A stretch of 64,000 bases of DNA from Candidatus Pacearchaeota archaeon (GTDB taxonomy: Archaea; Nanobdellota; Nanobdellia; UBA10117; JABICX01): NCBI GenBank assembly GCA_017608025.1, contig JAFCGM010000005.1, positions 1-64,000 on the forward strand, given 5' to 3'. Below, in pieces: positions 1-64,000 of the stretch; positions within the stretch are counted from its first letter, which is position 1, and the number at the start of each line of letters is the position of its first letter. The notes beneath the pieces are model-generated. The model was given only the letters and a program-made list of their open reading frames with translations. It did no database searches and was not told the origin of the DNA. The position numbers were made by a program, and so were the translations under genes.

Positions 1-99
1 GCTTTTTCTAAAAGGGGCTTTTTTCTTTTCCGCAGCCGCTTTTTCTAAAAGGGGCTTTTTTCTTTTCCGCAGCCGCTTTTTCTAAAAGGGGCTTTGGAG
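1..99. repeat. Tandem 37-bp repeat (gctttttctaaaaggggcttttttcttttccgcagcc), two full copies plus a partial third
   Basis: Copies at 1-37, 38-74 and partial 75-96 read directly; hairpin-like TTTTCTAAAAG core as in other repeats of the window. Confidence 0.9.
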
Positions 100-169
100 T
101 TGAAAGACCTTTTCTAAAAAGATTTTACCAAAAAAAATTTAAATCCCCTCTTCATAATATTCTTATCAT

Positions 170-1159
170 ATGAATAAGATTTTGTCTAATATACTTTCAT
201 CTCTATTGGGAATTTGCCTTTTTGTTTTCTTAGTTTGGAAAGTAGGTATTAACCAAATTCTGGCAACATTCCATAACTTTTCTTTTTTTAATATTTTCTT
301 CATCGTTGTTTTGGGATTTCTTTTATCAATTCCTCCAGCTCTTGTTTGGAACAATATTTTGAAGCTTAATGGAATATATATAAGACTAAAAGATGCAATA
401 AACACAACTTTTGCTGGAGAAGCAATAAGCTATATAACTCCTTCAGCTTATTTTGGCGGAGAGCCAGTAAAGGCATGGATTTTGAAAAGAATATATGGAA
501 CAGAAACAGATTGCGCACTTTCAACAATTTTCACTGAAAAGTTCCTTAGAATCTCCAACTATTTCTTTGCTGCGATGATTGGAATTCTTTTCATATTTAC
601 AGTATACTATCTTCCTCCCGGACTCGAAGTTTTGCTTGCAATTGCAGTTTCAATAAGCGTTCTTGTTTATCTTTTCTTTTTCGCAACAATTTTTTCTGGA
701 AAAGGTGTTGCAGACATTTTAATTAAAAAACTACAACTATATAGATTTAATTTTATAGCAAGAAAACAGCATAAAATATCTAATTTTGACAGAATTTTCA
801 GTGATTTTTTCTATTATAACAAAAAGCAGGCAATAAAGCAGTTCTTTTTTTCAATGCCTCTTATATTTATTGTTATTTTAAGATATTATGTAATTTTGCG
901 TGCATTTGGTTATACTCCGTCTTTTTTTGAAGTGTTTATGATGTTCTCAGCAGGTGTTTTTGCTGTAGCAGTTCCTTTGCTTCCTGGCTCATTAGGTGTT
1001 TTTGAAGTTATAATGGTCTTTATGACAACCTTGTTTTATGGAAACCCATCTTTAGGACTTGCTTTTGCATTTATGATAAGATTTTCAGATTTGCCGCGCG
1101 TTGGATATGGATTAATATGCTTTATAATATATAAAATAAAATTAAGTCATAAAAAATAG
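170..1159 (+). CDS. Flippase-like / lysylphosphatidylglycerol synthase TM-domain (UPF0104) integral membrane protein
   Basis: Multi-TM ORF with FGGEPVKAW and LPGSLGVFE motifs typical of the family. Confidence 0.75.
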   Translation: MNKILSNILSSLLGICLFVFLVWKVGINQILATFHNFSFFNIFFIVVLGFLLSIPPALVWNNILKLNGIYIRLKDAINTTFAGEAISYITPSAYFGGEPVKAWILKRIYGTETDCALSTIFTEKFLRISNYFFAAMIGILFIFTVYYLPPGLEVLLAIAVSISVLVYLFFFATIFSGKGVADILIKKLQLYRFNFIARKQHKISNFDRIFSDFFYYNKKQAIKQFFFSMPLIFIVILRYYVILRAFGYTPSFFEVFMMFSAGVFAVAVPLLPGSLGVFEVIMVFMTTLFYGNPSLGLAFAFMIRFSDLPRVGYGLICFIIYKIKLSHKK

Positions 1160-2071
1160 CTATTCTTCAGCTGCCAGATTCTCTGGTTTAGAATCTTCTG
1201 CACTTTCTGATTTAGATGATTCTTCTTCTGCTTTGGAAGGATATTCATTTTCAGAATATTCAAAAGCAAAGCCTTCTTCCCACATCTTGTCAAACATGCT
1301 CCGTATGCTTTTTGCAAAATAAGGTGTTGTAACCCAAAGACCAATGTCATATGTTGGATGAACATCCTTGTCATGCATGAGCATGAAAAGCATCTGCTTG
1401 TCGTCAACTATGCAGAACCTTCCGTTCAGGTTTGAAACATCCCGAATTTCTGCAATATCTTTTATGTTTTTAAGAACATCTTTTGTTTTTTCAGTTATAG
1501 GTGCAACAATTTTTATATCAACACCTCTAGCTTTTGCTTTTTCAAGCAAAGGCTTTAGTGTTCGAACTTTCCGTATAATTCCATCTTCTGTTGTTGAAAG
1601 GTATATTGATGATTCTGCATTTCTTATTAAAGATGAAAGCTGGTCATACAAATTGTGCCTTCCTTTTAATGACCCTGAAAAATCTGTTGCTTGCATTGGC
1701 TCAATTCCTTGATTATAGAGCAAATCAAGCTCCTTTAAAACATCAGAAGCAGCAAGATTGTCAAGCCTTTCAACCTTTTCCCTAGCACTTCTCTCAACTC
1801 GTCCCTGCACTCTTGAAATAACTTCTTTTGGGGAAATGGCCATATATCTTATTGGCTTTTCTGTTTTGACAATAACAAATCCTTTTCTCTCTAAGCTTTC
1901 TAAAACATCATATGTTCTTGACCGCGGAACATCTGCAATATCAGACAATTCACCTGCTGTTGAAACTCCTCTTGAAAGAAGAGCAGTCCATAATTTTACT
2001 TCATATAAATTAAGATTAAATGACCGCCTTAGCTTGTTTAGAAACTCATCACTCACAATCATATTTTTCAC
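1160..2071 (-). CDS. TrmB-family transcriptional regulator
   Basis: N-terminal winged helix (LYEVKLWTALLSRGVSTAGELSDIADVPRSRTYDVLESLERKGFV) and PLD-like C-terminal domain. Confidence 0.85.
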   Translation of the reverse strand: MKNMIVSDEFLNKLRRSFNLNLYEVKLWTALLSRGVSTAGELSDIADVPRSRTYDVLESLERKGFVIVKTEKPIRYMAISPKEVISRVQGRVERSAREKVERLDNLAASDVLKELDLLYNQGIEPMQATDFSGSLKGRHNLYDQLSSLIRNAESSIYLSTTEDGIIRKVRTLKPLLEKAKARGVDIKIVAPITEKTKDVLKNIKDIAEIRDVSNLNGRFCIVDDKQMLFMLMHDKDVHPTYDIGLWVTTPYFAKSIRSMFDKMWEEGFAFEYSENEYPSKAEEESSKSESAEDSKPENLAAEE

Positions 2072-2182
2072 TCCATAATAAAGTCTTATTCTTACTACTT
2101 AATATATGTTACGCAAAATTGTCTATAAAACTATTTCTATGTTTTGGTTGTATTATTAAGATATATACATTAAACTATTAAG

Positions 2183-2683
2183 TTAAATTAATTCCTCAAG
2201 CATACCCATTTGCCGCATTTCTTGAAACTGCTCAGGGCTTAAAAACAATATTTTTGGCTCAATTCCGATTTTTTCAGCTTCGCTTTTAATATGAAATTCA
2301 ACTTTGCCTTTGTTTATGTTTTTTCCAACAACAAAGAACTTTGACTTGTCTTTTTTGCTGAAAAACAATCTTGCTGGAGAGAGCCTTTTCCTTAAATTAG
2401 AAAGAAGATCTTCTGGTTTTCCAACTAGCATTTCATAAAGACTTTGAAATGCATCAGAATCTCTTTTTATTTTGTAGAAAGTGAATTTGCCTTGAATTTG
2501 CTTTTCAACAAGCCCAATTTCAAGGCATTTTTGAATTATTCTATAAGTTGTAGCTAAGCTTACTTTGCTTTCTCTTGACAAATCTCTTAAATAGAAAATA
2601 TCTTTTTTGTTAAGAAGTTTTTGTATAACATTTATTGTTTTGTCATCAAAAAGAGTTGAAAGAAGCTTTGTTTTAACACCCAT
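2183..2683 (-). CDS. Winged-helix transcriptional regulator
   Basis: LLNKKDIFYLRDLSRESKVSLATTYRIIQKCLEIGLVEKQIQGKFTFYKI. Confidence 0.75.
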   Translation of the reverse strand: MGVKTKLLSTLFDDKTINVIQKLLNKKDIFYLRDLSRESKVSLATTYRIIQKCLEIGLVEKQIQGKFTFYKIKRDSDAFQSLYEMLVGKPEDLLSNLRKRLSPARLFFSKKDKSKFFVVGKNINKGKVEFHIKSEAEKIGIEPKILFLSPEQFQEMRQMGMLEELI

Positions 2684-2689
2684 GCATAA

Positions 2690-2795
2690 ATATGTTTCAG
2701 AAATATTATAAATGTTTCTTTTATGAAAACATGTTTCAATCTTTTTTAATTATTTATGAAACAGCGTTTCAAAAAAATAACACTATTTCATAAAA
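2690..2795. promoter_or_regulatory. Cluster of GTTTC(A)/TGAAAC half-sites upstream of the winged-helix regulator, including dyad TGAAACagcGTTTCA
   Basis: Direct reading: tatGTTTCAg, aaatGTTTCt, GAAAACATGTTTCA, TGAAACAGCGTTTCA (2757-2771), TTTCATAAA. Confidence 0.5.
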
Positions 2796-2803
2796 ACAAA
2801 AAT

Positions 2804-4495
2804 TTAGGTTCTATATCGCTGTTTTTTGTAAAGATTTTTTACAGTATCCAAAGTGTCAATTTCTTCAGGTTTTCTGTCTTCTCTTAGTTTGATAAGCCGC
2901 GGAAACCGTAAAGCATATCCAGACTTATATGACGGGCTTTTCTGAATTTCTTCATATCCAACTTCAACAATTACTTGTGGCTTAACTTTTACACTTTTAC
3001 CTGATTTTTTTATAATTAGTGGTTTTAGCAGTTTAGTAAAATCTGCATAACTTATTCCTTCTTCAGACTTTTCCTTTACTCCCGTGCTCATTTTTCCAAT
3101 AGTTAAAAATTCTTCTTTTTCTGGCTCAACACATGCAAGAGTGTATGAAGTAAGCCACCCAGCTCTTTTTCCCGTGCCCCATTCCGCTCCAATTATTACA
3201 ACTTCCAGAGTTTCTGTTTCTGGCTTAACCTTAACTCCATATCCAACTCTGCTTCCAGGCTTGTATTTTGCTTCCAGATTCTTAACCATTACGCCTTCAT
3301 TTCCTTTTTCAAGAGATTCCTTGTAGAATTTTTTAGCTTGTTTTTCATTGCTAGTGATAATCTGCTTTGCAATTTCAATTTTGTTTTTCTTGCTTTTGAT
3401 TATTTTCTTAAGCTTTTTTCTTCTTTTTGAAAATTCAGTTTCAAGCAAGTCATTTCCTTCCAATGAAATTAAGTCAAAAGGAGCAATTATAACTGGAATT
3501 TTCTTAACCATTTCCTTTATTTTGTACTTTCTTTTTATTCGTTGGGAAATGTTCTGAAACGGCAGCCAATTGCCAGTTTTTTTGTCAAGGCCAATGACTT
3601 CTGAGTCAATAATGCATTTTTCAGCATTAACTGTTTTCTTCACTCTTTCAACAATGTCTGGAAACTGGTTTGTTACATCTTCCTGCCTTCTTGTAAATAA
3701 TTGAACTTTGTCTTTGTTCTTGTGAATCTGAAGCCGAAATCCGTCATATTTGTATTCAATTGCAGCAGGCTTTCCAACCCGTTCAAAAGCCTCAGGAATT
3801 CCTGAAACTTTTTGGAAAAGCATTACACGAATTGGTTTTCCAAGCTGAAGCCTGACTTTTTCAAGACCTGAATTGCTCTTCTCCTTTGCAATAACAGCAA
3901 CTTCAGAAAAATCACTAAGTAAGTCATAAGCATGCTGAACATTCTTTTTCTCAACATCAAATGCTTTTGAAATAGCATCTCTCAAAACACCAGCACCAAC
4001 ACCAACCCGAAGGTCGCTTAAGCAGGTTCTTAGAATGTATTTTGCTTCATTTGGTTTTGAATTTGATATTAGCTCTTTTAAAATCCTCATTTTTCTATCA
4101 ACAGCACCCTGTCCTTCTGTTGAAGCAAGCTTTTCAAGTTTTGAATAAACTTCTAAAAGTGAATTTGTTTTTGAAAATAATGTTTTCTGCTTGCGATTTT
4201 TAATTATTTTCTCAGCAATTTCTCCAACATCTCCTATTTTGCTCCATTCTTTCTCAATGTCTTTTATTGAAGTTCCAGTGCTTGAGCTTAATGCTTTCAG
4301 AGCAAGCTTAACACCAATTCCAAGCTCTCTTTTGTCCCAGTCTGGAAAAACCTTTCCTTGAATAAGCAAAATTATTTTCTTTAAGTCTTCTTTTTCCAAG
4401 CCAAAAATAAAATCTGCAAGAATTTCAGTTTTTTTCAAGCTGCTTCCAGTTTCTTCTAACTTTGAATAAATCTCAACAAGTTTTGAATATTGCAT
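2804..4495 (-). CDS. lig: ATP-dependent DNA ligase
   Basis: Adenylation motif EYKYDGFRLQIHK, EGVMVKN, KVKP motifs; 563 aa archaeal type. Confidence 0.95.
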   Translation of the reverse strand: MQYSKLVEIYSKLEETGSSLKKTEILADFIFGLEKEDLKKIILLIQGKVFPDWDKRELGIGVKLALKALSSSTGTSIKDIEKEWSKIGDVGEIAEKIIKNRKQKTLFSKTNSLLEVYSKLEKLASTEGQGAVDRKMRILKELISNSKPNEAKYILRTCLSDLRVGVGAGVLRDAISKAFDVEKKNVQHAYDLLSDFSEVAVIAKEKSNSGLEKVRLQLGKPIRVMLFQKVSGIPEAFERVGKPAAIEYKYDGFRLQIHKNKDKVQLFTRRQEDVTNQFPDIVERVKKTVNAEKCIIDSEVIGLDKKTGNWLPFQNISQRIKRKYKIKEMVKKIPVIIAPFDLISLEGNDLLETEFSKRRKKLKKIIKSKKNKIEIAKQIITSNEKQAKKFYKESLEKGNEGVMVKNLEAKYKPGSRVGYGVKVKPETETLEVVIIGAEWGTGKRAGWLTSYTLACVEPEKEEFLTIGKMSTGVKEKSEEGISYADFTKLLKPLIIKKSGKSVKVKPQVIVEVGYEEIQKSPSYKSGYALRFPRLIKLREDRKPEEIDTLDTVKNLYKKQRYRT

Positions 4496-4534
4496 GTTAC
4501 TTATTAAGATAGAATAAAATAAAAGATTAACCCA

Positions 4535-5128
4535 CTATCTTCCTAAAACCCTGCGAACTTTTTTCTTGATTTTTTCATTCAAGGGAGCAATATTCTTGTC
4601 AATTTTGTTGCCCCACTTTTCAAAGAACATTATTGTGTTTTGCTGAGGCCTGTTTGTTGGTAATGGAGGAGATTCAGTATACCCTAAAGAAATTACTGCG
4701 TGAATTTCAATTTCATCTGTAATTTCCAAGATATCCTTAAGCTCATTTTCTGAAAATGCACCTATCCAGCAGGAGCCCACACCAAAACCTGTTGCACATA
4801 ATAACATATTTTCAATTGCAGCAGAAGTGTTCTGTATTGCATACATCTTTCCTTTTTTTGAATAATGTTTTTTCACGCTTTCTGTGTCTGAGCAGACCAC
4901 AACAAGAACAGAAGCCTCATCAATCCATTCCTGCTCAAGACAAGCATTTGCAATTTGCCTTTTCTTTTCAAAATCCCTTACAACAATAAATCGAGAATTC
5001 TGAATATTTCCTGCACAAGGAGCCCATCTTCCAGCTTCCAGAATTGAATACAAAACCTCGTCTGAGATTTTCTTTGAAGAGTATTTTCTAACAGACCTTC
5101 GGTTCTTGATTAGATTTAAAATATCCAT
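4535..5128 (-). CDS. Nitroreductase family protein
   Basis: IKNRRSVRKYSSKKISDEVLYSILEAGRWAPCAGNIQNSRFIVV; GVGSCWIGAF. Confidence 0.9.
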   Translation of the reverse strand: MDILNLIKNRRSVRKYSSKKISDEVLYSILEAGRWAPCAGNIQNSRFIVVRDFEKKRQIANACLEQEWIDEASVLVVVCSDTESVKKHYSKKGKMYAIQNTSAAIENMLLCATGFGVGSCWIGAFSENELKDILEITDEIEIHAVISLGYTESPPLPTNRPQQNTIMFFEKWGNKIDKNIAPLNEKIKKKVRRVLGR

Positions 5129-5224
5129 TAAATAATAAAGAAGTTCTTTGCTTTAAAAATTTGCTATAAATTTTTTCTAAAAACAAAAAATAGTTTTTCT
5201 TTCGCGAACGTTTCTTTTTTCTAA

Positions 5225-5268
5225 AAAGAAAGGTTCTGGCAGATGCCTTGCGGCATCCACCAGAGGCG
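5225..5268. terminator. Strong GC-rich hairpin downstream of ftsZ (TCTGGCAGATGCC TTGC GGCATCCACCAGA)
   Basis: Inverted repeat with one mismatch, unusually GC-rich for the locus. Confidence 0.55.
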
Positions 5269-5302
5269 GTATCTAACACACTTCGGAGGTGTCTTTAGAA
5301 CT

Positions 5303-6376
5303 TCAGTTAATCATCTGAATGCCCAGTTCTTTGTTCATCTCTATACTTTGTTTGGAAGGTTTTCCATATTCCTGCTTTCCAAGAACAAATGGAGATTGAA
5401 CACCAGTTATAATTGTCATTACACGGAGCTTTCCTTTCATGTCTTCTTCTATTCTTGCTCCCCACATGACATTTGCATCTGCATCCAGCTGATCTGTTAC
5501 TAACTGACCTGCTCTCTCTGCCTCTTCAAGAGTCAAGTCATTTCCACCAGTTATATGGATTAACGCACCAGTGGCTCCTTTATAATTTACATCAAGCAAA
5601 GGATTTTCAAGTGCTCTTTTTACAGACTCATCAACTTTTTTGTCAGAATCTGCTTCGCCAATTCCAATTACAGAAACACCACCATCTGTCATGATGTTTC
5701 TTACATCAGCATAATCCATATTTATTAGGCTTGGAACCGCGATAATCTCAACAATTCCTTTAATCATTGTTGAAACAATTTCATTTGCAACTGCAAATGC
5801 TTGCTGTATTGGCAAATTTCCTGCAATTCGTGATAATCGATTATTGTCAATTACTATTACAGTGTCTGCAACTTGCCTTAGCTGCTTTAAGCCCCACTCT
5901 GCCTTGTCAATTCTTGCTTTTTCAATTGAAAATGGCATTGTTACTACGCCAATGACAATTGCTCCCATGTCTTTTGCCAGCTGGGCAATTACTGGAGCTG
6001 CTCCAGTTCCAGTTCCTCCGCCAAGTCCTGCTGTTACAAAAACCATGTCAACATCCTTAAGGTGATCCTTAATTTCATGAATAGACTCTTTTGCAGCTTC
6101 CATTCCTTTTTCAGGAATTCCGCCTGTGCCTAGACCGCGAGTAAGCTCCCTTCCAATCAAAATCTTTTTGTCAGCTTCTCTTATATCTAGGTGTTGACTA
6201 TCCGTATTAGTTGCTAAAATTTCTGCACCTTGTACGCCTTTTCGATATAACCAGTCACACATATTGCATCCTGCGCCTCCAGCGCCGAAAACTTTTATAG
6301 TTGCCTGTCCGCATGTGTCATCCACTTTTTCTGTTTTTTCCGAATTTTTTAAAGCATTTTGCACAATAAAATCCAT
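5303..6376 (-). CDS. ftsZ: Cell division protein FtsZ
   Basis: GAGGAGCN, GGGTGTGAAPVIA, NxDxxD-type motifs; start taken at MDFIVQN preceded by GGAGGTG. Confidence 0.97.
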   Translation of the reverse strand: MDFIVQNALKNSEKTEKVDDTCGQATIKVFGAGGAGCNMCDWLYRKGVQGAEILATNTDSQHLDIREADKKILIGRELTRGLGTGGIPEKGMEAAKESIHEIKDHLKDVDMVFVTAGLGGGTGTGAAPVIAQLAKDMGAIVIGVVTMPFSIEKARIDKAEWGLKQLRQVADTVIVIDNNRLSRIAGNLPIQQAFAVANEIVSTMIKGIVEIIAVPSLINMDYADVRNIMTDGGVSVIGIGEADSDKKVDESVKRALENPLLDVNYKGATGALIHITGGNDLTLEEAERAGQLVTDQLDADANVMWGARIEEDMKGKLRVMTIITGVQSPFVLGKQEYGKPSKQSIEMNKELGIQMIN

Positions 6377-6385
6377 ACTGCACCT

Positions 6386-6399
6386 CCGTTTTGAAACGG
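6386..6399 (-). promoter_or_regulatory. Palindromic hairpin CCGTTTcaAAACGG overlapping the first bases of the ftsZ Shine-Dalgarno
   Basis: Perfect 6-bp arms read on the minus strand immediately 5' of AGGTG. Confidence 0.5.
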
Positions 6400-6674
6400 C
6401 GAAGTTTTTTATCACAAAACACAATAGTTAAGTGATGTTTTATATTTGAAACAATGTTTAAAAATAGTTTCTATTCTGAAGAAAACAAATAAATATTTCT
6501 TTTGGAAAAACAAACTCTAAGTAAATCGTTCCATAAGAAACATTAAGCACCTCTTTATATTTTTTATGGTCATTTTTGAAAATCAAATAACACAAGATAT
6601 AGTGGTTTGAAAAAAACCAGAAGTATATCTTAAACAATATATAAATTTAATAATATTTAATTAAAAAATATTAC

Positions 6675-7232
6675 ATGCTCTTTGAGATTGAAAAAAAGTA
6701 TTTGATTGAAGAGAATAATAAGGATTTTGCAACTAAAGAGTTTTACAATATTTTTGATTCAATAGATTCTTTAAAGCAATATGTTAAGGAAAAGGGATGG
6801 TGGATTTTGCAAGCATATCTTCCACAAAGATTTCTAACACAAGAAAAAATTAACTTTTTGTTTGGAAAACAGGGAATTGAAGCAAAAATAAACTTCAATC
6901 CGCAAGAGGCAAGAATAAGATATTACAAGAGAAAGCACACTTTTACACTTAAAAGCAAAGGAACTCTTGAAAAAGAAGAATTGGAAAAAGAAATAACTTT
7001 AGAACTCTTTCAGAAATTGTATGACAATTATACAGAAGGCAGAAGAGTTGCAAGGACAAGAGCAGAATTTCCTTACAAAGACCAGATTATTAAGTTTAAT
7101 GTTTATGACGATCACCCCCTTGTAATTGCAGAAATAGAGTTTGAGTCAAAATCCCTTGCAGACAAATTTCCTGCCCTAGGAAAAGACATCACAGAAGACA
7201 AGAGATATGAGAACAGAAATCTCGCAAAATAA
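6675..7232 (+). CDS. CYTH-domain protein (class IV adenylate cyclase / triphosphatase-like)
   Basis: N-terminal EIEKKYLI, ARIRYYKRKHTFTLKSKG, VIAEIEFES motifs. Confidence 0.8.
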   Translation: MLFEIEKKYLIEENNKDFATKEFYNIFDSIDSLKQYVKEKGWWILQAYLPQRFLTQEKINFLFGKQGIEAKINFNPQEARIRYYKRKHTFTLKSKGTLEKEELEKEITLELFQKLYDNYTEGRRVARTRAEFPYKDQIIKFNVYDDHPLVIAEIEFESKSLADKFPALGKDITEDKRYENRNLAK

Positions 7233-7748
7233 TCAAAAAATCGAGCCGTATTTTTTCCCAGTTTCCTCTTCAAGAATTTCTTTTGCATAGGGCGGAAGAC
7301 TATTTATTATATGTTTTATTTCCTTGTTACTTAAATCACTAATAGAAATTTTCTTTTTTTCTTTCCATTCTTTTTCAAGCTGTTTTTTCGGAGAAGGCAT
7401 TCCATATATGCAATAAATTTTCCATGCAATTCTTTGAAGGTCCTGGTATTTTTCCATAACATGCACTGATTTGCTGTTATAGTTATGTTTTGTAAATTCC
7501 TTGTTGCAGTAATCTCTCCACACATTAAATAAGTTTATTCGAGCAGTGGCATCTTTTATATTATCATACTCTGTTCTTGAAAAAAGCTCCCCAATTAATG
7601 CAACAAGAGTTTCTTCAGGATTTTCCTCAAAATTTCTCAATGAACCTAGAAAGTCATAATTCATGCTTTTGGCTTTTGTGGTAATTTCTTTTTTCTTTTC
7701 ATTTGTTAATCTCTGCAAAAAGAACAGTTTTTCTTCAAGATTTTGCAT
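7233..7748 (-). CDS. Hypothetical protein
   Basis: 171-aa ORF, convergent with the CYTH gene. Confidence 0.6.
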   Translation of the reverse strand: MQNLEEKLFFLQRLTNEKKKEITTKAKSMNYDFLGSLRNFEENPEETLVALIGELFSRTEYDNIKDATARINLFNVWRDYCNKEFTKHNYNSKSVHVMEKYQDLQRIAWKIYCIYGMPSPKKQLEKEWKEKKKISISDLSNKEIKHIINSLPPYAKEILEEETGKKYGSIF

Positions 7749-7834
7749 TTTACAACTAAAAAGTAGTTGTTTTTATTTATAAGTTTTTTTAATATTAAAC
7801 AAATTTTTTATATCCTGCTTCACTTATTATTACT

Positions 7835-9106
7835 ATGAAATTCAAAATAGGTTCTAATGTGAAAGTTAAGTCAAAAGGCACAGAATATTCTGGAGAGGTT
7901 TTGCCTTCAACAGATAATGAAACTCTTTTCCTCAAACTTGAAAACGGATACAATGTTGGACTCGCAATTAAATCAATTTCTTCATCATCCTCATTAAAGT
8001 CTGCCAAAAAATCCTCAAAAAATCCAAAAAAACAAGAAAAGCAGAATCCAAAGCTGCCGAAAATATCAATCATAACTACTGGCGGCACAATTGCCTCAAA
8101 AGTGGAATACAAGACAGGAGCAGTTGCCCCTCTCGAATCACCACAGGAGCTTCTTTCCTCTGTTCCTCAGCTGAAGAAGAAAATAAACATTGCAGATGTG
8201 ATTTCCCCGATTTCAATTTTGTCTGAAAACGTCACATTCGAGGACTGGCAAAAGCTTGCAGAATTTGTTGCAAGGGAATTAAATGAGGGCAAGGAAGGAG
8301 TTATAGTCTTGCACGGCACAGATACAATGCACTATACTTCAGCAGCCCTTTCCTTTATGCTTGAAAACCTGAACAAGCCCGTGGCTATTGTAGGCTCTCA
8401 GAGGTCAAGCGACAGAGGCAGTTTTGATGGTGCGGAAAATCTTCTTTGCGCAGCAGAATATGCAAAGTCAGATATTGCTGAAGTATCTGTGATAATGCAT
8501 GCTTCATCTTCAGACAACAAGTGTCTTGCTATTCCAGGAACAAAAGCAAGGAAAATGCACACAACCCGGCGAGACGCTTTCCGCCCGATTAATTCATTCC
8601 CTTTTGCAGAAATAACTCCTGCAGGAAAAATCACAAAAATCTTCGATTATAATAAAAAGTCAAAAGGGAAAGTGAATGTCAATATTTCTTTTGAGCCCAA
8701 AATCGCTCTGATAAAAATCCATCCAGAGATATCTGCAGATATTCTTAATTTCTACATTGACAAGGGATTCAAAGGGATTATTTTTGAGGGAACAGGAATG
8801 GGCCACATGCCTTTGAATGATTCCTGGAAATCTGCCTTAAGAATTGCAAAGCGCAGAAACATTTTCATAGGAATGACTTCCCAATGCCTGTATGGAACAA
8901 CAAATCCAAATGTTTACCAGACCGGTCGCGAACTTGAGGAGCTCGGCATTGTATATCTTAAGGACATCCTGCCAGAAACCGCATTTGTAAAGCTGGGCTG
9001 TATCTTAGGAAGAACAAATAATTTTGTTAAAGTTAAAGAGCTTATGCTTCAAAATCTTAAGGGAGAGTTTAATTCTCGATTAACAAAGTCCCAATACCTT
9101 TACTGA
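7835..9106 (+). CDS. gatD: Glutamyl-tRNA(Gln) amidotransferase subunit D
   Basis: Asparaginase-type TTGGTIASKVEYKTGAVAP and LHGTDTMHYTS motifs with N-terminal GatD extension. Confidence 0.95.
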   Translation: MKFKIGSNVKVKSKGTEYSGEVLPSTDNETLFLKLENGYNVGLAIKSISSSSSLKSAKKSSKNPKKQEKQNPKLPKISIITTGGTIASKVEYKTGAVAPLESPQELLSSVPQLKKKINIADVISPISILSENVTFEDWQKLAEFVARELNEGKEGVIVLHGTDTMHYTSAALSFMLENLNKPVAIVGSQRSSDRGSFDGAENLLCAAEYAKSDIAEVSVIMHASSSDNKCLAIPGTKARKMHTTRRDAFRPINSFPFAEITPAGKITKIFDYNKKSKGKVNVNISFEPKIALIKIHPEISADILNFYIDKGFKGIIFEGTGMGHMPLNDSWKSALRIAKRRNIFIGMTSQCLYGTTNPNVYQTGRELEELGIVYLKDILPETAFVKLGCILGRTNNFVKVKELMLQNLKGEFNSRLTKSQYLY

Positions 9107-9107
9107 A

Positions 9108-10538
9108 ATGGATTACAAAAAACTAGGATTTAAGGCAGGGTTGGAAATACATCAGCAGCTGAACACAAAAAAACTATTCTGCAATTGTCCTTCTCAGCTT
9201 AGAAAGGAAAAGCCAGATTTTAAGGTTATCAGAAACCTCCGCGCTCGTCCCGGAGAATCTGGAGAAATTGACAAGGCAGCAGCACATGCTCAAGAAAAAG
9301 GCCTTTCTTATGTTTATGAAGGATATGATGACACAACTTGCCTTGTCGAGCTTGACGAGCAGCCTCCTTGCGTGGTTGACAAGCAGGCATTTGAAACAGC
9401 CCTCATTGTTGCATCAGCACTTCATTGCACATTTCCAGACTACATTCAAGTAATGAGAAAAACAGTTGTTGACGGCTCAAACACTTCTGGCTTCCAGAGG
9501 ACAATGCTCATCGGAACTTCAGGCTACATTGAAGTTGAAGGAGACAAAATTAGAATTGAGTCTGTCTGCCTTGAGGAAGATGCCGCCCGCAGGACGTCTG
9601 AAACAAAAAAAACAGTAAATTACCGCCTCGATAGATTGGGAATTCCTTTGATTGAGATTGCAACAGCCCCAGACATAAAGACATCAGAACAGGCAAAGAA
9701 AGTTGCAAAGGAAATTGGAATGCTTCTTCGTGCAACAGGAAAAGCAATGCGCGGCATAGGAACAATTCGTCAGGACGTTAATGTTTCAATATCTGGACAT
9801 CCCAGAATAGAATTAAAAGGTTTCCAAGACCTTAAAAATATGCCAAAAACAATTGACAATGAAATTCTCCGCCAGAAAAAAGAGCTGGGAAAAAACCCAA
9901 AGCCCCATGTCAGAAATGTGAAAGCAGACTGCTCTTCAAAATACCTAAGACCAATGCCTGGCTCTGCGAGAATGTATCCTGAAACAGACCACCCTTTTAT
10001 TGAGCTGAGCAAAACCCTGATTTTTCAGGCAAGAAAAAACATTCCTGAAAAGCCTGAGAAAAAGCTCAAAAAATACGAGAAAATCACAACGCCAGGCCTT
10101 GCTTCAAAAATACTATTTTCTGAATATGAAAACCTTTTCAACAAATTAACAGCAAAATACACAAAAATAAAGCCCCTTTTCATTGCAGAGACAATTTATT
10201 CCATAACAAAAGAAGCTGTAAAGAAAGCAGGACAGAAATATGGAAAATTTACAGAATCCCAAATCGAAGCAGCTCTCGACCTTCTCGACTCAGGAAAAAT
10301 CACAAAAGAATCCATCCTAAATGTCTTTGTAGAAATTGCAAAAGGCAAGACTGCCCAAAAGGCAGCAGAGAAATTCAAGCTAATCTCTTCCTCAAAACTC
10401 GAGTCAGAGATAAAAAAAGTCATAGCCAAGAACAAGAATGCACCAGAAGGAAAACTTATGGGAATTGTAATTGGCTCTTTGAAGTCCAAGGCACCTGTTC
10501 CAGAGATTATAAGAATTTTTAACAAACTCAAAAAATAA
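9108..10538 (+). CDS. gatE: Glutamyl-tRNA(Gln) amidotransferase subunit E, lacking the GAD insertion
   Basis: GLEIHQQL, DGSNTSGFQRT, CLEEDAARR, RLDRLGIPLIEIAT, GTIRQDVNVSI, YLRPMPGSARMYPETD; only 476 aa. Confidence 0.95.
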   Translation: MDYKKLGFKAGLEIHQQLNTKKLFCNCPSQLRKEKPDFKVIRNLRARPGESGEIDKAAAHAQEKGLSYVYEGYDDTTCLVELDEQPPCVVDKQAFETALIVASALHCTFPDYIQVMRKTVVDGSNTSGFQRTMLIGTSGYIEVEGDKIRIESVCLEEDAARRTSETKKTVNYRLDRLGIPLIEIATAPDIKTSEQAKKVAKEIGMLLRATGKAMRGIGTIRQDVNVSISGHPRIELKGFQDLKNMPKTIDNEILRQKKELGKNPKPHVRNVKADCSSKYLRPMPGSARMYPETDHPFIELSKTLIFQARKNIPEKPEKKLKKYEKITTPGLASKILFSEYENLFNKLTAKYTKIKPLFIAETIYSITKEAVKKAGQKYGKFTESQIEAALDLLDSGKITKESILNVFVEIAKGKTAQKAAEKFKLISSSKLESEIKKVIAKNKNAPEGKLMGIVIGSLKSKAPVPEIIRIFNKLKK

Positions 10539-10594
10539 GCACAACATTTAAAAATCCCCAACAAATTCTTTCTCCATTATAATTGGTGAAATAT

Positions 10595-12790
10595 ATGGCA
10601 GTTGACAAAAAAACTGAAGAAGTATTGAAATTAATGAAGATGCCTGACGTAATCCGGAACATCGGAATTTGCGCTCACATTGATCATGGTAAAACAACTC
10701 TTTCTGACAATCTTTTGGCTGGAGCTGGAATGATTTCAGAGGAGCTTTCTGGCAAGCAGAGAGCTATGGATTTCCTTGAGGAAGAGCAGCAAAGAGGAAT
10801 CACAATCCAGACAGCTAATATTTCAATGGTTCACACAGTTAATGATAAAAAATACCTTATCAATCTATTAGACACACCAGGACATGTTGACTTTGGAGGA
10901 GATGTAACCAGAGCTATGAGAGCTGTAGATGGCGCAATTGTAGTTGCTTGCGCAGTTGAAGGAGTAATGCCTCAAACTGAAACAGTTCTAAGACAAGCAC
11001 TAAAAGAAAGAGTAAAACCAGTTCTTTTCATTAACAAAGTTGACAGGTTGATTTCTGAAGTAAAACTTACACCTGAGGAAATGCAAAAGAAATTTGTTAA
11101 AATCATAACAGATGTAAACAAAATAATCACTTCTGTAGCACCGCCAGAATTCAAGGACAAGTGGACTGTGTCTGTAAATGAAGGAACAGTTGCATTTGGT
11201 TCAGCATACCATAACTGGGGTCTGAGTGTAAATATGATGAAGAAAAACAATGTTTCCTTCAAGGATGTTATTGATGCTTATGCCAATGATAAACGTGAAG
11301 AACTTAGAAAGAAAGCAGCCCTACATGAAGCAGTTCTTGACATGGTTGCAAAGCATCTTCCAAGCCCAGTTCAGGCTCAGGAATACAGAATTCCGCGTTT
11401 GTGGCAGGGAGATCCAGAATCTCCTCTTGGAAAAAAGCTAAGAAGCTGCAACTCATCTGGACCGCTCGTTTTTATAATCACAAAAATGATGGTTGACCCT
11501 CAGGCAGGGGAAATTGCATTTGGCAGAGTTTTCTCAGGAACACTTAAACGAGGAGAGGAAATTTATCTATCCTTGGCAAAACTTTCAACAAGAATTCAGC
11601 AGGTTGCTCTTTCAAAAGGAGCAAAGAGAATTATTGTTGACGAAGTTCCAGCAGGAAATGTAGCTCAGATTGTCGGACTCAAAGCAGGAAAATCTGGCGA
11701 GACTGTTTCCACAGACAAGGATGTACCTCCTTTTGAATCCATCAAGCACCTTTTTGACCCTGTTGTTACAAAGGCAATTGAGGCAAAGAACCCGCAGGAC
11801 TTAGGAAAGCTCACTGAAGCCCTCAAGCAGATGGAGAAAGAGGATCCGACAATAAAAGTTACAATTAATGAAGAGACCGGAGAAAACCTTATTGCAGGGT
11901 TAGGAGAACTTCATCTTGAAATCAAGGAGCATATGATACAAAAAGATAAGGGAATTGATATTGTAACCTCAGAACCGATTGTCGTTTACAGGGAAACAAT
12001 TGAAAAGCCGTCTGAAATACAAATGGGAAAATCCCCGAACAAGCACAATAAGTTATTTGTTAAGGTTGAGCCAGTCCCAAACGAAATCCAGCACGCAATA
12101 AAAAACGACAAGATTCCTGAAGCAAGAGTAAAGAAAAACAACCAGAAAGAAATTGTTGAAGCTCTTGTTGAGCACGGATTTGACAGGAAAGAGGCAAAGT
12201 CAGTAAAGGACATATATAAAGGATGTATTTTTGTTGACGGAACTTCTGGAATTGTTCACATTCAGGAAATCATGGAAATGGTGCTTGACGCATTTGAAGA
12301 AGTCATTGACGCAGGACCACTTGCAGCAGAACCTGGAATCAACTTAAAAGTAACACTTGTTGATGCAAAACTCCATGAAGACTCAATTCACAGAGGTCCA
12401 GCTCAAATTATACCTGCAATGAGACAAGCAATTCACAATTGTTTACTTACAGCAGGAGATGTTCTTTTTGAGCCAAAGCAGACAATTAGAATTGATGCCC
12501 CACTTGACTATCTTGGAGCAATTTCAAAATTAATTCAGGCAAGACGAGGACAGCTTTTGGACACAGAGCAGGACGAGCATTCAATGACAATTAAGGCAAA
12601 ACTTCCAGTAGCTGAAATGATTGGCTTCACATCAAGCCTTCGTTCAGCAACAGAAGGACGCGGAGCATGGTTCCTTGTTGACCAGTCTTATGAAAAGCTT
12701 CCAGCTGATTTGCAAAAGCAAACAGTAATGAGAATTAGAAAAAGAAAGGGAATGAAAGAGGAAATCCCTCAACCTGTCTTCGCCGAATAA
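10595..12790 (+). CDS. fusA: Translation elongation factor aEF-2
   Basis: ICAHIDHGKTTLSDNLL, DTPGHVDFGGDV, NKVDR; diphthamide-site LHEDSIHRGPAQ. Confidence 0.97.
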   Translation: MAVDKKTEEVLKLMKMPDVIRNIGICAHIDHGKTTLSDNLLAGAGMISEELSGKQRAMDFLEEEQQRGITIQTANISMVHTVNDKKYLINLLDTPGHVDFGGDVTRAMRAVDGAIVVACAVEGVMPQTETVLRQALKERVKPVLFINKVDRLISEVKLTPEEMQKKFVKIITDVNKIITSVAPPEFKDKWTVSVNEGTVAFGSAYHNWGLSVNMMKKNNVSFKDVIDAYANDKREELRKKAALHEAVLDMVAKHLPSPVQAQEYRIPRLWQGDPESPLGKKLRSCNSSGPLVFIITKMMVDPQAGEIAFGRVFSGTLKRGEEIYLSLAKLSTRIQQVALSKGAKRIIVDEVPAGNVAQIVGLKAGKSGETVSTDKDVPPFESIKHLFDPVVTKAIEAKNPQDLGKLTEALKQMEKEDPTIKVTINEETGENLIAGLGELHLEIKEHMIQKDKGIDIVTSEPIVVYRETIEKPSEIQMGKSPNKHNKLFVKVEPVPNEIQHAIKNDKIPEARVKKNNQKEIVEALVEHGFDRKEAKSVKDIYKGCIFVDGTSGIVHIQEIMEMVLDAFEEVIDAGPLAAEPGINLKVTLVDAKLHEDSIHRGPAQIIPAMRQAIHNCLLTAGDVLFEPKQTIRIDAPLDYLGAISKLIQARRGQLLDTEQDEHSMTIKAKLPVAEMIGFTSSLRSATEGRGAWFLVDQSYEKLPADLQKQTVMRIRKRKGMKEEIPQPVFAE

Positions 12791-12851
12791 TCTCTTTTTT
12801 TTATTTTAGTTTTCTTTTTAGTATGGGTTTTTTTCTAAAAGAAAAAAGCAT

Positions 12852-12872
12852 CAACCTGTTTTTGCAGAGTAA
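12852..12872 (+). repeat. Displaced second copy of the aEF-2 3' terminus (encodes QPVFAE*)
   Basis: CAACCTGTTTTTGCAGAGTAA vs in-gene CAACCTGTCTTCGCCGAATAA (12770-12790); all four differences synonymous. Confidence 0.85.
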
Positions 12873-12932
12873 TTTTTCCTCATTTTTTATTTAGATACTC
12901 TTTTATATTCTGATTAATATGTTTAACCAGTA

Positions 12933-14018
12933 ATGGATATGAAGAAAGTTAATATTATCTTGATTTCAACCTTTGCAATTTTAATAATTCTTTTTTCTGC
13001 ACCGCACATAATAGGAAATTTAATAACAAGTACAGGCTCAGAACAGGTGTTAGAGGAAGTTAATGTTATTTTCCAGAACTCAACAACCCTTGAAATAATG
13101 CCAAATGTTTCTGCAGATGAATACCTCTCTTCAGTAAAAGTTTCTGGAGAATATTCTGGAGAAGGCGAGCTGAAAATTTATCTTCTTGATAAGAATAACA
13201 AGTATATCCTTTACGACAACACAGCAAAAAAGCCATCAGCATTGACTGGATTCTTTGCTTACACTGGCCTTGCAAAAGAAGACAAAGAAGAAAAGCAAGA
13301 CCAGCAGAAAAAGAAACAAGAAGAAAAGCAAGACCAGCAGAAAAAGAAACAAAAAGAAACTGAAGCTGAAGCAGAAGAACCAGAAACACTAGCAGAACAA
13401 CCTGAAACAGAGGAAGAGCAAACCGAAGCCGAGCAAGAAGAAGCTGAGGAACAAGAACAAAAAGAATTAGAAAAGCAACCTGAAACTGAAGAGCAGGAAT
13501 CTCCAGAAGAGCCAGAACAAACCTCAGAGCCAGAACCAGAAAACCAAACACAGCCAGAAGAGCAATCTCCAGCGCAAGAAACAAATGAAACAGCAGAAGA
13601 GCAGGAAGTAATTCCTAAAAATGAAACACAATCAGAAGCCCCAGAGACAAACCAGACATCTGAAGAAACAGGGTCAGAAAACCAAACAATTGCAGAGCCA
13701 GAACCAGAAAACCAAACAGAAGAAGCACCGCAGGAAACCCAGCAAACAGCAACATCAAGCGCATCATCTTCTAGCTCATCGTACTCTCCCGCAGTTGAAA
13801 TCCCTGAAGAGCCAGAACAAACACAGAAAACCTCTTTATCAAGCCCAACAGTTGAGATTCCAGAAGAGGAGTTTGAAAACAAGTTTGAGAATGAATGCGG
13901 AGAAGCATGCCAGCTCGAGCTTGAGCCAGGAACATACAAAATAGTTATAGTTACAGAGCAGGGCAGAGTAAAAGGAATTCTTTCAAAAATTATTTTTGAA
14001 ATAAGAAAAAGAACTTAA
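12933..14018 (+). CDS. Membrane-anchored / secreted low-complexity Glu/Gln/Pro-rich protein
   Basis: N-terminal hydrophobic segment then E/Q/P/K-rich region with repeats EEKQDQQKKKQ. Confidence 0.7.
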   Translation: MDMKKVNIILISTFAILIILFSAPHIIGNLITSTGSEQVLEEVNVIFQNSTTLEIMPNVSADEYLSSVKVSGEYSGEGELKIYLLDKNNKYILYDNTAKKPSALTGFFAYTGLAKEDKEEKQDQQKKKQEEKQDQQKKKQKETEAEAEEPETLAEQPETEEEQTEAEQEEAEEQEQKELEKQPETEEQESPEEPEQTSEPEPENQTQPEEQSPAQETNETAEEQEVIPKNETQSEAPETNQTSEETGSENQTIAEPEPENQTEEAPQETQQTATSSASSSSSSYSPAVEIPEEPEQTQKTSLSSPTVEIPEEEFENKFENECGEACQLELEPGTYKIVIVTEQGRVKGILSKIIFEIRKRT

Positions 14019-14087
14019 TTGTTACTGCTAAATAGAAACATTTATAAACAAATTTCTATATTCTAGACTCTATAATAAGAGCTTAAA

Positions 14088-14564
14088 ATGGAAACACCAC
14101 ATAAATCAGATTTGCTTTGGGCAATTAAGGAAATTCACAAAGCAGAATCTTCTTTTGATTTGGAAGAAGAAAACCGACATTACAATTCAGCAAGAACAAG
14201 ATTAAATAATGCTTTGAGGCATGATACAAATTTCTTGCCAGCCCAAATTCTTTATGAAAGGTCAACTCAGAGCTCCAATTTAAGAATCAATCAGATTCAT
14301 AAAATTCTTAGAAATTTCCCAGGCTCAAAAATAAGGAACGCAATTCTTTATTTGGACATTGCAAAAGTATATGCGAAAAAATACTGGAAAGAAAATGATG
14401 TTAATGAAAAAAGCCCAAACAGATTAAAAGTAATTGAATATGTAAAAAAAGCAACTGACGAAACACCACATAATTCGCAAGTAATTGAAGAAGCATTTTA
14501 TTTCTTTGATACTCTTGGTGCATACAAAGAAGCAAAAGCACTTGAAGAAAAATTATTAAAATGA
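14088..14564 (+). CDS. Hypothetical alpha-helical protein (possibly TPR-like)
   Basis: 158-aa ORF overlapping the next ORF by ATGA. Confidence 0.6.
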   Translation: METPHKSDLLWAIKEIHKAESSFDLEEENRHYNSARTRLNNALRHDTNFLPAQILYERSTQSSNLRINQIHKILRNFPGSKIRNAILYLDIAKVYAKKYWKENDVNEKSPNRLKVIEYVKKATDETPHNSQVIEEAFYFFDTLGAYKEAKALEEKLLK

Positions 14565-14893
14565 TGTCTTTGGAAGAAAAACAAGCACAATTAAAGCAGG
14601 CAAGAAACCTAATCTTAAAAAACACCAGAGAATCACTTGAAAAAGCTCTTGATATTTATGTTCATCTTCTTAATAATAACATGAAAAGCCCTGTGCTTCA
14701 TGCAGCAATTGCAAGAATATATTTAAGTTTAGGTGAGCCCTTAATGGCAAACATTTATGCTGGCGAGGCTGTTGCTTTTGATAGGAGAAACCCTGAAATG
14801 TATTATCTTGAAGCACAAACTTTTGATGCTTTAGGAAAATACGACCTGTCTGCAAAATGCAGAAGAATAGCAATGGAATTGAAAAATGAATAA
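14561..14893 (+). CDS. TPR-like helical repeat protein
   Basis: AARIYLSLGEPLMANIYAGEAVAFDRRNPEMYYLEAQTFDALGKYDLSAK. Confidence 0.6.
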   Translation: MMSLEEKQAQLKQARNLILKNTRESLEKALDIYVHLLNNNMKSPVLHAAIARIYLSLGEPLMANIYAGEAVAFDRRNPEMYYLEAQTFDALGKYDLSAKCRRIAMELKNE

Positions 14894-15347
14894 ACAGAAA
14901 AGATTGCTTCTTTTTGATTTGGATGGAAACTTCTCCCCAGTTGAGGACCTCCTCTTTGGTGGATTTCCTAAAGAATATATAATGAAATGCGATTCTCTTA
15001 CAAATCTCAAGAAAATTGCAACAAATAAGAAAATGCAGAAAAACCTCGAAATTCCTGTAGTGATTTATGAACTTGACATTCCTTATTTTGAACAAAACCC
15101 TTTTATATTTAATGAAATAAAATCAAGCAGAAATAAAATCAGAGAAATTTATTCTCCAGAAGAATTCTATGTAACTGACCTTAAAATAATAGACATATCT
15201 AAAATAAAAACTCTTGCAGATATTGGTGCAATTGACTTCCCAGATTCAGGAAATCTCCTTCCGCGCAATTTTGATGCGAACGAGCACGATTTTTACAAAA
15301 TTTTTGGAAAAAATCTCTTAAAGACCATTTTCAGCTCAAAAGAGTAA
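14886..15347 (+). CDS. Hypothetical protein
   Basis: 153-aa ORF in an apparent operon. Confidence 0.55.
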   Translation: MNKQKRLLLFDLDGNFSPVEDLLFGGFPKEYIMKCDSLTNLKKIATNKKMQKNLEIPVVIYELDIPYFEQNPFIFNEIKSSRNKIREIYSPEEFYVTDLKIIDISKIKTLADIGAIDFPDSGNLLPRNFDANEHDFYKIFGKNLLKTIFSSKE

Positions 15348-15407
15348 GATTTATAAAGACCTTTTTTTAACTGAATATCACTAATATAATACTAAAGAGG
15401 GTAAAAA

Positions 15408-16676
15408 ATGGCATCAAAAGAGCACATAAACCTTGTTTTTATCGGTCACGTAGACCATGGTAAAAGTACCACAGTAGGAAGATTGCTCTACGACACAGGA
15501 GCAATAGACGATCAGACACTAAAAAAGCTTAAAGAGAAAGCGCAAGAGCTTGGAAAAGTCGGTTTCGAGTTTGCTTTCGTTATGGACAGAGTAAAAGAAG
15601 AGCAAGAGAGGGGAGTTACAATTGATCTTGCTTACAAAAAATTCGAGACTCAGAAGCACGTATTTACAATCATTGATGCTCCTGGACACAGAGACTTCAT
15701 CAAGAACATGATTACAGGAACATCCCAGGCAGATGCTGCTGTTCTTGTAGTTGCTGCAAATGATGGAGTTATGGAGCAGACAAAAGAGCATGCTTTCTTA
15801 GCTAAGACACTCGGAGTTCCGCAAATTATAATTGCAGTAAACAAGATGGATATTGTCAATTATGATGAGTCTAAATTCAATGCTGCAAAAGAGCAAGTTG
15901 GAAAGCTTCTTTCAGGAATCGGATACAAAATCGATGAAGTTCCTTTTGTTCCTATTTCAGCTTTGAAAGGAGACAATATAGCTAAGAAAACAGAGCAAAT
16001 GTCTTGGTATAAGGGAAAAACCCTTCTTGACACAATTGATGACCTTAAGGCTGGAGAAAAGCCAACAGATCTTCCACTTAGAATGCCAATTCAGGATGTA
16101 TATACAATTACTGGTATTGGAGCAGTTCCAGTTGGAAGAGTTGAAACAGGAAAAATGAAAGTTGGCCAGAAAGTTATTGTAATGCCTTCTGGAAAGACAG
16201 GAGAACTTAAATCCATTGAAATGCATCACGAGCAGATGCAGGAAGCAACTCCTGGTGACAATGTCGGAATTAACATTCGGGGCATTGGAAAAGAAGACTT
16301 GAAAAGAGGAGATGTACTTGGCGAAGCTTCAAATCCACCAACAGTAGTTAAGGAGTTCACTGCAAGAATTATTGTATTGAACCACCCAACTGTTTTGACT
16401 GTTGGATACACACCTGTTTTTCACATAAACACTTCTCAAGTTTCCTGCAAAGTTAAGGAAATCAAGAGAAAGCTTGACCCAAAAACAGGACAGACTGTTG
16501 CAGAGCACCCAGATTTCTTGAAGAACGGAGATGCTGCAGAAGTTGTAATTGAGCCAACAAGGCCAATTGTAATTGAAAAGCAGTCTGACATTCCGCAGCT
16601 TTCCAAATTCGCTATTCGGGATATGGGAAGAACAGTTGCAGCTGGAATGTGCATCGACCTAGTAAAGAAGGCTTAA
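15408..16676 (+). CDS. tuf: Translation elongation factor aEF-1A
   Basis: [33 protein letters not shown]-like TTTATAAA upstream. Confidence 0.97.
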
Positions 16677-16684
16677 GCCTTCTT
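16663..16684 (+). terminator. Palindrome AAGAAGGCTTAAGCCTTCTT + T-tract overlapping the aEF-1A stop codon
   Basis: Near 20-bp perfect palindrome followed by TT; the stop codon lies at the centre. Confidence 0.6.
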
Positions 16685-16700
16685 TTAATTTATTTTTATT

Positions 16701-16970
16701 ATGATATCTAATTTTTCTGAGAAAGAAGATAAAGAACAGTGTATTGAGATTATTAAGATATATAAGCAGTTTGGATGCCTTAATACACCTTTTTATTCTA
16801 AAGAATTGAAGATAGAGACTTTGGTTGATAAAGAAAAAAGAGTTGTTAAAGGATTTATAAGTACAATTGAAAATTCTATTGAAGCATTATTTGTTCATCC
16901 TGATTTTGTAAGACAAGGAATTGGTACTATTAAAAATGATTTTCCGCGAGTTAGACAAAGCCAATATTGA
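16701..16970 (+). CDS. GNAT acetyltransferase fragment (truncated after RQGIGT)
   Basis: IEALFVHPDFVRQGIGT motif, then loss of the C-terminal half where the next GNAT ORF begins. Confidence 0.55.
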   Translation: MISNFSEKEDKEQCIEIIKIYKQFGCLNTPFYSKELKIETLVDKEKRVVKGFISTIENSIEALFVHPDFVRQGIGTIKNDFPRVRQSQY

Positions 16971-17346
16971 TGAAATATTTTCATGTATTTCTTTAAGTAA
17001 TGAAACTCAAGGTCTTTTTCCTTCAAACAGGATCACCCCTAAAGAAATAGAAGCTTTCAGAAAACCAGAAGTGAATACAATCATATGTGAAAAAAACAAT
17101 GAAATACTTGGATACGGAACTCTTTGCGGAACATATATAAGTGACTTGTATGTTTATCCAACAATGCAGAGAAAAGGGATTGGAACAAAAATCCTTTCAA
17201 AACTTGAAGAAATAGCAAAAGAATCTGGCAAAAACCAGATAAAACTGATCGCTGTTCGCGGCTCAGAGACTTTCTATCAAAAGCAAGGATATGAAATATT
17301 TAAAGATTCTTCAGGAGATTCAATCGCTGCTAAATTTTTAGAATAG
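16936..17346 (+). CDS. GNAT family N-acetyltransferase
   Basis: ISDLYVYPTMQRKGIGTKILSKLEEIAKESG. Confidence 0.8.
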   Translation: MIFRELDKANIDEIFSCISLSNETQGLFPSNRITPKEIEAFRKPEVNTIICEKNNEILGYGTLCGTYISDLYVYPTMQRKGIGTKILSKLEEIAKESGKNQIKLIAVRGSETFYQKQGYEIFKDSSGDSIAAKFLE

Positions 17347-17466
17347 TTGCTCAAAAACCGCACTCTTTACCTTGCTTTCCAAGAAATATTTGAAAAAACA
17401 AGCACACTTTGTTTATTAAATTCTTAACATAAACTTTATAAACTCAAATAATAACAAATACCTATC

Positions 17467-17775
17467 ATGCCAAAAGCGCGAATAAAGCTATACAGCACAG
17501 AACTTGACAAGCTGAACAATGTTTGCTCAGAAATAACAGACATAGCTAAGCAGACAAAGGTCAAATACTCCGGACCTGTAACTCTGCCAACAAAAATATT
17601 GAAACTGGCAGTAAGAAGATCTCCAGATGGAGAAGGTTCTGAAACATATGAACGCTGGGAAAAAAGAATTCACAAGCGTTTAATTGACCTTGAAGCAGAT
17701 GAACGCGCACTTCATCTTGTTATGAGAGTTTCAATTCCACAAGACGTAAACATTGAAATCCAAGTTATAGAATGA
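17467..17775 (+). CDS. rps10: 30S ribosomal protein S10
   Basis: MPKARIKLYST...GPVTLPTKILKLAVRRSPDGEGSETYERWEKRIHKRLIDL. Confidence 0.95.
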   Translation: MPKARIKLYSTELDKLNNVCSEITDIAKQTKVKYSGPVTLPTKILKLAVRRSPDGEGSETYERWEKRIHKRLIDLEADERALHLVMRVSIPQDVNIEIQVIE

Positions 17776-18056
17776 TGAAACTAAATCGCGGCGATGTTTT
17801 AATTTTAAATTCAAGATATTATGTTTATATTAAACAAGATCCAGAATGCAATGATATTTCTGTTCTTTTAGAACTTTCTGATGAAAGACGGGAAATCTAT
17901 AAGATTATTGATAAATCTTCTGAAAAAATTACAACTTTGGATATTTCTTTATTTTCAGACAAAGAAATAAAAACATTTGATTTGAAAACTCTTTCTTTTG
18001 TAGAGTCTAGAATTAGGGATTTTTATAGAAATTATCCAATAGTACACTCACACTAA
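17772..18056 (+). CDS. Hypothetical protein
   Basis: 94-aa ORF overlapping rps10 stop (ATGATG). Confidence 0.5.
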   Translation: MMKLNRGDVLILNSRYYVYIKQDPECNDISVLLELSDERREIYKIIDKSSEKITTLDISLFSDKEIKTFDLKTLSFVESRIRDFYRNYPIVHSH

Positions 18057-18104
18057 AACATATACCAAAACTTTTTAAACTGAATTTACTCATAATTCTT
18101 ATAT

Positions 18105-18118
18105 GCGTTCGTAGCTCA
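18105..18118 (+). repeat. Duplicate of the 5' 14 nt of tRNA-Thr (gcgttcgtagctca)
   Basis: Identical to 18185-18198; TATA-like tttttaaa lies upstream of this copy. Confidence 0.85.
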
Positions 18119-18184
18119 CGGCCCAAAACTGAGCCGGCGAGCTGATTACGCATGCTCTTCGAGTAGTGTAATGGAATGTGGTTT

Positions 18185-18330
18185 GCGTTCGTAGCTCAGT
18201 CTGGTAGAGCGATGGTCTTGTAATGAATTCCTTTCAAAAAGGTCTTCACCCTAAGTCTGGCGGAAAACCGATGATTCTGAAAGGAAAACTGGAAAACCAT
18301 AGGTCGAGGGTTCGATTCCCTCCGAGCGCT
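18185..18330 (+). tRNA. tRNA-Thr(TGT) with ~72-nt intron (18223-18294)
   Basis: Acceptor GCGTTCG/CGAGCGC, ASL ATGGT-CTTGTA^A-ACCAT, T arm GAGGGTTCGATTCCCTC. Confidence 0.9.
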
Positions 18331-18422
18331 GCCTTTTAGAAAAAGGCAAGTTGCCAAAAATTCTCGCTTCGCTCGAAAACGGTTTTGCAGAAGCTTTTTT
18401 TAAAAGCTTCAGTCGAGCGGAT

Positions 18423-18453
18423 GATTCCCTCCGAGCGCTGCCTTTTAGAAAAA
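18423..18453 (+). repeat. Displaced copy of tRNA-Thr 3' end plus flank (gattccctccgagcgctgccttttagaaaaa)
   Basis: 31-nt identity to 18314-18344, preceded by hairpin GAAGCTTTTTTTAAAAGCTTC. Confidence 0.9.
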
Positions 18454-18671
18454 CTAAAGTTCTTCTTTCATGAACATTTCTTTTTAAGAAAGGTTCTGCA
18501 AGTTGCCAAAAATTCTCACTTCGTTCGAAAATTCGTTTTCTCTTTAGCTAACTTACTCTCTCATAATTTTAAACTCCAAAACAAAATTAACATCCCATCT
18601 CAACCCAGACAATTCATTTGAAAAAATAGATTCTGAAAACACTTAAAAGTTTATTCTTTTTAAGTAGCAAT

Positions 18672-19655
18672 ATGGAACAGCCAATTGTAATAAACACACC
18701 ATTGCCTTTGAAGATAGCAGACACTGTTGGCTCGGAAAATTTATTTAAAGGCATTTATTTAATTGAAAAAACCGGCAAAAATCTCTTGCAAAAAAGCCCC
18801 ACTTACCTCAATCTTCACCCTTCTCTCTGGAACTCAGGACAAAACCAGATTGTTCTTTCAGAACATCTTATCCATTCTTGCGCAGTTGAAGATGAAGTTT
18901 TCACAGCTCAGCAGGTTTATGAAGTTCATGATTTTGAAGACGAGCTCAAGATGATTGCGCCCAGAATGAGATGCACTGCTTGTGATTCGGTCTATAAAAA
19001 CCCTTCAGACCTTTGTGAGGGATTTTTTATTGTAGATGATGGGAAAATGAAGGAGCTTACTCCAAGCAAAGCATCAGAGCTTGAATGGCTCTGCGTAGGA
19101 AACAACAACACATTCCTTAGCGAATTCCTCACGGAAACTCTTTTTTCAATGCCTGAACTCACTGATTATTTTGTCTCAGAAAACTATATTGACACAATAA
19201 TGTCTGAAAAGCACTCTGAACAATTTATGAAATACCTTGTTCCTTTAGGCTATGTTCAGAAAATCCAAGGCGATTTTATGCCAATAACCCACTCACACAA
19301 AGTCAATGCCTACAGGCTGACGCAAGAAGGATATGAGAGATTGGAAATCCTTGAAAAAGAAGCTCACAAAATCGGAATTGCAAACCTTGCCAAGAGCTTT
19401 GTTAAGGAAAGAGCAAGAAAAATCGAAAACTGTGTCCTGGAAAACAAACTGCAAGAAGGCTACATAAAAAACTCAATTATTTTCAAAGGAAATGAATATG
19501 AAAAAGAAAAAATCCCTTTAATCCACTTTGTTCAGCCAGATATGGAAAAATCTTGGAAATATGATAAAGAATTCTACTGGACAAAAAAGCCTCTGGCAAA
19601 TAAAGCAGAATCCCGGCCACTGACTTGGGATGAAATAGACAAAATTTCCTTCTAG
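18672..19655 (+). CDS. Hypothetical protein with CxxC (MRCTACDSVYKNPSDLC)
   Basis: 327-aa ORF, family not recognised. Confidence 0.65.
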   Translation: MEQPIVINTPLPLKIADTVGSENLFKGIYLIEKTGKNLLQKSPTYLNLHPSLWNSGQNQIVLSEHLIHSCAVEDEVFTAQQVYEVHDFEDELKMIAPRMRCTACDSVYKNPSDLCEGFFIVDDGKMKELTPSKASELEWLCVGNNNTFLSEFLTETLFSMPELTDYFVSENYIDTIMSEKHSEQFMKYLVPLGYVQKIQGDFMPITHSHKVNAYRLTQEGYERLEILEKEAHKIGIANLAKSFVKERARKIENCVLENKLQEGYIKNSIIFKGNEYEKEKIPLIHFVQPDMEKSWKYDKEFYWTKKPLANKAESRPLTWDEIDKISF

Positions 19656-19686
19656 CAAAAGTTATTTAATATTCTGGAGCATATAG

Positions 19687-20811
19687 ATGAGCATGGGCAC
19701 AGTCTCTCACCAGGAATGCTTCAACTGCAAAAAGACATTTCCCCCAGACAAAATTATTTTCTTTTGCCCTCATTGCTCTGGCTCAATTGTTATGAAATAT
19801 AAGCCCCATTCAATAAAAAATCAAATAATGCACGACGATTTTCTTAAGGCAGAGCCAGACCACTGGAAATACTGGATGTTTTATCCAATTGAAAGCAAGA
19901 AAGACATAATTTCAATGGATGAAGGCGGTACGCCTCTTGTTTCAGACCCGCAAAACCCTAACTGGTTTTTCAAATATGAAGGAACAAATCCAACTGGCTC
20001 TTTCAAGGACCGCGGCTCCAGTGTTGAGATAACTCGCGCAAAGCAGCTTGGAATTGAAAAACTCGCCTGCGCATCAACAGGAAACATGGGTGCTTCAGTC
20101 TCAGCATACTGCGCAAGAGCAGAAATAAAAGCATCAATATATGTTCCTTTTGGAGCAACAGCAACAAAAAAGAAGCAAATAAAATTCTATGGCGCAAAAA
20201 TAAAAAGAGTTTTCGGCGATTATACAAAAGCCCTTAACAAAACCCAAGGCCTCTGGGCAAAAAAACACACATATCTCGCAGGAGATTATGTCTATCGAAA
20301 CGAAGGCCAGAAGTCAGTGGTCTTTGAAATACTTGACCAGCTGAAATTTAAATCTCCTTCCCAAATAATTTTGCCAATTGGAATGGGAAACCTATGCTTC
20401 GCAACCTACAAAGGAGCAGTTGAGATGAAGGAAGCAGGCCTTATCTCAAAAATCCCGAAAATAATCGGGGTCCAGTCAGTCCACTGCAATCCAATTGAAA
20501 TAGCCTTCAAAAACAACCTAAAATATATTCCTGTAATAAAGAATCCAAAGACAATTGCTTCAGCAATAAACACAGGCAACCCGAATTACGGCCTTGAAGC
20601 CCTTTACGCAATAAGGAAAACTAAAGGAAAGGTAATCTCTGTTACAGACACAGAACTCCGTCACGCAAAGGCCCAGCTTGCCCATAAAGGCCTGTATGTC
20701 GAAGCCAGCGGGGCAGCACCCTATGCAGCAGCAAAGAAACTAAAAAATCTGCCTGGTAAGACAGTAATGATTCTCACAGGCCACGGACTTAAAGACACTT
20801 TAGTAAAATAA
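19687..20811 (+). CDS. thrC: Threonine synthase
   Basis: PLP-lysine motif NPTGSFKDRGSSVEITRAKQLG and ASTGNMGASVSAYCARA. Confidence 0.93.
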   Translation: MSMGTVSHQECFNCKKTFPPDKIIFFCPHCSGSIVMKYKPHSIKNQIMHDDFLKAEPDHWKYWMFYPIESKKDIISMDEGGTPLVSDPQNPNWFFKYEGTNPTGSFKDRGSSVEITRAKQLGIEKLACASTGNMGASVSAYCARAEIKASIYVPFGATATKKKQIKFYGAKIKRVFGDYTKALNKTQGLWAKKHTYLAGDYVYRNEGQKSVVFEILDQLKFKSPSQIILPIGMGNLCFATYKGAVEMKEAGLISKIPKIIGVQSVHCNPIEIAFKNNLKYIPVIKNPKTIASAINTGNPNYGLEALYAIRKTKGKVISVTDTELRHAKAQLAHKGLYVEASGAAPYAAAKKLKNLPGKTVMILTGHGLKDTLVK

Positions 20812-20848
20812 CTAAATGCTTATTAATCCATTCAATAATTATATTTCA

Positions 20849-21021
20849 TGGCAGAAGAAAATCTAGAAGACAAATTTCCAAAAACAGCAGAAATTGGAGG
20901 ATTTAAAATAAGATATAATGATAAAAGAGACGCAATACTTTATTCTCCAATCACAGAAAAAGAAATATATAAATATATTCTTCCAGAGAAAATCTACAAC
21001 TCTCTTGAAGAAAAGCAATAG
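20849..21021 (+). CDS. Small hypothetical protein (MAEENLEDKFPKTAEIGGFKIRYN...)
   Basis: 57-aa ORF read directly, below the ORF track cutoff. Confidence 0.5.
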
Positions 21022-21075
21022 CTTGTCACTACCAAAAGGTTTAAATTTCTTGTTTTTCCATTTATAAATAGAAAA

Positions 21076-21450
21076 ATGACAATTTATGAGGAAACCTATG
21101 ACATAAGAGAGCTTCCAAATGTTCCTAAAACCCAGGAATTGAATTTAGAAGCAATAGCTCAAAGGCTTGACAAGATATTTAACCAGATATTGGTTCATGG
21201 CGAAGCAGAGGGAATTGCTTACCATTTTGAGGGAAATGTTGATGAACTCTGTTTAAAATACAAGGAAGCAAAAGGGCTTTACAGAATTCTGAAAAAAATT
21301 GACCTTTCTTATATAACAACAGAACGCGATGAAAAAATGGGAATACTTTATGATGCTCAGGACCTCGCAAAAAGGCTCTTTAGAGAAAAGCAAAAGCAAA
21401 AAGCTTTTCCAACCATAGAAAAGCTTCTTAACAACATCTATGAGCAATAG
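21076..21450 (+). CDS. Hypothetical protein
   Basis: 124-aa ORF. Confidence 0.55.
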   Translation: MTIYEETYDIRELPNVPKTQELNLEAIAQRLDKIFNQILVHGEAEGIAYHFEGNVDELCLKYKEAKGLYRILKKIDLSYITTERDEKMGILYDAQDLAKRLFREKQKQKAFPTIEKLLNNIYEQ

Positions 21451-21495
21451 CTTTTTAGAAACTCTTTTAAACTAATTTTTACACAAAAACTTATT

Positions 21496-21570
21496 GGGCC
21501 TGTGATCTAGTCCGGTTATGATGTCGCCCTTACAAGGCGAATGTCGGCGGTTCAAATCCGCCCAGGCCCA
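21496..21570 (+). tRNA. tRNA-Val(TAC)
   Basis: Acceptor GGGCCTG/CAGGCCC, ASL TCGCC-CTTACAA-GGCGA. Confidence 0.95.
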
Positions 21571-21652
21571 TTGGTTCAAAAAATGCTCAGACGGAAACTA
21601 AATAGGTTTTCTTTTGGAAACTTACCTTTTCTTTTTTGAAAAGAAAAGGGAG

Positions 21653-21669
21653 ATCCGCCCAGGCCCATT
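21653..21669 (+). repeat. Displaced copy of tRNA-Val 3' end (atccgcccaggcccatt)
   Basis: Identical to 21556-21572; preceded by hairpin CCTTTTCTTTTttGAAAAGAAAAGG. Confidence 0.9.
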
Positions 21670-21678
21670 TTAATATAT

Positions 21679-21948
21679 TTGGAATGTGAAATGGAATTAA
21701 AAAAAGCATGTAATATTTTGGGAGTATCAGAAAACTCTTCTCCTGAAGAAATTGAAGAAGCATATCAAACAGAATTAAGAAAAAACCCCTTTGTTTCAGA
21801 CAAAGACTCTGAGCTAATGGAAGCATATTCTCTTCTTATTAATGAGCACCAAAAAAACCCTCCTAAAAAAACTCTAGCTTCTGCAAGACCAGATGAAATA
21901 ATCAATCATCCCATTGAGGACTTGATTGAAAAAATAAACAGAAAGTAA
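21679..21948 (+). CDS. Degenerate J-domain-like protein (no HPD)
   Basis: ACNILGVSENSSPEEIEEAYQTELRKNPF...LMEAYSLL resembles DnaJ helices I-III. Confidence 0.55.
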   Translation: MECEMELKKACNILGVSENSSPEEIEEAYQTELRKNPFVSDKDSELMEAYSLLINEHQKNPPKKTLASARPDEIINHPIEDLIEKINRK

Positions 21949-23037
21949 CTATTCAAGACTCTTCCGAAAAATATCAAAAACCCTGTCCAAGTCCTTTTCT
22001 TCAACTTTTTCCCTTTTCTCAAGCCAGGCAGAAGCCCTAATCAGTTTCATTAAAGTCCTTACCATCTTTTCGTCAACAGGTTTTGCAAACTTTTCCTCAT
22101 TTTTTTTAAGGTAAACACTAAAATCCTTTACTTTCTTTGTCAAATCCTTTGAAACTGAAACATCTTTTTTTGAAAGGTTGTCTAAATATTTTCTTATGAA
22201 CCGAACATCTTTTTTGTTAATTTCAACTTTTTTCGCACTTGCGATGCTTTCTGCCAGTTCTTCAAACCTCTTCTTGTCAATGCTTTTAATTAAAAAAATC
22301 ATATCAAACATGTAAGCAAAATTTGAGGGCATTTTCAGTTTTCCCACAAAATTCTTCGGAATCTTGTCATAAAGCTCATTTTTAAAACTTGCAGAAGCAA
22401 TCATCGAAACATCATTTTTCAAATAAAATTCCTTTATTTTCTTGTAAGTTGATTTTGTATAGTCCCCAATTTCATCCATAAGCAAAAGGTCCTTTTTCTC
22501 AGCATTTTTCAAAGACCTTGAAAAAACCTGGCTTTTCTTCTTCAACTCTTTAGTATTCAGCACAAACTCTGCCTTGTCCACACTCGGATTTCCAACCAAC
22601 AGCAGTGACATCTTCTTATCTGAAGCAAGCACAAGTGAAATTGCCTGCTTAATGTGCTTCAGTCCAAGAGTGTTTGGAGCAATGTATTCTGGAATTGCTT
22701 GCCACGCTCTCTTTGAAAAGCTCTTTATAGCCTCATCCCAAAACTTCTCCTCAATTTTCTTATTCAAATAGTTAATTTTCTCTTCATCTGAAACAATCTT
22801 TGGCATAATGTCCTGCGAGCAAATCAAAAACGAAAATCCCTTTCTCAAAACCCTTATCTCAGCTTTCTTCTGCTTCAGCTTCCACTTAACTTTCCGAATT
22901 TCAGAGTTTGAAAGATATGGCTTAAGTCGCATAAGAAGAATTTTCTGCTTTTTTCTCAAAGGAATTAGCAAAACAGCAATCTCTTTTAGAAACTTGAAAA
23001 TATTGCTTACAATTGAAGAAATGTCCTGTTTTTTCAT
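21949..23037 (-). CDS. MCM-like AAA+ protein with degenerate Walker A, lacking the usual N-terminal domain
   Basis: IAPNTLGLKHIKQAISLVLAS, GNPSVDKAEFVL, LLLMDEIGDY, NFAYMFDMIFLIKS, C-terminal MRTLMKLIRASAWL. Confidence 0.7.
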   Translation of the reverse strand: MKKQDISSIVSNIFKFLKEIAVLLIPLRKKQKILLMRLKPYLSNSEIRKVKWKLKQKKAEIRVLRKGFSFLICSQDIMPKIVSDEEKINYLNKKIEEKFWDEAIKSFSKRAWQAIPEYIAPNTLGLKHIKQAISLVLASDKKMSLLLVGNPSVDKAEFVLNTKELKKKSQVFSRSLKNAEKKDLLLMDEIGDYTKSTYKKIKEFYLKNDVSMIASASFKNELYDKIPKNFVGKLKMPSNFAYMFDMIFLIKSIDKKRFEELAESIASAKKVEINKKDVRFIRKYLDNLSKKDVSVSKDLTKKVKDFSVYLKKNEEKFAKPVDEKMVRTLMKLIRASAWLEKREKVEEKDLDRVFDIFRKSLE

Positions 23038-23060
23038 TAATTAAAACAGAATTTCCTTAT

Positions 23061-23186
23061 TTAAAAGAGTTGAGATACGAATTTTGCAAAGTATATTACA
23101 ACCCCGAACAGAATAAAGAAAATACTATAGGATACCAAGAAATACAGCTTTTCTCCAGATGATTTAAATCCTAATTTGTTTTTCAT
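23061..23186 (-). CDS. Small single-TM protein
   Basis: MKNKLGFKSSGEKLYFLVSYSIFFILFGVVIYFAKFVSQLF read from the minus strand. Confidence 0.5.
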   Translation of the reverse strand: MKNKLGFKSSGEKLYFLVSYSIFFILFGVVIYFAKFVSQLF

Positions 23187-23241
23187 TTTCAAGTGATTAA
23201 TATATAACAAAACATGCAATTAGCTTTATAAAGTTTTTTAA

Positions 23242-23583
23242 TTAAAAGTCAAAGCTATTTTTGTATTTCCTGAACTCTCTAAGCTTCTTCCCATAATTCT
23301 CTGCAAGAGCAACATATTCCTCTTTCTCATCATCCCTGCCTCTCTTCGCAGCCAATGCAGCAGTTATTGTGTAGAAGTCAGTTATTGATTCTAGCTCAGC
23401 CATTATCAAATTCAAGTCTTTCTCACAAACCTTCTGAAGTCCGCCACTTTTCTCAATTTCCTTAAGCTTGTTGTTTAGTTCCTCTTCATTAAAAGCCCTG
23501 TCTTTAAGGGATTTTAAGCATTCTTCGCTTTTGTTGTCCCTTGCAAAACACATTCTCAACCGCTCAATGCTTGTGTTTCCCAT
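23242..23583 (-). CDS. Hypothetical protein
   Basis: 113-aa ORF. Confidence 0.6.
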   Translation of the reverse strand: MGNTSIERLRMCFARDNKSEECLKSLKDRAFNEEELNNKLKEIEKSGGLQKVCEKDLNLIMAELESITDFYTITAALAAKRGRDDEKEEYVALAENYGKKLREFRKYKNSFDF

Positions 23584-23659
23584 AACTTTTCCATAGTTCT
23601 TTTTATTTTATAAGACTTATTATAATGAATTCATCAGAAAAACTTTGTTGAGAGAAAAG

Positions 23660-23732
23660 TGCCGAGGGCGAGACTCGAACTCGCGACATCCAGCTTATGA
23701 GACTGGCACTCTACCAACTGAGTTACCTCGGC
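23660..23732 (-). tRNA. tRNA with CAT anticodon (probably elongator Met)
   Basis: GCCGAGG/CCTCGGC acceptor (one G-C shift), ASL CCAGT-CTCATAA-GCTGG. Confidence 0.9.
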
Positions 23733-23910
23733 GGACCCTTTTCAGAAAAGCGTCCACGGAAAACGCGGAGCTTTTCAAAAAGCTTGCAAAAACAAGTCTA
23801 TCTTCGCAAGCTCGATAGACTGAAAGTATTATCAAAAACGAAACTATTGAAGTATGTGTTGTGTGAAGCTTCGCTTTACACGACCATCGCAGTCTTTCTG
23901 CTTGAAGGAC

Positions 23911-23983
23911 TGCAGCTGCCGGGATTTGAACCCGAGTCGCAAACTTGGCAAGCTTGAGTGATACCAGACTACACCACAGCTGC
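23911..23983 (-). tRNA. tRNA-Gly(GCC)
   Basis: GCAGCTG/CAGCTGC acceptor, ASL CAAGC-TTGCCAA-GTTTG. Confidence 0.93.
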
Positions 23984-24098
23984 GGAACTCTTTTGGAAAA
24001 AGCGTTCACGGAAAACCGCAGATTCTTTTTCACAAAAAGTTTTATCAAAAACGAAATCTTTTCGTTCTTTTGCGAGCGTTTCTTTTTAAGAAAGGCTC

Positions 24099-24172
24099 CG
24101 AGGCTGCCCGGATTTGAACCGGGGTCGCTAGGTCCCAAACCTAGAAGGATTGCCAAGCTACCCTACAGCCTC
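24099..24172 (-). tRNA. tRNA-Pro(TGG)
   Basis: GAGGCTG/CAGCCTC acceptor, ASL CTAGG-TTTGGGA-CCTAG. Confidence 0.93.
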
Positions 24173-24273
24173 ACATCTAAAAAAATGCATAAAAGCGTAT
24201 AAAAATGTTTCTACAATAGTTTTTAACATATATAACACAAAATATATAAGGGAGTACATACTTTATTCTATTA

Positions 24274-24534
24274 ATGGCTGAAATCTCTTTTAATAAAAAC
24301 ATGCGAAAGCATGAAATTATGGGCTCTTTGCTAATATTTATTGGAGCAACATGGCTTGGTCTCGGACTTTATGCTACAATGCTTGCAGCAAATCGATTGC
24401 TTGCAAACATTCCCTTGCTTAGCACAAATCAGTTGCTTATTTTCCCATTGTTTTATGGTTTAGGATCAATTTTAATCATGTTTGGAATAATCGAGCTGAG
24501 GGAAATGCTTCCAGGAAAAAACAGGAGAAATTAA
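24274..24534 (+). CDS. Small two-TM membrane protein
   Basis: 86-aa ORF with two hydrophobic segments. Confidence 0.6.
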   Translation: MAEISFNKNMRKHEIMGSLLIFIGATWLGLGLYATMLAANRLLANIPLLSTNQLLIFPLFYGLGSILIMFGIIELREMLPGKNRRN

Positions 24535-24536
24535 AA

Positions 24537-24644
24537 ATGAAACTAGGAACAGATGAAATTGAATATGGGTTAAAGGAATTTATACAAGGACTTATACTCG
24601 GAATAATTTTTGGATTTGTGCTTGCAACTTTTTTGGTTTACTAA
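24537..24644 (+). CDS. Micro membrane protein (MKLGTDEIEYGLKEFIQGLILGIIFGFVLATFLVY)
   Basis: 35-aa ORF 2 nt after the preceding gene. Confidence 0.45.
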   Translation: MKLGTDEIEYGLKEFIQGLILGIIFGFVLATFLVY

Positions 24645-24677
24645 TCTTTTTAAACCTTTTTTTGCTTTTATTTTCAT

Positions 24678-25490
24678 ATGCTAAATTGCGTATTTTTGCA
24701 GCCGCACGAACTATCTTTGAAAAGCAATCAAACAAGAGCTAGATTTGAAAAGCGGCTTGCCAAAAACATAAAAGCAGTCATTGGAAAAAGGAACTTAAAG
24801 CGATATTTTGGCAGCCTTACAATTAATTCAAGAACGTCTGAAGAGCATGCAAGAAAATTAAAATATGTCTTCGGTCTCAGTAAAATCTCTCCTGCAATTA
24901 AATGCAATGCCACAGCACCAGAAATTCTTCAGGCAATTGATTTCTTAATTAAAAAAACAAAACTAAATTCTTCAAAAACCTTTGGAGTAAGAGCAAAATG
25001 CTTGAACTCATATTTTAAGTCAAGGGAAATTGAAAAAGAATTTGGCCAGTATATTCTTGAAAAGACTAATGCCAAAGTAGATCTTGACAAAACAAAAAAC
25101 TGGTTTTACATAAACATCCTTGGTGAAAACGCTTTTATCTACACAGAAAAAATCTCTGGCTTTGGCGGCCTTCCTGTCGGAGTCTCTGGAAAATGCCTTG
25201 CAGAAATAGATTCCTCAAAGCAAAGCCTTCTTGCAGCATGGCTAATGGCTCGTCGCGGCTGCGAAATTGACTTCTACATCAAAGAGTCAAACTCTTCCTT
25301 AAAAGAACTTCAAAAATACCTTTTGGGCTACAAGCCTCGCAAACTGAAAACCCTGAACACAAATCACGATGCAATTATTCTTGCTTCAAAAACCCCTAGC
25401 AAATCCAAAAAAAGCAAACTCCTATTTACACCACTCCTTGGCCTTAACAATCAGCAAATAAACAATTATATAAGGAAACTTAACTTTTAA
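24678..25490 (+). CDS. ThiI-like THUMP protein with degenerate PP-loop
   Basis: GGLPVGVSGKCLAEIDSSKQSLLAAWLMARRGCEIDF aligns by eye to the ThiI ...LxSGGxDSPVAAWLMxxRG... segment; THUMP-type N-terminus. Confidence 0.75.
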   Translation: MLNCVFLQPHELSLKSNQTRARFEKRLAKNIKAVIGKRNLKRYFGSLTINSRTSEEHARKLKYVFGLSKISPAIKCNATAPEILQAIDFLIKKTKLNSSKTFGVRAKCLNSYFKSREIEKEFGQYILEKTNAKVDLDKTKNWFYINILGENAFIYTEKISGFGGLPVGVSGKCLAEIDSSKQSLLAAWLMARRGCEIDFYIKESNSSLKELQKYLLGYKPRKLKTLNTNHDAIILASKTPSKSKKSKLLFTPLLGLNNQQINNYIRKLNF

Positions 25491-25525
25491 TTTCTTAGTT
25501 AAGATTCCTTTCTTGAAAAAAAGTC

Positions 25526-25623
25526 GGGCGGGTAGCACAGTCTGGCAGTGCGTTTGCTTCGCAATAACTTTAACAGAAAAACGAAAAAGCAAAAGGTCCT
25601 GAGTTCAAATCTCAGCCCGTCCA
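25526..25623 (+). tRNA. tRNA-Ala(CGC) with 24-nt intron (25564-25587)
   Basis: G3:U70 wobble acceptor GGGCGGG/CCCGTCC; ASL TTTGC-TTCGCA^A-GCAAA. Confidence 0.9.
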
Positions 25624-25714
25624 CTTGAAGCTTTTCTTTAGAAAAGAAAATCTTCTGCAAAAGAAACCACTATTTGGGAATGCAAACACTTTTTTAAAGG
25701 GTTTGCCCTGGGTA

Positions 25715-25733
25715 TCAAATCTCAGCCCGTCCA
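25715..25733 (+). repeat. Displaced copy of tRNA-Ala 3' end (tcaaatctcagcccgtcca)
   Basis: 19-nt identity to 25605-25623; preceded by hairpin GCAAACACTTTTTTAAAGGGTTTGC. Confidence 0.92.
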
Positions 25734-25851
25734 TTCTCTCTTTTTTCCGCAAAAAATGCAAGATTTCAAAAGAAAAAACACATTCTTGTTTTTTACAGCC
25801 GTTTTAAAATCAATACATTTAAAAGTAAAAAATCAATCTTTTCTCTATTAC

Positions 25852-25935
25852 GCCAGGATGGCACAATCTGGTACTGCGCAGGCCTGCTAAGTCTGTTTCC
25901 TTCGGGATGTACGGGTTCAAATCCCGTTCCTGGCG
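25852..25935 (+). tRNA. tRNA-Ser(GCT)
   Basis: Long variable arm, ASL CAGGC-CTGCTAA-GTCTG, acceptor GCCAGGA/TCCTGGC. Confidence 0.93.
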
Positions 25936-26036
25936 CTTTCTCTTTATCTTGTTTTTGATATTTCTCAAAAAGAGCATTTTTCTTAAGAAAAGAAATCATC
26001 GAAACCTTTTTTAACTAATTTCTTATTTTGCCTTAT

Positions 26037-26111
26037 GGGTCCGTAGCTCAGTCTGGCTAGAGCACTTGGCTCTTAACCAAGGGGTCGCGGGTTCAAATCC
26101 CGTCGGACTCG
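26037..26111 (+). tRNA. tRNA-Lys(CTT)
   Basis: Acceptor GGGTCCG/CGGACTC, ASL CTTGG-CTCTTAA-CCAAG. Confidence 0.94.
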
Positions 26112-26210
26112 CTTGAACCTTTCTCTTGTAAGAGAAATGTTCTCGAAAGAGAACGTATTATTTTTTCTTTGGGCAACTTACACTTTCTTTTTTCTAAAAA
26201 GAAAGGGCAG

Positions 26211-26232
26211 AATCCCGTCGGACTCGCTTGAA
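26211..26232 (+). repeat. Displaced copy of tRNA-Lys 3' end plus flank (aatcccgtcggactcgcttgaa)
   Basis: 22-nt identity to 26096-26117; preceded by hairpin ACTTTCTTTTTtctAAAAAGAAAGGG. Confidence 0.93.
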
Positions 26233-26418
26233 TCCCTTTTCAAAAAAGTCTTCACTCCAAAACAATTTTTGGGAATGAAATCGCTTTTACAAAGAAAAAA
26301 GCAGAATTTTTGAGAACATAAATATATACGCAGAAGAAGTTTAAAAACCTTATTGTTTGCTGATTTTTGTCTAGCGTAGTAACATAAATTTTATAAGGTC
26401 TCACAAATATCTTCTTTT

Positions 26419-26586
26419 ATGGCAAAGGAAAATTTTGAGTGTATGATTTGCGATTACAGAGGCGTTGTAAAAGAAAAAGGATACCATTTAGGCATTTGTA
26501 AGGACTGCGTTAGAAGAATAAAATTATCCTGGCCAGATGGAAAGAATGTCATAGTGGTTTCTGATGAAACACCTGTGCAGCATTAA
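26419..26586 (+). CDS. Small zinc-ribbon protein (CMIC...CKDC)
   Basis: 55-aa ORF MAKENFECMICDYRGVVKEKGYHLGICKDCVRRIKLSWPDGKNVIVVSDETPVQH. Confidence 0.6.
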   Translation: MAKENFECMICDYRGVVKEKGYHLGICKDCVRRIKLSWPDGKNVIVVSDETPVQH

Positions 26587-28427
26587 TGAATCTTAGCCCC
26601 TTCTTCAATGTCTGATTCTGGAGCAAGAAACTTGACTTTCTTCCCTTTTTCAGCAGCTAGAATCATTGCCTCACTGTCATAGCCCATTAGCTTAACTGGC
26701 TTCAAATTAACAACAAAACTTGCCTTCTTTCCAATCAAATCTTTTGGCTTGTACCATTTCCTGATTCCAGCTAAGACCTGCCGTTTTTCTCCGCCAAAAT
26801 CAACCTGCATTTTTATCAGCTTCTCTGAGTTTGGAACGTCTTCTGCTTTAACTATCTTTCCAATCCTTATATCCACTTTTTCAAAATCTTTAAACTCAAT
26901 CATAGATTTCACCTTCATAGTCTGCGAAAGTAGACTGCTCTTTAAGTCTATTTTTTTGAATAGGATGCTGCCTTTTTGAATTTTTAATCCTGGATGAATT
27001 GGTTTTTTTAGCTCTTCGAATGTTGGAACTTTTTTCAAGCCAATTTGCTTTGCAATTTTCTTACTTGCCTCTGGAACAAAAGCATAGGTTGCTGCAGAAA
27101 CCCATCTCAAGCTTTCTGCAAGAGTGTATAAAATATCATTCAAATCCTTTGGTTTTGTCCAAGGCTCTTTCTTTGTAATAAACTCATTAACTTTCCCAAT
27201 TTCAGTCCAAACAGCCTCAATTGCTTTGTGAATTTCCCTTTTTTCCATATACTGCTGAGCCTTTTTCTCACTCAGTTTCAACTTTAATTTTCCTTTTGGG
27301 ACAGTTCCATCAGCAAATCTCTCAATCATCTTCAAACTTCTTGAAACTAGATTTCCCAATGAATTAGCCAATTCATTATTAATTCTTGTAATAATTGCTT
27401 TCTGCGAATAATCTCCGTCTGCTGTGCTTGGAATTTCCCTTAAAATAAAATACCTAACAGCGTCTGCCCCGTATTTATCAATTTCCTTAAACGGATCAAC
27501 AACATTTCCTAAAGATTTACTCATTTTCTGCCCTTCTGAAGTTACAAAACCATGAACAAACAATTCTCTTGGAACCTTTATTCCCGCAGACAATAACATT
27601 GCAGGCCAATAGACTGCGTGAAATCTAATAATATCTTTTCCAATAACATGAACATCAGCAGGCCACCACTTCTCGTATTTTTTGTTTGGAAAACCAATTC
27701 CACTCAAGTAATTAGACAAAGCATCGCACCAAACATACATAACCTGCTCTTTGTCACCTGGAACAGGAATCCCCCACGGAAGATTCTTTCTGCTCCTTGA
27801 AAATGAAATATCATTTAGCCCTTCTTTGATAAATGACAGAATTTCATTTTTCCTAGACTTCGGCACAATCTTGTACCTATCTTTCTCAATTAGTTTCTGA
27901 AGCCGCTTTTCATATTTTGACAGCCGAAAAAAGTAATTCTCTTCCTCAATTGTCTCCAATTTCCTATTAGCATGCAACGGACATTTTCCATTTACCAAAT
28001 CCTTCTCAGTAACATACTTCTCGCATCCAGAGCAGTACTTTCCAGAATACTTTTTTTTGTAAATGTCTCCACTTTTCTCCAATAATTTCCACATCTTTTG
28101 TGCACCAGGCCAATGAACCTTTTTGTCAGAAGTCCTGATAAAATAATCATTCCTCAAATTAAGCGATTTTGCCAGCTTCTTAAACCTTGCAGCATTGTCA
28201 TCTGCAAGCGCCTTTGTTGAAGTCCCTTTTTCCTTTGCAGTCTGGTGTATCTTAACTCCGTGCTCATCAGTCCCAGTCATATAAAAGACATTCTTACCTT
28301 CCTGCTCCTTCCACCTGGCAATAGCATCTGCCTGAATAATCTCAAGGGCAAAACCAATATGCGGTTTAGAGTTCACATACGCAATTGCAGTTGTTATGTA
28401 AAATTTCTTTTTTGGGAAGGATATCAC
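26583..28427 (-). CDS. metG: Methionyl-tRNA synthetase with C-terminal tRNA-binding domain (bacterial-like architecture)
   Basis: Class I motifs and KMSKS; C-terminal VDIRIGKIVKAEDVPNSEKLIKMQVDFG. Confidence 0.95.
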   Translation of the reverse strand: MISFPKKKFYITTAIAYVNSKPHIGFALEIIQADAIARWKEQEGKNVFYMTGTDEHGVKIHQTAKEKGTSTKALADDNAARFKKLAKSLNLRNDYFIRTSDKKVHWPGAQKMWKLLEKSGDIYKKKYSGKYCSGCEKYVTEKDLVNGKCPLHANRKLETIEEENYFFRLSKYEKRLQKLIEKDRYKIVPKSRKNEILSFIKEGLNDISFSRSRKNLPWGIPVPGDKEQVMYVWCDALSNYLSGIGFPNKKYEKWWPADVHVIGKDIIRFHAVYWPAMLLSAGIKVPRELFVHGFVTSEGQKMSKSLGNVVDPFKEIDKYGADAVRYFILREIPSTADGDYSQKAIITRINNELANSLGNLVSRSLKMIERFADGTVPKGKLKLKLSEKKAQQYMEKREIHKAIEAVWTEIGKVNEFITKKEPWTKPKDLNDILYTLAESLRWVSAATYAFVPEASKKIAKQIGLKKVPTFEELKKPIHPGLKIQKGSILFKKIDLKSSLLSQTMKVKSMIEFKDFEKVDIRIGKIVKAEDVPNSEKLIKMQVDFGGEKRQVLAGIRKWYKPKDLIGKKASFVVNLKPVKLMGYDSEAMILAAEKGKKVKFLAPESDIEEGAKIH

Positions 28428-28578
28428 CTACTTGTATTATAAAAAAATGAATTAAAAAGGTTTCTTGTTTCCCCTAAAACCTGAATTATGCTTTACTATT
28501 AAAAGATGTTTTTTCATTTAAGCAAACCCTCAATAACTTTTCCGAGGTTTTTTAAGGTTTTTTAGTTTATATAAATAC

Positions 28579-31011
28579 ATGATTGACGTAGTCCGTAATT
28601 TTATACACAAAAAAGAAAGGGAAATTCTTAAGAATTCTAATTCTGTACTGCGAGAATTGAATCATAAGTGGAAAAATATTGTTGAAAAAGACATTTACTT
28701 AACATATCCCCTACGAAAGGAAATAGAGACCAATATCAGTAAATACTATAATGAGATTTCAATACCGTGGTACTTATTCTGGGACTGGAAACTAAAATCA
28801 AAAATTTATGCAAATGATAAGGACATACAATCATGTGAAAAAAAGTTAGAAACATATAATTCTGATTTTGTAGCTAAAAAGAAAAAAGAATATGCGTCTT
28901 TATTCAAAAAAGGAGATCTTGTTTTAGATGATGATCAAAAAACTGCAATAATTAAGGATGATGTGCATAATTTGGTTGTTGCGGGAGCGGGTTCTGGAAA
29001 AACTGAAGTGCTTACTACACGAATTGCATATTTAGTAAAAAGGAAAGGAGATCGAATTAAGCCCGAGCGAATTTTAGCCTTAGCGTTTCAAAATAAAGCT
29101 GCAGACGAAATTAGAAATAGACTGAGAAAAAGATATAATATTGATATAGAAATAAAAACCTTTCATGCGCTTGGTAAAAAAATAATAGAAACATACGCTA
29201 AGAAAAATAAAATAGAAATTCCAAGACCAAATCAATCTTGTTGCGAAGAAAGAAAATTTAATAATTTCATTAAAGGTTTATTTAAAATTATAAGTTTGAA
29301 GAGTTCTGATTTTAACAACAAAGTTATTGAATATATGAAATCATATGCTGATTTTGAAATAATAAAAAATGAGACAGATTTCACAGAGAAAGAAGAGTAT
29401 TATAAATATATGCGAAGTTTAAGGTACACTGCAATAAATGGACAAAAAGTAAAAAGTGAAGGAGAAAGAGCTATTCTAAACTTTTTTTTAATGCATAAAA
29501 TTAATGGGCAAGAAATAAATATAAAATATGAAGCTCCTGCAGAATGGATGAGGTATAGAAATGAAAAAGGCAATGAAATTATTCCTAAACCAGACTTCTT
29601 TTTCCCACAATTTGATATTTATCTCGAACATTGGGCAATTAATAAAGATGGAAAAGTTCCGAATTGGTTTTTTGGAGAAGATCCAACAGAGGAATATATT
29701 AAAGGAATGAATATTAAGAAAAAAAAGTATTTTGCACATAAAAAAGAGTTAATTGAAACAACTTATGCAGATTTCGCTAAAGAAGATTTTCTTGATAAAT
29801 TAGAGCAAATATTCTTAAAAAGAATTAGTAAAAAAAAGCCTAAACAAAAGTTTAAATTAGAAAGAATACCTTACGAAAAGCTAGTTAATAAAACATGGGA
29901 ATCTGCTCAATTTGTAAAAAGCCTTCCAGGACAAATTGCAAACTTCATAACAATCGCAAAAACATATAATTTAGATGTTAAAGGTATTGAAGAACGCCTC
30001 TCAAAAGAAGACTGGTCAAAAAAACAAATAGCTTTTTCTGAAATTGCTTTAATTGTTTTTGATTACTATCAAAAAATACTAAGAAAAACAAATACTATTG
30101 ACTTTTCAGATATGATAAATTTAGCTGTAAAATACCTAAAAAGCGACAAGAAACTTTTTGAGGACGCTTATGATCACATTCTTGTTGATGAATTTCAGGA
30201 TATAAGTATGCAACGATATAGACTAATTAAAGAGCTTATGAATAAAAACAAGAACTGCAAATTATTTTGCGTTGGTGATGACTGTCAAAGCATTATGGGA
30301 TTTTCTGGATCAAATCTTAATTATTTCTTAGACTTTAACAAATACTTTGATTTCCCTGAAAGAACAGATTTAACAGTAAATTACCGGAGCATTAAGTCTG
30401 TAGTTGACCTTGGATCAGAGATAATAAAACACAATAAAAATCAAATAAAAAAGAAAGCAGTAGCAAATTCAGATCTATCTAAAAAAATTGTCCTTTATTC
30501 TTCACTTTATCCTGAAAAAGAATTCACAAATTATTATAATCAAACAATTAAGCATTGCTTTAATAAGATAAAAGAGTATCACGATAAAGGATATTCTTAT
30601 GCTAATTTTATGATATTATTAAGGATTTCAAAAGGAAAAATAAAAACAATAATCAATGATGTAGCAGATCAGATGAAAATCCCAATATCGTTTGAAAGAG
30701 GCGATCTTCCAAATCGAGTTCGCGTTATGACTGTTCATAAAAGTAAAGGACTTCAGTCAAAAGTTGTCTTTATACTAAGATTAAACAACGGAATATATGG
30801 TTTTCCTTGTCAATTACATGATCCAGATATTTTTGAACCAGCAATTATTAATAATAACACACTAAGAGAGCAAGAAGAAAGACGATTATTCTATGTCGCA
30901 GTAACTAGAGCCAAAGAGGATGTTTTTATGTATACTCAACAAGGCGCCGAAAGCAAATTCATCAAAGAGATTGAAGATTTTGTTAAAAGAGAGGAGTTAA
31001 GTACTAATTGA
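28579..31011 (+). CDS. UvrD/Rep-family SF1 helicase with probable inserted PD-(D/E)XK-like nuclease segment
   Basis: VVAGAGSGKTEVLTTRIAYL, ILVDEFQDIS, GDDCQSIMGFSGS, VMTVHKSKGLQ; insertion KSEGERAILNFFL...KYEAP...PKPDFFFPQFDIYLEHW. Confidence 0.85.
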   Translation: MIDVVRNFIHKKEREILKNSNSVLRELNHKWKNIVEKDIYLTYPLRKEIETNISKYYNEISIPWYLFWDWKLKSKIYANDKDIQSCEKKLETYNSDFVAKKKKEYASLFKKGDLVLDDDQKTAIIKDDVHNLVVAGAGSGKTEVLTTRIAYLVKRKGDRIKPERILALAFQNKAADEIRNRLRKRYNIDIEIKTFHALGKKIIETYAKKNKIEIPRPNQSCCEERKFNNFIKGLFKIISLKSSDFNNKVIEYMKSYADFEIIKNETDFTEKEEYYKYMRSLRYTAINGQKVKSEGERAILNFFLMHKINGQEINIKYEAPAEWMRYRNEKGNEIIPKPDFFFPQFDIYLEHWAINKDGKVPNWFFGEDPTEEYIKGMNIKKKKYFAHKKELIETTYADFAKEDFLDKLEQIFLKRISKKKPKQKFKLERIPYEKLVNKTWESAQFVKSLPGQIANFITIAKTYNLDVKGIEERLSKEDWSKKQIAFSEIALIVFDYYQKILRKTNTIDFSDMINLAVKYLKSDKKLFEDAYDHILVDEFQDISMQRYRLIKELMNKNKNCKLFCVGDDCQSIMGFSGSNLNYFLDFNKYFDFPERTDLTVNYRSIKSVVDLGSEIIKHNKNQIKKKAVANSDLSKKIVLYSSLYPEKEFTNYYNQTIKHCFNKIKEYHDKGYSYANFMILLRISKGKIKTIINDVADQMKIPISFERGDLPNRVRVMTVHKSKGLQSKVVFILRLNNGIYGFPCQLHDPDIFEPAIINNNTLREQEERRLFYVAVTRAKEDVFMYTQQGAESKFIKEIEDFVKREELSTN

Positions 31012-31012
31012 A

Positions 31013-31294
31013 ATGAAAGAAGAGGTTTATGAAGACGAAAAAGGTTATCTAAGAAGTAAATCAACTAAGAAATTAGTTCATCGAGAGATAGCATATAAGG
31101 AAATTTACTTAAAGAATAAAGAAAAATATGCATTACCTTTTAAGGAATATATTGTTCATCACATTGACGGAAACAAAAAGAACAATAATTCTTCTAATCT
31201 TATTATACTCTTACCAATGGATCATACTAAATTACATCGATTTATAGCATTAAATAAACAAGAATTGGAACCTCATGAAATGGGGATGGGTTAA
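31013..31294 (+). CDS. HNH endonuclease-like protein
   Basis: YIVHHIDGNKKNNNSSNLIILLPMDHTKLH. Confidence 0.75.
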   Translation: MKEEVYEDEKGYLRSKSTKKLVHREIAYKEIYLKNKEKYALPFKEYIVHHIDGNKKNNNSSNLIILLPMDHTKLHRFIALNKQELEPHEMGMG

Positions 31295-31334
31295 CAAAAA
31301 AACCTTATATCTTTTGCTTTCTTAAAATAAATTA

Positions 31335-31625
31335 ATGAAAATTTCAACATCACTAATTATTTTCTTTTTATCAATTATTACTTTGGTTTTTGAGTTAATC
31401 CTTTACTTTATTATTGGAATGGGTGCTGCATTTGCAGGAGAAGCTTCTTCTATAATAAATATTGCTTCATTTTTTCTATATTTAATGATTACAACGATTT
31501 CTATTGGAGTTATTTGCCCAATAATTGCTATTATTCAAAAAATGAATAATGTTAAAGTAGTAAAAAAGAAAGGAAAAAAACGCAAATCTTTAAAATTAGG
31601 TTTTTTTGAAATAAGTTTTAAATAA
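31335..31625 (+). CDS. Small membrane protein
   Basis: 96-aa ORF with two hydrophobic segments. Confidence 0.5.
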   Translation: MKISTSLIIFFLSIITLVFELILYFIIGMGAAFAGEASSIINIASFFLYLMITTISIGVICPIIAIIQKMNNVKVVKKKGKKRKSLKLGFFEISFK

Positions 31626-31629
31626 ATTT

Positions 31630-32106
31630 TTAATTTAAGTTAATATCTTCAATACATATTTCATTATTGAATATATCACTTCTAATTCTAAGTGCAACAA
31701 TTTGTGCTGGTAAAATTTCGCTTTTATTAGATTTAACTAATTTCATATTTTCAAGAAGTTCTCTATGAGAAATTTTAACACTTTTCTTAGATATATAAAT
31801 TGTATTTTCATTAGCTTTTGAAGAATTATCTATATATATTGTTTTTGTTTGATTATTTGTAATTCCGAACCACTTTAAATGTCCGTTTGGATACTGAAGT
31901 AAAAAATAAAGAACGTAATCTTCACCAATTTCTTTAATATTATAAGTTATCGAATGATTTTCAGTGATTTTAATTGGTTTACTCAAAATCAAATCTTTAA
32001 AATCCCAATGATTCCATCTAATGTTTAAATTATTATCAAGATAACATAATTTAATATGCTTGCTTATATGTTTCTGTTCCATTAAATTATATATTAAAAA
32101 TATCAA
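31630..32106 (-). CDS. Hypothetical protein
   Basis: 158-aa ORF. Confidence 0.5.
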   Translation of the reverse strand: MIFLIYNLMEQKHISKHIKLCYLDNNLNIRWNHWDFKDLILSKPIKITENHSITYNIKEIGEDYVLYFLLQYPNGHLKWFGITNNQTKTIYIDNSSKANENTIYISKKSVKISHRELLENMKLVKSNKSEILPAQIVALRIRSDIFNNEICIEDINLN

Positions 32107-32140
32107 GATTCCAATATTCGGAAGCAGCAGTGGAAAATCA

Positions 32141-32332
32141 TTATTTACCCAAAAAGATTATTAATAAAGAAACAATTAATATAAGTACAATATAAATAAT
32201 AATCAAAAACGTCTTTTTAGAAAGATAGCTTTTGAACTCATTAAATTCAAAAGACCCTAAATATCTCTTTCTAATAATATCATTATAATTTCCTAAAAAG
32301 TCAAAGAAAGTTTTAATAATTATTTCTGACAT
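32141..32332 (-). CDS. Hypothetical single-TM protein
   Basis: 63-aa ORF with C-terminal hydrophobic segment. Confidence 0.4.
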   Translation of the reverse strand: MSEIIIKTFFDFLGNYNDIIRKRYLGSFEFNEFKSYLSKKTFLIIIYIVLILIVSLLIIFLGK

Positions 32333-32407
32333 TATATTATAAAATAAGTACTTTAATTATATAAAATATATAGGTATATACTTTATTTTCAATTAAATTT
32401 TTTTGCC

Positions 32408-32829
32408 TTATATATTAAAAATTACTTCATCAATAACATCATCTTCATCTAACGATACTGGTTGATATAATGTCTTTATTTTAATTGAATCAAAACTTTC
32501 CATCAAAGGACCATAAATTTTTGCATTATTATTTTTAATAGAAAATTCTACATCCGAAGTTATACATGATTTAGCATTACAACCACAATCTCCTGCTACT
32601 CCAAGCATATCAGTTACATCTTCGAACAAAACGTTTTTCCATTTACCATCACTTTTGATCCATATTTGATATTGATAGGTTTCTGAAAATAAGTCTCTCG
32701 TTTTTAGTTGGTTTCTCGGTTGTTGTTTATTGATGCTTCTGTTACTTTTGTTTGAGTTTCTTTTTGAACACATCCGCTAAACAAAGCAAGAAGGACAATA
32801 ACGGAAATAAGCATTATTCTAGTCTTCAT
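32408..32829 (-). pseudogene. Frameshifted lipoprotein gene (signal peptide/lipobox in one frame, body in another)
   Basis: 32829->32704 encodes MKTRIMLISVIVLLALFSGCVQKETQT...*; overlapping ORF 32773->32408 carries the mature domain. Confidence 0.6.
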
Positions 32830-32887
32830 ATAAAGTATTCTTTATAAAACTTTTAACTCTTTCCATAATACTAAATATCTAATTAAA

Positions 32888-33094
32888 TTATTTACTTTTC
32901 TGAATATATCGTATTATTAAAAAAAGAAGTACTAAGAATACAACAATAACGATCATATTAATTGTATGAAATATCCATGTGCCGTGATAATTTGATGATA
33001 AATAAAAAACATAATTCGCAGATAGCCCTCCAAGAAAACCAATTAATGCAGCTAGAGCAAGTAGCAATAAGCTAAATAGATACTCTTCTTTCAT
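32888..33094 (-). CDS. Small two-TM protein
   Basis: 68-aa hydrophobic ORF overlapping its upstream neighbour. Confidence 0.5.
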   Translation of the reverse strand: MKEEYLFSLLLLALAALIGFLGGLSANYVFYLSSNYHGTWIFHTINMIVIVVFLVLLFLIIRYIQKSK

Positions 33095-34044
33095 TTTATT
33101 AGACCATCGAATCTAAATATTTTTCGTAAGTTAATTACAAACGGAGGGATTGCAAATGCCAATACACCAAGTAAAGTTATGAAATAGTAGTTTCGATTCT
33201 CTCTTAAGTTATTATATTCCCCCTGAGTTAAAAATCTTACCTTACTTTCAGCAATATAACATGGATCCGCTCCCGTCTCATTAAGTCTCTCGATTCTGAA
33301 ATTAACTGAAAGAAGATTGTCTTTCGCTAAGAAGTTTAGATTATCTTGAGTCGTTTTATTAGAAGTACCGTCTCTGAATTTAAAAGTAAGTGTCTTATTT
33401 AAGTTATCTATATTAATCTTCGTAGTTTTACATTCTATTAGGTTTCCTGTAATGAATTCCCCATACCTATCTGAACAGCTAATTCTATCAATAATTGTAT
33501 TATTTGAATCTCTACAACGAATCACATTTAGATCAAGTGTTGGTGGTGATGTAACACCTATAATAAAAACAATTCCAATGTAAAATATACTGAGAATAAG
33601 TATAACTGTAGTTAAACTCCACCACTCTGGCTTAGTCCACTTTTTAATTAAAATAGGTGCTAATAGAAATAGAATTAATACACTTATTAAAAGATTGTAT
33701 AAGGCAGGTCCGCGAAGAATTGGTAAGAAAATAATAGTAGCTAAAATATATTTAATCGCCCATTTTGCTTTTTGTTTAGGGATAATTATTACTACAAATA
33801 ATGCAATAAATAATATTGTTAATAAGCCTAAAAATAATTTAATTGTATTTAAAAAGTAGTATCTTATTAATTCAGGAATTAGATTGAAAAATACAGACTT
33901 TGATATGGAGAAACAGAAAATTAAGATAAATATCATAAATAAGAAGATAGCTATTTGATGAATCCTAGAACAATATCTTTTCCAGAATTTATAGACCGAG
34001 AAATAACTTTTTATTGAAGCACAGAGCCAAGACCAATTTTTCAT
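33091..34044 (-). CDS. Multi-TM membrane protein with extracytoplasmic domain
   Basis: 317-aa ORF, several hydrophobic segments. Confidence 0.55.
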   Translation of the reverse strand: MKNWSWLCASIKSYFSVYKFWKRYCSRIHQIAIFLFMIFILIFCFSISKSVFFNLIPELIRYYFLNTIKLFLGLLTILFIALFVVIIIPKQKAKWAIKYILATIIFLPILRGPALYNLLISVLILFLLAPILIKKWTKPEWWSLTTVILILSIFYIGIVFIIGVTSPPTLDLNVIRCRDSNNTIIDRISCSDRYGEFITGNLIECKTTKINIDNLNKTLTFKFRDGTSNKTTQDNLNFLAKDNLLSVNFRIERLNETGADPCYIAESKVRFLTQGEYNNLRENRNYYFITLLGVLAFAIPPFVINLRKIFRFDGLIK

Positions 34045-34164
34045 ATTAATTTAATATATTATTTAATTTTAAAGAATTTATATTCTCTAGGACTTTTTTC
34101 TTGGATTTTTGTCCTTATTCTTTAATAAATAAAAGCTTAAAATATATATTGTGGAGAATTTAAC

Positions 34165-34410
34165 ATGAATAACTCAAAAGAAGAATCTGACATTTGGGAT
34201 GGTCTTGCGAGATTAGCTAAAGCTATTGCGCCGTTTGGTGTCCCCTTTTCGGCAGTGTTTATGGCAAATGTTGTTGTTATTTTTATGATACTTTTTCTTC
34301 AGAGTCAATTTTCTTATTTATGGTTAGCGTGTTTGAGTTTTGCATCTGTTGAAGTCGTTATGGGGGTGCTAGTCTACAAATGGAAAGAGGAAAAGATATT
34401 AAAGAAATAA
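34165..34410 (+). CDS. Small two-TM protein
   Basis: 81-aa ORF. Confidence 0.5.
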   Translation: MNNSKEESDIWDGLARLAKAIAPFGVPFSAVFMANVVVIFMILFLQSQFSYLWLACLSFASVEVVMGVLVYKWKEEKILKK

Positions 34411-34898
34411 AAGAACAAGAGATTCCATCTGGTAAGAATTGGAAGAAAGTTCTTAGTGAGATTTATGAATATGCACCACATACTTATTTTAGAAACAATA
34501 AAATTGGAATTCAAAATCCAAACCATTCTTTAGTAAAGAAATTAAGAATGTCTGAGTATGAAGTGATGTTGTGTGCTTCTTTTCTGGAAGAGAATGGTTT
34601 ACTAGAGTGGAAGAAAGTTCATAATTCTTTAGATAATCATCAAGATTTAGTCCTTACTAGTAAAGGTTTTGATGTAGCGCTTCAAAATGAAGGTCAAGAA
34701 AAGACGCAAGGATTACAAAAAATTTTAGCTTTAGCTTCAGTTTTATCTGCAATTCTTGTAATATTTTCGATTATGTTAAATTCAAGGAATATAATTGCGT
34801 TGATTGCAGCATTTATTCTTATTATACCTATAACTGTATTTTTAAGTCCCATGTTGCAGGAAGCATTTAATTTAATATTTAGAAAAAAATTAGAATGA
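34380..34898 (+). CDS. Winged-helix-like N-terminal domain fused to two TM helices
   Basis: MSEYEVMLCASFLEENGLLEW...LVLTSKGFDVA then two hydrophobic helices. Confidence 0.5.
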   Translation: MERGKDIKEIKEQEIPSGKNWKKVLSEIYEYAPHTYFRNNKIGIQNPNHSLVKKLRMSEYEVMLCASFLEENGLLEWKKVHNSLDNHQDLVLTSKGFDVALQNEGQEKTQGLQKILALASVLSAILVIFSIMLNSRNIIALIAAFILIIPITVFLSPMLQEAFNLIFRKKLE

Positions 34899-35674
34899 AA
34901 AAGAAATATAAATTAAGTTGGTTAGTAATTTTTTTAGGACTATGTATCGCAATAGGCCTTCTTATATTTAGTATTCAGCTTGAGATTTATCCTCCTCGCG
35001 AAAAATATACATTTGGTATTGAGTTATCTGATAATCAATATTCTAATTCGGTTGTATGGAATTATATTGTTAGATGTAATTATGAAAAAAATCCAACTGA
35101 ATGCAATATGTCTTTTTTCTTTAAAACAGAAAATCTGAGCATTATGCAAATATATTATCCTGAGTCATTAGAACTAATAAACATAAATAATTTAACAACT
35201 GAAGCATATTCTATTAGCAATGCAAATAAATCAAATTATGTGCATCATAAAAATACGACAGTTAGAGAAGTCAATTTCTCAAAAAAATATATTAAAGGAT
35301 ACATAATCGCAGCTTTTAAAGGTAAAATAACCCCAAATGCTGTGTTTATTAATTTTGTTAATACAAGAGAGGCTCCTTCTCCAAACGCGGATTCTAAGGT
35401 ATTTATGGAACTCTATCTTGGAAAAAAATATGATTGCGAATATTGTATTGGTCCTACTAGAAAATGTGATGTTTATCGAGAAGGCGAGACAATTATTGCA
35501 AGAGTACCATTAATTGATAACGAAAATTTTAGATATGAAGCAATAAGACACGCAGATTTTTCAACTAATGTATATTATGCTGATAAGAAGATATGCAAAG
35601 ATTTTTTATTTGCGCTTTCAATTAGTTTAATTTCTGGTTTAATTGTTGGTTTGATAACAATGTTATTTTCCTAG
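34895..35674 (+). CDS. Membrane protein with N- and C-terminal TM helices and a central extracytoplasmic domain
   Basis: 259-aa ORF overlapping the previous gene by ATGA. Confidence 0.55.
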   Translation: MKKKYKLSWLVIFLGLCIAIGLLIFSIQLEIYPPREKYTFGIELSDNQYSNSVVWNYIVRCNYEKNPTECNMSFFFKTENLSIMQIYYPESLELININNLTTEAYSISNANKSNYVHHKNTTVREVNFSKKYIKGYIIAAFKGKITPNAVFINFVNTREAPSPNADSKVFMELYLGKKYDCEYCIGPTRKCDVYREGETIIARVPLIDNENFRYEAIRHADFSTNVYYADKKICKDFLFALSISLISGLIVGLITMLFS

Positions 35675-35890
35675 GTTAGAAGAGATTAATCAATACCTCA
35701 GCGGAACCTCCGAAAAAAGTGCGTTTAACTCATAACACATTCACATTTCCCTTTAATCTAGATTACCAGCTGGATTTCTCCCCTGCAATAAAAGAGTGGA
35801 AAAGATAAGTTCGCCTAACGAATATTATGAGTAATAGATAATGGACAGATATCCAAAAATCTTTTAAACTATAGTATACTATAGTTTACT

Positions 35891-36115
35891 ATGGGGATCA
35901 CAACTATTCAAATAAGTTCTGCATTAAGGGACGCTCTATCTAAAATGAAGTTTTTTGCTAGTGAAACTTATGAAGAAATCATCTGGAGTTTAATTGAAGA
36001 TAGAATGGAGTTAAGCGAAGAAACTAAAAAAGCTATTCTTGAAGCTGAAAAGGACATTAAAGCAGGTCGTGTTTATACTCTTGAAGAGGTTAAGAAAGAA
36101 CTTGGTTTGAGGTGA
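35891..36115 (+). CDS. Antitoxin, RelB/VapB-like
   Basis: 74-aa protein TTIQISSALRDALSKMKFF...; KDIKAGRVYTLEEVKKELGL tail typical of antitoxins. Confidence 0.75.
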   Translation: MGITTIQISSALRDALSKMKFFASETYEEIIWSLIEDRMELSEETKKAILEAEKDIKAGRVYTLEEVKKELGLR

Positions 36116-36119
36116 TTTT

Positions 36120-36368
36120 ATTTATTCTATTATATTTACAGAAAAAGCAAAGAAAAAGATAGCAAAGTTTGAGAAAGAAATTCAGGAAAGAATTATTTCT
36201 TCATTAGAACGATGTAAGATACGACCTTATGCTCATATCGAAAAATTATCAAATTCGCGCTATTTTAAGCTGCGAGTTGGCAAGTATCGAGTAATCCTAA
36301 AAATCGATAATGGAAAATTGATTATTCTTGTTATTGATGCAGATTTAAGAAAAAGAGTTTATAAGTAA
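36120..36368 (+). CDS. RelE/ParE-superfamily toxin lacking a canonical start codon (ATT at the expected start)
   Basis: IYSIIFTEKAKKKIAKFEKEIQERIISSLERCKIRPYAHIEKLSNSRYFKLRVGKYRVILKIDNGKLIILVIDADLRKRVYK; absent from ORF track. Confidence 0.75.
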   Translation: MYSIIFTEKAKKKIAKFEKEIQERIISSLERCKIRPYAHIEKLSNSRYFKLRVGKYRVILKIDNGKLIILVIDADLRKRVYK

Positions 36369-36401
36369 AGAAGAGGGGAGTATTAAGAGAATTGTTCAGT
36401 C

Positions 36402-36420
36402 GAATGCCATCAATTTTTTA
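36402..36420 (+). repeat. 19-bp direct repeat gaatgccatcaatttttta (copy 1)
   Basis: Identical to 38067-38085. Confidence 0.85.
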
Positions 36421-36445
36421 TAGTTTTCATTATTTTTAAATTTAC

Positions 36446-37429
36446 ATGGTAATTCCGTCAAAGTTGAAGAAAGGAGATGAGATTCGAGTGATTGCTCCTG
36501 CTAGAAGTATGAAACTTATTTGTTCAGAATCAAGAAAGATTGCAACTGAGCTGTTTGAAAATCTTGGCTTCAAAGTAACTTTTGGAAAGCATGTAATGGA
36601 AAAAGATATGTTTGCTTCGTCTTCAATTAAATCCAGAATTGAGGATTTGCATGATGCTTTTGCAGACAAAAATGTAAAAGTTATATTGACAGTGATTGGC
36701 GGTTTTAATTCCAATCAATTATTAAAATATATTGATTTTGATTTGATTAAAAGAAATCCGAAAATTCTTTGCGGTTATTCAGATATAACTGCGCTTCAAA
36801 ATGCAATTTTAAAGAAAACCGGACTTGTGACTTATTCTGGTCCGCATTATTCAACCTTTGGAATGAAAAAAGGTTTTGATTATATTGAAGAGTATTTCAA
36901 AAAATGTCTGATCGAAGACAAGCCATTTGAGATTAAAGACTCAAAAGAATGGAGTGATGATCGCTGGTATACGGACCAGGAAAATCGAAAATTCATCAAA
37001 AATAAGGGCGCTTATGTAATAAATTTTGGAAAAGCAAAAGGACGAATTGTTGGAGCAAACCTCTGCACATTCAATTTATTGCAGGGAACTGAATTCATGC
37101 CAGATTTAAAAAACACTGTTTTGTTTATTGAAGACGACGCTGAAACAAGAGACGTTATTTTTGACCGAGACTTACAGTCATTAATTCACCAACCCGGTTT
37201 TGAAGGTGTCCAAGGAATTGTTATTGGAAGATTTCAGAAAGCTTCAGAAATGACTCGAGAGAAAGTGATTCAGATAATTAAAACTAAGAAAGAATTAAAT
37301 AAAATTCCAGTTATTGCAGATGTTGATTTTGGTCATACAACACCAATGATAACTTTCCCGATTGGAGGAACATGTGAGATTTTAGCACCTAAAACAGGTA
37401 AACCAAAGATACAAATTTTAGAGCATTAA
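36446..37429 (+). CDS. S66 LD-carboxypeptidase / MccF-like protein
   Basis: LKKGDEIRVIAPARS, GGFNSNQLL, GYSDITALQNAI, GRIVGANLCTF, FIEDD. Confidence 0.9.
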   Translation: MVIPSKLKKGDEIRVIAPARSMKLICSESRKIATELFENLGFKVTFGKHVMEKDMFASSSIKSRIEDLHDAFADKNVKVILTVIGGFNSNQLLKYIDFDLIKRNPKILCGYSDITALQNAILKKTGLVTYSGPHYSTFGMKKGFDYIEEYFKKCLIEDKPFEIKDSKEWSDDRWYTDQENRKFIKNKGAYVINFGKAKGRIVGANLCTFNLLQGTEFMPDLKNTVLFIEDDAETRDVIFDRDLQSLIHQPGFEGVQGIVIGRFQKASEMTREKVIQIIKTKKELNKIPVIADVDFGHTTPMITFPIGGTCEILAPKTGKPKIQILEH

Positions 37430-37431
37430 AG

Positions 37432-38094
37432 ATGTCAAAAGATATATTTTCAAAGCATTACAAAAAAGAAGAAATGTATTGGGGGCTTAAGCCAGCAAAG
37501 CTTGTCAAAGCAATCCTGAAATACAAGAGTTCTGGAACTGTTTTGGATATTGGCTGCGGAGAGGGAAGAAATGCAGTGTTTCTTGCAAAAAAAGGTTTTG
37601 ATGTCACTGGAATAGATATCTCAAAAAAAGGCATTGAAAAAATGAATCTTCTTGCTAAGAAAATGAATATTAAAGTCAAGGGAATTGTTGAAGACATTCA
37701 AAAGTTTAAATTTGATAAAAAATATGATGTTATTCTTTCAATTGCAACATTTCCTTTTTTGAAAAAGAAAGAGATTAAAAAAGTGATTTCTAAGATAAAA
37801 GAAAATACAAAAGAAAATGGTTTAAATGCAATTTTGTCCTTTACAACAAAAGATTATTTTTTCGGAAACAAGCAAATGTATTTTTTCAAAGAAAATGAAC
37901 TTAAGGAATACTATAGAGACTGGAATATTTTAATTTACAAGGAATTTATGACTAAGCCAGAAAAGCATGGTGATGGAGTATATCATCGACACGGAGTTTC
38001 TGTTATTTTAGCTCAAAAAAAAATTTACGAAAAAGTTCACATAACGAATAAAAAAGTTGTTTTGTGGAATGCCATCAATTTTTTAAACTTCTGA
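37432..38094 (+). CDS. Class I SAM-dependent methyltransferase (TehB-like)
   Basis: VLDIGCGEGRNAVFLAKKGFDVTGIDIS. Confidence 0.88.
   Translation: MSKDIFSKHYKKEEMYWGLKPAKLVKAILKYKSSGTVLDIGCGEGRNAVFLAKKGFDVTGIDISKKGIEKMNLLAKKMNIKVKGIVEDIQKFKFDKKYDVILSIATFPFLKKKEIKKVISKIKENTKENGLNAILSFTTKDYFFGNKQMYFFKENELKEYYRDWNILIYKEFMTKPEKHGDGVYHRHGVSVILAQKKIYEKVHITNKKVVLWNAINFLNF
38067..38085 (+). repeat. 19-bp direct repeat gaatgccatcaatttttta (copy 2, inside the methyltransferase 3' end)
   Basis: Identical to 36402-36420. Confidence 0.85.
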
Positions 38095-38108
38095 TGAAAA
38101 GCTAGAAC

Positions 38109-39107
38109 ATGACTCTTAAAGAAATTGCTTCGCAGATTCGGGAGATTTCAGCTAAGAGAAAAGCATTTGCAGAAAAACTTAGGTCTGAGATTAAATTTTC
38201 ATCTATTGGAGATGTTGATTTGAAAGGGCTTCGGATTGCTGGAGTAGATGGCGGATTTTTAGCTAAGCAGAAACACGGAGTTTCTTTTGTGATTCGGCGG
38301 GCTGTTGGAGTTTGTTTTGAATATGGTGAGAAGCTTCAGACATCATATTTACCTTCAAAAAATCCTTCACCTGAAGTGATTCCTGTTTCATATATTCTTG
38401 AGGAACATGAGTTTAATACTTATGCATCGCTTTTGAGAGTTGAAAGGGAGATTCAGGTTGCAATTGAATCTGCTAAGAGATTTAAGCCAAATGTTTTGAT
38501 TCTTGATGGTTCTGTTGTTTTGTATCCTGCTAATCGACCGAAAAGTTCATCTCTGGCTTTTAAGAAATATGAGGAAGTTATTCAGCTTTTCAATGAGTTA
38601 TATTTGTTTTGTTTAGAAAATTCAATTGCTTTGGTTGGTGCTGTTGAGGATTCGCGGAGCATGAAACTGTGCAAAAAAGCAATATCTGATGATAAACTTC
38701 TTCTCAAATTTTCAGATACAATTGTTTTGTCGCACATAATGGAGAAAGGAACTCGGACAGATATTATGGAATATTCAGAATCTGCTGAGTTGCCGATTCT
38801 TCAGGATATTGGAGAGTTTTCGAAAAAGCTTTTTTCATTTTATCTTCGGGCTTCAGATTATGATTTGCCTTTGCGAATTGATTTTTTGTCAAATAATCCG
38901 CGAGAAGATGTTGAACAAATTTCCAAAATTATGCTTGCGATTTCAAACAATTTTAAAGAATACACATATCCAAGTGTTTTAATTGAAGCTGATGCCAGAG
39001 CAAAATTAAGTGAGAAGGATTTGATGTTTATTGATAAGGCGATTTCTTCAGAAGTTGGATTTTCTCCTGATTTGATGTCTTTTAGGAGAGAGAAGCGTGT
39101 AGTGTAA
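38109..39107 (+). CDS. nurA: NurA-domain nuclease
   Basis: IAGVDGGFLAKQKHG, LILDGSVVLYP, AVEDSRSMKL, VLIEADARAKLSE; adjacent to HerA. Confidence 0.88.
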   Translation: MTLKEIASQIREISAKRKAFAEKLRSEIKFSSIGDVDLKGLRIAGVDGGFLAKQKHGVSFVIRRAVGVCFEYGEKLQTSYLPSKNPSPEVIPVSYILEEHEFNTYASLLRVEREIQVAIESAKRFKPNVLILDGSVVLYPANRPKSSSLAFKKYEEVIQLFNELYLFCLENSIALVGAVEDSRSMKLCKKAISDDKLLLKFSDTIVLSHIMEKGTRTDIMEYSESAELPILQDIGEFSKKLFSFYLRASDYDLPLRIDFLSNNPREDVEQISKIMLAISNNFKEYTYPSVLIEADARAKLSEKDLMFIDKAISSEVGFSPDLMSFRREKRVV

Positions 39108-39222
39108 TTTGCTTTATAAATGTTTTAAGGTCCTTCTTGTGAAGAGCCTGCCAGAGTGTTTAAGCAAGCTAAATACACTGAACTAAACAAAGATTTTTTA
39201 AGGAAGTAATTTAGTGATAACT

Positions 39223-40716
39223 ATGGATATTTTAGGGACAGTTATTGCAGGACAGGGTACTCCGTCTATATCTGAATTCTCTTTTGTAATAAGAAAGCCA
39301 GTCAAGCACGGAGAGTTTGTTTCTGTTAAAACAGAAGACGGCCTTCTTATTGGTAACATTGAAAATATTTACAAGACAAACAAGTATTTTGAGTCAGCAG
39401 GAGCAGCCTCTGATTTAACATCCTCAAAAAACGCAGACGCATCTTTTCCAATTGGCGAATGGGAATACACTATAGCTGAAGTGAAAACTCTAAGCGTGAA
39501 ATCATCCTCAGGGCTCTTGAAAAGGCCAAGCTTTCCTCCAGCACCTGGCTCAGATGTTTTGCCTTTAACTCCAGAATTCCTGAATTTATTTTTAGGGCTT
39601 GACCAGGAAAAAGGAATAAATATCGGTCAAGTGCAGCAGCATTCTCTTCCAGCAAAGTTTAATATTACAAAAATGTTGCAAAAGCATCTTGCAATAATAG
39701 CAATGTCTGGTTCTGGAAAATCCTATGCAACAGCAGTTTTGATTGAGGAGCTGCTCTCCAGAACAAGCGAAAACGGCCAGGTTGCACTTTTGATAATTGA
39801 CAATCATGGAGAATATGTTAATATGAAGGAGTATCCAGAATTTCAAAACAAAATTTCAATTATTGATTCAGAAAACATAAAGTTTGACATTTCTTATTTC
39901 GGAGAATACGGCTTAAAAGCTCTGCTTCCTGGAATGAGCCGACCCCAGGTAAGGGAACTCGGAAGAATAATCCGCGAACTTAAATCCCAAAACAACAGGT
40001 ATTCTCTTTCCAGTCTTATTGAAAGAGTTAAGGAAGACGAAGTAATGAAGCCTAGTGTAAGAAATGCTCTCTGCTCCTGGCTTGACCAGTTAGACCACAT
40101 GAAAATTTTCTCCTCAGCAGAATACCCGAATCTGGATAACATGCTGGAGCTTGGAAAGGCAGTTATAATTGATTTGTCAAAAACCCTTGATATAACCAGG
40201 AAGCAGATTATTGTTGATTACATTTCAAAAAAAATGTTTAATTTAAGAAGGAGAAACAAATGCCCTCCTTATTTTGAGATTATAGAAGAGGCGCACAATT
40301 TCTGCCCAGAAGGAGTTAAAGTTGAAAATGCTCTTTCAAAAAATATAATTGAAACAATTGCAAGAGAGGGAAGAAAGTTTTTTGCAGGAATTTGCCTGAT
40401 TTCCCAAAGGCCAGCAAGGCTTTCAACAACTGCTTTGTCGCAGTGCAACACGCAGATAATCTTAAGAATTAATAATCCAAATGACTTGGACCACATAAGC
40501 AGGAGCTTTGAATCAGTTTCATCTCAGACAACAAAAATGATATCTGCTCTTCGCGTTGGAGAGGCTTTAATTCTTGGAGAAGCAGTTAATTATCCTGTTT
40601 TTGTGAATATTAGGGAAAGAAAATCAAAAGAGAAAGAGGAACGTGATTTAGAGCAGTATTCCAGGGAATATTTGGAAAGTGCAAAAACATTGGCTTCAGC
40701 AGATGATTTTATCTAA
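39223..40716 (+). CDS. herA: HerA-family DNA translocase ATPase
   Basis: Walker A IAMSGSGKSYAT, LLIIDNHGEY, EIIEEAHNFCPEG, ISQRPARLSTTALSQCNTQIILRI. Confidence 0.93.
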   Translation: MDILGTVIAGQGTPSISEFSFVIRKPVKHGEFVSVKTEDGLLIGNIENIYKTNKYFESAGAASDLTSSKNADASFPIGEWEYTIAEVKTLSVKSSSGLLKRPSFPPAPGSDVLPLTPEFLNLFLGLDQEKGINIGQVQQHSLPAKFNITKMLQKHLAIIAMSGSGKSYATAVLIEELLSRTSENGQVALLIIDNHGEYVNMKEYPEFQNKISIIDSENIKFDISYFGEYGLKALLPGMSRPQVRELGRIIRELKSQNNRYSLSSLIERVKEDEVMKPSVRNALCSWLDQLDHMKIFSSAEYPNLDNMLELGKAVIIDLSKTLDITRKQIIVDYISKKMFNLRRRNKCPPYFEIIEEAHNFCPEGVKVENALSKNIIETIAREGRKFFAGICLISQRPARLSTTALSQCNTQIILRINNPNDLDHISRSFESVSSQTTKMISALRVGEALILGEAVNYPVFVNIRERKSKEKEERDLEQYSREYLESAKTLASADDFI

Positions 40717-40775
40717 TAGCAAACTTTATAAAACTAATTTCTTATTATTTTTTACACCAAATTAGGAGAACAAAA

Positions 40776-41027
40776 ATGGCAAAAGACGAAGTACAATTCG
40801 AAACAATAAGTTCAAAAGAAATTAAATTTGGACGAAACAGCTTTATTGAAGTCGCAAGAAAAAAAGCAAAAACAGAAGAAGGAGAAAACGAGTTTATCTC
40901 CATTTCTAAAGGATTCTTTATGCCTGACGGAGCAAAAAGATTCAGCAGAGGAAAAAATGTTTCCTTGCCTTTTGACAAAGAGGTTGTTACAGAGCTAGCA
41001 GACAAGATAAAAGAAGTGCTTAAGTAA
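40776..41027 (+). CDS. Small conserved-looking protein, possible nucleic-acid binding
   Basis: 83-aa ORF between herA and rad50. Confidence 0.55.
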   Translation: MAKDEVQFETISSKEIKFGRNSFIEVARKKAKTEEGENEFISISKGFFMPDGAKRFSRGKNVSLPFDKEVVTELADKIKEVLK

Positions 41028-41125
41028 TAAAAATAACCTTTTTTGTATTTTTATTACTATATTTATTTTATTTTTAATAGAAAAATTTATTAATCAAAAG
41101 TAACAACAAAAACCTTGTGATTTAA

Positions 41126-41518
41126 ATGAAAATTGAAGAGTATACAGTAAGTGATTTGATTTCAATATGCAGTAACCTTAATAAAGAATACAAAGAAAGT
41201 GGAGCAAAGCCAACAATAGAAGAAAAATATGAAATTGGAAAATATATAAATTCTATTCACAATCAAATAAACTTTTGTTTGGAAAAAAATCCAGAACTTT
41301 CAAGCAAACTTGTTCACGATGTTTTAGGAATTCATAAGGAAGATATTGTTGAGTCTTCTTCAAATTCAATAAAGACAAGACAGGGATTGGATTTTTTCAT
41401 AGTGCGGGATAATTTGTATGTAATAGATTTGAAAACAAAGAAAGCTTATGTTATTTCTGAAAAACCAGACCTTTTGAATTTTTATGAAGACTGCATGGGT
41501 TCAAGATTTTCTGATTAA
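41126..41518 (+). CDS. Hypothetical protein
   Basis: 130-aa ORF. Confidence 0.55.
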   Translation: MKIEEYTVSDLISICSNLNKEYKESGAKPTIEEKYEIGKYINSIHNQINFCLEKNPELSSKLVHDVLGIHKEDIVESSSNSIKTRQGLDFFIVRDNLYVIDLKTKKAYVISEKPDLLNFYEDCMGSRFSD

Positions 41519-41532
41519 TTTTTATTTTTTAT

Positions 41533-41555
41533 GGCCTTATTATATTGTTCCCAGC
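41533..41555 (-). repeat. Displaced copy of the rad50 3' end (gctgggaacaatataataaggc on the minus strand)
   Basis: 22-nt identity to 41623-41644; preceded (minus strand) by hairpin GAAATCACTTTTTAAAGGGATTTC. Confidence 0.9.
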
Positions 41556-41617
41556 AGAAATCCCTTTAAAAAGTGATTTCATTCCCAAAGAAAGCTTCAG
41601 AAAATCACTATTAAAAA

Positions 41618-43894
41618 CTACAGCCTTATTATATTGTTCCCAGCTTCAGCTAGCCTTTCGTCATGAGTTACAACAAAAACCTGCTCAATTATGTCTGAAA
41701 GCCGCGTTTTTATTATTTCAACAAGAGTTTCAACAGCTTTGTCATCAAGATTGTGAGTTGGCTCGTCAAGAATAAGGAGCCCCAGATTTGGCGCCAAAAC
41801 TCTTGAAAAAGCAATTCTTACTGCAAGAGCTGCAAGCATTTTCTCTCCTCCAGATGCATAGCCAGAAACTTTTAGCCAGTCACCATCCAGATTTTTCATT
41901 TGCAGTATGTAGTCATTCTCGTCAACAAAAAGTCTTACACTCTGCCATTTTTCATAAGGATAAAGCTGACTCCATATTGAATCCATCATTTCATTTACAG
42001 TAAGAATAAGCTCATCTCTTAGTGACTTCTGAGTCTCGCTTAATGCCACCCTAAATTCTTCCAGAAACTTTGTTTGCCTTTCAAGAGCCTTTATTTCACC
42101 AAGATATTTTTCATTTTGCGAAAGCTCCCGTTCAAGGTTTGAAATTCTTTTTTCCTTTTCAGAAATAAGATTTTCAAAACCCTCAAGCCGCGTTTTTGCT
42201 TCCTGGATTTCATTTGCTGTTTTTTCTTTTTCCCGTTCAGCAGCAGCAAGGTTTGAGAGAATGTCGTTCTTTTCCCTTAAAATTTCCTCAAGCTCCTGAA
42301 GATTTTTATTTACTTCAATTTCCCGGTCTTTTAATTCAAAAAGCCGGATTTTTTCAATAAGGTATTCTCTTTTTCCATTAAGAGTCTCAATCTCCTGCTT
42401 CAAATCCTGTCTTTTTTTAGCAGTACTTTCAAATTCTGACTTTAAGGAGTTTTTCTTTGAAATTATTTCTTCTATTTTTAAGTGAATTTTCATTAATTCG
42501 TCTTTATAGAATTCTTCTTTTGAAATGTCTTCAAGTCCTTCGCGATTCTCTTTGAAGATTTTTTCAAGCATTTCCTCTCTTTTCTCAAGCTGTGAAAGTT
42601 CGTCTTTTATCTGCGATTGTTGCTGAAGATTTTCAGAAATTGCTCTTTTCTTCTCCGAAATCAGCTCGTTTTTTGTCATTTCTGAAAGCTCTCGACTGCA
42701 TGTAGGGCACAAGCTGTCTGCTTTTTCAAGCTCAACCAAATGGTTTTTTTCCTCAGAAATTTTGACTGAAAGAGAATTGAATTGCTTTTCAATTTCCTTT
42801 CTTCTTGCTTTTGTCTCCTCAAGCTCTGCATTCAAGTCTTTGATATTATATTCAAGAATTTTTTCTTTTAATTCTTTGATATTATCCATTTTTTCAGCGA
42901 GGTCTTTTTTCTTGCTTTCTAATTCAATCTGCTCCCGTTCAATTTCCAGAAGCTGTTGGTTTTTGGATTCTTTTTCAATTTCAAGACTTTCTATGAGTTT
43001 GTTTTTTTCAGGAATGCTTTCCTTGACTTTGTTTAGTTCTTTAAGAAATTCTTCTTTACTTTTGTCAAAAGAAGCTCCTGCAAGCTTTTCAGAAATTCTT
43101 CCAAGCTCCTCTTCCAAAAGTTCCTTTCTTTCAGATTTTTTCTGAACAAAATCTGCTTTTTCGCGAAGCCTTGAATGGCTTTTTAATATCATTTTTTCCC
43201 TTTCTTTTAGTTTTTCAAGGCCAGACTTCAAAGACACCTCTTGCGATTTTATTGCTTCTTTTTCTTTTATAAGTTCATCATGCTCTTTTTTTATTTCTTC
43301 AATATTTAGCTCAGAAACAATTTTCTCAAACTCTGCTTTTCTCTTCAAAAGCTGGTTTCTCAGCTTTATGCAGTTATTTCTAGCTTTGTCAAACTTGTCA
43401 AGCCCCATTAATTCATCTGTTTTTTCTTTTCTTTCTTTTGGCGAATATTTCACAATTGCGTCAATATTATTTTGAACGCAATAAGCTGTTCTAAAAAAAA
43501 TCTCGTCATTTGCTTTGAGAAAGTTCTCAACAAACAAATTCGCACTGGTTGGATTGGGTCCAGCTATAAGTTTGCCTTCACTGGTTCTTGCAACTGCTTC
43601 ATTTGTGCCTTTTTCATTTATCTTTCTTTGGATTATGTATTTTTCTTTTCCAGAGGAAATTTTAATTTTTGCTTCAGCAAAGCTCGCACCTGAATTTCGT
43701 GTTATGATTTCCTGTTGAGTTACATCTCTTTTTTTCAGCTCCATAAATGTTCCGAAAAGGGAAAAGCTGATTGCCTGAAGAATTGAGCTTTTTCCAGAGC
43801 CCATGTTTCCCACAAGGACATTGATTCCAGGCGAAAAAGTGAAATCCTTTTCACTATGAATTTTCCAGTTCTTCAGATAAAGAGAGTTAATCAT
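41618..43894 (-). CDS. rad50: DNA double-strand break repair ATPase Rad50
   Basis: NMGSGKSSILQAI, zinc hook SLCPTCSREL, SGGEKMLAALAVRIAF, LILDEPTHNLD. Confidence 0.95.
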   Translation of the reverse strand: MINSLYLKNWKIHSEKDFTFSPGINVLVGNMGSGKSSILQAISFSLFGTFMELKKRDVTQQEIITRNSGASFAEAKIKISSGKEKYIIQRKINEKGTNEAVARTSEGKLIAGPNPTSANLFVENFLKANDEIFFRTAYCVQNNIDAIVKYSPKERKEKTDELMGLDKFDKARNNCIKLRNQLLKRKAEFEKIVSELNIEEIKKEHDELIKEKEAIKSQEVSLKSGLEKLKEREKMILKSHSRLREKADFVQKKSERKELLEEELGRISEKLAGASFDKSKEEFLKELNKVKESIPEKNKLIESLEIEKESKNQQLLEIEREQIELESKKKDLAEKMDNIKELKEKILEYNIKDLNAELEETKARRKEIEKQFNSLSVKISEEKNHLVELEKADSLCPTCSRELSEMTKNELISEKKRAISENLQQQSQIKDELSQLEKREEMLEKIFKENREGLEDISKEEFYKDELMKIHLKIEEIISKKNSLKSEFESTAKKRQDLKQEIETLNGKREYLIEKIRLFELKDREIEVNKNLQELEEILREKNDILSNLAAAEREKEKTANEIQEAKTRLEGFENLISEKEKRISNLERELSQNEKYLGEIKALERQTKFLEEFRVALSETQKSLRDELILTVNEMMDSIWSQLYPYEKWQSVRLFVDENDYILQMKNLDGDWLKVSGYASGGEKMLAALAVRIAFSRVLAPNLGLLILDEPTHNLDDKAVETLVEIIKTRLSDIIEQVFVVTHDERLAEAGNNIIRL

Positions 43895-45134
43895 TTAACA
43901 TCATCTCCTCTGCCTTCTCAAGATTTCCTTCTGAAAGGCTTAAAAACAGATTCTTTATTTTTTCAGATTTTTCCATTGAATCTGCCTTCAACTTGTTCAG
44001 AAGAATTTCTGTTCCAATTTCTTCAACAGAAACTTTTTTTGATTTAAGGTCAAGAATCATTTTTGTTTTTTCAGAAAGCTTTGAAGAGTAAATTCCTGAC
44101 TTGTCAAAATAGAGAATTGCTTTTCCAGAAAAGAGCTTGATTAGAGAGCTGAAGTCAAAGTCTGTTGGCAGAATTCCCTTTTCAACATCGCCCTTTAATT
44201 TTACTCTTATAAGAGGAGAGCTCTGCTTTGCAGTGGTTTTTATTATTTTAGTTATTTTTTCCTTAAGCTCTTCAGAAACAGCAGAAGGATCTTTTCCACT
44301 TACATCATTTTCAATAAGATGAAAGTCTCTTTCCTGCCGGATTTCCTTGAATTTTGCATTTATCTTTCCTTCTTTAATTTCAAGAATATAAATTCCCTTT
44401 TTCCTTTCAGCTTCGATTTTTCTCATTTGAGTTAGCATCGTGCTTCCTGGAATTATTATTGGGGCATTTGTCAAAGGATGCTTGTCTTCAATTCTCCAGT
44501 GAATGTGCCCGAGAAGATAAAGACTAAATCCTTTTGGCAGGTCAGACAAACTTGCAATTCGGGGATCTTTCATTGGCAGCAGCTCCTTAAAGCTTTGGTG
44601 CGCCATGAAAATGTTCACCATTCCGGGAAAAGGGGAAACATTCCATTTTTCCAAAATGTTTTTTACATATATGTCTGGAACTCCGCTTAACCCATGTAAG
44701 CCCACTTTTCCATTGTCAGATTCAACAATTAAGGAGTCTGTGTGAAGATGCATGAAAAGCCCGGCTTTTTCAAGAAGATGAATTGGATTTATATTTCCCT
44801 TGTTTCTTGTTTCATGCGTTCCGTAAATCCCCAAAATTGCAGGAACATTTTGGTTTAGGAACTCCTCTTTTTCCTTTAAATCTTTTTTCCGCACAATTTT
44901 AATGTTTCCAACTTTAAGAGCTACTTTTGAAAAAAGGTCAATTGCCTGAGCCATTATTTCTGGGCGAGGAACTTTGTCATGAAAAACATCTCCCAAAACC
45001 AGAACCAAGTCAGGATTTTCTGCAAGAGCAGAGTCAAAAGCAGATTCAGCATTAATAAACGAATCCCTCTCCCTTTTACCACCATAATCAAATCCAAGAT
45101 GAAAGTCAGTAACAACAGCAATTCTCATATTCAA
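43887..45134 (-). CDS. mre11: Mre11 nuclease
   Basis: VTDFHLGFDYG, VLGDVFHDKVPR, GTHETR, LLGHIHWR. Confidence 0.92.
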   Translation of the reverse strand: MNMRIAVVTDFHLGFDYGGKRERDSFINAESAFDSALAENPDLVLVLGDVFHDKVPRPEIMAQAIDLFSKVALKVGNIKIVRKKDLKEKEEFLNQNVPAILGIYGTHETRNKGNINPIHLLEKAGLFMHLHTDSLIVESDNGKVGLHGLSGVPDIYVKNILEKWNVSPFPGMVNIFMAHQSFKELLPMKDPRIASLSDLPKGFSLYLLGHIHWRIEDKHPLTNAPIIIPGSTMLTQMRKIEAERKKGIYILEIKEGKINAKFKEIRQERDFHLIENDVSGKDPSAVSEELKEKITKIIKTTAKQSSPLIRVKLKGDVEKGILPTDFDFSSLIKLFSGKAILYFDKSGIYSSKLSEKTKMILDLKSKKVSVEEIGTEILLNKLKADSMEKSEKIKNLFLSLSEGNLEKAEEMMLND

Positions 45135-45232
45135 TCTCTTAATTTTTTGATTTTAAATGATTTATTGAGTAGAGAAAACAAGTTAATGCTAAAAGCAATT
45201 GTTTTATATACTTATTGCTAGGTATATGTATT

Positions 45233-46648
45233 ATGAAAAACAAAAAATCATCCAATTTTTCAGAATGGTACACTGAGGCAATTCTAAGTGCAGAATTAAT
45301 GGAGTACTCAGATGTTTCTGGTTGTATGATTTTTCGCGCAGAGTCAATTGCAATGTGGGAGAAAATCCGCGATGAGCTTGACAAAAGAATAAGAAAACTT
45401 GGTGTGAAAAATGTTTATTTTCCTTTATTGATTCCAGAAAAATTCCTCAAAAAAGAGGCAGAATTCATGGAGGGATTTTCACCAGAAGTTGCGTGGGTTA
45501 CTCATGCAGGAAACTCAAGGCTTTCTGAGAAGCTCGCAATTCGGCCAACATCAGAAGCAATAATGTATCCGTATCTTGCAAAATGGATTCGGTCCTGGAA
45601 AGACCTTCCATTTAAAATGAACCAATGGAGTAACATTGTTCGGTGGGAATTCAACAACCCAGTCCCATTTTTAAGAACACGAGAGTTCCTTTTTAATGAA
45701 GGCCATACAGCTTTTGCAACAAAAAAAGAGGCAGATGAAGAAGTGCCTAAAATAATGAAAATTTATAATTACATTCTTAAAGACATGATGGCACTTCCTT
45801 CTTATGCTGGCAGAAAGACAGATAAGGAAAAATTTGCAGGAGGCCTTGCTTCTTTTTCATTTGAGCATATTCTGCCTTCTAAAAAAGCAATACAAGGACC
45901 TGCAGTGCATCAGGACGGACAAAATTTCTCAAAAGCATACAACATAAGCTTCCTTGACCAGAACAAGAAAAAACAGTATGTGTGGCAAAACACTTGGGCA
46001 ATATCAACGAGAAATCTTGGAGTAATGCTTGCAGTGCACGGAGATGACCGTGGCCTTGTAATTCCTCCAAAAATGGCTTCAAAAAAGGCAGTGATAATCC
46101 CTATTTATAATAAAAACACAAAAAAAGAAGTCCTAAAAAATGCCAACAAAATCAAAAAACTTATTCCAGATTCCTTTGTTGATAACCGCAAGGATTATTC
46201 TCCTGGCTACAAATTCCATGAATGGGAGCTAAAGGGAATTCCGCTTAGAATTGAAATCGGTCCAAGAGATATAAAAAACAATCAAGTTGTTTTGGTAAGG
46301 CGCGACACACTAAAGAAAACACAAGTTAAAATCCCTGCTCTTAAGAAAACCTGCAAACAAGAGCTTGAAAATATGCACAAGAACCTTTACACCAATGCCT
46401 TGAAATTCATGAAGGAAAACACGCGGGAAGCAAAAACATATTCTGAGCTCAAGCAAATTCTGAAAAAGCACGGCGGATTTGTCAAAGCAAGCTGGTGCGG
46501 CTCACAGAAATGTGAGGAGAAAATCAAGGACGAAACCGGAGCAAAAATAACAAATCTTCCTTTTGAATTCCAGAAAAACATAAAAGGTAATTGTATTTTC
46601 TGCAATGAAAAAGCCAAGCACATAGCAAATTTTGCTAAAAGCTACTAG
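45233..46648 (+). CDS. proS: Prolyl-tRNA synthetase
   Basis: AIRPTSEAIMYPYLAKWIRSWKDLPFKMNQWSNIVRWE, FLRTREFLFNEGHTAF. Confidence 0.95.
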   Translation: MKNKKSSNFSEWYTEAILSAELMEYSDVSGCMIFRAESIAMWEKIRDELDKRIRKLGVKNVYFPLLIPEKFLKKEAEFMEGFSPEVAWVTHAGNSRLSEKLAIRPTSEAIMYPYLAKWIRSWKDLPFKMNQWSNIVRWEFNNPVPFLRTREFLFNEGHTAFATKKEADEEVPKIMKIYNYILKDMMALPSYAGRKTDKEKFAGGLASFSFEHILPSKKAIQGPAVHQDGQNFSKAYNISFLDQNKKKQYVWQNTWAISTRNLGVMLAVHGDDRGLVIPPKMASKKAVIIPIYNKNTKKEVLKNANKIKKLIPDSFVDNRKDYSPGYKFHEWELKGIPLRIEIGPRDIKNNQVVLVRRDTLKKTQVKIPALKKTCKQELENMHKNLYTNALKFMKENTREAKTYSELKQILKKHGGFVKASWCGSQKCEEKIKDETGAKITNLPFEFQKNIKGNCIFCNEKAKHIANFAKSY

Positions 46649-46749
46649 CAAAGAAAACTAATTCTATACTACTAATAATAAATAACAGATTTTGGAAATC
46701 CTTAAATACTATTTAATTTTCCACTAAAATACCAATGGAGGTTTCAAAA

Positions 46750-46848
46750 ATGAACCCTAAACTATGGTTAATGTCTGAAGACGAAGACGAAGATTGGGAA
46801 GACGAAGAAGACGAAGACGAAGACGACTTTGAAGAAGACGAGGAATAA
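46750..46848 (+). CDS. Hyper-acidic microprotein (MNPKLWLMSEDEDEDWEDEEDEDEDDFEEDEE)
   Basis: 32-aa ORF with strong SD (ggaggtt) and promoter-like AT region upstream. Confidence 0.6.
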   Translation: MNPKLWLMSEDEDEDWEDEEDEDEDDFEEDEE

Positions 46849-47006
46849 ATAACCAACTTAGGTTCACACTTCTTGAAAAACCTTTTTTATATTTTTTATT
46901 CATTCTCTTCTTCTTGATATTTTGCTGTCAAATAAAAGCATAAAATTTTTAAATACACGAATTTACTTTTAAATATACTTCTATAGCAATAAGGAGTGAA
47001 ATTATA

Positions 47007-47645
47007 ATGGAAAAAGAAATGAAAAAAGGAACTACAACAGTTGGAGTTGTATGCACTGATGGAGTTGTAATTGCAGCAGACCAACTTTCATCTCTTGGCG
47101 ACTTTAAGTTTAACAAAGATGCAAAGAAAGTTCATGAAATAACTCCTAAAATAGTTATGACAACAGCAGGCTCTGTTGGAGATAATCAAGCATTGCTAAG
47201 GTTTCTCCGTGCGCAGATGAAAATTTACGACCTTGAAGAAAAAGAGCCGACAGTAAAGGCTGTAGCAACTCTTATTTCAAACATACTTTCTGAAAAATAC
47301 CTTTACACATATTTGCCTTATCAGATTTTTGATTTGCTAGGTGGTTATGACTCTGAGCCAAGTCTTTACAGCATTGACATGGTTGGAGGCGTATCTCCTG
47401 AAAAAGAATTCTCAGCAACAGGTTCAGGAATGACTGTGGCTTATGGAATTCTTGATGCTGAATACAAAAAGGAAATGACTGTTGAAGAAGGACTTAATCT
47501 TGCAGTTAAGGCAATTGTGGCAGCAAGAAAAAGAATCTCAAGCGTGGGAGGAGAAAACATAACAGTCTACACTGTAACAAAAGACGGCGCAAAGGAAATC
47601 CCTTCTACAAGAATTAAATCAATTGCAGATAAACTAAACAAGTAG
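47007..47645 (+). CDS. psmB: Proteasome beta subunit
   Basis: KKGTTTVGVVCTDGVVIAADQLSS; catalytic Thr after short propeptide. Confidence 0.95.
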   Translation: MEKEMKKGTTTVGVVCTDGVVIAADQLSSLGDFKFNKDAKKVHEITPKIVMTTAGSVGDNQALLRFLRAQMKIYDLEEKEPTVKAVATLISNILSEKYLYTYLPYQIFDLLGGYDSEPSLYSIDMVGGVSPEKEFSATGSGMTVAYGILDAEYKKEMTVEEGLNLAVKAIVAARKRISSVGGENITVYTVTKDGAKEIPSTRIKSIADKLNK

Positions 47646-47670
47646 CAAAAACAAAGGATATACTTTTACA

Positions 47671-49548
47671 ATGAGTATCTTAGACAAAATTCTAGAGAAA
47701 TTACCAAGAGAGACGCAAATATCCAGCACGAGCTATGAAGGCGCAAACATTATTCTCTACACAAAAAGCAGGAAATTTTTTCTAAATAGCGGAGACATAA
47801 TCCGGCAGCTTGTTGATGAATTCAAAAAAAGAATTGAGCTTCGTGCAGATGCAGCAATACGAAAGTCAGAAGAGGATTCTGAAAAAATTCTCAAAAAACT
47901 ATTTCCAAAAGATGCTGAAGTCACAAATATTGTATTCCTGCCTTCGCAATCCCAAGTAATAGTTGAAGCGAAAAATCCTGGAAGAGCAATTGGAAAAGAT
48001 GGCGAGATATTAAAGGAAATCAAGGAAAAAACATCATGGACACCTTTTATCAAAAGAGAGTCAGTTGTTACTTCAAACATAACAAATAACATTCGCAAGG
48101 TTCTTTATGAGGACAATGCAGAAAGACAGCGTTTCTTAAATAATGTTGGAAAGCGAATTTATGAAATAAAAAAAGCAACTTCTTCTGAAAAATGGGTCCG
48201 ACTTTCAGTTCTTGGCGGAGGTCGTCAAGTAGGACGTTCATGCTTCTTGCTGCAGACACCAGAATCAAAGGTTTTGATTGACTGCGGAATAAATCCTGCA
48301 GCATCAAATTCAGGAGAATTTCCATATCTCACCGCACCAGAGTTAAATCTTCAAGACCTTGATGCTGTAATTGTTTCTCACGCTCATTTGGACCACTCAG
48401 GCTTTGTGCCTTACCTTTTCAAATACGGATACAAAGGTCCGGTTTACTGCACAGAACCAACTCGAGACATTTCATCTCTTTCGCAGCTTGACTATATTCA
48501 AGTAAGCCATGCCCAGACAAAAAAAGCCCCGTATTCCAGCACAGACATAAAAGAGGCAGTAAAGCATACAATTGTTTTGGATTACAATGAAGTGACAGAT
48601 ATAACTCCTGATGTTCGAATTACGCTTTACAATGCAGGCCACATTCTTGGCTCTTCTCTTGTCCACCTTCATATTGGCGAAGGTTGGCACAACATTCTCT
48701 ATACAGGAGACTTCAAGACAAAGGAAACTCAATTGCTTAATCCAGGGCATTCTGAATTTCCTCGCGTTGAAACTTTAATAACAGAAAGCACCTATGGAAA
48801 GCCGGACGACTTAATGGCTCCGCGCAAGGAATCAGAAAACGAGCTTGCAGAGTTTGTAAAGTCAACAATAAAAAGAAAAGGAAAAGTTATTATTCCAGTA
48901 CTTGGAGTTGGCCGTGCGCAAGAAGTTATGATAATTCTTGAAGAAATTTTTAGGAAAAGCAAAATAAATGTTCCAATTTACATTGACGGAATGGTTTGGG
49001 ACATGACTGCAATTCACAATGCCTATCCAGAATATCTAAATAATTCTATTCGCGAGAAAATCTTTTACAAAGACAGAAACCCTTTTCTTGCAGGGAACTT
49101 CAAAAGAGTCGGCTCAGCAAAGGAAAGAAAGCAGGTTATTGATGGAGGCTCTTGCGTTATTTTGGCAACATCGGGTATGCTTGTTGGAGGTCCGTCAGTT
49201 GAATATTTGAAAAAATTAGGTTCAGACAAGAAAAACTCCTTGGTTTTTGTTTCCTATCAGGCAGAAGGCTCTTTGGGAAATAACATTCAGAGAGGAGATA
49301 CATCATTTTCAGAAGACGGCGAAACCTATGAAGTTAATCTTGACATTAACACTGTTCCTGGATTATCAGGACATTCTGATAGAGAAGAGCTGTTAACTTA
49401 TGTTCGAAAAATGACTCCAAGGCCGAGAAGAATTATCGTAGTTCATGGAGACAACCAGTCATGCCTAAACCTTGCTTCAGCTTTCCACAAGGAATTTCAC
49501 ATAGAGACTACAGCACCGAGAAATCTGGATGTTCTTCGGTTACGTTAG
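47671..49548 (+). CDS. aCPSF1-type KH / metallo-beta-lactamase / beta-CASP ribonuclease
   Basis: KH motif EAKNPGRAIGKDGEILKEI, SHAHLDHSGFVPYL, LYTGDFK, SGHSDREEL. Confidence 0.95.
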   Translation: MSILDKILEKLPRETQISSTSYEGANIILYTKSRKFFLNSGDIIRQLVDEFKKRIELRADAAIRKSEEDSEKILKKLFPKDAEVTNIVFLPSQSQVIVEAKNPGRAIGKDGEILKEIKEKTSWTPFIKRESVVTSNITNNIRKVLYEDNAERQRFLNNVGKRIYEIKKATSSEKWVRLSVLGGGRQVGRSCFLLQTPESKVLIDCGINPAASNSGEFPYLTAPELNLQDLDAVIVSHAHLDHSGFVPYLFKYGYKGPVYCTEPTRDISSLSQLDYIQVSHAQTKKAPYSSTDIKEAVKHTIVLDYNEVTDITPDVRITLYNAGHILGSSLVHLHIGEGWHNILYTGDFKTKETQLLNPGHSEFPRVETLITESTYGKPDDLMAPRKESENELAEFVKSTIKRKGKVIIPVLGVGRAQEVMIILEEIFRKSKINVPIYIDGMVWDMTAIHNAYPEYLNNSIREKIFYKDRNPFLAGNFKRVGSAKERKQVIDGGSCVILATSGMLVGGPSVEYLKKLGSDKKNSLVFVSYQAEGSLGNNIQRGDTSFSEDGETYEVNLDINTVPGLSGHSDREELLTYVRKMTPRPRRIIVVHGDNQSCLNLASAFHKEFHIETTAPRNLDVLRLR

Positions 49549-49587
49549 TTTATTATTTTCCGCCGCCGCTTTTTTGAAAAGGGGCGT

Positions 49588-49632
49588 GAGGCCACTGCTC
49601 CAAGAAATCTGGATGTGTTGAGGTTGAGATGA
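49588..49632 (+). repeat. Displaced, codon-divergent second copy of the aCPSF1 3' end (EATAPRNLDVLRLR*)
   Basis: GAGGCCACTGCTCCAAGAAATCTGGATGTGTTGAGGTTGAGATGA vs 49504-49548; 13 of 14 residues identical, eight codons synonymously different. Confidence 0.92.
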
Positions 49633-49888
49633 AAATAGAAAAGAAATACTGGCCAGAATATTTTCAGAAAATTCTTGACAGAGAGAAAACATTTGATTTA
49701 AGATTAGTTGATTTTGATTGTAAAAAGGAGATATTTTAGTTCTCCGAGAATGGAATCCTAAAACCAAAGAATACGCTGGTCGCACAATTGAAAAAGAAAT
49801 AATCTGCATTATTAAAACAAAAGAAGTGCCTTTTTGGTCAAAAGAGGAGATTGAGAAATCTGGCTTTCAAGTAATTGGATTTAAATAG
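49629..49888 (+). pseudogene. ASCH/DUF3850-like protein, disrupted by an apparent single-nucleotide frameshift
   Basis: MKIEKKYWPEYFQKILDREKTFDLRLVDFDCKK(frameshift)GDILVLREWNPKTKEYAGRTIEKEIICIIKTKEVPFWSKEEIEKSGFQVIGFK. Confidence 0.65.
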
Positions 49889-49890
49889 AA

Positions 49891-50493
49891 TTAAGCATTC
49901 AAGTTGTAAATCTTCCAGACAACAGCACTGCAAGGATAAATTTTCTTCAGATTTGTTTTTAGCAGATTTGAGATTTTCTTTGGACCTTCAATGCTTAGAA
50001 TATCTGCAGAAGTTGCTTTTTTTGCATAAGCAGAAACATATTCTTTAGTTACTTTCTGAAGCTTAGAGCTTACACTATGATGAATTTTGTTTTTTCCAAG
50101 AAGATAAATTTTGAATTTCAATTCTTTTTCATCTTTTGTTTTGACATTAAAAACACATAGTATTCTCTGCTTTTTCCTTCTGTGAAGTGACTGAATATAG
50201 CTGTCAGCAACAAAGAATTTTTTTGCTTCAGTATCAGCAGTTTCACCTTGAACTTTGTTTATTTTTATTACAATTTTGTTGAAAACATCCCTTCGATTTC
50301 CAGAAATCTGGCCAAAGCTTGTCTCAACAGTCCTTCCAATAAGGGCTTTTGGTTCGTTTGCAGGAATCTCTCCAATTTCCTTTTTATTGAACTGCTCAGA
50401 AGCATTTACGATGAACCACTTCTTTTTAGCTTTTTGAGTTCTAGAACCTAATTGCTTTTTTTTGCTAACTTTTTTCTTTTTTCCTGCTGACAT
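49891..50493 (-). CDS. rps3ae: 30S ribosomal protein S3Ae
   Basis: KKKWFIVNASEQFNKKEIGEIPANEPKALIGRTVETSFGQI. Confidence 0.9.
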   Translation of the reverse strand: MSAGKKKKVSKKKQLGSRTQKAKKKWFIVNASEQFNKKEIGEIPANEPKALIGRTVETSFGQISGNRRDVFNKIVIKINKVQGETADTEAKKFFVADSYIQSLHRRKKQRILCVFNVKTKDEKELKFKIYLLGKNKIHHSVSSKLQKVTKEYVSAYAKKATSADILSIEGPKKISNLLKTNLKKIYPCSAVVWKIYNLNA

Positions 50494-50498
50494 GATAA

Positions 50499-50954
50499 TT
50501 AACCTACCAACAACCTTGACCTTTCAGGGTCGTATTTCCATTTTTCTGAAAGCTTTTTGTTTCTTTTGTAGTATTTTTCCAATCTTCGGATTTTTGATTC
50601 AATTAACTGAAGCCCTCTTTTTGAAACAAGGTCTTTTTTGTTTGTTTCAAGGTGCTTCCTAATTTTGACTGCTTTTCGAATAAGGGACTGAAGCTCTTCA
50701 GGAACATCTCCAGTCAAATTGTTTTCCTTTAGAATTTGCGTGATTTTTTTCTTAGTTCCAATTCTTACATCTGGAACACCATAACTATCTCTGAGAATTA
50801 TCCCTATTTCTGTGCTTGACTTTCCGTCTTTTGCAAGCTTTACAACGAGTTTCTCAATCTCAGCAGCTTTCCGAGTGTTCCAAGTAGGAACTGTCTTTGA
50901 AAGCGGTTTCTTGCTTCCTGATTTTCCCCGTGTTCTTGCATGCATTCGTCCCAT
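50499..50954 (-). CDS. rps15: 30S ribosomal protein S15
   Basis: [19 protein letters not shown]..., [14 protein letters not shown]. Confidence 0.94.
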
Positions 50955-51363
50955 AGTTCTTTTAGCGAAGAGACTCCGCGCGGTTGCAAAATCCCTTATG
51001 CTTTAAAGGGTTTGCCGCTGAGCGCCTGCAAATTTGTATTAACAGGCAATGGAATCTTTTTATTGATTTGGCTAAAATTTTGACTGAGAATTAAAACCGT
51101 TAGCTTTAGCATACCGGTCTAACCCCGCCGAAACTTGATTAGCCTACTTTTTGATAAATTAGTTGATTTATAAATGTTTCTGATTATCTGAAATATAATC
51201 TTTTTAAGATATATTAAACTTCTTGAAGAAGAAATAGCTTGAAAGAAGAAAACAAATTATCAACTTCTTGTTGAAATAAAGCAAGACTCAATTAATGAAA
51301 CTGGAGAAATAACTCCTTATGTATATAAGTAAAATATAATAAGAACTTATGCTAATTTTTTGT

Positions 51364-52023
51364 ATGTTTGAATATTCAGTTAGAAGAAGCAAAAGAGCAA
51401 AAAGAGTTTCAATAAAAGTTTCCTCTTCTGCAGAAGTTGAAGTAATAGCTCCGAAGCATGTTCCTGAACGCAGAATTGATTCTTTTGTTTCTGAAAATTC
51501 AAACTGGATTGAAACTCAGCTGCATAAATTCAGCAAATTAAGCAGAAAAAAATTCAATCAAAACATAGAAAAAGAAATCTTCTTTCTCGGAAGAAAATAT
51601 CTCACAGAAATTCGAAACTCAAAAAAACAAGGAATTAATTTGGGATATGACAAAGCCATTTTTCATTCAAAAACAGGCTCAAAAAAAGAATTAAGGGAAA
51701 TTCTGGAAAAATTCTATCGAAACCAAACTCGAAAAATTGCAGAAAACCTAATTAAGAAAAAAGGATACAAAATAAATCGAATTTCAGTCCGCGGCCAGAA
51801 AACGCGATGGGGCTCTTGCTCAAAAAAAGGAAACCTAAACCTTAACTGGAAGCTTGCTATTGCACCTCTTCCAGTTTTCAATTATGTAATTTGCCATGAA
51901 ATAAGCCATTTAAAGCATTTTAACCACTCAAAGCAATTTTGGAAAGAAGTTGAATCCATCTGCCCAGATTACAAAGACCTGAGAAGATGGCTCAATAAGA
52001 ACGGTCTTTTCTTAACAATTTGA
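51364..52023 (+). CDS. YgjP/DUF45-type metallopeptidase
   Basis: TRWGSCSKKGNLNLNWKLAIAPLPVFNYVICHEISHLKHFNHSKQFW. Confidence 0.9.
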   Translation: MFEYSVRRSKRAKRVSIKVSSSAEVEVIAPKHVPERRIDSFVSENSNWIETQLHKFSKLSRKKFNQNIEKEIFFLGRKYLTEIRNSKKQGINLGYDKAIFHSKTGSKKELREILEKFYRNQTRKIAENLIKKKGYKINRISVRGQKTRWGSCSKKGNLNLNWKLAIAPLPVFNYVICHEISHLKHFNHSKQFWKEVESICPDYKDLRRWLNKNGLFLTI

Positions 52024-52595
52024 CCCCAATATTTTCCTCGCTTCTCAACTTTTTCCAGTCTCAAAAGAACATCGTCTTGTTTATAGGTTTTCAGAAAATT
52101 TCTCCATGCTCGGTTTCTGATTTTAAAGTGCTTGCTCTTTAAGCACTCTTTCAAAACATGCAAGTCCACAGCTTTGTCTTCCACTTTTTTTGAATATTCT
52201 CCAAGCCCGAAATCAATAATATATACTTTTCCTCTTTTTAGAATCATGTTTGATGTTGTTAAGTCTCCATGAACAATATGGTTTTCATGCATTTTGTTAA
52301 CTTCTTTTCCGATTTTTCGGAAAATTCGAGGACCATTGTTCTTTAAATAATCAGAAACTTTTTCTCCATTTATAAACTCAATACAAAGCTTTGTATCTGA
52401 ACTTTTAAGCAAGTTTGGAACATGAATTCTGTTTATCCTTGCCCTCTTCAAAAGCCGAGCCTCCGCCTTTGTTCTTGATTTTCGCAGAAAGCTGTCAATT
52501 TCTTTAATTCGGTATTCTTTCTGAATTCGGTCTTTTATAACATGTTTATTTTTTCTGAAAATCTTTGCCTCAGCACCTTCTGAAATAAGTTCCAT
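51969..52595 (-). CDS. bud32: KEOPS complex kinase Bud32
   Basis: GAEAKIFRKNKHVIKDRIQKEYR, HENHIVHGDLTTSNMIL, IDFGLGEYS, DKAVDLHVL. Confidence 0.92.
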   Translation of the reverse strand: MELISEGAEAKIFRKNKHVIKDRIQKEYRIKEIDSFLRKSRTKAEARLLKRARINRIHVPNLLKSSDTKLCIEFINGEKVSDYLKNNGPRIFRKIGKEVNKMHENHIVHGDLTTSNMILKRGKVYIIDFGLGEYSKKVEDKAVDLHVLKECLKSKHFKIRNRAWRNFLKTYKQDDVLLRLEKVEKRGKYWGQIVKKRPFLLSHLLRSL

Positions 52596-53140
52596 TACAC
52601 AATCACCAAGTAAGTTATAATTATTATTATGTATTTTAAAATTAACCCTGCAGCACTCAAAAAAATTGCTTTTTTAAAAGGATATTTGACCAGTCCGGCA
52701 GTCAGCAGCAAAATTGGAGATGACGCTGGCACTAGATTGAAAAGAAAGATTACCCATCCGCCGTATTTGTCAATTTTCTTTTTTGTTTTTTTATACTTTC
52801 TTTCAAAATCAGGGCTTTTCCCTAAAAAACCAATAACTTTGTCACTTAGAAGATATCCGATTCCATAATCAATTATTTGGGCAGAAACAGCCAGCACAAT
52901 TGCCAGAACAAAAAGAACAATAAAATTGTAACCTAAAAACAAATAGCCTAAAAAGAGCATTTCAACTGGCAAAGTTATAAAGAATAAATAACACATAAAC
53001 TGAATTATTACAAAAGATTCCAAACTAGGAGTGAGTCCTTGGATAATTTCATTTCCAATTGTTGCGCTGAGAAGGGCTATTGCTAAGAAAGCAGGAATAA
53101 TAACACCAAAAAGCCTCCAAAGCCAGTTCTTTTTTCTCAT
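52595..53140 (-). CDS. DedA/VTT-domain membrane protein
   Basis: Hydrophobic ORF with FLFNLVPASSPILLLTAGLVKYPFKKAIFLSAAGLILKY. Confidence 0.7.
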   Translation of the reverse strand: MRKKNWLWRLFGVIIPAFLAIALLSATIGNEIIQGLTPSLESFVIIQFMCYLFFITLPVEMLFLGYLFLGYNFIVLFVLAIVLAVSAQIIDYGIGYLLSDKVIGFLGKSPDFERKYKKTKKKIDKYGGWVIFLFNLVPASSPILLLTAGLVKYPFKKAIFLSAAGLILKYIIIIITYLVIV

Positions 53141-53235
53141 GAAAATACTTGTATTTTAATTAATAAAACTCTTGCTTATAACTTTGAGTTAACCTTTTAT
53201 TATATGTATACTATATTATATATTACGGTGTTGGA

Positions 53236-54150
53236 ATGCGAATAGTAATTGCTCTGGGTGGAAATGCCTTGCTCTCTCCAAAAAGTAATGCTACTTTCAA
53301 AGAGCAGAAGCAGGCAATTGAAAAAACAGCTAACTTGCTCGCAGAAATTGCAAAAAAACATGAAATAATAATAACACATGGAAATGGTCCGCAGATTGGA
53401 GAAATATATGAGCAGCAAAAAGCGTCAAAAATAAAGAAAACACTTGATGTTTGCGGAGCAGAATCTCAAGGCCAGATTGGCTACATGCTTCAGCAGGCTC
53501 TGAAAAATGAATTCATAAAAAAAGGTTTGAACAAAAAAATTTCAACAATTATCTCTCAAATACAAGTTATGTCATCAGATTCTGCATTCCAAAATCCTAC
53601 AAAGCCAATTGGAAGGTTCTACTCAGTTATGGAAAACATGCTTCTGAAAAAAGAGGAATATATGAAGTACTTCAAAGGCAAAGGATATAGAAAAGTTGTT
53701 CCTTCTCCAAAACCAGTTAAAATTCTTGAACTAAATGAAATTGAATTGCTTCTTGAAAAAAACTTTGTGGTTATTTGCTGCGGTGGCGGCGGCATTCCAG
53801 TAATAAGGAAAAACAAGCAATTTAAAGGTGTAGAAGCAGTTATTGACAAGGATAGAACAGCGTCCCTTCTTGCAAGGAATATTGGAGCAGACATGCTTGC
53901 AATCCTGACAGATGTTGATGCAGTGTATTTGAATTACAAAAAAGCAAATGAAAAAAGAATTTCAGAAATATCTGAAAGAAATCTGCAAGAGTATTTTATA
54001 AGAGGATATTTTGAAGCAGGAAGCATGAAACCAAAAATTGAAGCTGCAATTGATTTTGTTTCAAAAACCAAAAAACCTGCAGTTATTGCTCATCTTTCAA
54101 ACATAAAAGACGCAGTTAATCAGAAGAATTGCACGGTGGTGCTTCCATGA
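53236..54150 (+). CDS. arcC: Carbamate kinase
   Basis: MRIVIALGGNALL, THGNGPQIG, VPSPKPVKI, CCGGGGIPV, DKDRTASLLA. Confidence 0.94.
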   Translation: MRIVIALGGNALLSPKSNATFKEQKQAIEKTANLLAEIAKKHEIIITHGNGPQIGEIYEQQKASKIKKTLDVCGAESQGQIGYMLQQALKNEFIKKGLNKKISTIISQIQVMSSDSAFQNPTKPIGRFYSVMENMLLKKEEYMKYFKGKGYRKVVPSPKPVKILELNEIELLLEKNFVVICCGGGGIPVIRKNKQFKGVEAVIDKDRTASLLARNIGADMLAILTDVDAVYLNYKKANEKRISEISERNLQEYFIRGYFEAGSMKPKIEAAIDFVSKTKKPAVIAHLSNIKDAVNQKNCTVVLP

Positions 54151-55043
54151 AACTTTCAGCAAAGCATCTTATTTCTATAAATGACTTAACTAAAAAAGAT
54201 ATTGAGTTAATTTTCAAAACTGCTGATAAATTGTATCGAAGAAAACTTTCAGCACTCCGCCAGAAAACTCTCGCAATGATTTTTGAAAAATCTTCCACTA
54301 GGACGCGGATTAGTTTTGAAGTTGCAATGACTCAGCTTGGCGGTCATGCTCTTGATTTGACAACCACCAAACTTCAGGCAAGTCGGGGCGAGGCAGTTAA
54401 GGATACTGCGGCAGTGGTTTCGCGTTATGTTGACGGGATAATGGCGCGGTTGTATTCGCATGAACATCTTCTTGAGATGGCCAGACATTCATCTGTGCCT
54501 GTGATAAACGGACTTACTGATTTTTTGCATCCTTGCCAAGCACTTGCTGATTTGTATACTATTAAAAAAAAGAAAGGTTTGAAAAATGTAAAATTGGTTT
54601 ATATCGGAGATGCAAATAATAATGTTTGCCATTCTTTAATGCACTGCTGTCATAAATTAGATGTAAATATGGCGGTTTGCTGTCCGAAGAAGTATTTGCC
54701 TGACGAGCAAATTATGAAGAACACTCACAATTCAATTAAGATTACAGATTCAATTTCTGAAGCGCTGAAAGACGCAGATGTTGTTTACACAGACACTTGG
54801 GTAAGCATGGGTCAGGAAAAAGAAGCTAAGAAGAAAATTGCTGACTTGAAGCCATATCAGGTTAATTCAAAATTAATGCATCTTGCGAAATCTGATGCGA
54901 TTTTCATGCACTGCCTTCCTGCACATCGAGGGCAGGAAGTTACAGATAAAGTAATTGATTCTGAAAAATCTGTTGTTTATGACCAAGCTGAAAATCGTCT
55001 GCATGTTCAAAAAGCGATATTATATTTGCTAATGAAGAAATGA
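54147..55043 (+). CDS. argF: Ornithine carbamoyltransferase
   Basis: FEKSSTRTRISFEVA, HPCQALADL, MHCLPAHRGQEV. Confidence 0.94.
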   Translation: MKLSAKHLISINDLTKKDIELIFKTADKLYRRKLSALRQKTLAMIFEKSSTRTRISFEVAMTQLGGHALDLTTTKLQASRGEAVKDTAAVVSRYVDGIMARLYSHEHLLEMARHSSVPVINGLTDFLHPCQALADLYTIKKKKGLKNVKLVYIGDANNNVCHSLMHCCHKLDVNMAVCCPKKYLPDEQIMKNTHNSIKITDSISEALKDADVVYTDTWVSMGQEKEAKKKIADLKPYQVNSKLMHLAKSDAIFMHCLPAHRGQEVTDKVIDSEKSVVYDQAENRLHVQKAILYLLMKK

Positions 55044-55112
55044 AAGCGTAACTTTTGATTGCTTTTACTGAATACAAATTTTTTTAAATGATCCTTATAA
55101 TCTTAAACTGCA

Positions 55113-55358
55113 ATGAATAATTACATACCTTCAACAACTTTGTTTATTAAAATGTATGATGCAACATTAGGCAAGATTTTTCCAAGAAAACAACATTTGT
55201 CTCTTGATGACCTTGTGGGAAACAATAAGAATAAAGAACTAACTGCTGAACTCATAGCAGAAGCTTGTAATTCTTCTTATTTAAACAAAGATGGTGCACA
55301 AATTCCCTGTTTTCCTCCTAGAAGACATAATGAAACAACAACAAAAACATATTATTAG
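55113..55358 (+). CDS. Hypothetical protein
   Basis: 81-aa ORF. Confidence 0.45.
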   Translation: MNNYIPSTTLFIKMYDATLGKIFPRKQHLSLDDLVGNNKNKELTAELIAEACNSSYLNKDGAQIPCFPPRRHNETTTKTYY

Positions 55359-55393
55359 ATAAATTTTTAAGTTAGCATTCTAAAATAAGTTAT

Positions 55394-56671
55394 ATGAAAA
55401 CAACCTTTATTCGAGACATTTTGAAAAAATCCAAGGCAGGGAAAACAGTTGAAGTCTGCGGATGGGTTTACAGAAAACGGGAAATGAAAGACAAGATATT
55501 TCTTGTAATTAGGGATTCAACAGATATTATGCAGGTAATTGTTACAGACAAGTCAGATGCATGGAAATCTGCACAGAAAGTTACAATAGAGTCTTCAGTA
55601 ATAATTTCTGGAACTTTGAAGCAAGACTTTAGAGCACCCACTGGCTATGAACTGAAAGCAGAAAAACTGGAAATAGTAGATCTTGCAGAAAGATTCCCAA
55701 TTTCAAAAGATCTTTCAACAGAATTTTTAATGGATGTCCGCCATCTTGCTTTAAGAGGAATTAAGCAGGCAGCAATTATCAAGCTTAGGTCCCAAATGTT
55801 TATGGCATTTCATGAGTATTTTCGAAAAAACAAGTTCATTGAAGCAGAAGCCCCTTCATTCATGTCTCAAGGTTCAGAAGGGGGCTCAGAAGTTTTTCAG
55901 GTAAAATATTTTGGAAAAAAAGCATTCCTAACTCAGTCATGGCAGTTTTATGCAGAGAACATGATTCATGCTTTTGAAAATGTTTATGCTCTTGCTCCTT
56001 CTTTTCGCGCAGAAAAATCCTCAACAAACCGCCACTTAACAGAATACTGGCACCTTGAAGTTGAGTCTGCCTGGGCAAACCTTAACGACATAATCAACCT
56101 TACAGAAGGATGCATATCTGCTGTGATTGACAAACTGCTAAGTGAAAATTCACGAGAGCTGGAGATTGTTGGAGTTGACAAAAAATGGCTTAATTCACTT
56201 AAGCCACCATACAAGAAAATAACATATTCAAAAGCAGTAAAAGAATTGCAGAAAAAAGGATTCAAAATCAAAGAAGGGCAAGATTTTGGAGCTCCGCATG
56301 AAAAGGAATTGGCAAAAAACGGCCCGATTTTTGTAACCCATTATCCAATGTCAATTCTGAAGTTTTACCATGGAGAAGACCCAAAAAATCCAGGCTATGG
56401 AACAAACTTTAATCTTCTTTTTCCTGAAGTCGGAGAAACAGTTGACGGCTCCCAAAGAGAGCCAGAACTGGAAAAAATAAAACAGCGCCTCAAAAAAGCG
56501 AAAATAAACCTTGGAAAATCTGACTGGTATCTGGATTCACGGAGATATGGTTCAGTGCCACATGCAGGCTTCGGCCTTGGAACAGAGCGCCTTTTGCAGG
56601 CTCTTTTGAAACTCGACCACATCCGAGACATTTTGCCATTCCCTAGGTTTATGAACCGAATAAGACCATAA
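55394..56671 (+). CDS. asnS: Asparaginyl-tRNA synthetase
   Basis: Class II motifs SFRAEKSSTNRHLTEYWHLEVE and GFGLGTERLLQALL. Confidence 0.92.
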   Translation: MKTTFIRDILKKSKAGKTVEVCGWVYRKREMKDKIFLVIRDSTDIMQVIVTDKSDAWKSAQKVTIESSVIISGTLKQDFRAPTGYELKAEKLEIVDLAERFPISKDLSTEFLMDVRHLALRGIKQAAIIKLRSQMFMAFHEYFRKNKFIEAEAPSFMSQGSEGGSEVFQVKYFGKKAFLTQSWQFYAENMIHAFENVYALAPSFRAEKSSTNRHLTEYWHLEVESAWANLNDIINLTEGCISAVIDKLLSENSRELEIVGVDKKWLNSLKPPYKKITYSKAVKELQKKGFKIKEGQDFGAPHEKELAKNGPIFVTHYPMSILKFYHGEDPKNPGYGTNFNLLFPEVGETVDGSQREPELEKIKQRLKKAKINLGKSDWYLDSRRYGSVPHAGFGLGTERLLQALLKLDHIRDILPFPRFMNRIRP

Positions 56672-56810
56672 AATATTGTTCTAATCTCTTTGAGATTGTT
56701 CTTTTGGCAACTTACCTTTTCTTTTGAAGAAAAGGCAGGGGTTTTATGAACCGAATAAGACCATAAAATATTGTTCTAATCTCTTTGAGATTGTTCTTTT
56801 GGCAACTTAC
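56648..56810 (+). repeat. Tandem duplication of the asnS 3' end: two identical 68-bp copies (56648-56715, 56743-56810), period 95
   Basis: tttatgaaccgaataagaccataaaatattg...ttttggcaacttac repeated; separator carries hairpin CTTTTCTTTTgaAGAAAAGG. Confidence 0.95.
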
Positions 56811-56974
56811 AGAAACTTTTTAGAAAAAAGTTTCATCAAAAAATAAATTTGTTTCTTTTTGAAACTTACTTGTTTTTTCTTAGAAGGCGTAGCCGCCTTA
56901 GGCTTTGCCTTAGTGGAGGTTCTTTTTTAAAGAAAGTCCTTTGAAAGAAAAGGGAGTGAGAAAGTGCAGAGTAG

Positions 56975-57058
56975 CGCCGGCAGCAGGATTTGAACCTGCA
57001 AATCCTTTCGGAAACAAGGGTTCGAGCCTTGCGCTCTGCCAGATTAAGCCATGCCGGC
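56975..57058 (-). tRNA. tRNA-Ser(CGA)
   Basis: Acceptor GCCGGCA/TGCCGGC, ASL CAAGG-CTCGAAC-CCTTG, long variable arm. Confidence 0.93.
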
Positions 57059-57084
57059 ACAAAACATATTTTTTGCGAAATTTT

Positions 57085-57777
57085 CTAAATTTTTGACAAT
57101 AAAAAGTCTCCTATCTTCAGAATGTCATCCGGTTGTCCTAAGTCTTTCCAATAATCTTTGATTTTCAAAACCCGAACTTTTTTTTCTTTTGCAAGTAAGG
57201 TTAATGCATCAGTTAATTCAAGTTCGCCCCTTGGAGAAACTTCAATTTTCTCAATTGCCTCAAAAATCTCAGGAGTCAGTTTAATTAGTCCGGTGTTAAT
57301 CAGATTTCCGACAAATTCTTTTGGCTTTTCTTTAATTTCTTCAAGAAAACCGTTATTTTCTATCAGTACTCCATATTTGTTCGGATTTTCAACCTCAAAA
57401 CCTTTAATGTAATTTAAGTTATCGTCTTTCCAGCAGTCCTTAAAATCTTCTGAACTGTAAAGATTGTCTCCAGGAACAAGAAGAAAATTGTCTTTTCCAA
57501 CAAAGTTCTTAGCATATCTTACTGCGTCAGCAGTTCCTTTCTGCTCTGGCTGGTCAACAAAAACAGCACTTATCTTTAGTTTTTTAACATAATTTATAAT
57601 CTGCTCTTTCTTGTAATGGACAACAAAGCAGAATTCATCAAATCCAGCTTTCTGCAAATTTTCAATTAAATAGCTCAAAAAAGGCTTTTCATTAATTTCA
57701 ATCATTGGCTTAGCATACTTTTCAGTAATTGGTCTCATTCTAGTGCCCTTGCCAGCGCACATAATCACAACCTTCAT
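57085..57777 (-). CDS. Sugar-phosphate nucleotidyltransferase
   Basis: MKVVIMCAGKGTRMRPITEKYAKPMIEINEKPFLSYLIENL. Confidence 0.9.
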   Translation of the reverse strand: MKVVIMCAGKGTRMRPITEKYAKPMIEINEKPFLSYLIENLQKAGFDEFCFVVHYKKEQIINYVKKLKISAVFVDQPEQKGTADAVRYAKNFVGKDNFLLVPGDNLYSSEDFKDCWKDDNLNYIKGFEVENPNKYGVLIENNGFLEEIKEKPKEFVGNLINTGLIKLTPEIFEAIEKIEVSPRGELELTDALTLLAKEKKVRVLKIKDYWKDLGQPDDILKIGDFLLSKI

Positions 57778-57829
57778 AAAAGTATATTAAGAGCAATGCT
57801 TTTAAACCATTTTGTTCAAAGTAAATCAT

Positions 57830-57903
57830 GGGCTCGTAGCATAACCTGGATAGTGCGTCCGGTTTCGGCCCGGTTGATGTGGGTTCAAATCCTACCGAGC
57901 TCG
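57830..57903 (+). tRNA. tRNA-Arg(TCG)
   Basis: Acceptor GGGCTCG/CGAGCTC, ASL TCCGG-TTTCGGC-CCGGT (27:43 mismatch). Confidence 0.85.
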
Positions 57904-57973
57904 TTGTCCTTCATGCTGAAGGGATTTACGAGATTCGTTCCGGGGCAAACAGTGCCCGGATCGAGCCCAGCAA

Positions 57974-58110
57974 GCCCCGGTGGTGTAGTCCGGCCAATCA
58001 TTTCAGCCTCTCGCAGCCCTTTTATTGGCTTCGCTTGTGAAAAAGCACTGGCGGAAAAAATAATGCGCTGGAGAAAGCTGAGGACGTGAGTTCAAATCTC
58101 GCCCGGGGCA
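57974..58110 (+). tRNA. tRNA-Glu(CTC) with ~62-nt intron (58014-58075)
   Basis: Acceptor GCCCCGG/CCGGGGC, ASL TCAGC-CTCTCG^A-GCTGA. Confidence 0.9.
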
Positions 58111-58122
58111 GCTTTTTCAAAA

Positions 58123-58728
58123 ATGGCTAAAATAAAATTAATCATCTTTGACATTTGGAATACGCTTATGTACACACATGAAAATAAATTAGATGTTATG
58201 CTTGAGCTTTTAGGTATTGATGAAGCAACATTCAGAGATGGAATAAAGCGAATGTGTCTTTCTAAAATGTCTATTGAAGATCTTTTCTCAGAATTTACAA
58301 CAGATAAAAAGAAACTTAAAACTGCTGTTGATTTATGGATGAATGATAAAGTTACTATTTACAAGGATGTTATTCCTACGCTGAATGTATTATATGGGAA
58401 AATTAAGATGGCAATTCTTTCTAACTCTTCAACATACATAAGAGAATTTTTGAAGGAAAAAAGGATTTCTGCGTATTTTGATAAGATTTATTTGTCTGCA
58501 GAATACGGACTTCTTAAGCCAGATCCAAGGCTTTTTAATATAATTCTTAAAGATTTTAATTTAAAACCAGAAGAAGTAGCAATGGTCGGCGACAAGGAAA
58601 GCAAAGACATCGCCCCAGCCAAGCAAAAGGGAATTCTCGGAATTTTGATTGACAGAAAAAACTCAAAAGAGAAAATCCTTGCTGACTACAAAATTCAGAA
58701 TTTGAGAGAAATAGAAAAGATAATTTAG
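58123..58728 (+). CDS. HAD-superfamily hydrolase
   Basis: IIFDIWNTLMYT, AILSNSS, KPDPRLFNIIL, MVGDKESKDI. Confidence 0.9.
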   Translation: MAKIKLIIFDIWNTLMYTHENKLDVMLELLGIDEATFRDGIKRMCLSKMSIEDLFSEFTTDKKKLKTAVDLWMNDKVTIYKDVIPTLNVLYGKIKMAILSNSSTYIREFLKEKRISAYFDKIYLSAEYGLLKPDPRLFNIILKDFNLKPEEVAMVGDKESKDIAPAKQKGILGILIDRKNSKEKILADYKIQNLREIEKII

Positions 58729-58829
58729 TTTTCTTTTGGCAACTTGGGTTTTCTTTTTCTAAAAGAAAAGCCAGCTGACTACAAAATTCAGAATTTGAGA
58801 GAAATAGAAAAGATAATTTAGTTTTCTTT
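58681..58829 (+). repeat. Tandem duplication of the HAD gene 3' end: two identical ~55-bp copies, period 93
   Basis: gctgactacaaaattcagaatttgagagaaatagaaaagataatttagttttcttt at 58681 and 58774; separator has hairpin TTTTCTTTTtctAAAAGAAAA. Confidence 0.95.
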
Positions 58830-58923
58830 GGGTTACCTTACCACATTCTTTTCTGTAGAGCAGTTTCTTTCGGGTTGTAAGAAGCTATATTTTTCCGTGA
58901 ATGCTTTTTCTAAAATAGTTCAA

Positions 58924-59580
58924 TTACTTCCAGAGCCAGCCCAGAAGTCCTTTTCCTTTTTCAGCTTTTGCGAGATTTGTAAGTCTTTCTTGTTCTTTTT
59001 CCATAACCTGAATTTGTTCTTCAAATGCTTCGCAAACTTCTTCATCTGCTTGGCATTGTTGTCGCAGTTGTTTTAGTTGTTGAACAGCCTCTTTGTTTTG
59101 ATTTGCAATTTGCTCAAGCTCTTCTCCTGTTTCTTTATCTCCGCCGAAAAGCAATCTTGCAAATGCTCCTTTTTTCTGAGCCGTTGCTTCAGCTTTAAGA
59201 GATTCATTTATCCGATTGTTCCATTGCCTTGCAATTTCAGAAACTTGAGGTCCAATTCCCCCAACTAATTCTCCCATAGCAAGAAGATTGTGAACAGCAT
59301 TTCGAACTTGATTCTGATTTTTATAAGCCTTTGCTTCAGCACCCTGTTTTCCTTCAGCTTGCTCTTCAAGAACTCTTTTTCTTTCTTGAGCCATTTGCTT
59401 AAATTCTTCTAAATTTCCTGCTATTGCTTGGGTTGCGATTGCAAGCTGTGTTTCTTCACCAGTATTCTGTGTAGAAACTTCCTGTCCTGAGCTAGAAGCT
59501 CCAGCTCCTTGCGGTCCAACTGCAAAAACAGCACCAAATAGAAAAAGTCCTATAAAAATACTAAATAATATTTTTTTCAT
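58924..59580 (-). CDS. Secreted coiled-coil protein with signal peptide
   Basis: MKKILFSIFIGLFLFGAVFAVGPQG followed by Q/E-rich helical sequence. Confidence 0.65.
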   Translation of the reverse strand: MKKILFSIFIGLFLFGAVFAVGPQGAGASSSGQEVSTQNTGEETQLAIATQAIAGNLEEFKQMAQERKRVLEEQAEGKQGAEAKAYKNQNQVRNAVHNLLAMGELVGGIGPQVSEIARQWNNRINESLKAEATAQKKGAFARLLFGGDKETGEELEQIANQNKEAVQQLKQLRQQCQADEEVCEAFEEQIQVMEKEQERLTNLAKAEKGKGLLGWLWK

Positions 59581-59623
59581 TCTAGTAAAAAATTAAAAAT
59601 ACAAGTATAAAAATATTTGGAAA

Positions 59624-60064
59624 TTACTTTTCAGAGCCTTTTTCAATTCCAATAATTTTAATCCTGAAATTCAGGTTTTTTCCTGCAAGAGGATGATTCA
59701 TATCAATAGTAATATCTTGTTCAGATACTTCAATGATTTTCGCAGGGATTTTCTGTCCTTCTGAAGTTGTTAAAGCAAGAACCATTCCTTTCTTTGCTTC
59801 AGGCTCTTTTGGAAGCTTGTCTTTTGGAATTTTTTGTATTAAGTTTTCATTTTTTGGTCCGTAAGCATCTTTAACATCAATGTGAATATTCTTTTCCTCA
59901 TTTTCATTCATTCCAATTACTGCTTCGTCAAATCCTTTTATTACATCACCATTTCCAGCTATAAATTCCAGAGGTTCTTTGCCCTCTGAAGAATCAAAAA
60001 CTTTTCCATCTTCTAACATTCCAGTGTATTCAACTTTAACTGTATCGCCTTTTTCAACTGCCAT
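59624..60064 (-). CDS. FKBP-type peptidyl-prolyl isomerase (SlyD-like)
   Basis: GDTVKVEYTGMLEDGKVFDSSEGKEPLEFIAGNGDVIKGFDEAVIGM, MNHPLAGKNLNF. Confidence 0.94.
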   Translation of the reverse strand: MAVEKGDTVKVEYTGMLEDGKVFDSSEGKEPLEFIAGNGDVIKGFDEAVIGMNENEEKNIHIDVKDAYGPKNENLIQKIPKDKLPKEPEAKKGMVLALTTSEGQKIPAKIIEVSEQDITIDMNHPLAGKNLNFRIKIIGIEKGSEK

Positions 60065-60242
60065 TGTTGTTTAAATGGTAAGGTGTTCTTTTATAAGCTT
60101 ATAGGTCTTTTAGAAGATATTGGACAAATCCCCTAAATCTTTTTATACTAAAGATTAAAAAAGATTTTCTAAAGAGATTCCAAAAAGCAACCAATACATT
60201 GCTTGCAATGCGCTCCGCGTGAATCTCTTCGTGAGAAGAACA

Positions 60243-62114
60243 ATGGAATTTTTCCCTTTTGAAAAAGTGCGCCCAGAGCAAAACAAACTTATAGCAGACA
60301 TAAAAAACGCAGTTGAAAACAAGAAAAACATTATTGCTCATGCTCCAACAGGTTTGGGAAAAACTGCAGCAGCATTAACTCCTTTAATAGAATTTGCTGA
60401 AAAAAACAATTTAAACATTTTTTTCCTAACTTCCAGAAATGCACAGCATAACTTAATTATGGAAACACTGCAAAGCATAAACAAGAAAACAAAAGTGAAT
60501 TCTGTTGATTTCATTGGAAAAAAGCACATGTGTCCAAAAGTACGGCAATACAATCAAAGAGAGCTGAACTTCTTTGATTTCTGCAAAAATCTTCGGAAAA
60601 ACAAAGAATGTGAGCTTTACCTTAATTCTTTTCAAAAAGCAGAACATTCAAAGCAGGCAAAAGATTTTGCAAAAAAAATTATTGAAAACGGACCTGCAAA
60701 TGTAGAAAAGATTGTTGAACTAACAAAAAATAAATTCTGCACTTATGAAATTTCAATTCTTCTGGCAAAAGAGGCAAGAGTTTTTGTTGGAGATTATTTT
60801 CATGTTTTTGACCCTTCAATTCAAAAACACCTTTTCCAGCGAATTGGAAAAGAGCTCAGTAAGACAATTCTTGTAATTGATGAAGCTCACAACTTGCCAG
60901 ATAGAATAAGAAATGACTGGACACTTCAGCTTAATACATTTCTTTTGAAAAACCTTGCTGACAAATTGAAAAAACAGCACTATAATGATTTTGCAAACAT
61001 AATTCTTAAAATAAAAGATGAACTAAAAAACTATGCTTCTGATCAGCTTTTTCAGGAAAATGAAGTTTATGCAAACAAGCAGGATTTTGTGTCAATTATT
61101 GAAGAAGCATCAAAGCAGAACTACACTTCATTTTTAAATGATTTTTCAAAACTTAGCGATGAAATTGAAGAACGAGAAGAATATGATGAATTCACGAGAT
61201 TTGCAATGTTTTTGAAATTCTGGGTCAATTTTGACAAGGGTTTTGCAAGAATTCTGAGAACTGAAAAAACAAAATCCGGAAAAACATTTCCTTCTTTGGA
61301 ATTCTGCTGCCTTGACCCGTCAATTATAACAAAGCCGCTTTTTGATGAAGCATATTCCTCAATTCTAATGTCTGGAACTCTTTTACCTGGAGAAATGTAT
61401 AGGGACATTCTTGGATTTGAGCCTGAGGAAACAGAAATCAAAGTTTACAAAAATCCTTTTCCTAGAAAAAACAAACTTGTGCTTACCTCCTCAAGTATAA
61501 CAACAAAATATTCAGAAAGAAGCGAGGAAATGTTTAAGCGCATAGCAGCCTCCTGCGCCTATTTAATAAATTCTGTAAATGGAAATTCAGCAGTTTTCTT
61601 TCCATCATACAGCTTCATGTCAAAGACATTGTTTTATCTTACTGCAATTTCCAAGAAAAAGCTTTTTGTTGAAAAACAGGGAATGACTCAACAGGAACGC
61701 GAGGAATTAATAAGCAAATTCAAAAGCAATGTTATTAATGGGGGCTCTGCTTTGTTAGGAGTTCAGGGAGCAAACTTCTCAGAAGGCATTGATTTGCCAG
61801 GAGAACTTTTAAAAGGAGTTGCAATTGTTGGAGTTCCCTTAGCACCGCCAAATCTTCGCCAAAAATCCTTAATTGATTATTTTGAAAACAAGCTTGGAAA
61901 GGGTTGGGATTATGGATATGTTTTTCCAGCAATAAACCGTGCTCTGCAAGCAGCAGGACGCTGCATTAGAAGTGAAAAAGATACTGGAATAATTGCCTTT
62001 CTTGACAAGAGGTTTCTATGGGACAAGTACAGGAAAATAATTCCGCCTGACTGGGAAATGAAGCCCACCGACGACTTAAGAACAGAGATCAGAAATTTTT
62101 TTAATGAAAATTAA
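60243..62114 (+). CDS. XPD/Rad3-like SF2 helicase
   Basis: HAPTGLGKTAAALTP, VIDEAHNLPDRI, Cys pattern of FeS domain, AAGRCIRSEKDTG. Confidence 0.92.
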   Translation: MEFFPFEKVRPEQNKLIADIKNAVENKKNIIAHAPTGLGKTAAALTPLIEFAEKNNLNIFFLTSRNAQHNLIMETLQSINKKTKVNSVDFIGKKHMCPKVRQYNQRELNFFDFCKNLRKNKECELYLNSFQKAEHSKQAKDFAKKIIENGPANVEKIVELTKNKFCTYEISILLAKEARVFVGDYFHVFDPSIQKHLFQRIGKELSKTILVIDEAHNLPDRIRNDWTLQLNTFLLKNLADKLKKQHYNDFANIILKIKDELKNYASDQLFQENEVYANKQDFVSIIEEASKQNYTSFLNDFSKLSDEIEEREEYDEFTRFAMFLKFWVNFDKGFARILRTEKTKSGKTFPSLEFCCLDPSIITKPLFDEAYSSILMSGTLLPGEMYRDILGFEPEETEIKVYKNPFPRKNKLVLTSSSITTKYSERSEEMFKRIAASCAYLINSVNGNSAVFFPSYSFMSKTLFYLTAISKKKLFVEKQGMTQQEREELISKFKSNVINGGSALLGVQGANFSEGIDLPGELLKGVAIVGVPLAPPNLRQKSLIDYFENKLGKGWDYGYVFPAINRALQAAGRCIRSEKDTGIIAFLDKRFLWDKYRKIIPPDWEMKPTDDLRTEIRNFFNEN

Positions 62115-62682
62115 GAGAACATTAAGTATGGAATCTGTTGAAGAAGCAAAAACACTTCTTAAAAATGAAATAAGTGAACAGAATTTAATAAAGCACTGCT
62201 TAGCAGTTGCCGCAATTATGAAAGCTATTGCTAAAAAGCTTGGTGAAAATGAAAATTTATGGGAGATAACAGGACTTTTGCATGATTTTGACTATGAGGA
62301 AACAAAAGACAATCACAAACAGCACGGATTGATTGCATCAGAAAAATTAAAGCAAAAACTTCCTCCAGAATCCTTACATGCAATTGAGGCACACAACTTC
62401 GAAAATACTTCAGTACTCCCCGAATCAAAAATAGATTATGCTTTGATTGCAGCAGACGCAATTTCTGGTTTGGTAATTGCAACAGCTCTTGTTAGGCCCT
62501 CAAAAAAGCTTGAGGATGTAAAGCCGAAAAGTATAAAAAAGAAATTCAAGCAAAAAGAATTTGCAAAAAATTGTTCTCGGAAAAAGATTCTCTACTGCGA
62601 AAAACTGGGAATTGAGCTTTCAGAATTTATTGAAATTTCCCTAATTTCTCTAAAAAGAATATCTAAAAATCTTGGGCTCTAA
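62104..62682 (+). CDS. HD-domain protein
   Basis: KHCLAVAAIMKAIA...LWEITGLLHDFDYEE...HGLIASEKL...AIEAHN. Confidence 0.85.
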   Translation: MKIKRTLSMESVEEAKTLLKNEISEQNLIKHCLAVAAIMKAIAKKLGENENLWEITGLLHDFDYEETKDNHKQHGLIASEKLKQKLPPESLHAIEAHNFENTSVLPESKIDYALIAADAISGLVIATALVRPSKKLEDVKPKSIKKKFKQKEFAKNCSRKKILYCEKLGIELSEFIEISLISLKRISKNLGL

Positions 62683-62888
62683 TTATTTTTTGGTTTGTAG
62701 TTATTTCCTGATTTGTATTCTTCCAGAGACTGCTTGTAGCGGAAAATTCCACCAATTTCTTCTCCATTTTTGTTGTAAAGAGGACGGAATTCAGTATCTT
62801 TGAGAAGACATTCTAAAAAACTGCGTTCTTCTTTTGGAAAAATTTTTTTTCTTAAGTAATTTATAATTTTCATTATGATACCTCGCAT
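62679..62888 (-). CDS. Hypothetical protein
   Basis: 69-aa ORF. Confidence 0.4.
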   Translation of the reverse strand: MRGIIMKIINYLRKKIFPKEERSFLECLLKDTEFRPLYNKNGEEIGGIFRYKQSLEEYKSGNNYKPKNN

Positions 62889-62972
62889 TGAATTTTGTGA
62901 TATTTCATTTATAAAGGTATTGGTTTAAAATATCAAAACGCTTAAAAAACACAATAAGTTTTTCTAGACTAT

Positions 62973-63056
62973 GCTAGGGTACCCAAGCGGTCAAAGGGGC
63001 AGGACTTAAGATCCTGTGGCTTAGTGCCTTCCGGGGTTCGAATCCTCGCCCTAGCA
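62973..63056 (+). tRNA. tRNA-Leu(TAA)
   Basis: Acceptor GCTAGGG/CCCTAGC, ASL CAGGA-CTTAAGA-TCCTG, long variable arm. Confidence 0.94.
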
Positions 63057-63092
63057 CTGCCCTTTCTTTCCCAAAGAAAGTGCAAGTTGCCC

Positions 63093-63257
63093 AAAGAAAA
63101 ACAACAATAGTTCTTTGCAAACACCAAAGAAAATGCTTCGGTCATAATAACCTATTTATTCGAAAGAAAAACAACAATAGTTCTTTGCAAACTTATTATT
63201 TTTGATGAAACTTTTTCTAAAAGTTTCTTTTTGATGAAACTTTTTCTAAAAGTTTCT
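63093..63257 (+). repeat. Nested repeats downstream of tRNA-Leu: 30-bp aaagaaaaacaacaatagttctttgcaaac x2 and tandem tttgatgaaactttttctaaaagtttct x2
   Basis: Direct reading at 63093/63163 and 63201/~63230. Confidence 0.9.
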
Positions 63258-63298
63258 GGGGGATGCAAACACTTTTCTAAAGGGTTTGCAGGGGTTAA

Positions 63299-63450
63299 GA
63301 ATCCTCGCCCTAGCACTTTCTCTTTTAGAAAAAGAGAACCTGCACTAAGAGAAAACTAATCTTTAAAAAAAGATGCATCAAAAATGTTTCGCTGCCGCTT
63401 AACATACTTTTCTTTTTTGAAAAGAAAATATCATCGCCCTAGCACTGCCT
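63299..63450 (+). repeat. Two displaced copies of the tRNA-Leu 3' end (63299-63316 gaatcctcgccctagcac; 63435-63450 tcgccctagcactgcc)
   Basis: Identical to 63040-63057 and 63046-63061; each preceded by a family hairpin. Confidence 0.92.
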
Positions 63451-63619
63451 GTTAAACATATTGATAAAATAAGGCAGTAATATGAATGAATAATCATTAA
63501 AATTTTTTCTAAAACAAACCAACAGAGAGCAGTTATTAACATTTGGCCTATAAATAATAAATTTGCCTTAACTCGCAGATATATCCAAGGATAGCTTTAT
63601 TTTTATTTATGTTGTACTG

Positions 63620-63901
63620 TATTACATTTACACTCGCGCGGAAAATTTTGATGAAGCATGGGTTTTAGAGTCTAAAAATGGGAGACATTTTACAAAAAGA
63701 TTCAAAATCAAAATTCCTTTTGCTTTCCAGTTTTCTATTATAGACGAAGGTGATTATTATGTTGCTTACATAGGGCACATACCTGCTGACATTAAACCAT
63801 ATACTGATTTAGAGTGCCCTAATTTGCGTTATCCTATTAGAGCTATCTCAAAAAACGGAATAAACTGGCAAAGGATTATAGAACAACTTAATGGACCATG
63901 A
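63620..63901 (+). pseudogene. Start-less open frame (YYIYTRAENFDEAWVLESKNGRHFTKRFKIKIPFAFQF...EQLNGP*), probable gene remnant
   Basis: About 94 open codons, no in-frame ATG/GTG/TTG before the upstream stop; absent from ORF track. Confidence 0.45.
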
Positions 63902-64000
63902 CATTGAGATAGAATTTATTGTAATGGTTATGCTGTACTTAAATTATTTGATGGATATTATTTTTATTAATTTTCAGCTGCAACCTATTTTTACTTTCGC

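What the first reader, a model, noticed from the sequence alone, without database searches (positions are those of the whole stretch)
49504..49632. aCPSF1 C-terminus duplicated with recoded codons: the element carries a replacement gene end
In-frame end GAG ACT ACA GCA CCG AGA AAT CTG GAT GTT CTT CGG TTA CGT TAG encodes ETTAPRNLDVLRLR*. A copy 84 bp downstream, GAG GCC ACT GCT CCA AGA AAT CTG GAT GTG TTG AGG TTG AGA TGA, encodes EATAPRNLDVLRLR*. Eight codons differ synonymously and one residue differs. The copies must have diverged while both were coding. The downstream stop TGA overlaps the ATG of the next gene (ATGA), as in a native operon, so the downstream copy looks original and the currently used end looks imported. 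This resembles the e14-icd case in E. coli, where an element supplies a new 3' end.
Basis: partly seen in the sequence, partly recalled or inferred. Interest (0 to 1): 0.92.

Follow-up and report, generated by a model that had tools for sequence, protein, structure and literature searches.

The report
Hairpin insert replaces gene ends
In a little-known order of tiny-genomed archaea, small hairpin DNA inserts sit at the ends of essential genes, where the end in use is often a differently spelled version that makes the same protein and a second copy of the end lies stranded just downstream; something very similar was known only from fungal mitochondria.

Summary
Window 49504-49548 (tail of aCPSF1/FttA in use) and 49588-49632 (second copy) differ by 8 synonymous and 1 non-synonymous codons. 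A 39-bp hairpin spacer separates them. The same gene independently carries a second recoded tail in five other genomes of this order, with unrelated spacers, and in none of 70 motif-bearing genomes outside the order. It is also genome-wide: about 30 genes of this 700-kb genome have such tails, from exact (young) to fully recoded, usually around a hairpin repeat. Over 19 pairs the differences are 107 synonymous to 17 non-synonymous. In a relative (G009) with a congener at 86% identity, the downstream EF-2 tail matches the congener (2/15 synonymous changes), while the tail in use is recoded (11/15) and its gene body is not (22/75). The insert is not a prophage like e14: it is 27-240 bp, has no ORF, and TnpB, Y1 transposase and Cas1 are absent. 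Closest known: fungal mitochondrial mobile-ORF gene hybrids. The enzyme and the source of the recoded ends are unknown.

The parts
47671..49548 (+). aCPSF1/FttA gene, 625 aa (KH, MBL, beta-CASP, RMMBL)
   Evidence: Pfam PF17214, PF10996, PF07521
49504..49548 (+). tail in use, probably the recoded newcomer (ETTAPRNLDVLRLR*)
   Evidence: polarity by analogy with EF-2 of G009
49549..49587 (+). 39-bp spacer; hairpin about 49560-49591, apex CTTTTTTGAAAAG, same style as the interspersed hairpin repeats of this genome
   Evidence: fold -13.2 kcal/mol, z -1.7; apex motif TTTTTnnAAAAG 172 copies vs 9 in shuffled genome
49588..49632 (+). displaced second tail (EATAPRNLDVLRLR*), probably the former native gene end
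49519..49532 (+). 14-bp identical core AGAAATCTGGATGT shared by both tails (second copy 49603-49616)
49629..49888 (+). DUF3850/ASCH ORF with a frameshift near 49735, overlapping the displaced stop (ATGA)
58681..58829 (+). same kind, exact (young): HAD gene end 58681-58736 repeated at 58774-58829 around hairpin 58737-58773
   Evidence: Pfam HAD
56648..56810 (+). same kind, exact: aspartyl-tRNA synthetase end repeated after 95 bp with hairpin repeat
   Evidence: gene name is my reading of the ORF, not an HMM result
41534..41644 (-). same kind: end of the Rad50-like gene repeated 89 bp downstream on the minus strand
   Evidence: gene name is my reading of the ORF
21556..21669 (+). same kind at a tRNA: tRNA-Val 3' end repeated after a hairpin
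26096..26232 (+). same kind at a tRNA: tRNA-Lys 3' end repeated after a hairpin
63040..63446 (+). same kind at a tRNA: tRNA-Leu 3' end with two displaced copies and several hairpins

Best explanation
An ORF-less hairpin element was inserted inside the last ~14 codons of aCPSF1 together with a replacement gene end. The replacement tail (same amino acids, different codons, own stop) is now used; the old native tail was pushed 84 bp downstream and is untranslated. Shown: the architecture; that both tails come from coding sequence; recurrence at this gene in six genomes and at ~30 genes of this genome; and, in a relative with a congener, that the downstream tail is native and that recoding is confined to the duplicated stretch. 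Inferred: the incoming unit is [allelic gene tail + hairpin] copied into a break or by recombination at a short identical core, from the same species (giving exact copies) or a related species (giving recoded copies). This is homing-like spread, in which the carried tail keeps an essential gene working. Unknown: which enzyme makes the break.
For: Six independent aCPSF1 cases with unrelated spacers of 27-216 bp. In 383 class genomes, 81 have the aCPSF1 end motif; only 4 have two copies, all in this order (4 of 11 vs 0 of 70). Genome-wide scan: 46 sense hits vs 1 antisense. 107 synonymous vs 17 non-synonymous. EF-2 of G009 against congener G016: used tail 11/15 synonymous changes, gene body 22/75 (p=0.0024), downstream tail 2/15; S28e used tail 12/16 vs body 25/74 (p=0.004). 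In G011 the displaced helicase tail is followed by the native next gene. G009 elements share a body (GGGTCAGGGTGAGCGTCC..GCGGGTCCG) abutting the displaced tail at aCPSF1 and the helicase, and its 3' part at a third gene. The same logic with an endonuclease ORF is documented in fungal mitochondria (PMC3630166).
Against: No nuclease, integrase or autonomous element was found next to the tails. At the window the source of the recoded tail is not identified, and codon usage does not tell the copies apart. Exact tails and exact repeats in intergenic DNA, at gene starts and at tRNA ends can be explained by long target duplication alone. S28e of G009 gives mixed polarity. Some G009 elements lie at gene starts with no visible duplication.
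Confidence: 0.45

Rival explanations
1. Local duplication, then in-place recoding. The hairpin inserts with a long (20-60 bp) direct duplication; gene-end cases survive because the first copy restores the gene. Later the used copy is driven to change synonymously (for example to stop recombination or re-cutting between the repeats), with no foreign DNA involved.
For: Exact duplications of 20-60 bp at gene ends, gene starts, tRNA ends and between genes; 160 close direct repeats vs 0 in shuffled DNA; repeated insertions at one site. Both copies share lineage-specific residues (DVLRLR here, ETLRLR in G017).
Against: Needs strong selection for synonymous change in the used copy only. aCPSF1 codon matches (28 of 72) are what independent codon choice would give (about 29, my sum from the usage table), so there is no sign of avoidance beyond saturation.
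Confidence: 0.25
2. Opposite polarity: the downstream tail came in with a foreign downstream gene (DUF3850 here, a small extra ORF next to S28e in G009), and the upstream tail is native.
For: In both cases the displaced stop overlaps the ATG of an extra gene that relatives lack; in G009 the S28e upstream tail is followed by TAATGCC-like sequence, resembling the native L24e start.
Against: EF-2, where the downstream tail is nearly identical to the congener; helicase in G011; G008 and G017, where S3Ae follows the downstream aCPSF1 tail directly.
Confidence: 0.15
3. Remnant of an e14-like site-specific integrative element that used the aCPSF1 3' end as its attachment site and was later deleted.
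For: Identical core in the middle with recoded flanks on both sides (14 bp here, 32 bp in G009 S28e) looks like attL/attR; conserved gene and tRNA 3' ends are classic integration sites.
Against: No full-size element in six aCPSF1 cases or within 300-6000 bp of gene ends in two genomes; about 30 different target sequences in one genome; short hairpin repeats fill the gaps.
Confidence: 0.08
4. Assembly or binning artefact.
For: All genomes are metagenome assemblies.
Against: Independent assemblies from different projects show it; a misassembly does not produce synonymous-only divergence; one duplication is shared by two species with the same spacer.
Confidence: 0.01

Closest known systems
Mobile-ORF gene hybrids of fungal mitochondria (Glomus atp6, atp9, cox2, nad3; Allomyces atp6; PMC3630166)
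   Same: An inserted C-terminal codes for nearly the same protein with different codons, becomes the used gene end, and the native C-terminal lies displaced downstream and matches the close relative.
   Different: There a LAGLIDADG or GIY-YIG endonuclease ORF lies between the two ends. Here the insert is 27-240 bp of hairpins without an ORF, in archaeal chromosomes, at dozens of genes.
Tremella mitochondrial introns with host-gene fragment duplication (PMC7315562)
   Same: Foreign gene fragment exchanged through a mobile element.
   Different: Intron-based, kilobase-sized.
E. coli e14 prophage in icd
   Same: An element supplies a recoded 3' end (own knowledge; not tested here).
   Different: e14 is a prophage with an integrase; here there is no such element.
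REP/RAYT, MITE and Rickettsia palindromic elements
   Same: Short dispersed hairpins; in G009 some appear to be read in frame at gene starts.
   Different: No RAYT/Y1 transposase in either genome; no gene-end replacement is described for these, as far as I know.
IS605/TnpB RNA-guided elements
   Same: A hairpin scaffold directly followed by target sequence would look like this.
   Different: TnpB and Y1 transposase are absent from the window genome and from G009.

Membership tests
Fungal mitochondrial mobile-ORF gene hybrid | Recoded, in-frame replacement gene end with displaced native end downstream | tested here: met
   (polarity shown for EF-2 of G009, inferred for the window)
Fungal mitochondrial mobile-ORF gene hybrid | Homing endonuclease ORF between the two ends | tested here: not met
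   spacer 27-216 bp at aCPSF1, no ORF; no long spacers; free-standing LAGLIDADG genes in the order are not flanked by duplicated ends
Prophage or integrative element at a gene 3' end (e14-icd kind) | Integrase-bearing element between attL and attR | tested here: not met
   the phage-integrase family hits of the window genome lie on other contigs (C8, C24)
IS605/TnpB element | TnpB or Y1 transposase in the genome | tested here: not met
   PF07282 and PF01797 absent from G000 and G009
Casposon or Cas1-made duplication | Cas1-family integrase | tested here: not met
   PF01867 absent from all 18 genomes of the order, control rings
REP/RAYT | RAYT (Y1) transposase in the genome | tested here: not met
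MITE | Short non-coding repeat dispersed in the genome | tested here: met
MITE | Fixed target-site duplication and a parent transposase | tested here: inconclusive
   direct repeats are long and variable in length; no parent transposase identified

The most novel reading that the evidence does not exclude
A natural gene drive with built-in rescue: a tiny hairpin element, moved by a nuclease acting in trans and perhaps guided by the sequence next to the hairpin, cuts the ends of essential genes in cells lacking the insert and copies itself in together with a recoded gene end that both keeps the gene working and resists re-cutting.
Probability: 0.12. Interest if true: 0.95.

Novelty: new variant of a known kind. 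Interest (0 to 1): 0.82.

Why it matters
It shows that chromosomal genes of prokaryotes, including very conserved ones (aCPSF1, EF-2, ribosomal S28e, an Obg-like GTPase), can have their ends swapped by elements far too small to encode any enzyme, repeatedly at the same genes and across an order. If it is homing, it is a natural precedent for recoded-rescue gene drives. It also affects gene trees and annotation: gene ends in these archaea can be foreign, and the displaced ends are fossils that record the former allele.

Tried and rejected
Chance or artefact: rejected. E14-like prophage: no element or integrase between the copies. TnpB/IS605, RAYT, Cas1/casposon: families absent from the window genome. 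Free-standing LAGLIDADG genes as the autonomous version: several genomes have them, but none is flanked by duplicated gene ends. Codon usage to tell native from foreign at the window: not informative. Active codon avoidance in aCPSF1 pairs: not seen. Rfam on the window: only tRNAs. Literature searches for a description in archaea found none; the library holds only open-licence papers.

Full report
What is there. aCPSF1 (FttA, the archaeal termination nuclease; Pfam) ends at 49548 with ETTAPRNLDVLRLR*. After a 39-bp spacer with a hairpin, the last 14 codons occur again as EATAPRNLDVLRLR* ending at 49632. The copies differ at 8 codons synonymously, at one residue, and at the stop. A 14-bp core, AGAAATCTGGATGT, is identical. 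The displaced stop overlaps the ATG of a frameshifted DUF3850/ASCH ORF, then comes S3Ae on the other strand.

It recurs at the same gene. The window genome has 700,509 bp in 34 contigs and sits in an order of 18 held genomes. Related public records are labelled Woesearchaeota, Pacearchaeota, Nanoarchaeota or DPANN. A second recoded aCPSF1 tail lies downstream of the stop in six genomes: the window, SI037S2_bin39 (L033), G008 = Meg22_46_Bin_225 (L034), G004 = UBA10117 (L036), G009 = NC_groundwater_169 (L038) and G017 (L011). Spacers are 39, 38, 117, 216, 78 and 27 bp. The window and L033 spacers contain hairpins of the style of family f1, while G009 contains a different element. Each pair shares its own lineage's residues (DVLRLR, DAIRLR, EVVRLK, ETLRLR). 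A degenerate pattern for this gene end in 383 genomes of the class hit 81; only G000, G004, G008 and G009 had two copies, all in this order (4 of 11 in the order, 0 of 70 outside, about 2 in 10,000 by chance, my arithmetic).

It is genome-wide. Searching the 800 bp after every ORF of the window genome for the last 12 residues gave 46 sense hits, 1 antisense and 11 with reversed peptides. Inspection leaves roughly 30 real cases. They run from exact (the HAD gene at 58728, with 56-bp repeats around a 37-bp hairpin; a 177-aa gene with three extra tails) to fully recoded (an Obg-like GTPase, 9 synonymous and no other change). Affected genes look mostly like core genes; names from HMM results are the Obg-like GTPase, the Ogg-type glycosylase and HAD, the others (RadA, aCPSF2, SecY, Trm5, Kae1, RNase HII and so on) are my reading of the proteins. 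tRNA 3' ends (Val, Lys, Leu and one more) and four gene starts show exact duplications, and there are 160 close direct repeats against 0 in shuffled DNA. In 1.12 Mb of loci outside the order there were 4 hits, none convincing: three from one repetitive ORF and one in L050. The second genome, G009 (569 kb read), has S28e, EF-2, an Lhr-type helicase, an AsnC/Lrp-type gene and others; S28e is also hit in G008.

The hairpins. The apex TTTTTnnAAAAG occurs 172 times in the genome against 9 in a shuffle, and TTTTTCTAAAAG 10 times in the window against 0.3 expected. Family F1 (GGAAGACC..AAGGG..ATTCC) exists only in the three genomes of family f1 among 143 searched. G009 has a different, roughly 80-100 bp element with a 5' hairpin and a GC-rich 3' hairpin ending in GCGGGTCCG or GCGGTTCGG, directly followed by the displaced tail at aCPSF1, the helicase and a third gene; other copies lie in an RNase P RNA-like region and at gene starts, apparently read in frame (these gene readings are mine). 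Folding z-scores are modest, -0.5 to -2.6.

Both copies come from coding sequence. Over 19 pairs there are 107 synonymous and 17 non-synonymous codon differences, while a random base change is non-synonymous 71% of the time. The pairs were picked by peptide similarity, which biases against non-synonymous change, but pairs such as 9:0, 8:0 and 7:0 are not expected with one copy drifting freely.

Which copy is new. For G009 there is a congener, G016, at 86% DNA identity over the aCPSF1 region, and G011 at about 80%. For EF-2, the downstream tail of G009 differs from G016 at 2 of 15 codons synonymously (and 2 otherwise), the tail in use at 11 of 15, the preceding gene body at 22 of 75 (p=0.0024); S28e gives 12 of 16 against 25 of 74 (p=0.004), but its downstream tail also differs at 9 of 16. 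In G011 the displaced helicase tail is followed by the native next gene, and the AsnC/Lrp-type duplication with its spacer is shared by G009 and G016, so it predates their split. In G017 and G008, S3Ae, the neighbour of uninterrupted aCPSF1 genes, follows the downstream tail. So the used tail is the newcomer and recoding is confined to the duplicated stretch, at least in the best-resolved cases. Helicase, g117, g196 and AsnC/Lrp tails of G009 show no significant excess over their gene bodies. S28e of G009 has features of the opposite polarity. At the window the polarity is an inference.

How it may work. The pattern fits a unit made of a gene tail plus hairpin that is copied into the homologous gene end of another chromosome, starting within the tail, and so displaces the native tail. 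From the same species this gives exact repeats; from a related species it gives recoded ones. The alternative, long target duplication with later selected recoding of the used copy, explains the exact cases equally well and the recoded ones less well. I could not find the enzyme: TnpB and Y1 transposase are absent from G000 and G009, Cas1 from the whole order, and LAGLIDADG genes are not at duplicated ends.

Known parallels. In Glomus mitochondria, four genes carry an inserted C-terminal that is 64-81% identical in DNA to that of a close relative while the displaced native one is 91-98% identical, with protein identity of 94-100% reported for these ends, and an endonuclease ORF lies between (PMC3630166). 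The archaeal case follows the same logic without the ORF, in chromosomes, at many genes. I found no description of it in archaea in the open-licence library.

Noticed in passing
window 49629-49888: DUF3850/ASCH ORF after the displaced tail is frameshifted (near 49735); the aCPSF1-S3Ae gap holds different small extra genes in several relatives (172 aa in L033, 84 aa in L036 and G011, 215 and 135 aa in G016), so it is a hot spot for small gene insertion.
   Followed up: partly
window 1-95: The contig begins in a tandem array of a 37-bp hairpin repeat (TTTTTTCTTTTCCGCAGCCGCTTTTTCTAAAAGGGGC); contig C8 also starts in it, so these arrays probably break the assembly.
   Followed up: no
window 18185-18330 and 25526-25623: Two apparently intron-containing tRNAs found by Rfam but not by ARAGORN; both have a duplicated 3' end downstream.
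   Followed up: partly
L202 (G009 C20), near 6345 on the minus strand: A small extra ORF (MSEIIIDGLTEAAREV...) with no Pfam match lies between the displaced S28e tail and L24e, overlapping the stop as ATGA, exactly as DUF3850 does in the window.
   Followed up: partly
G009 C4 near 3811 (-), C17 near 6429 (-), C26 near 2998 (+): The G009 hairpin element seems to be translated in frame as the N-terminal part of three proteins (RadB/KaiC-like, undecaprenyl-diphosphate-synthase-like and clamp-loader-like by my reading).
   Followed up: no
L247-L254 (G006 and G015): Several free-standing LAGLIDADG genes next to conserved genes; none with a duplicated gene end.
   Followed up: partly
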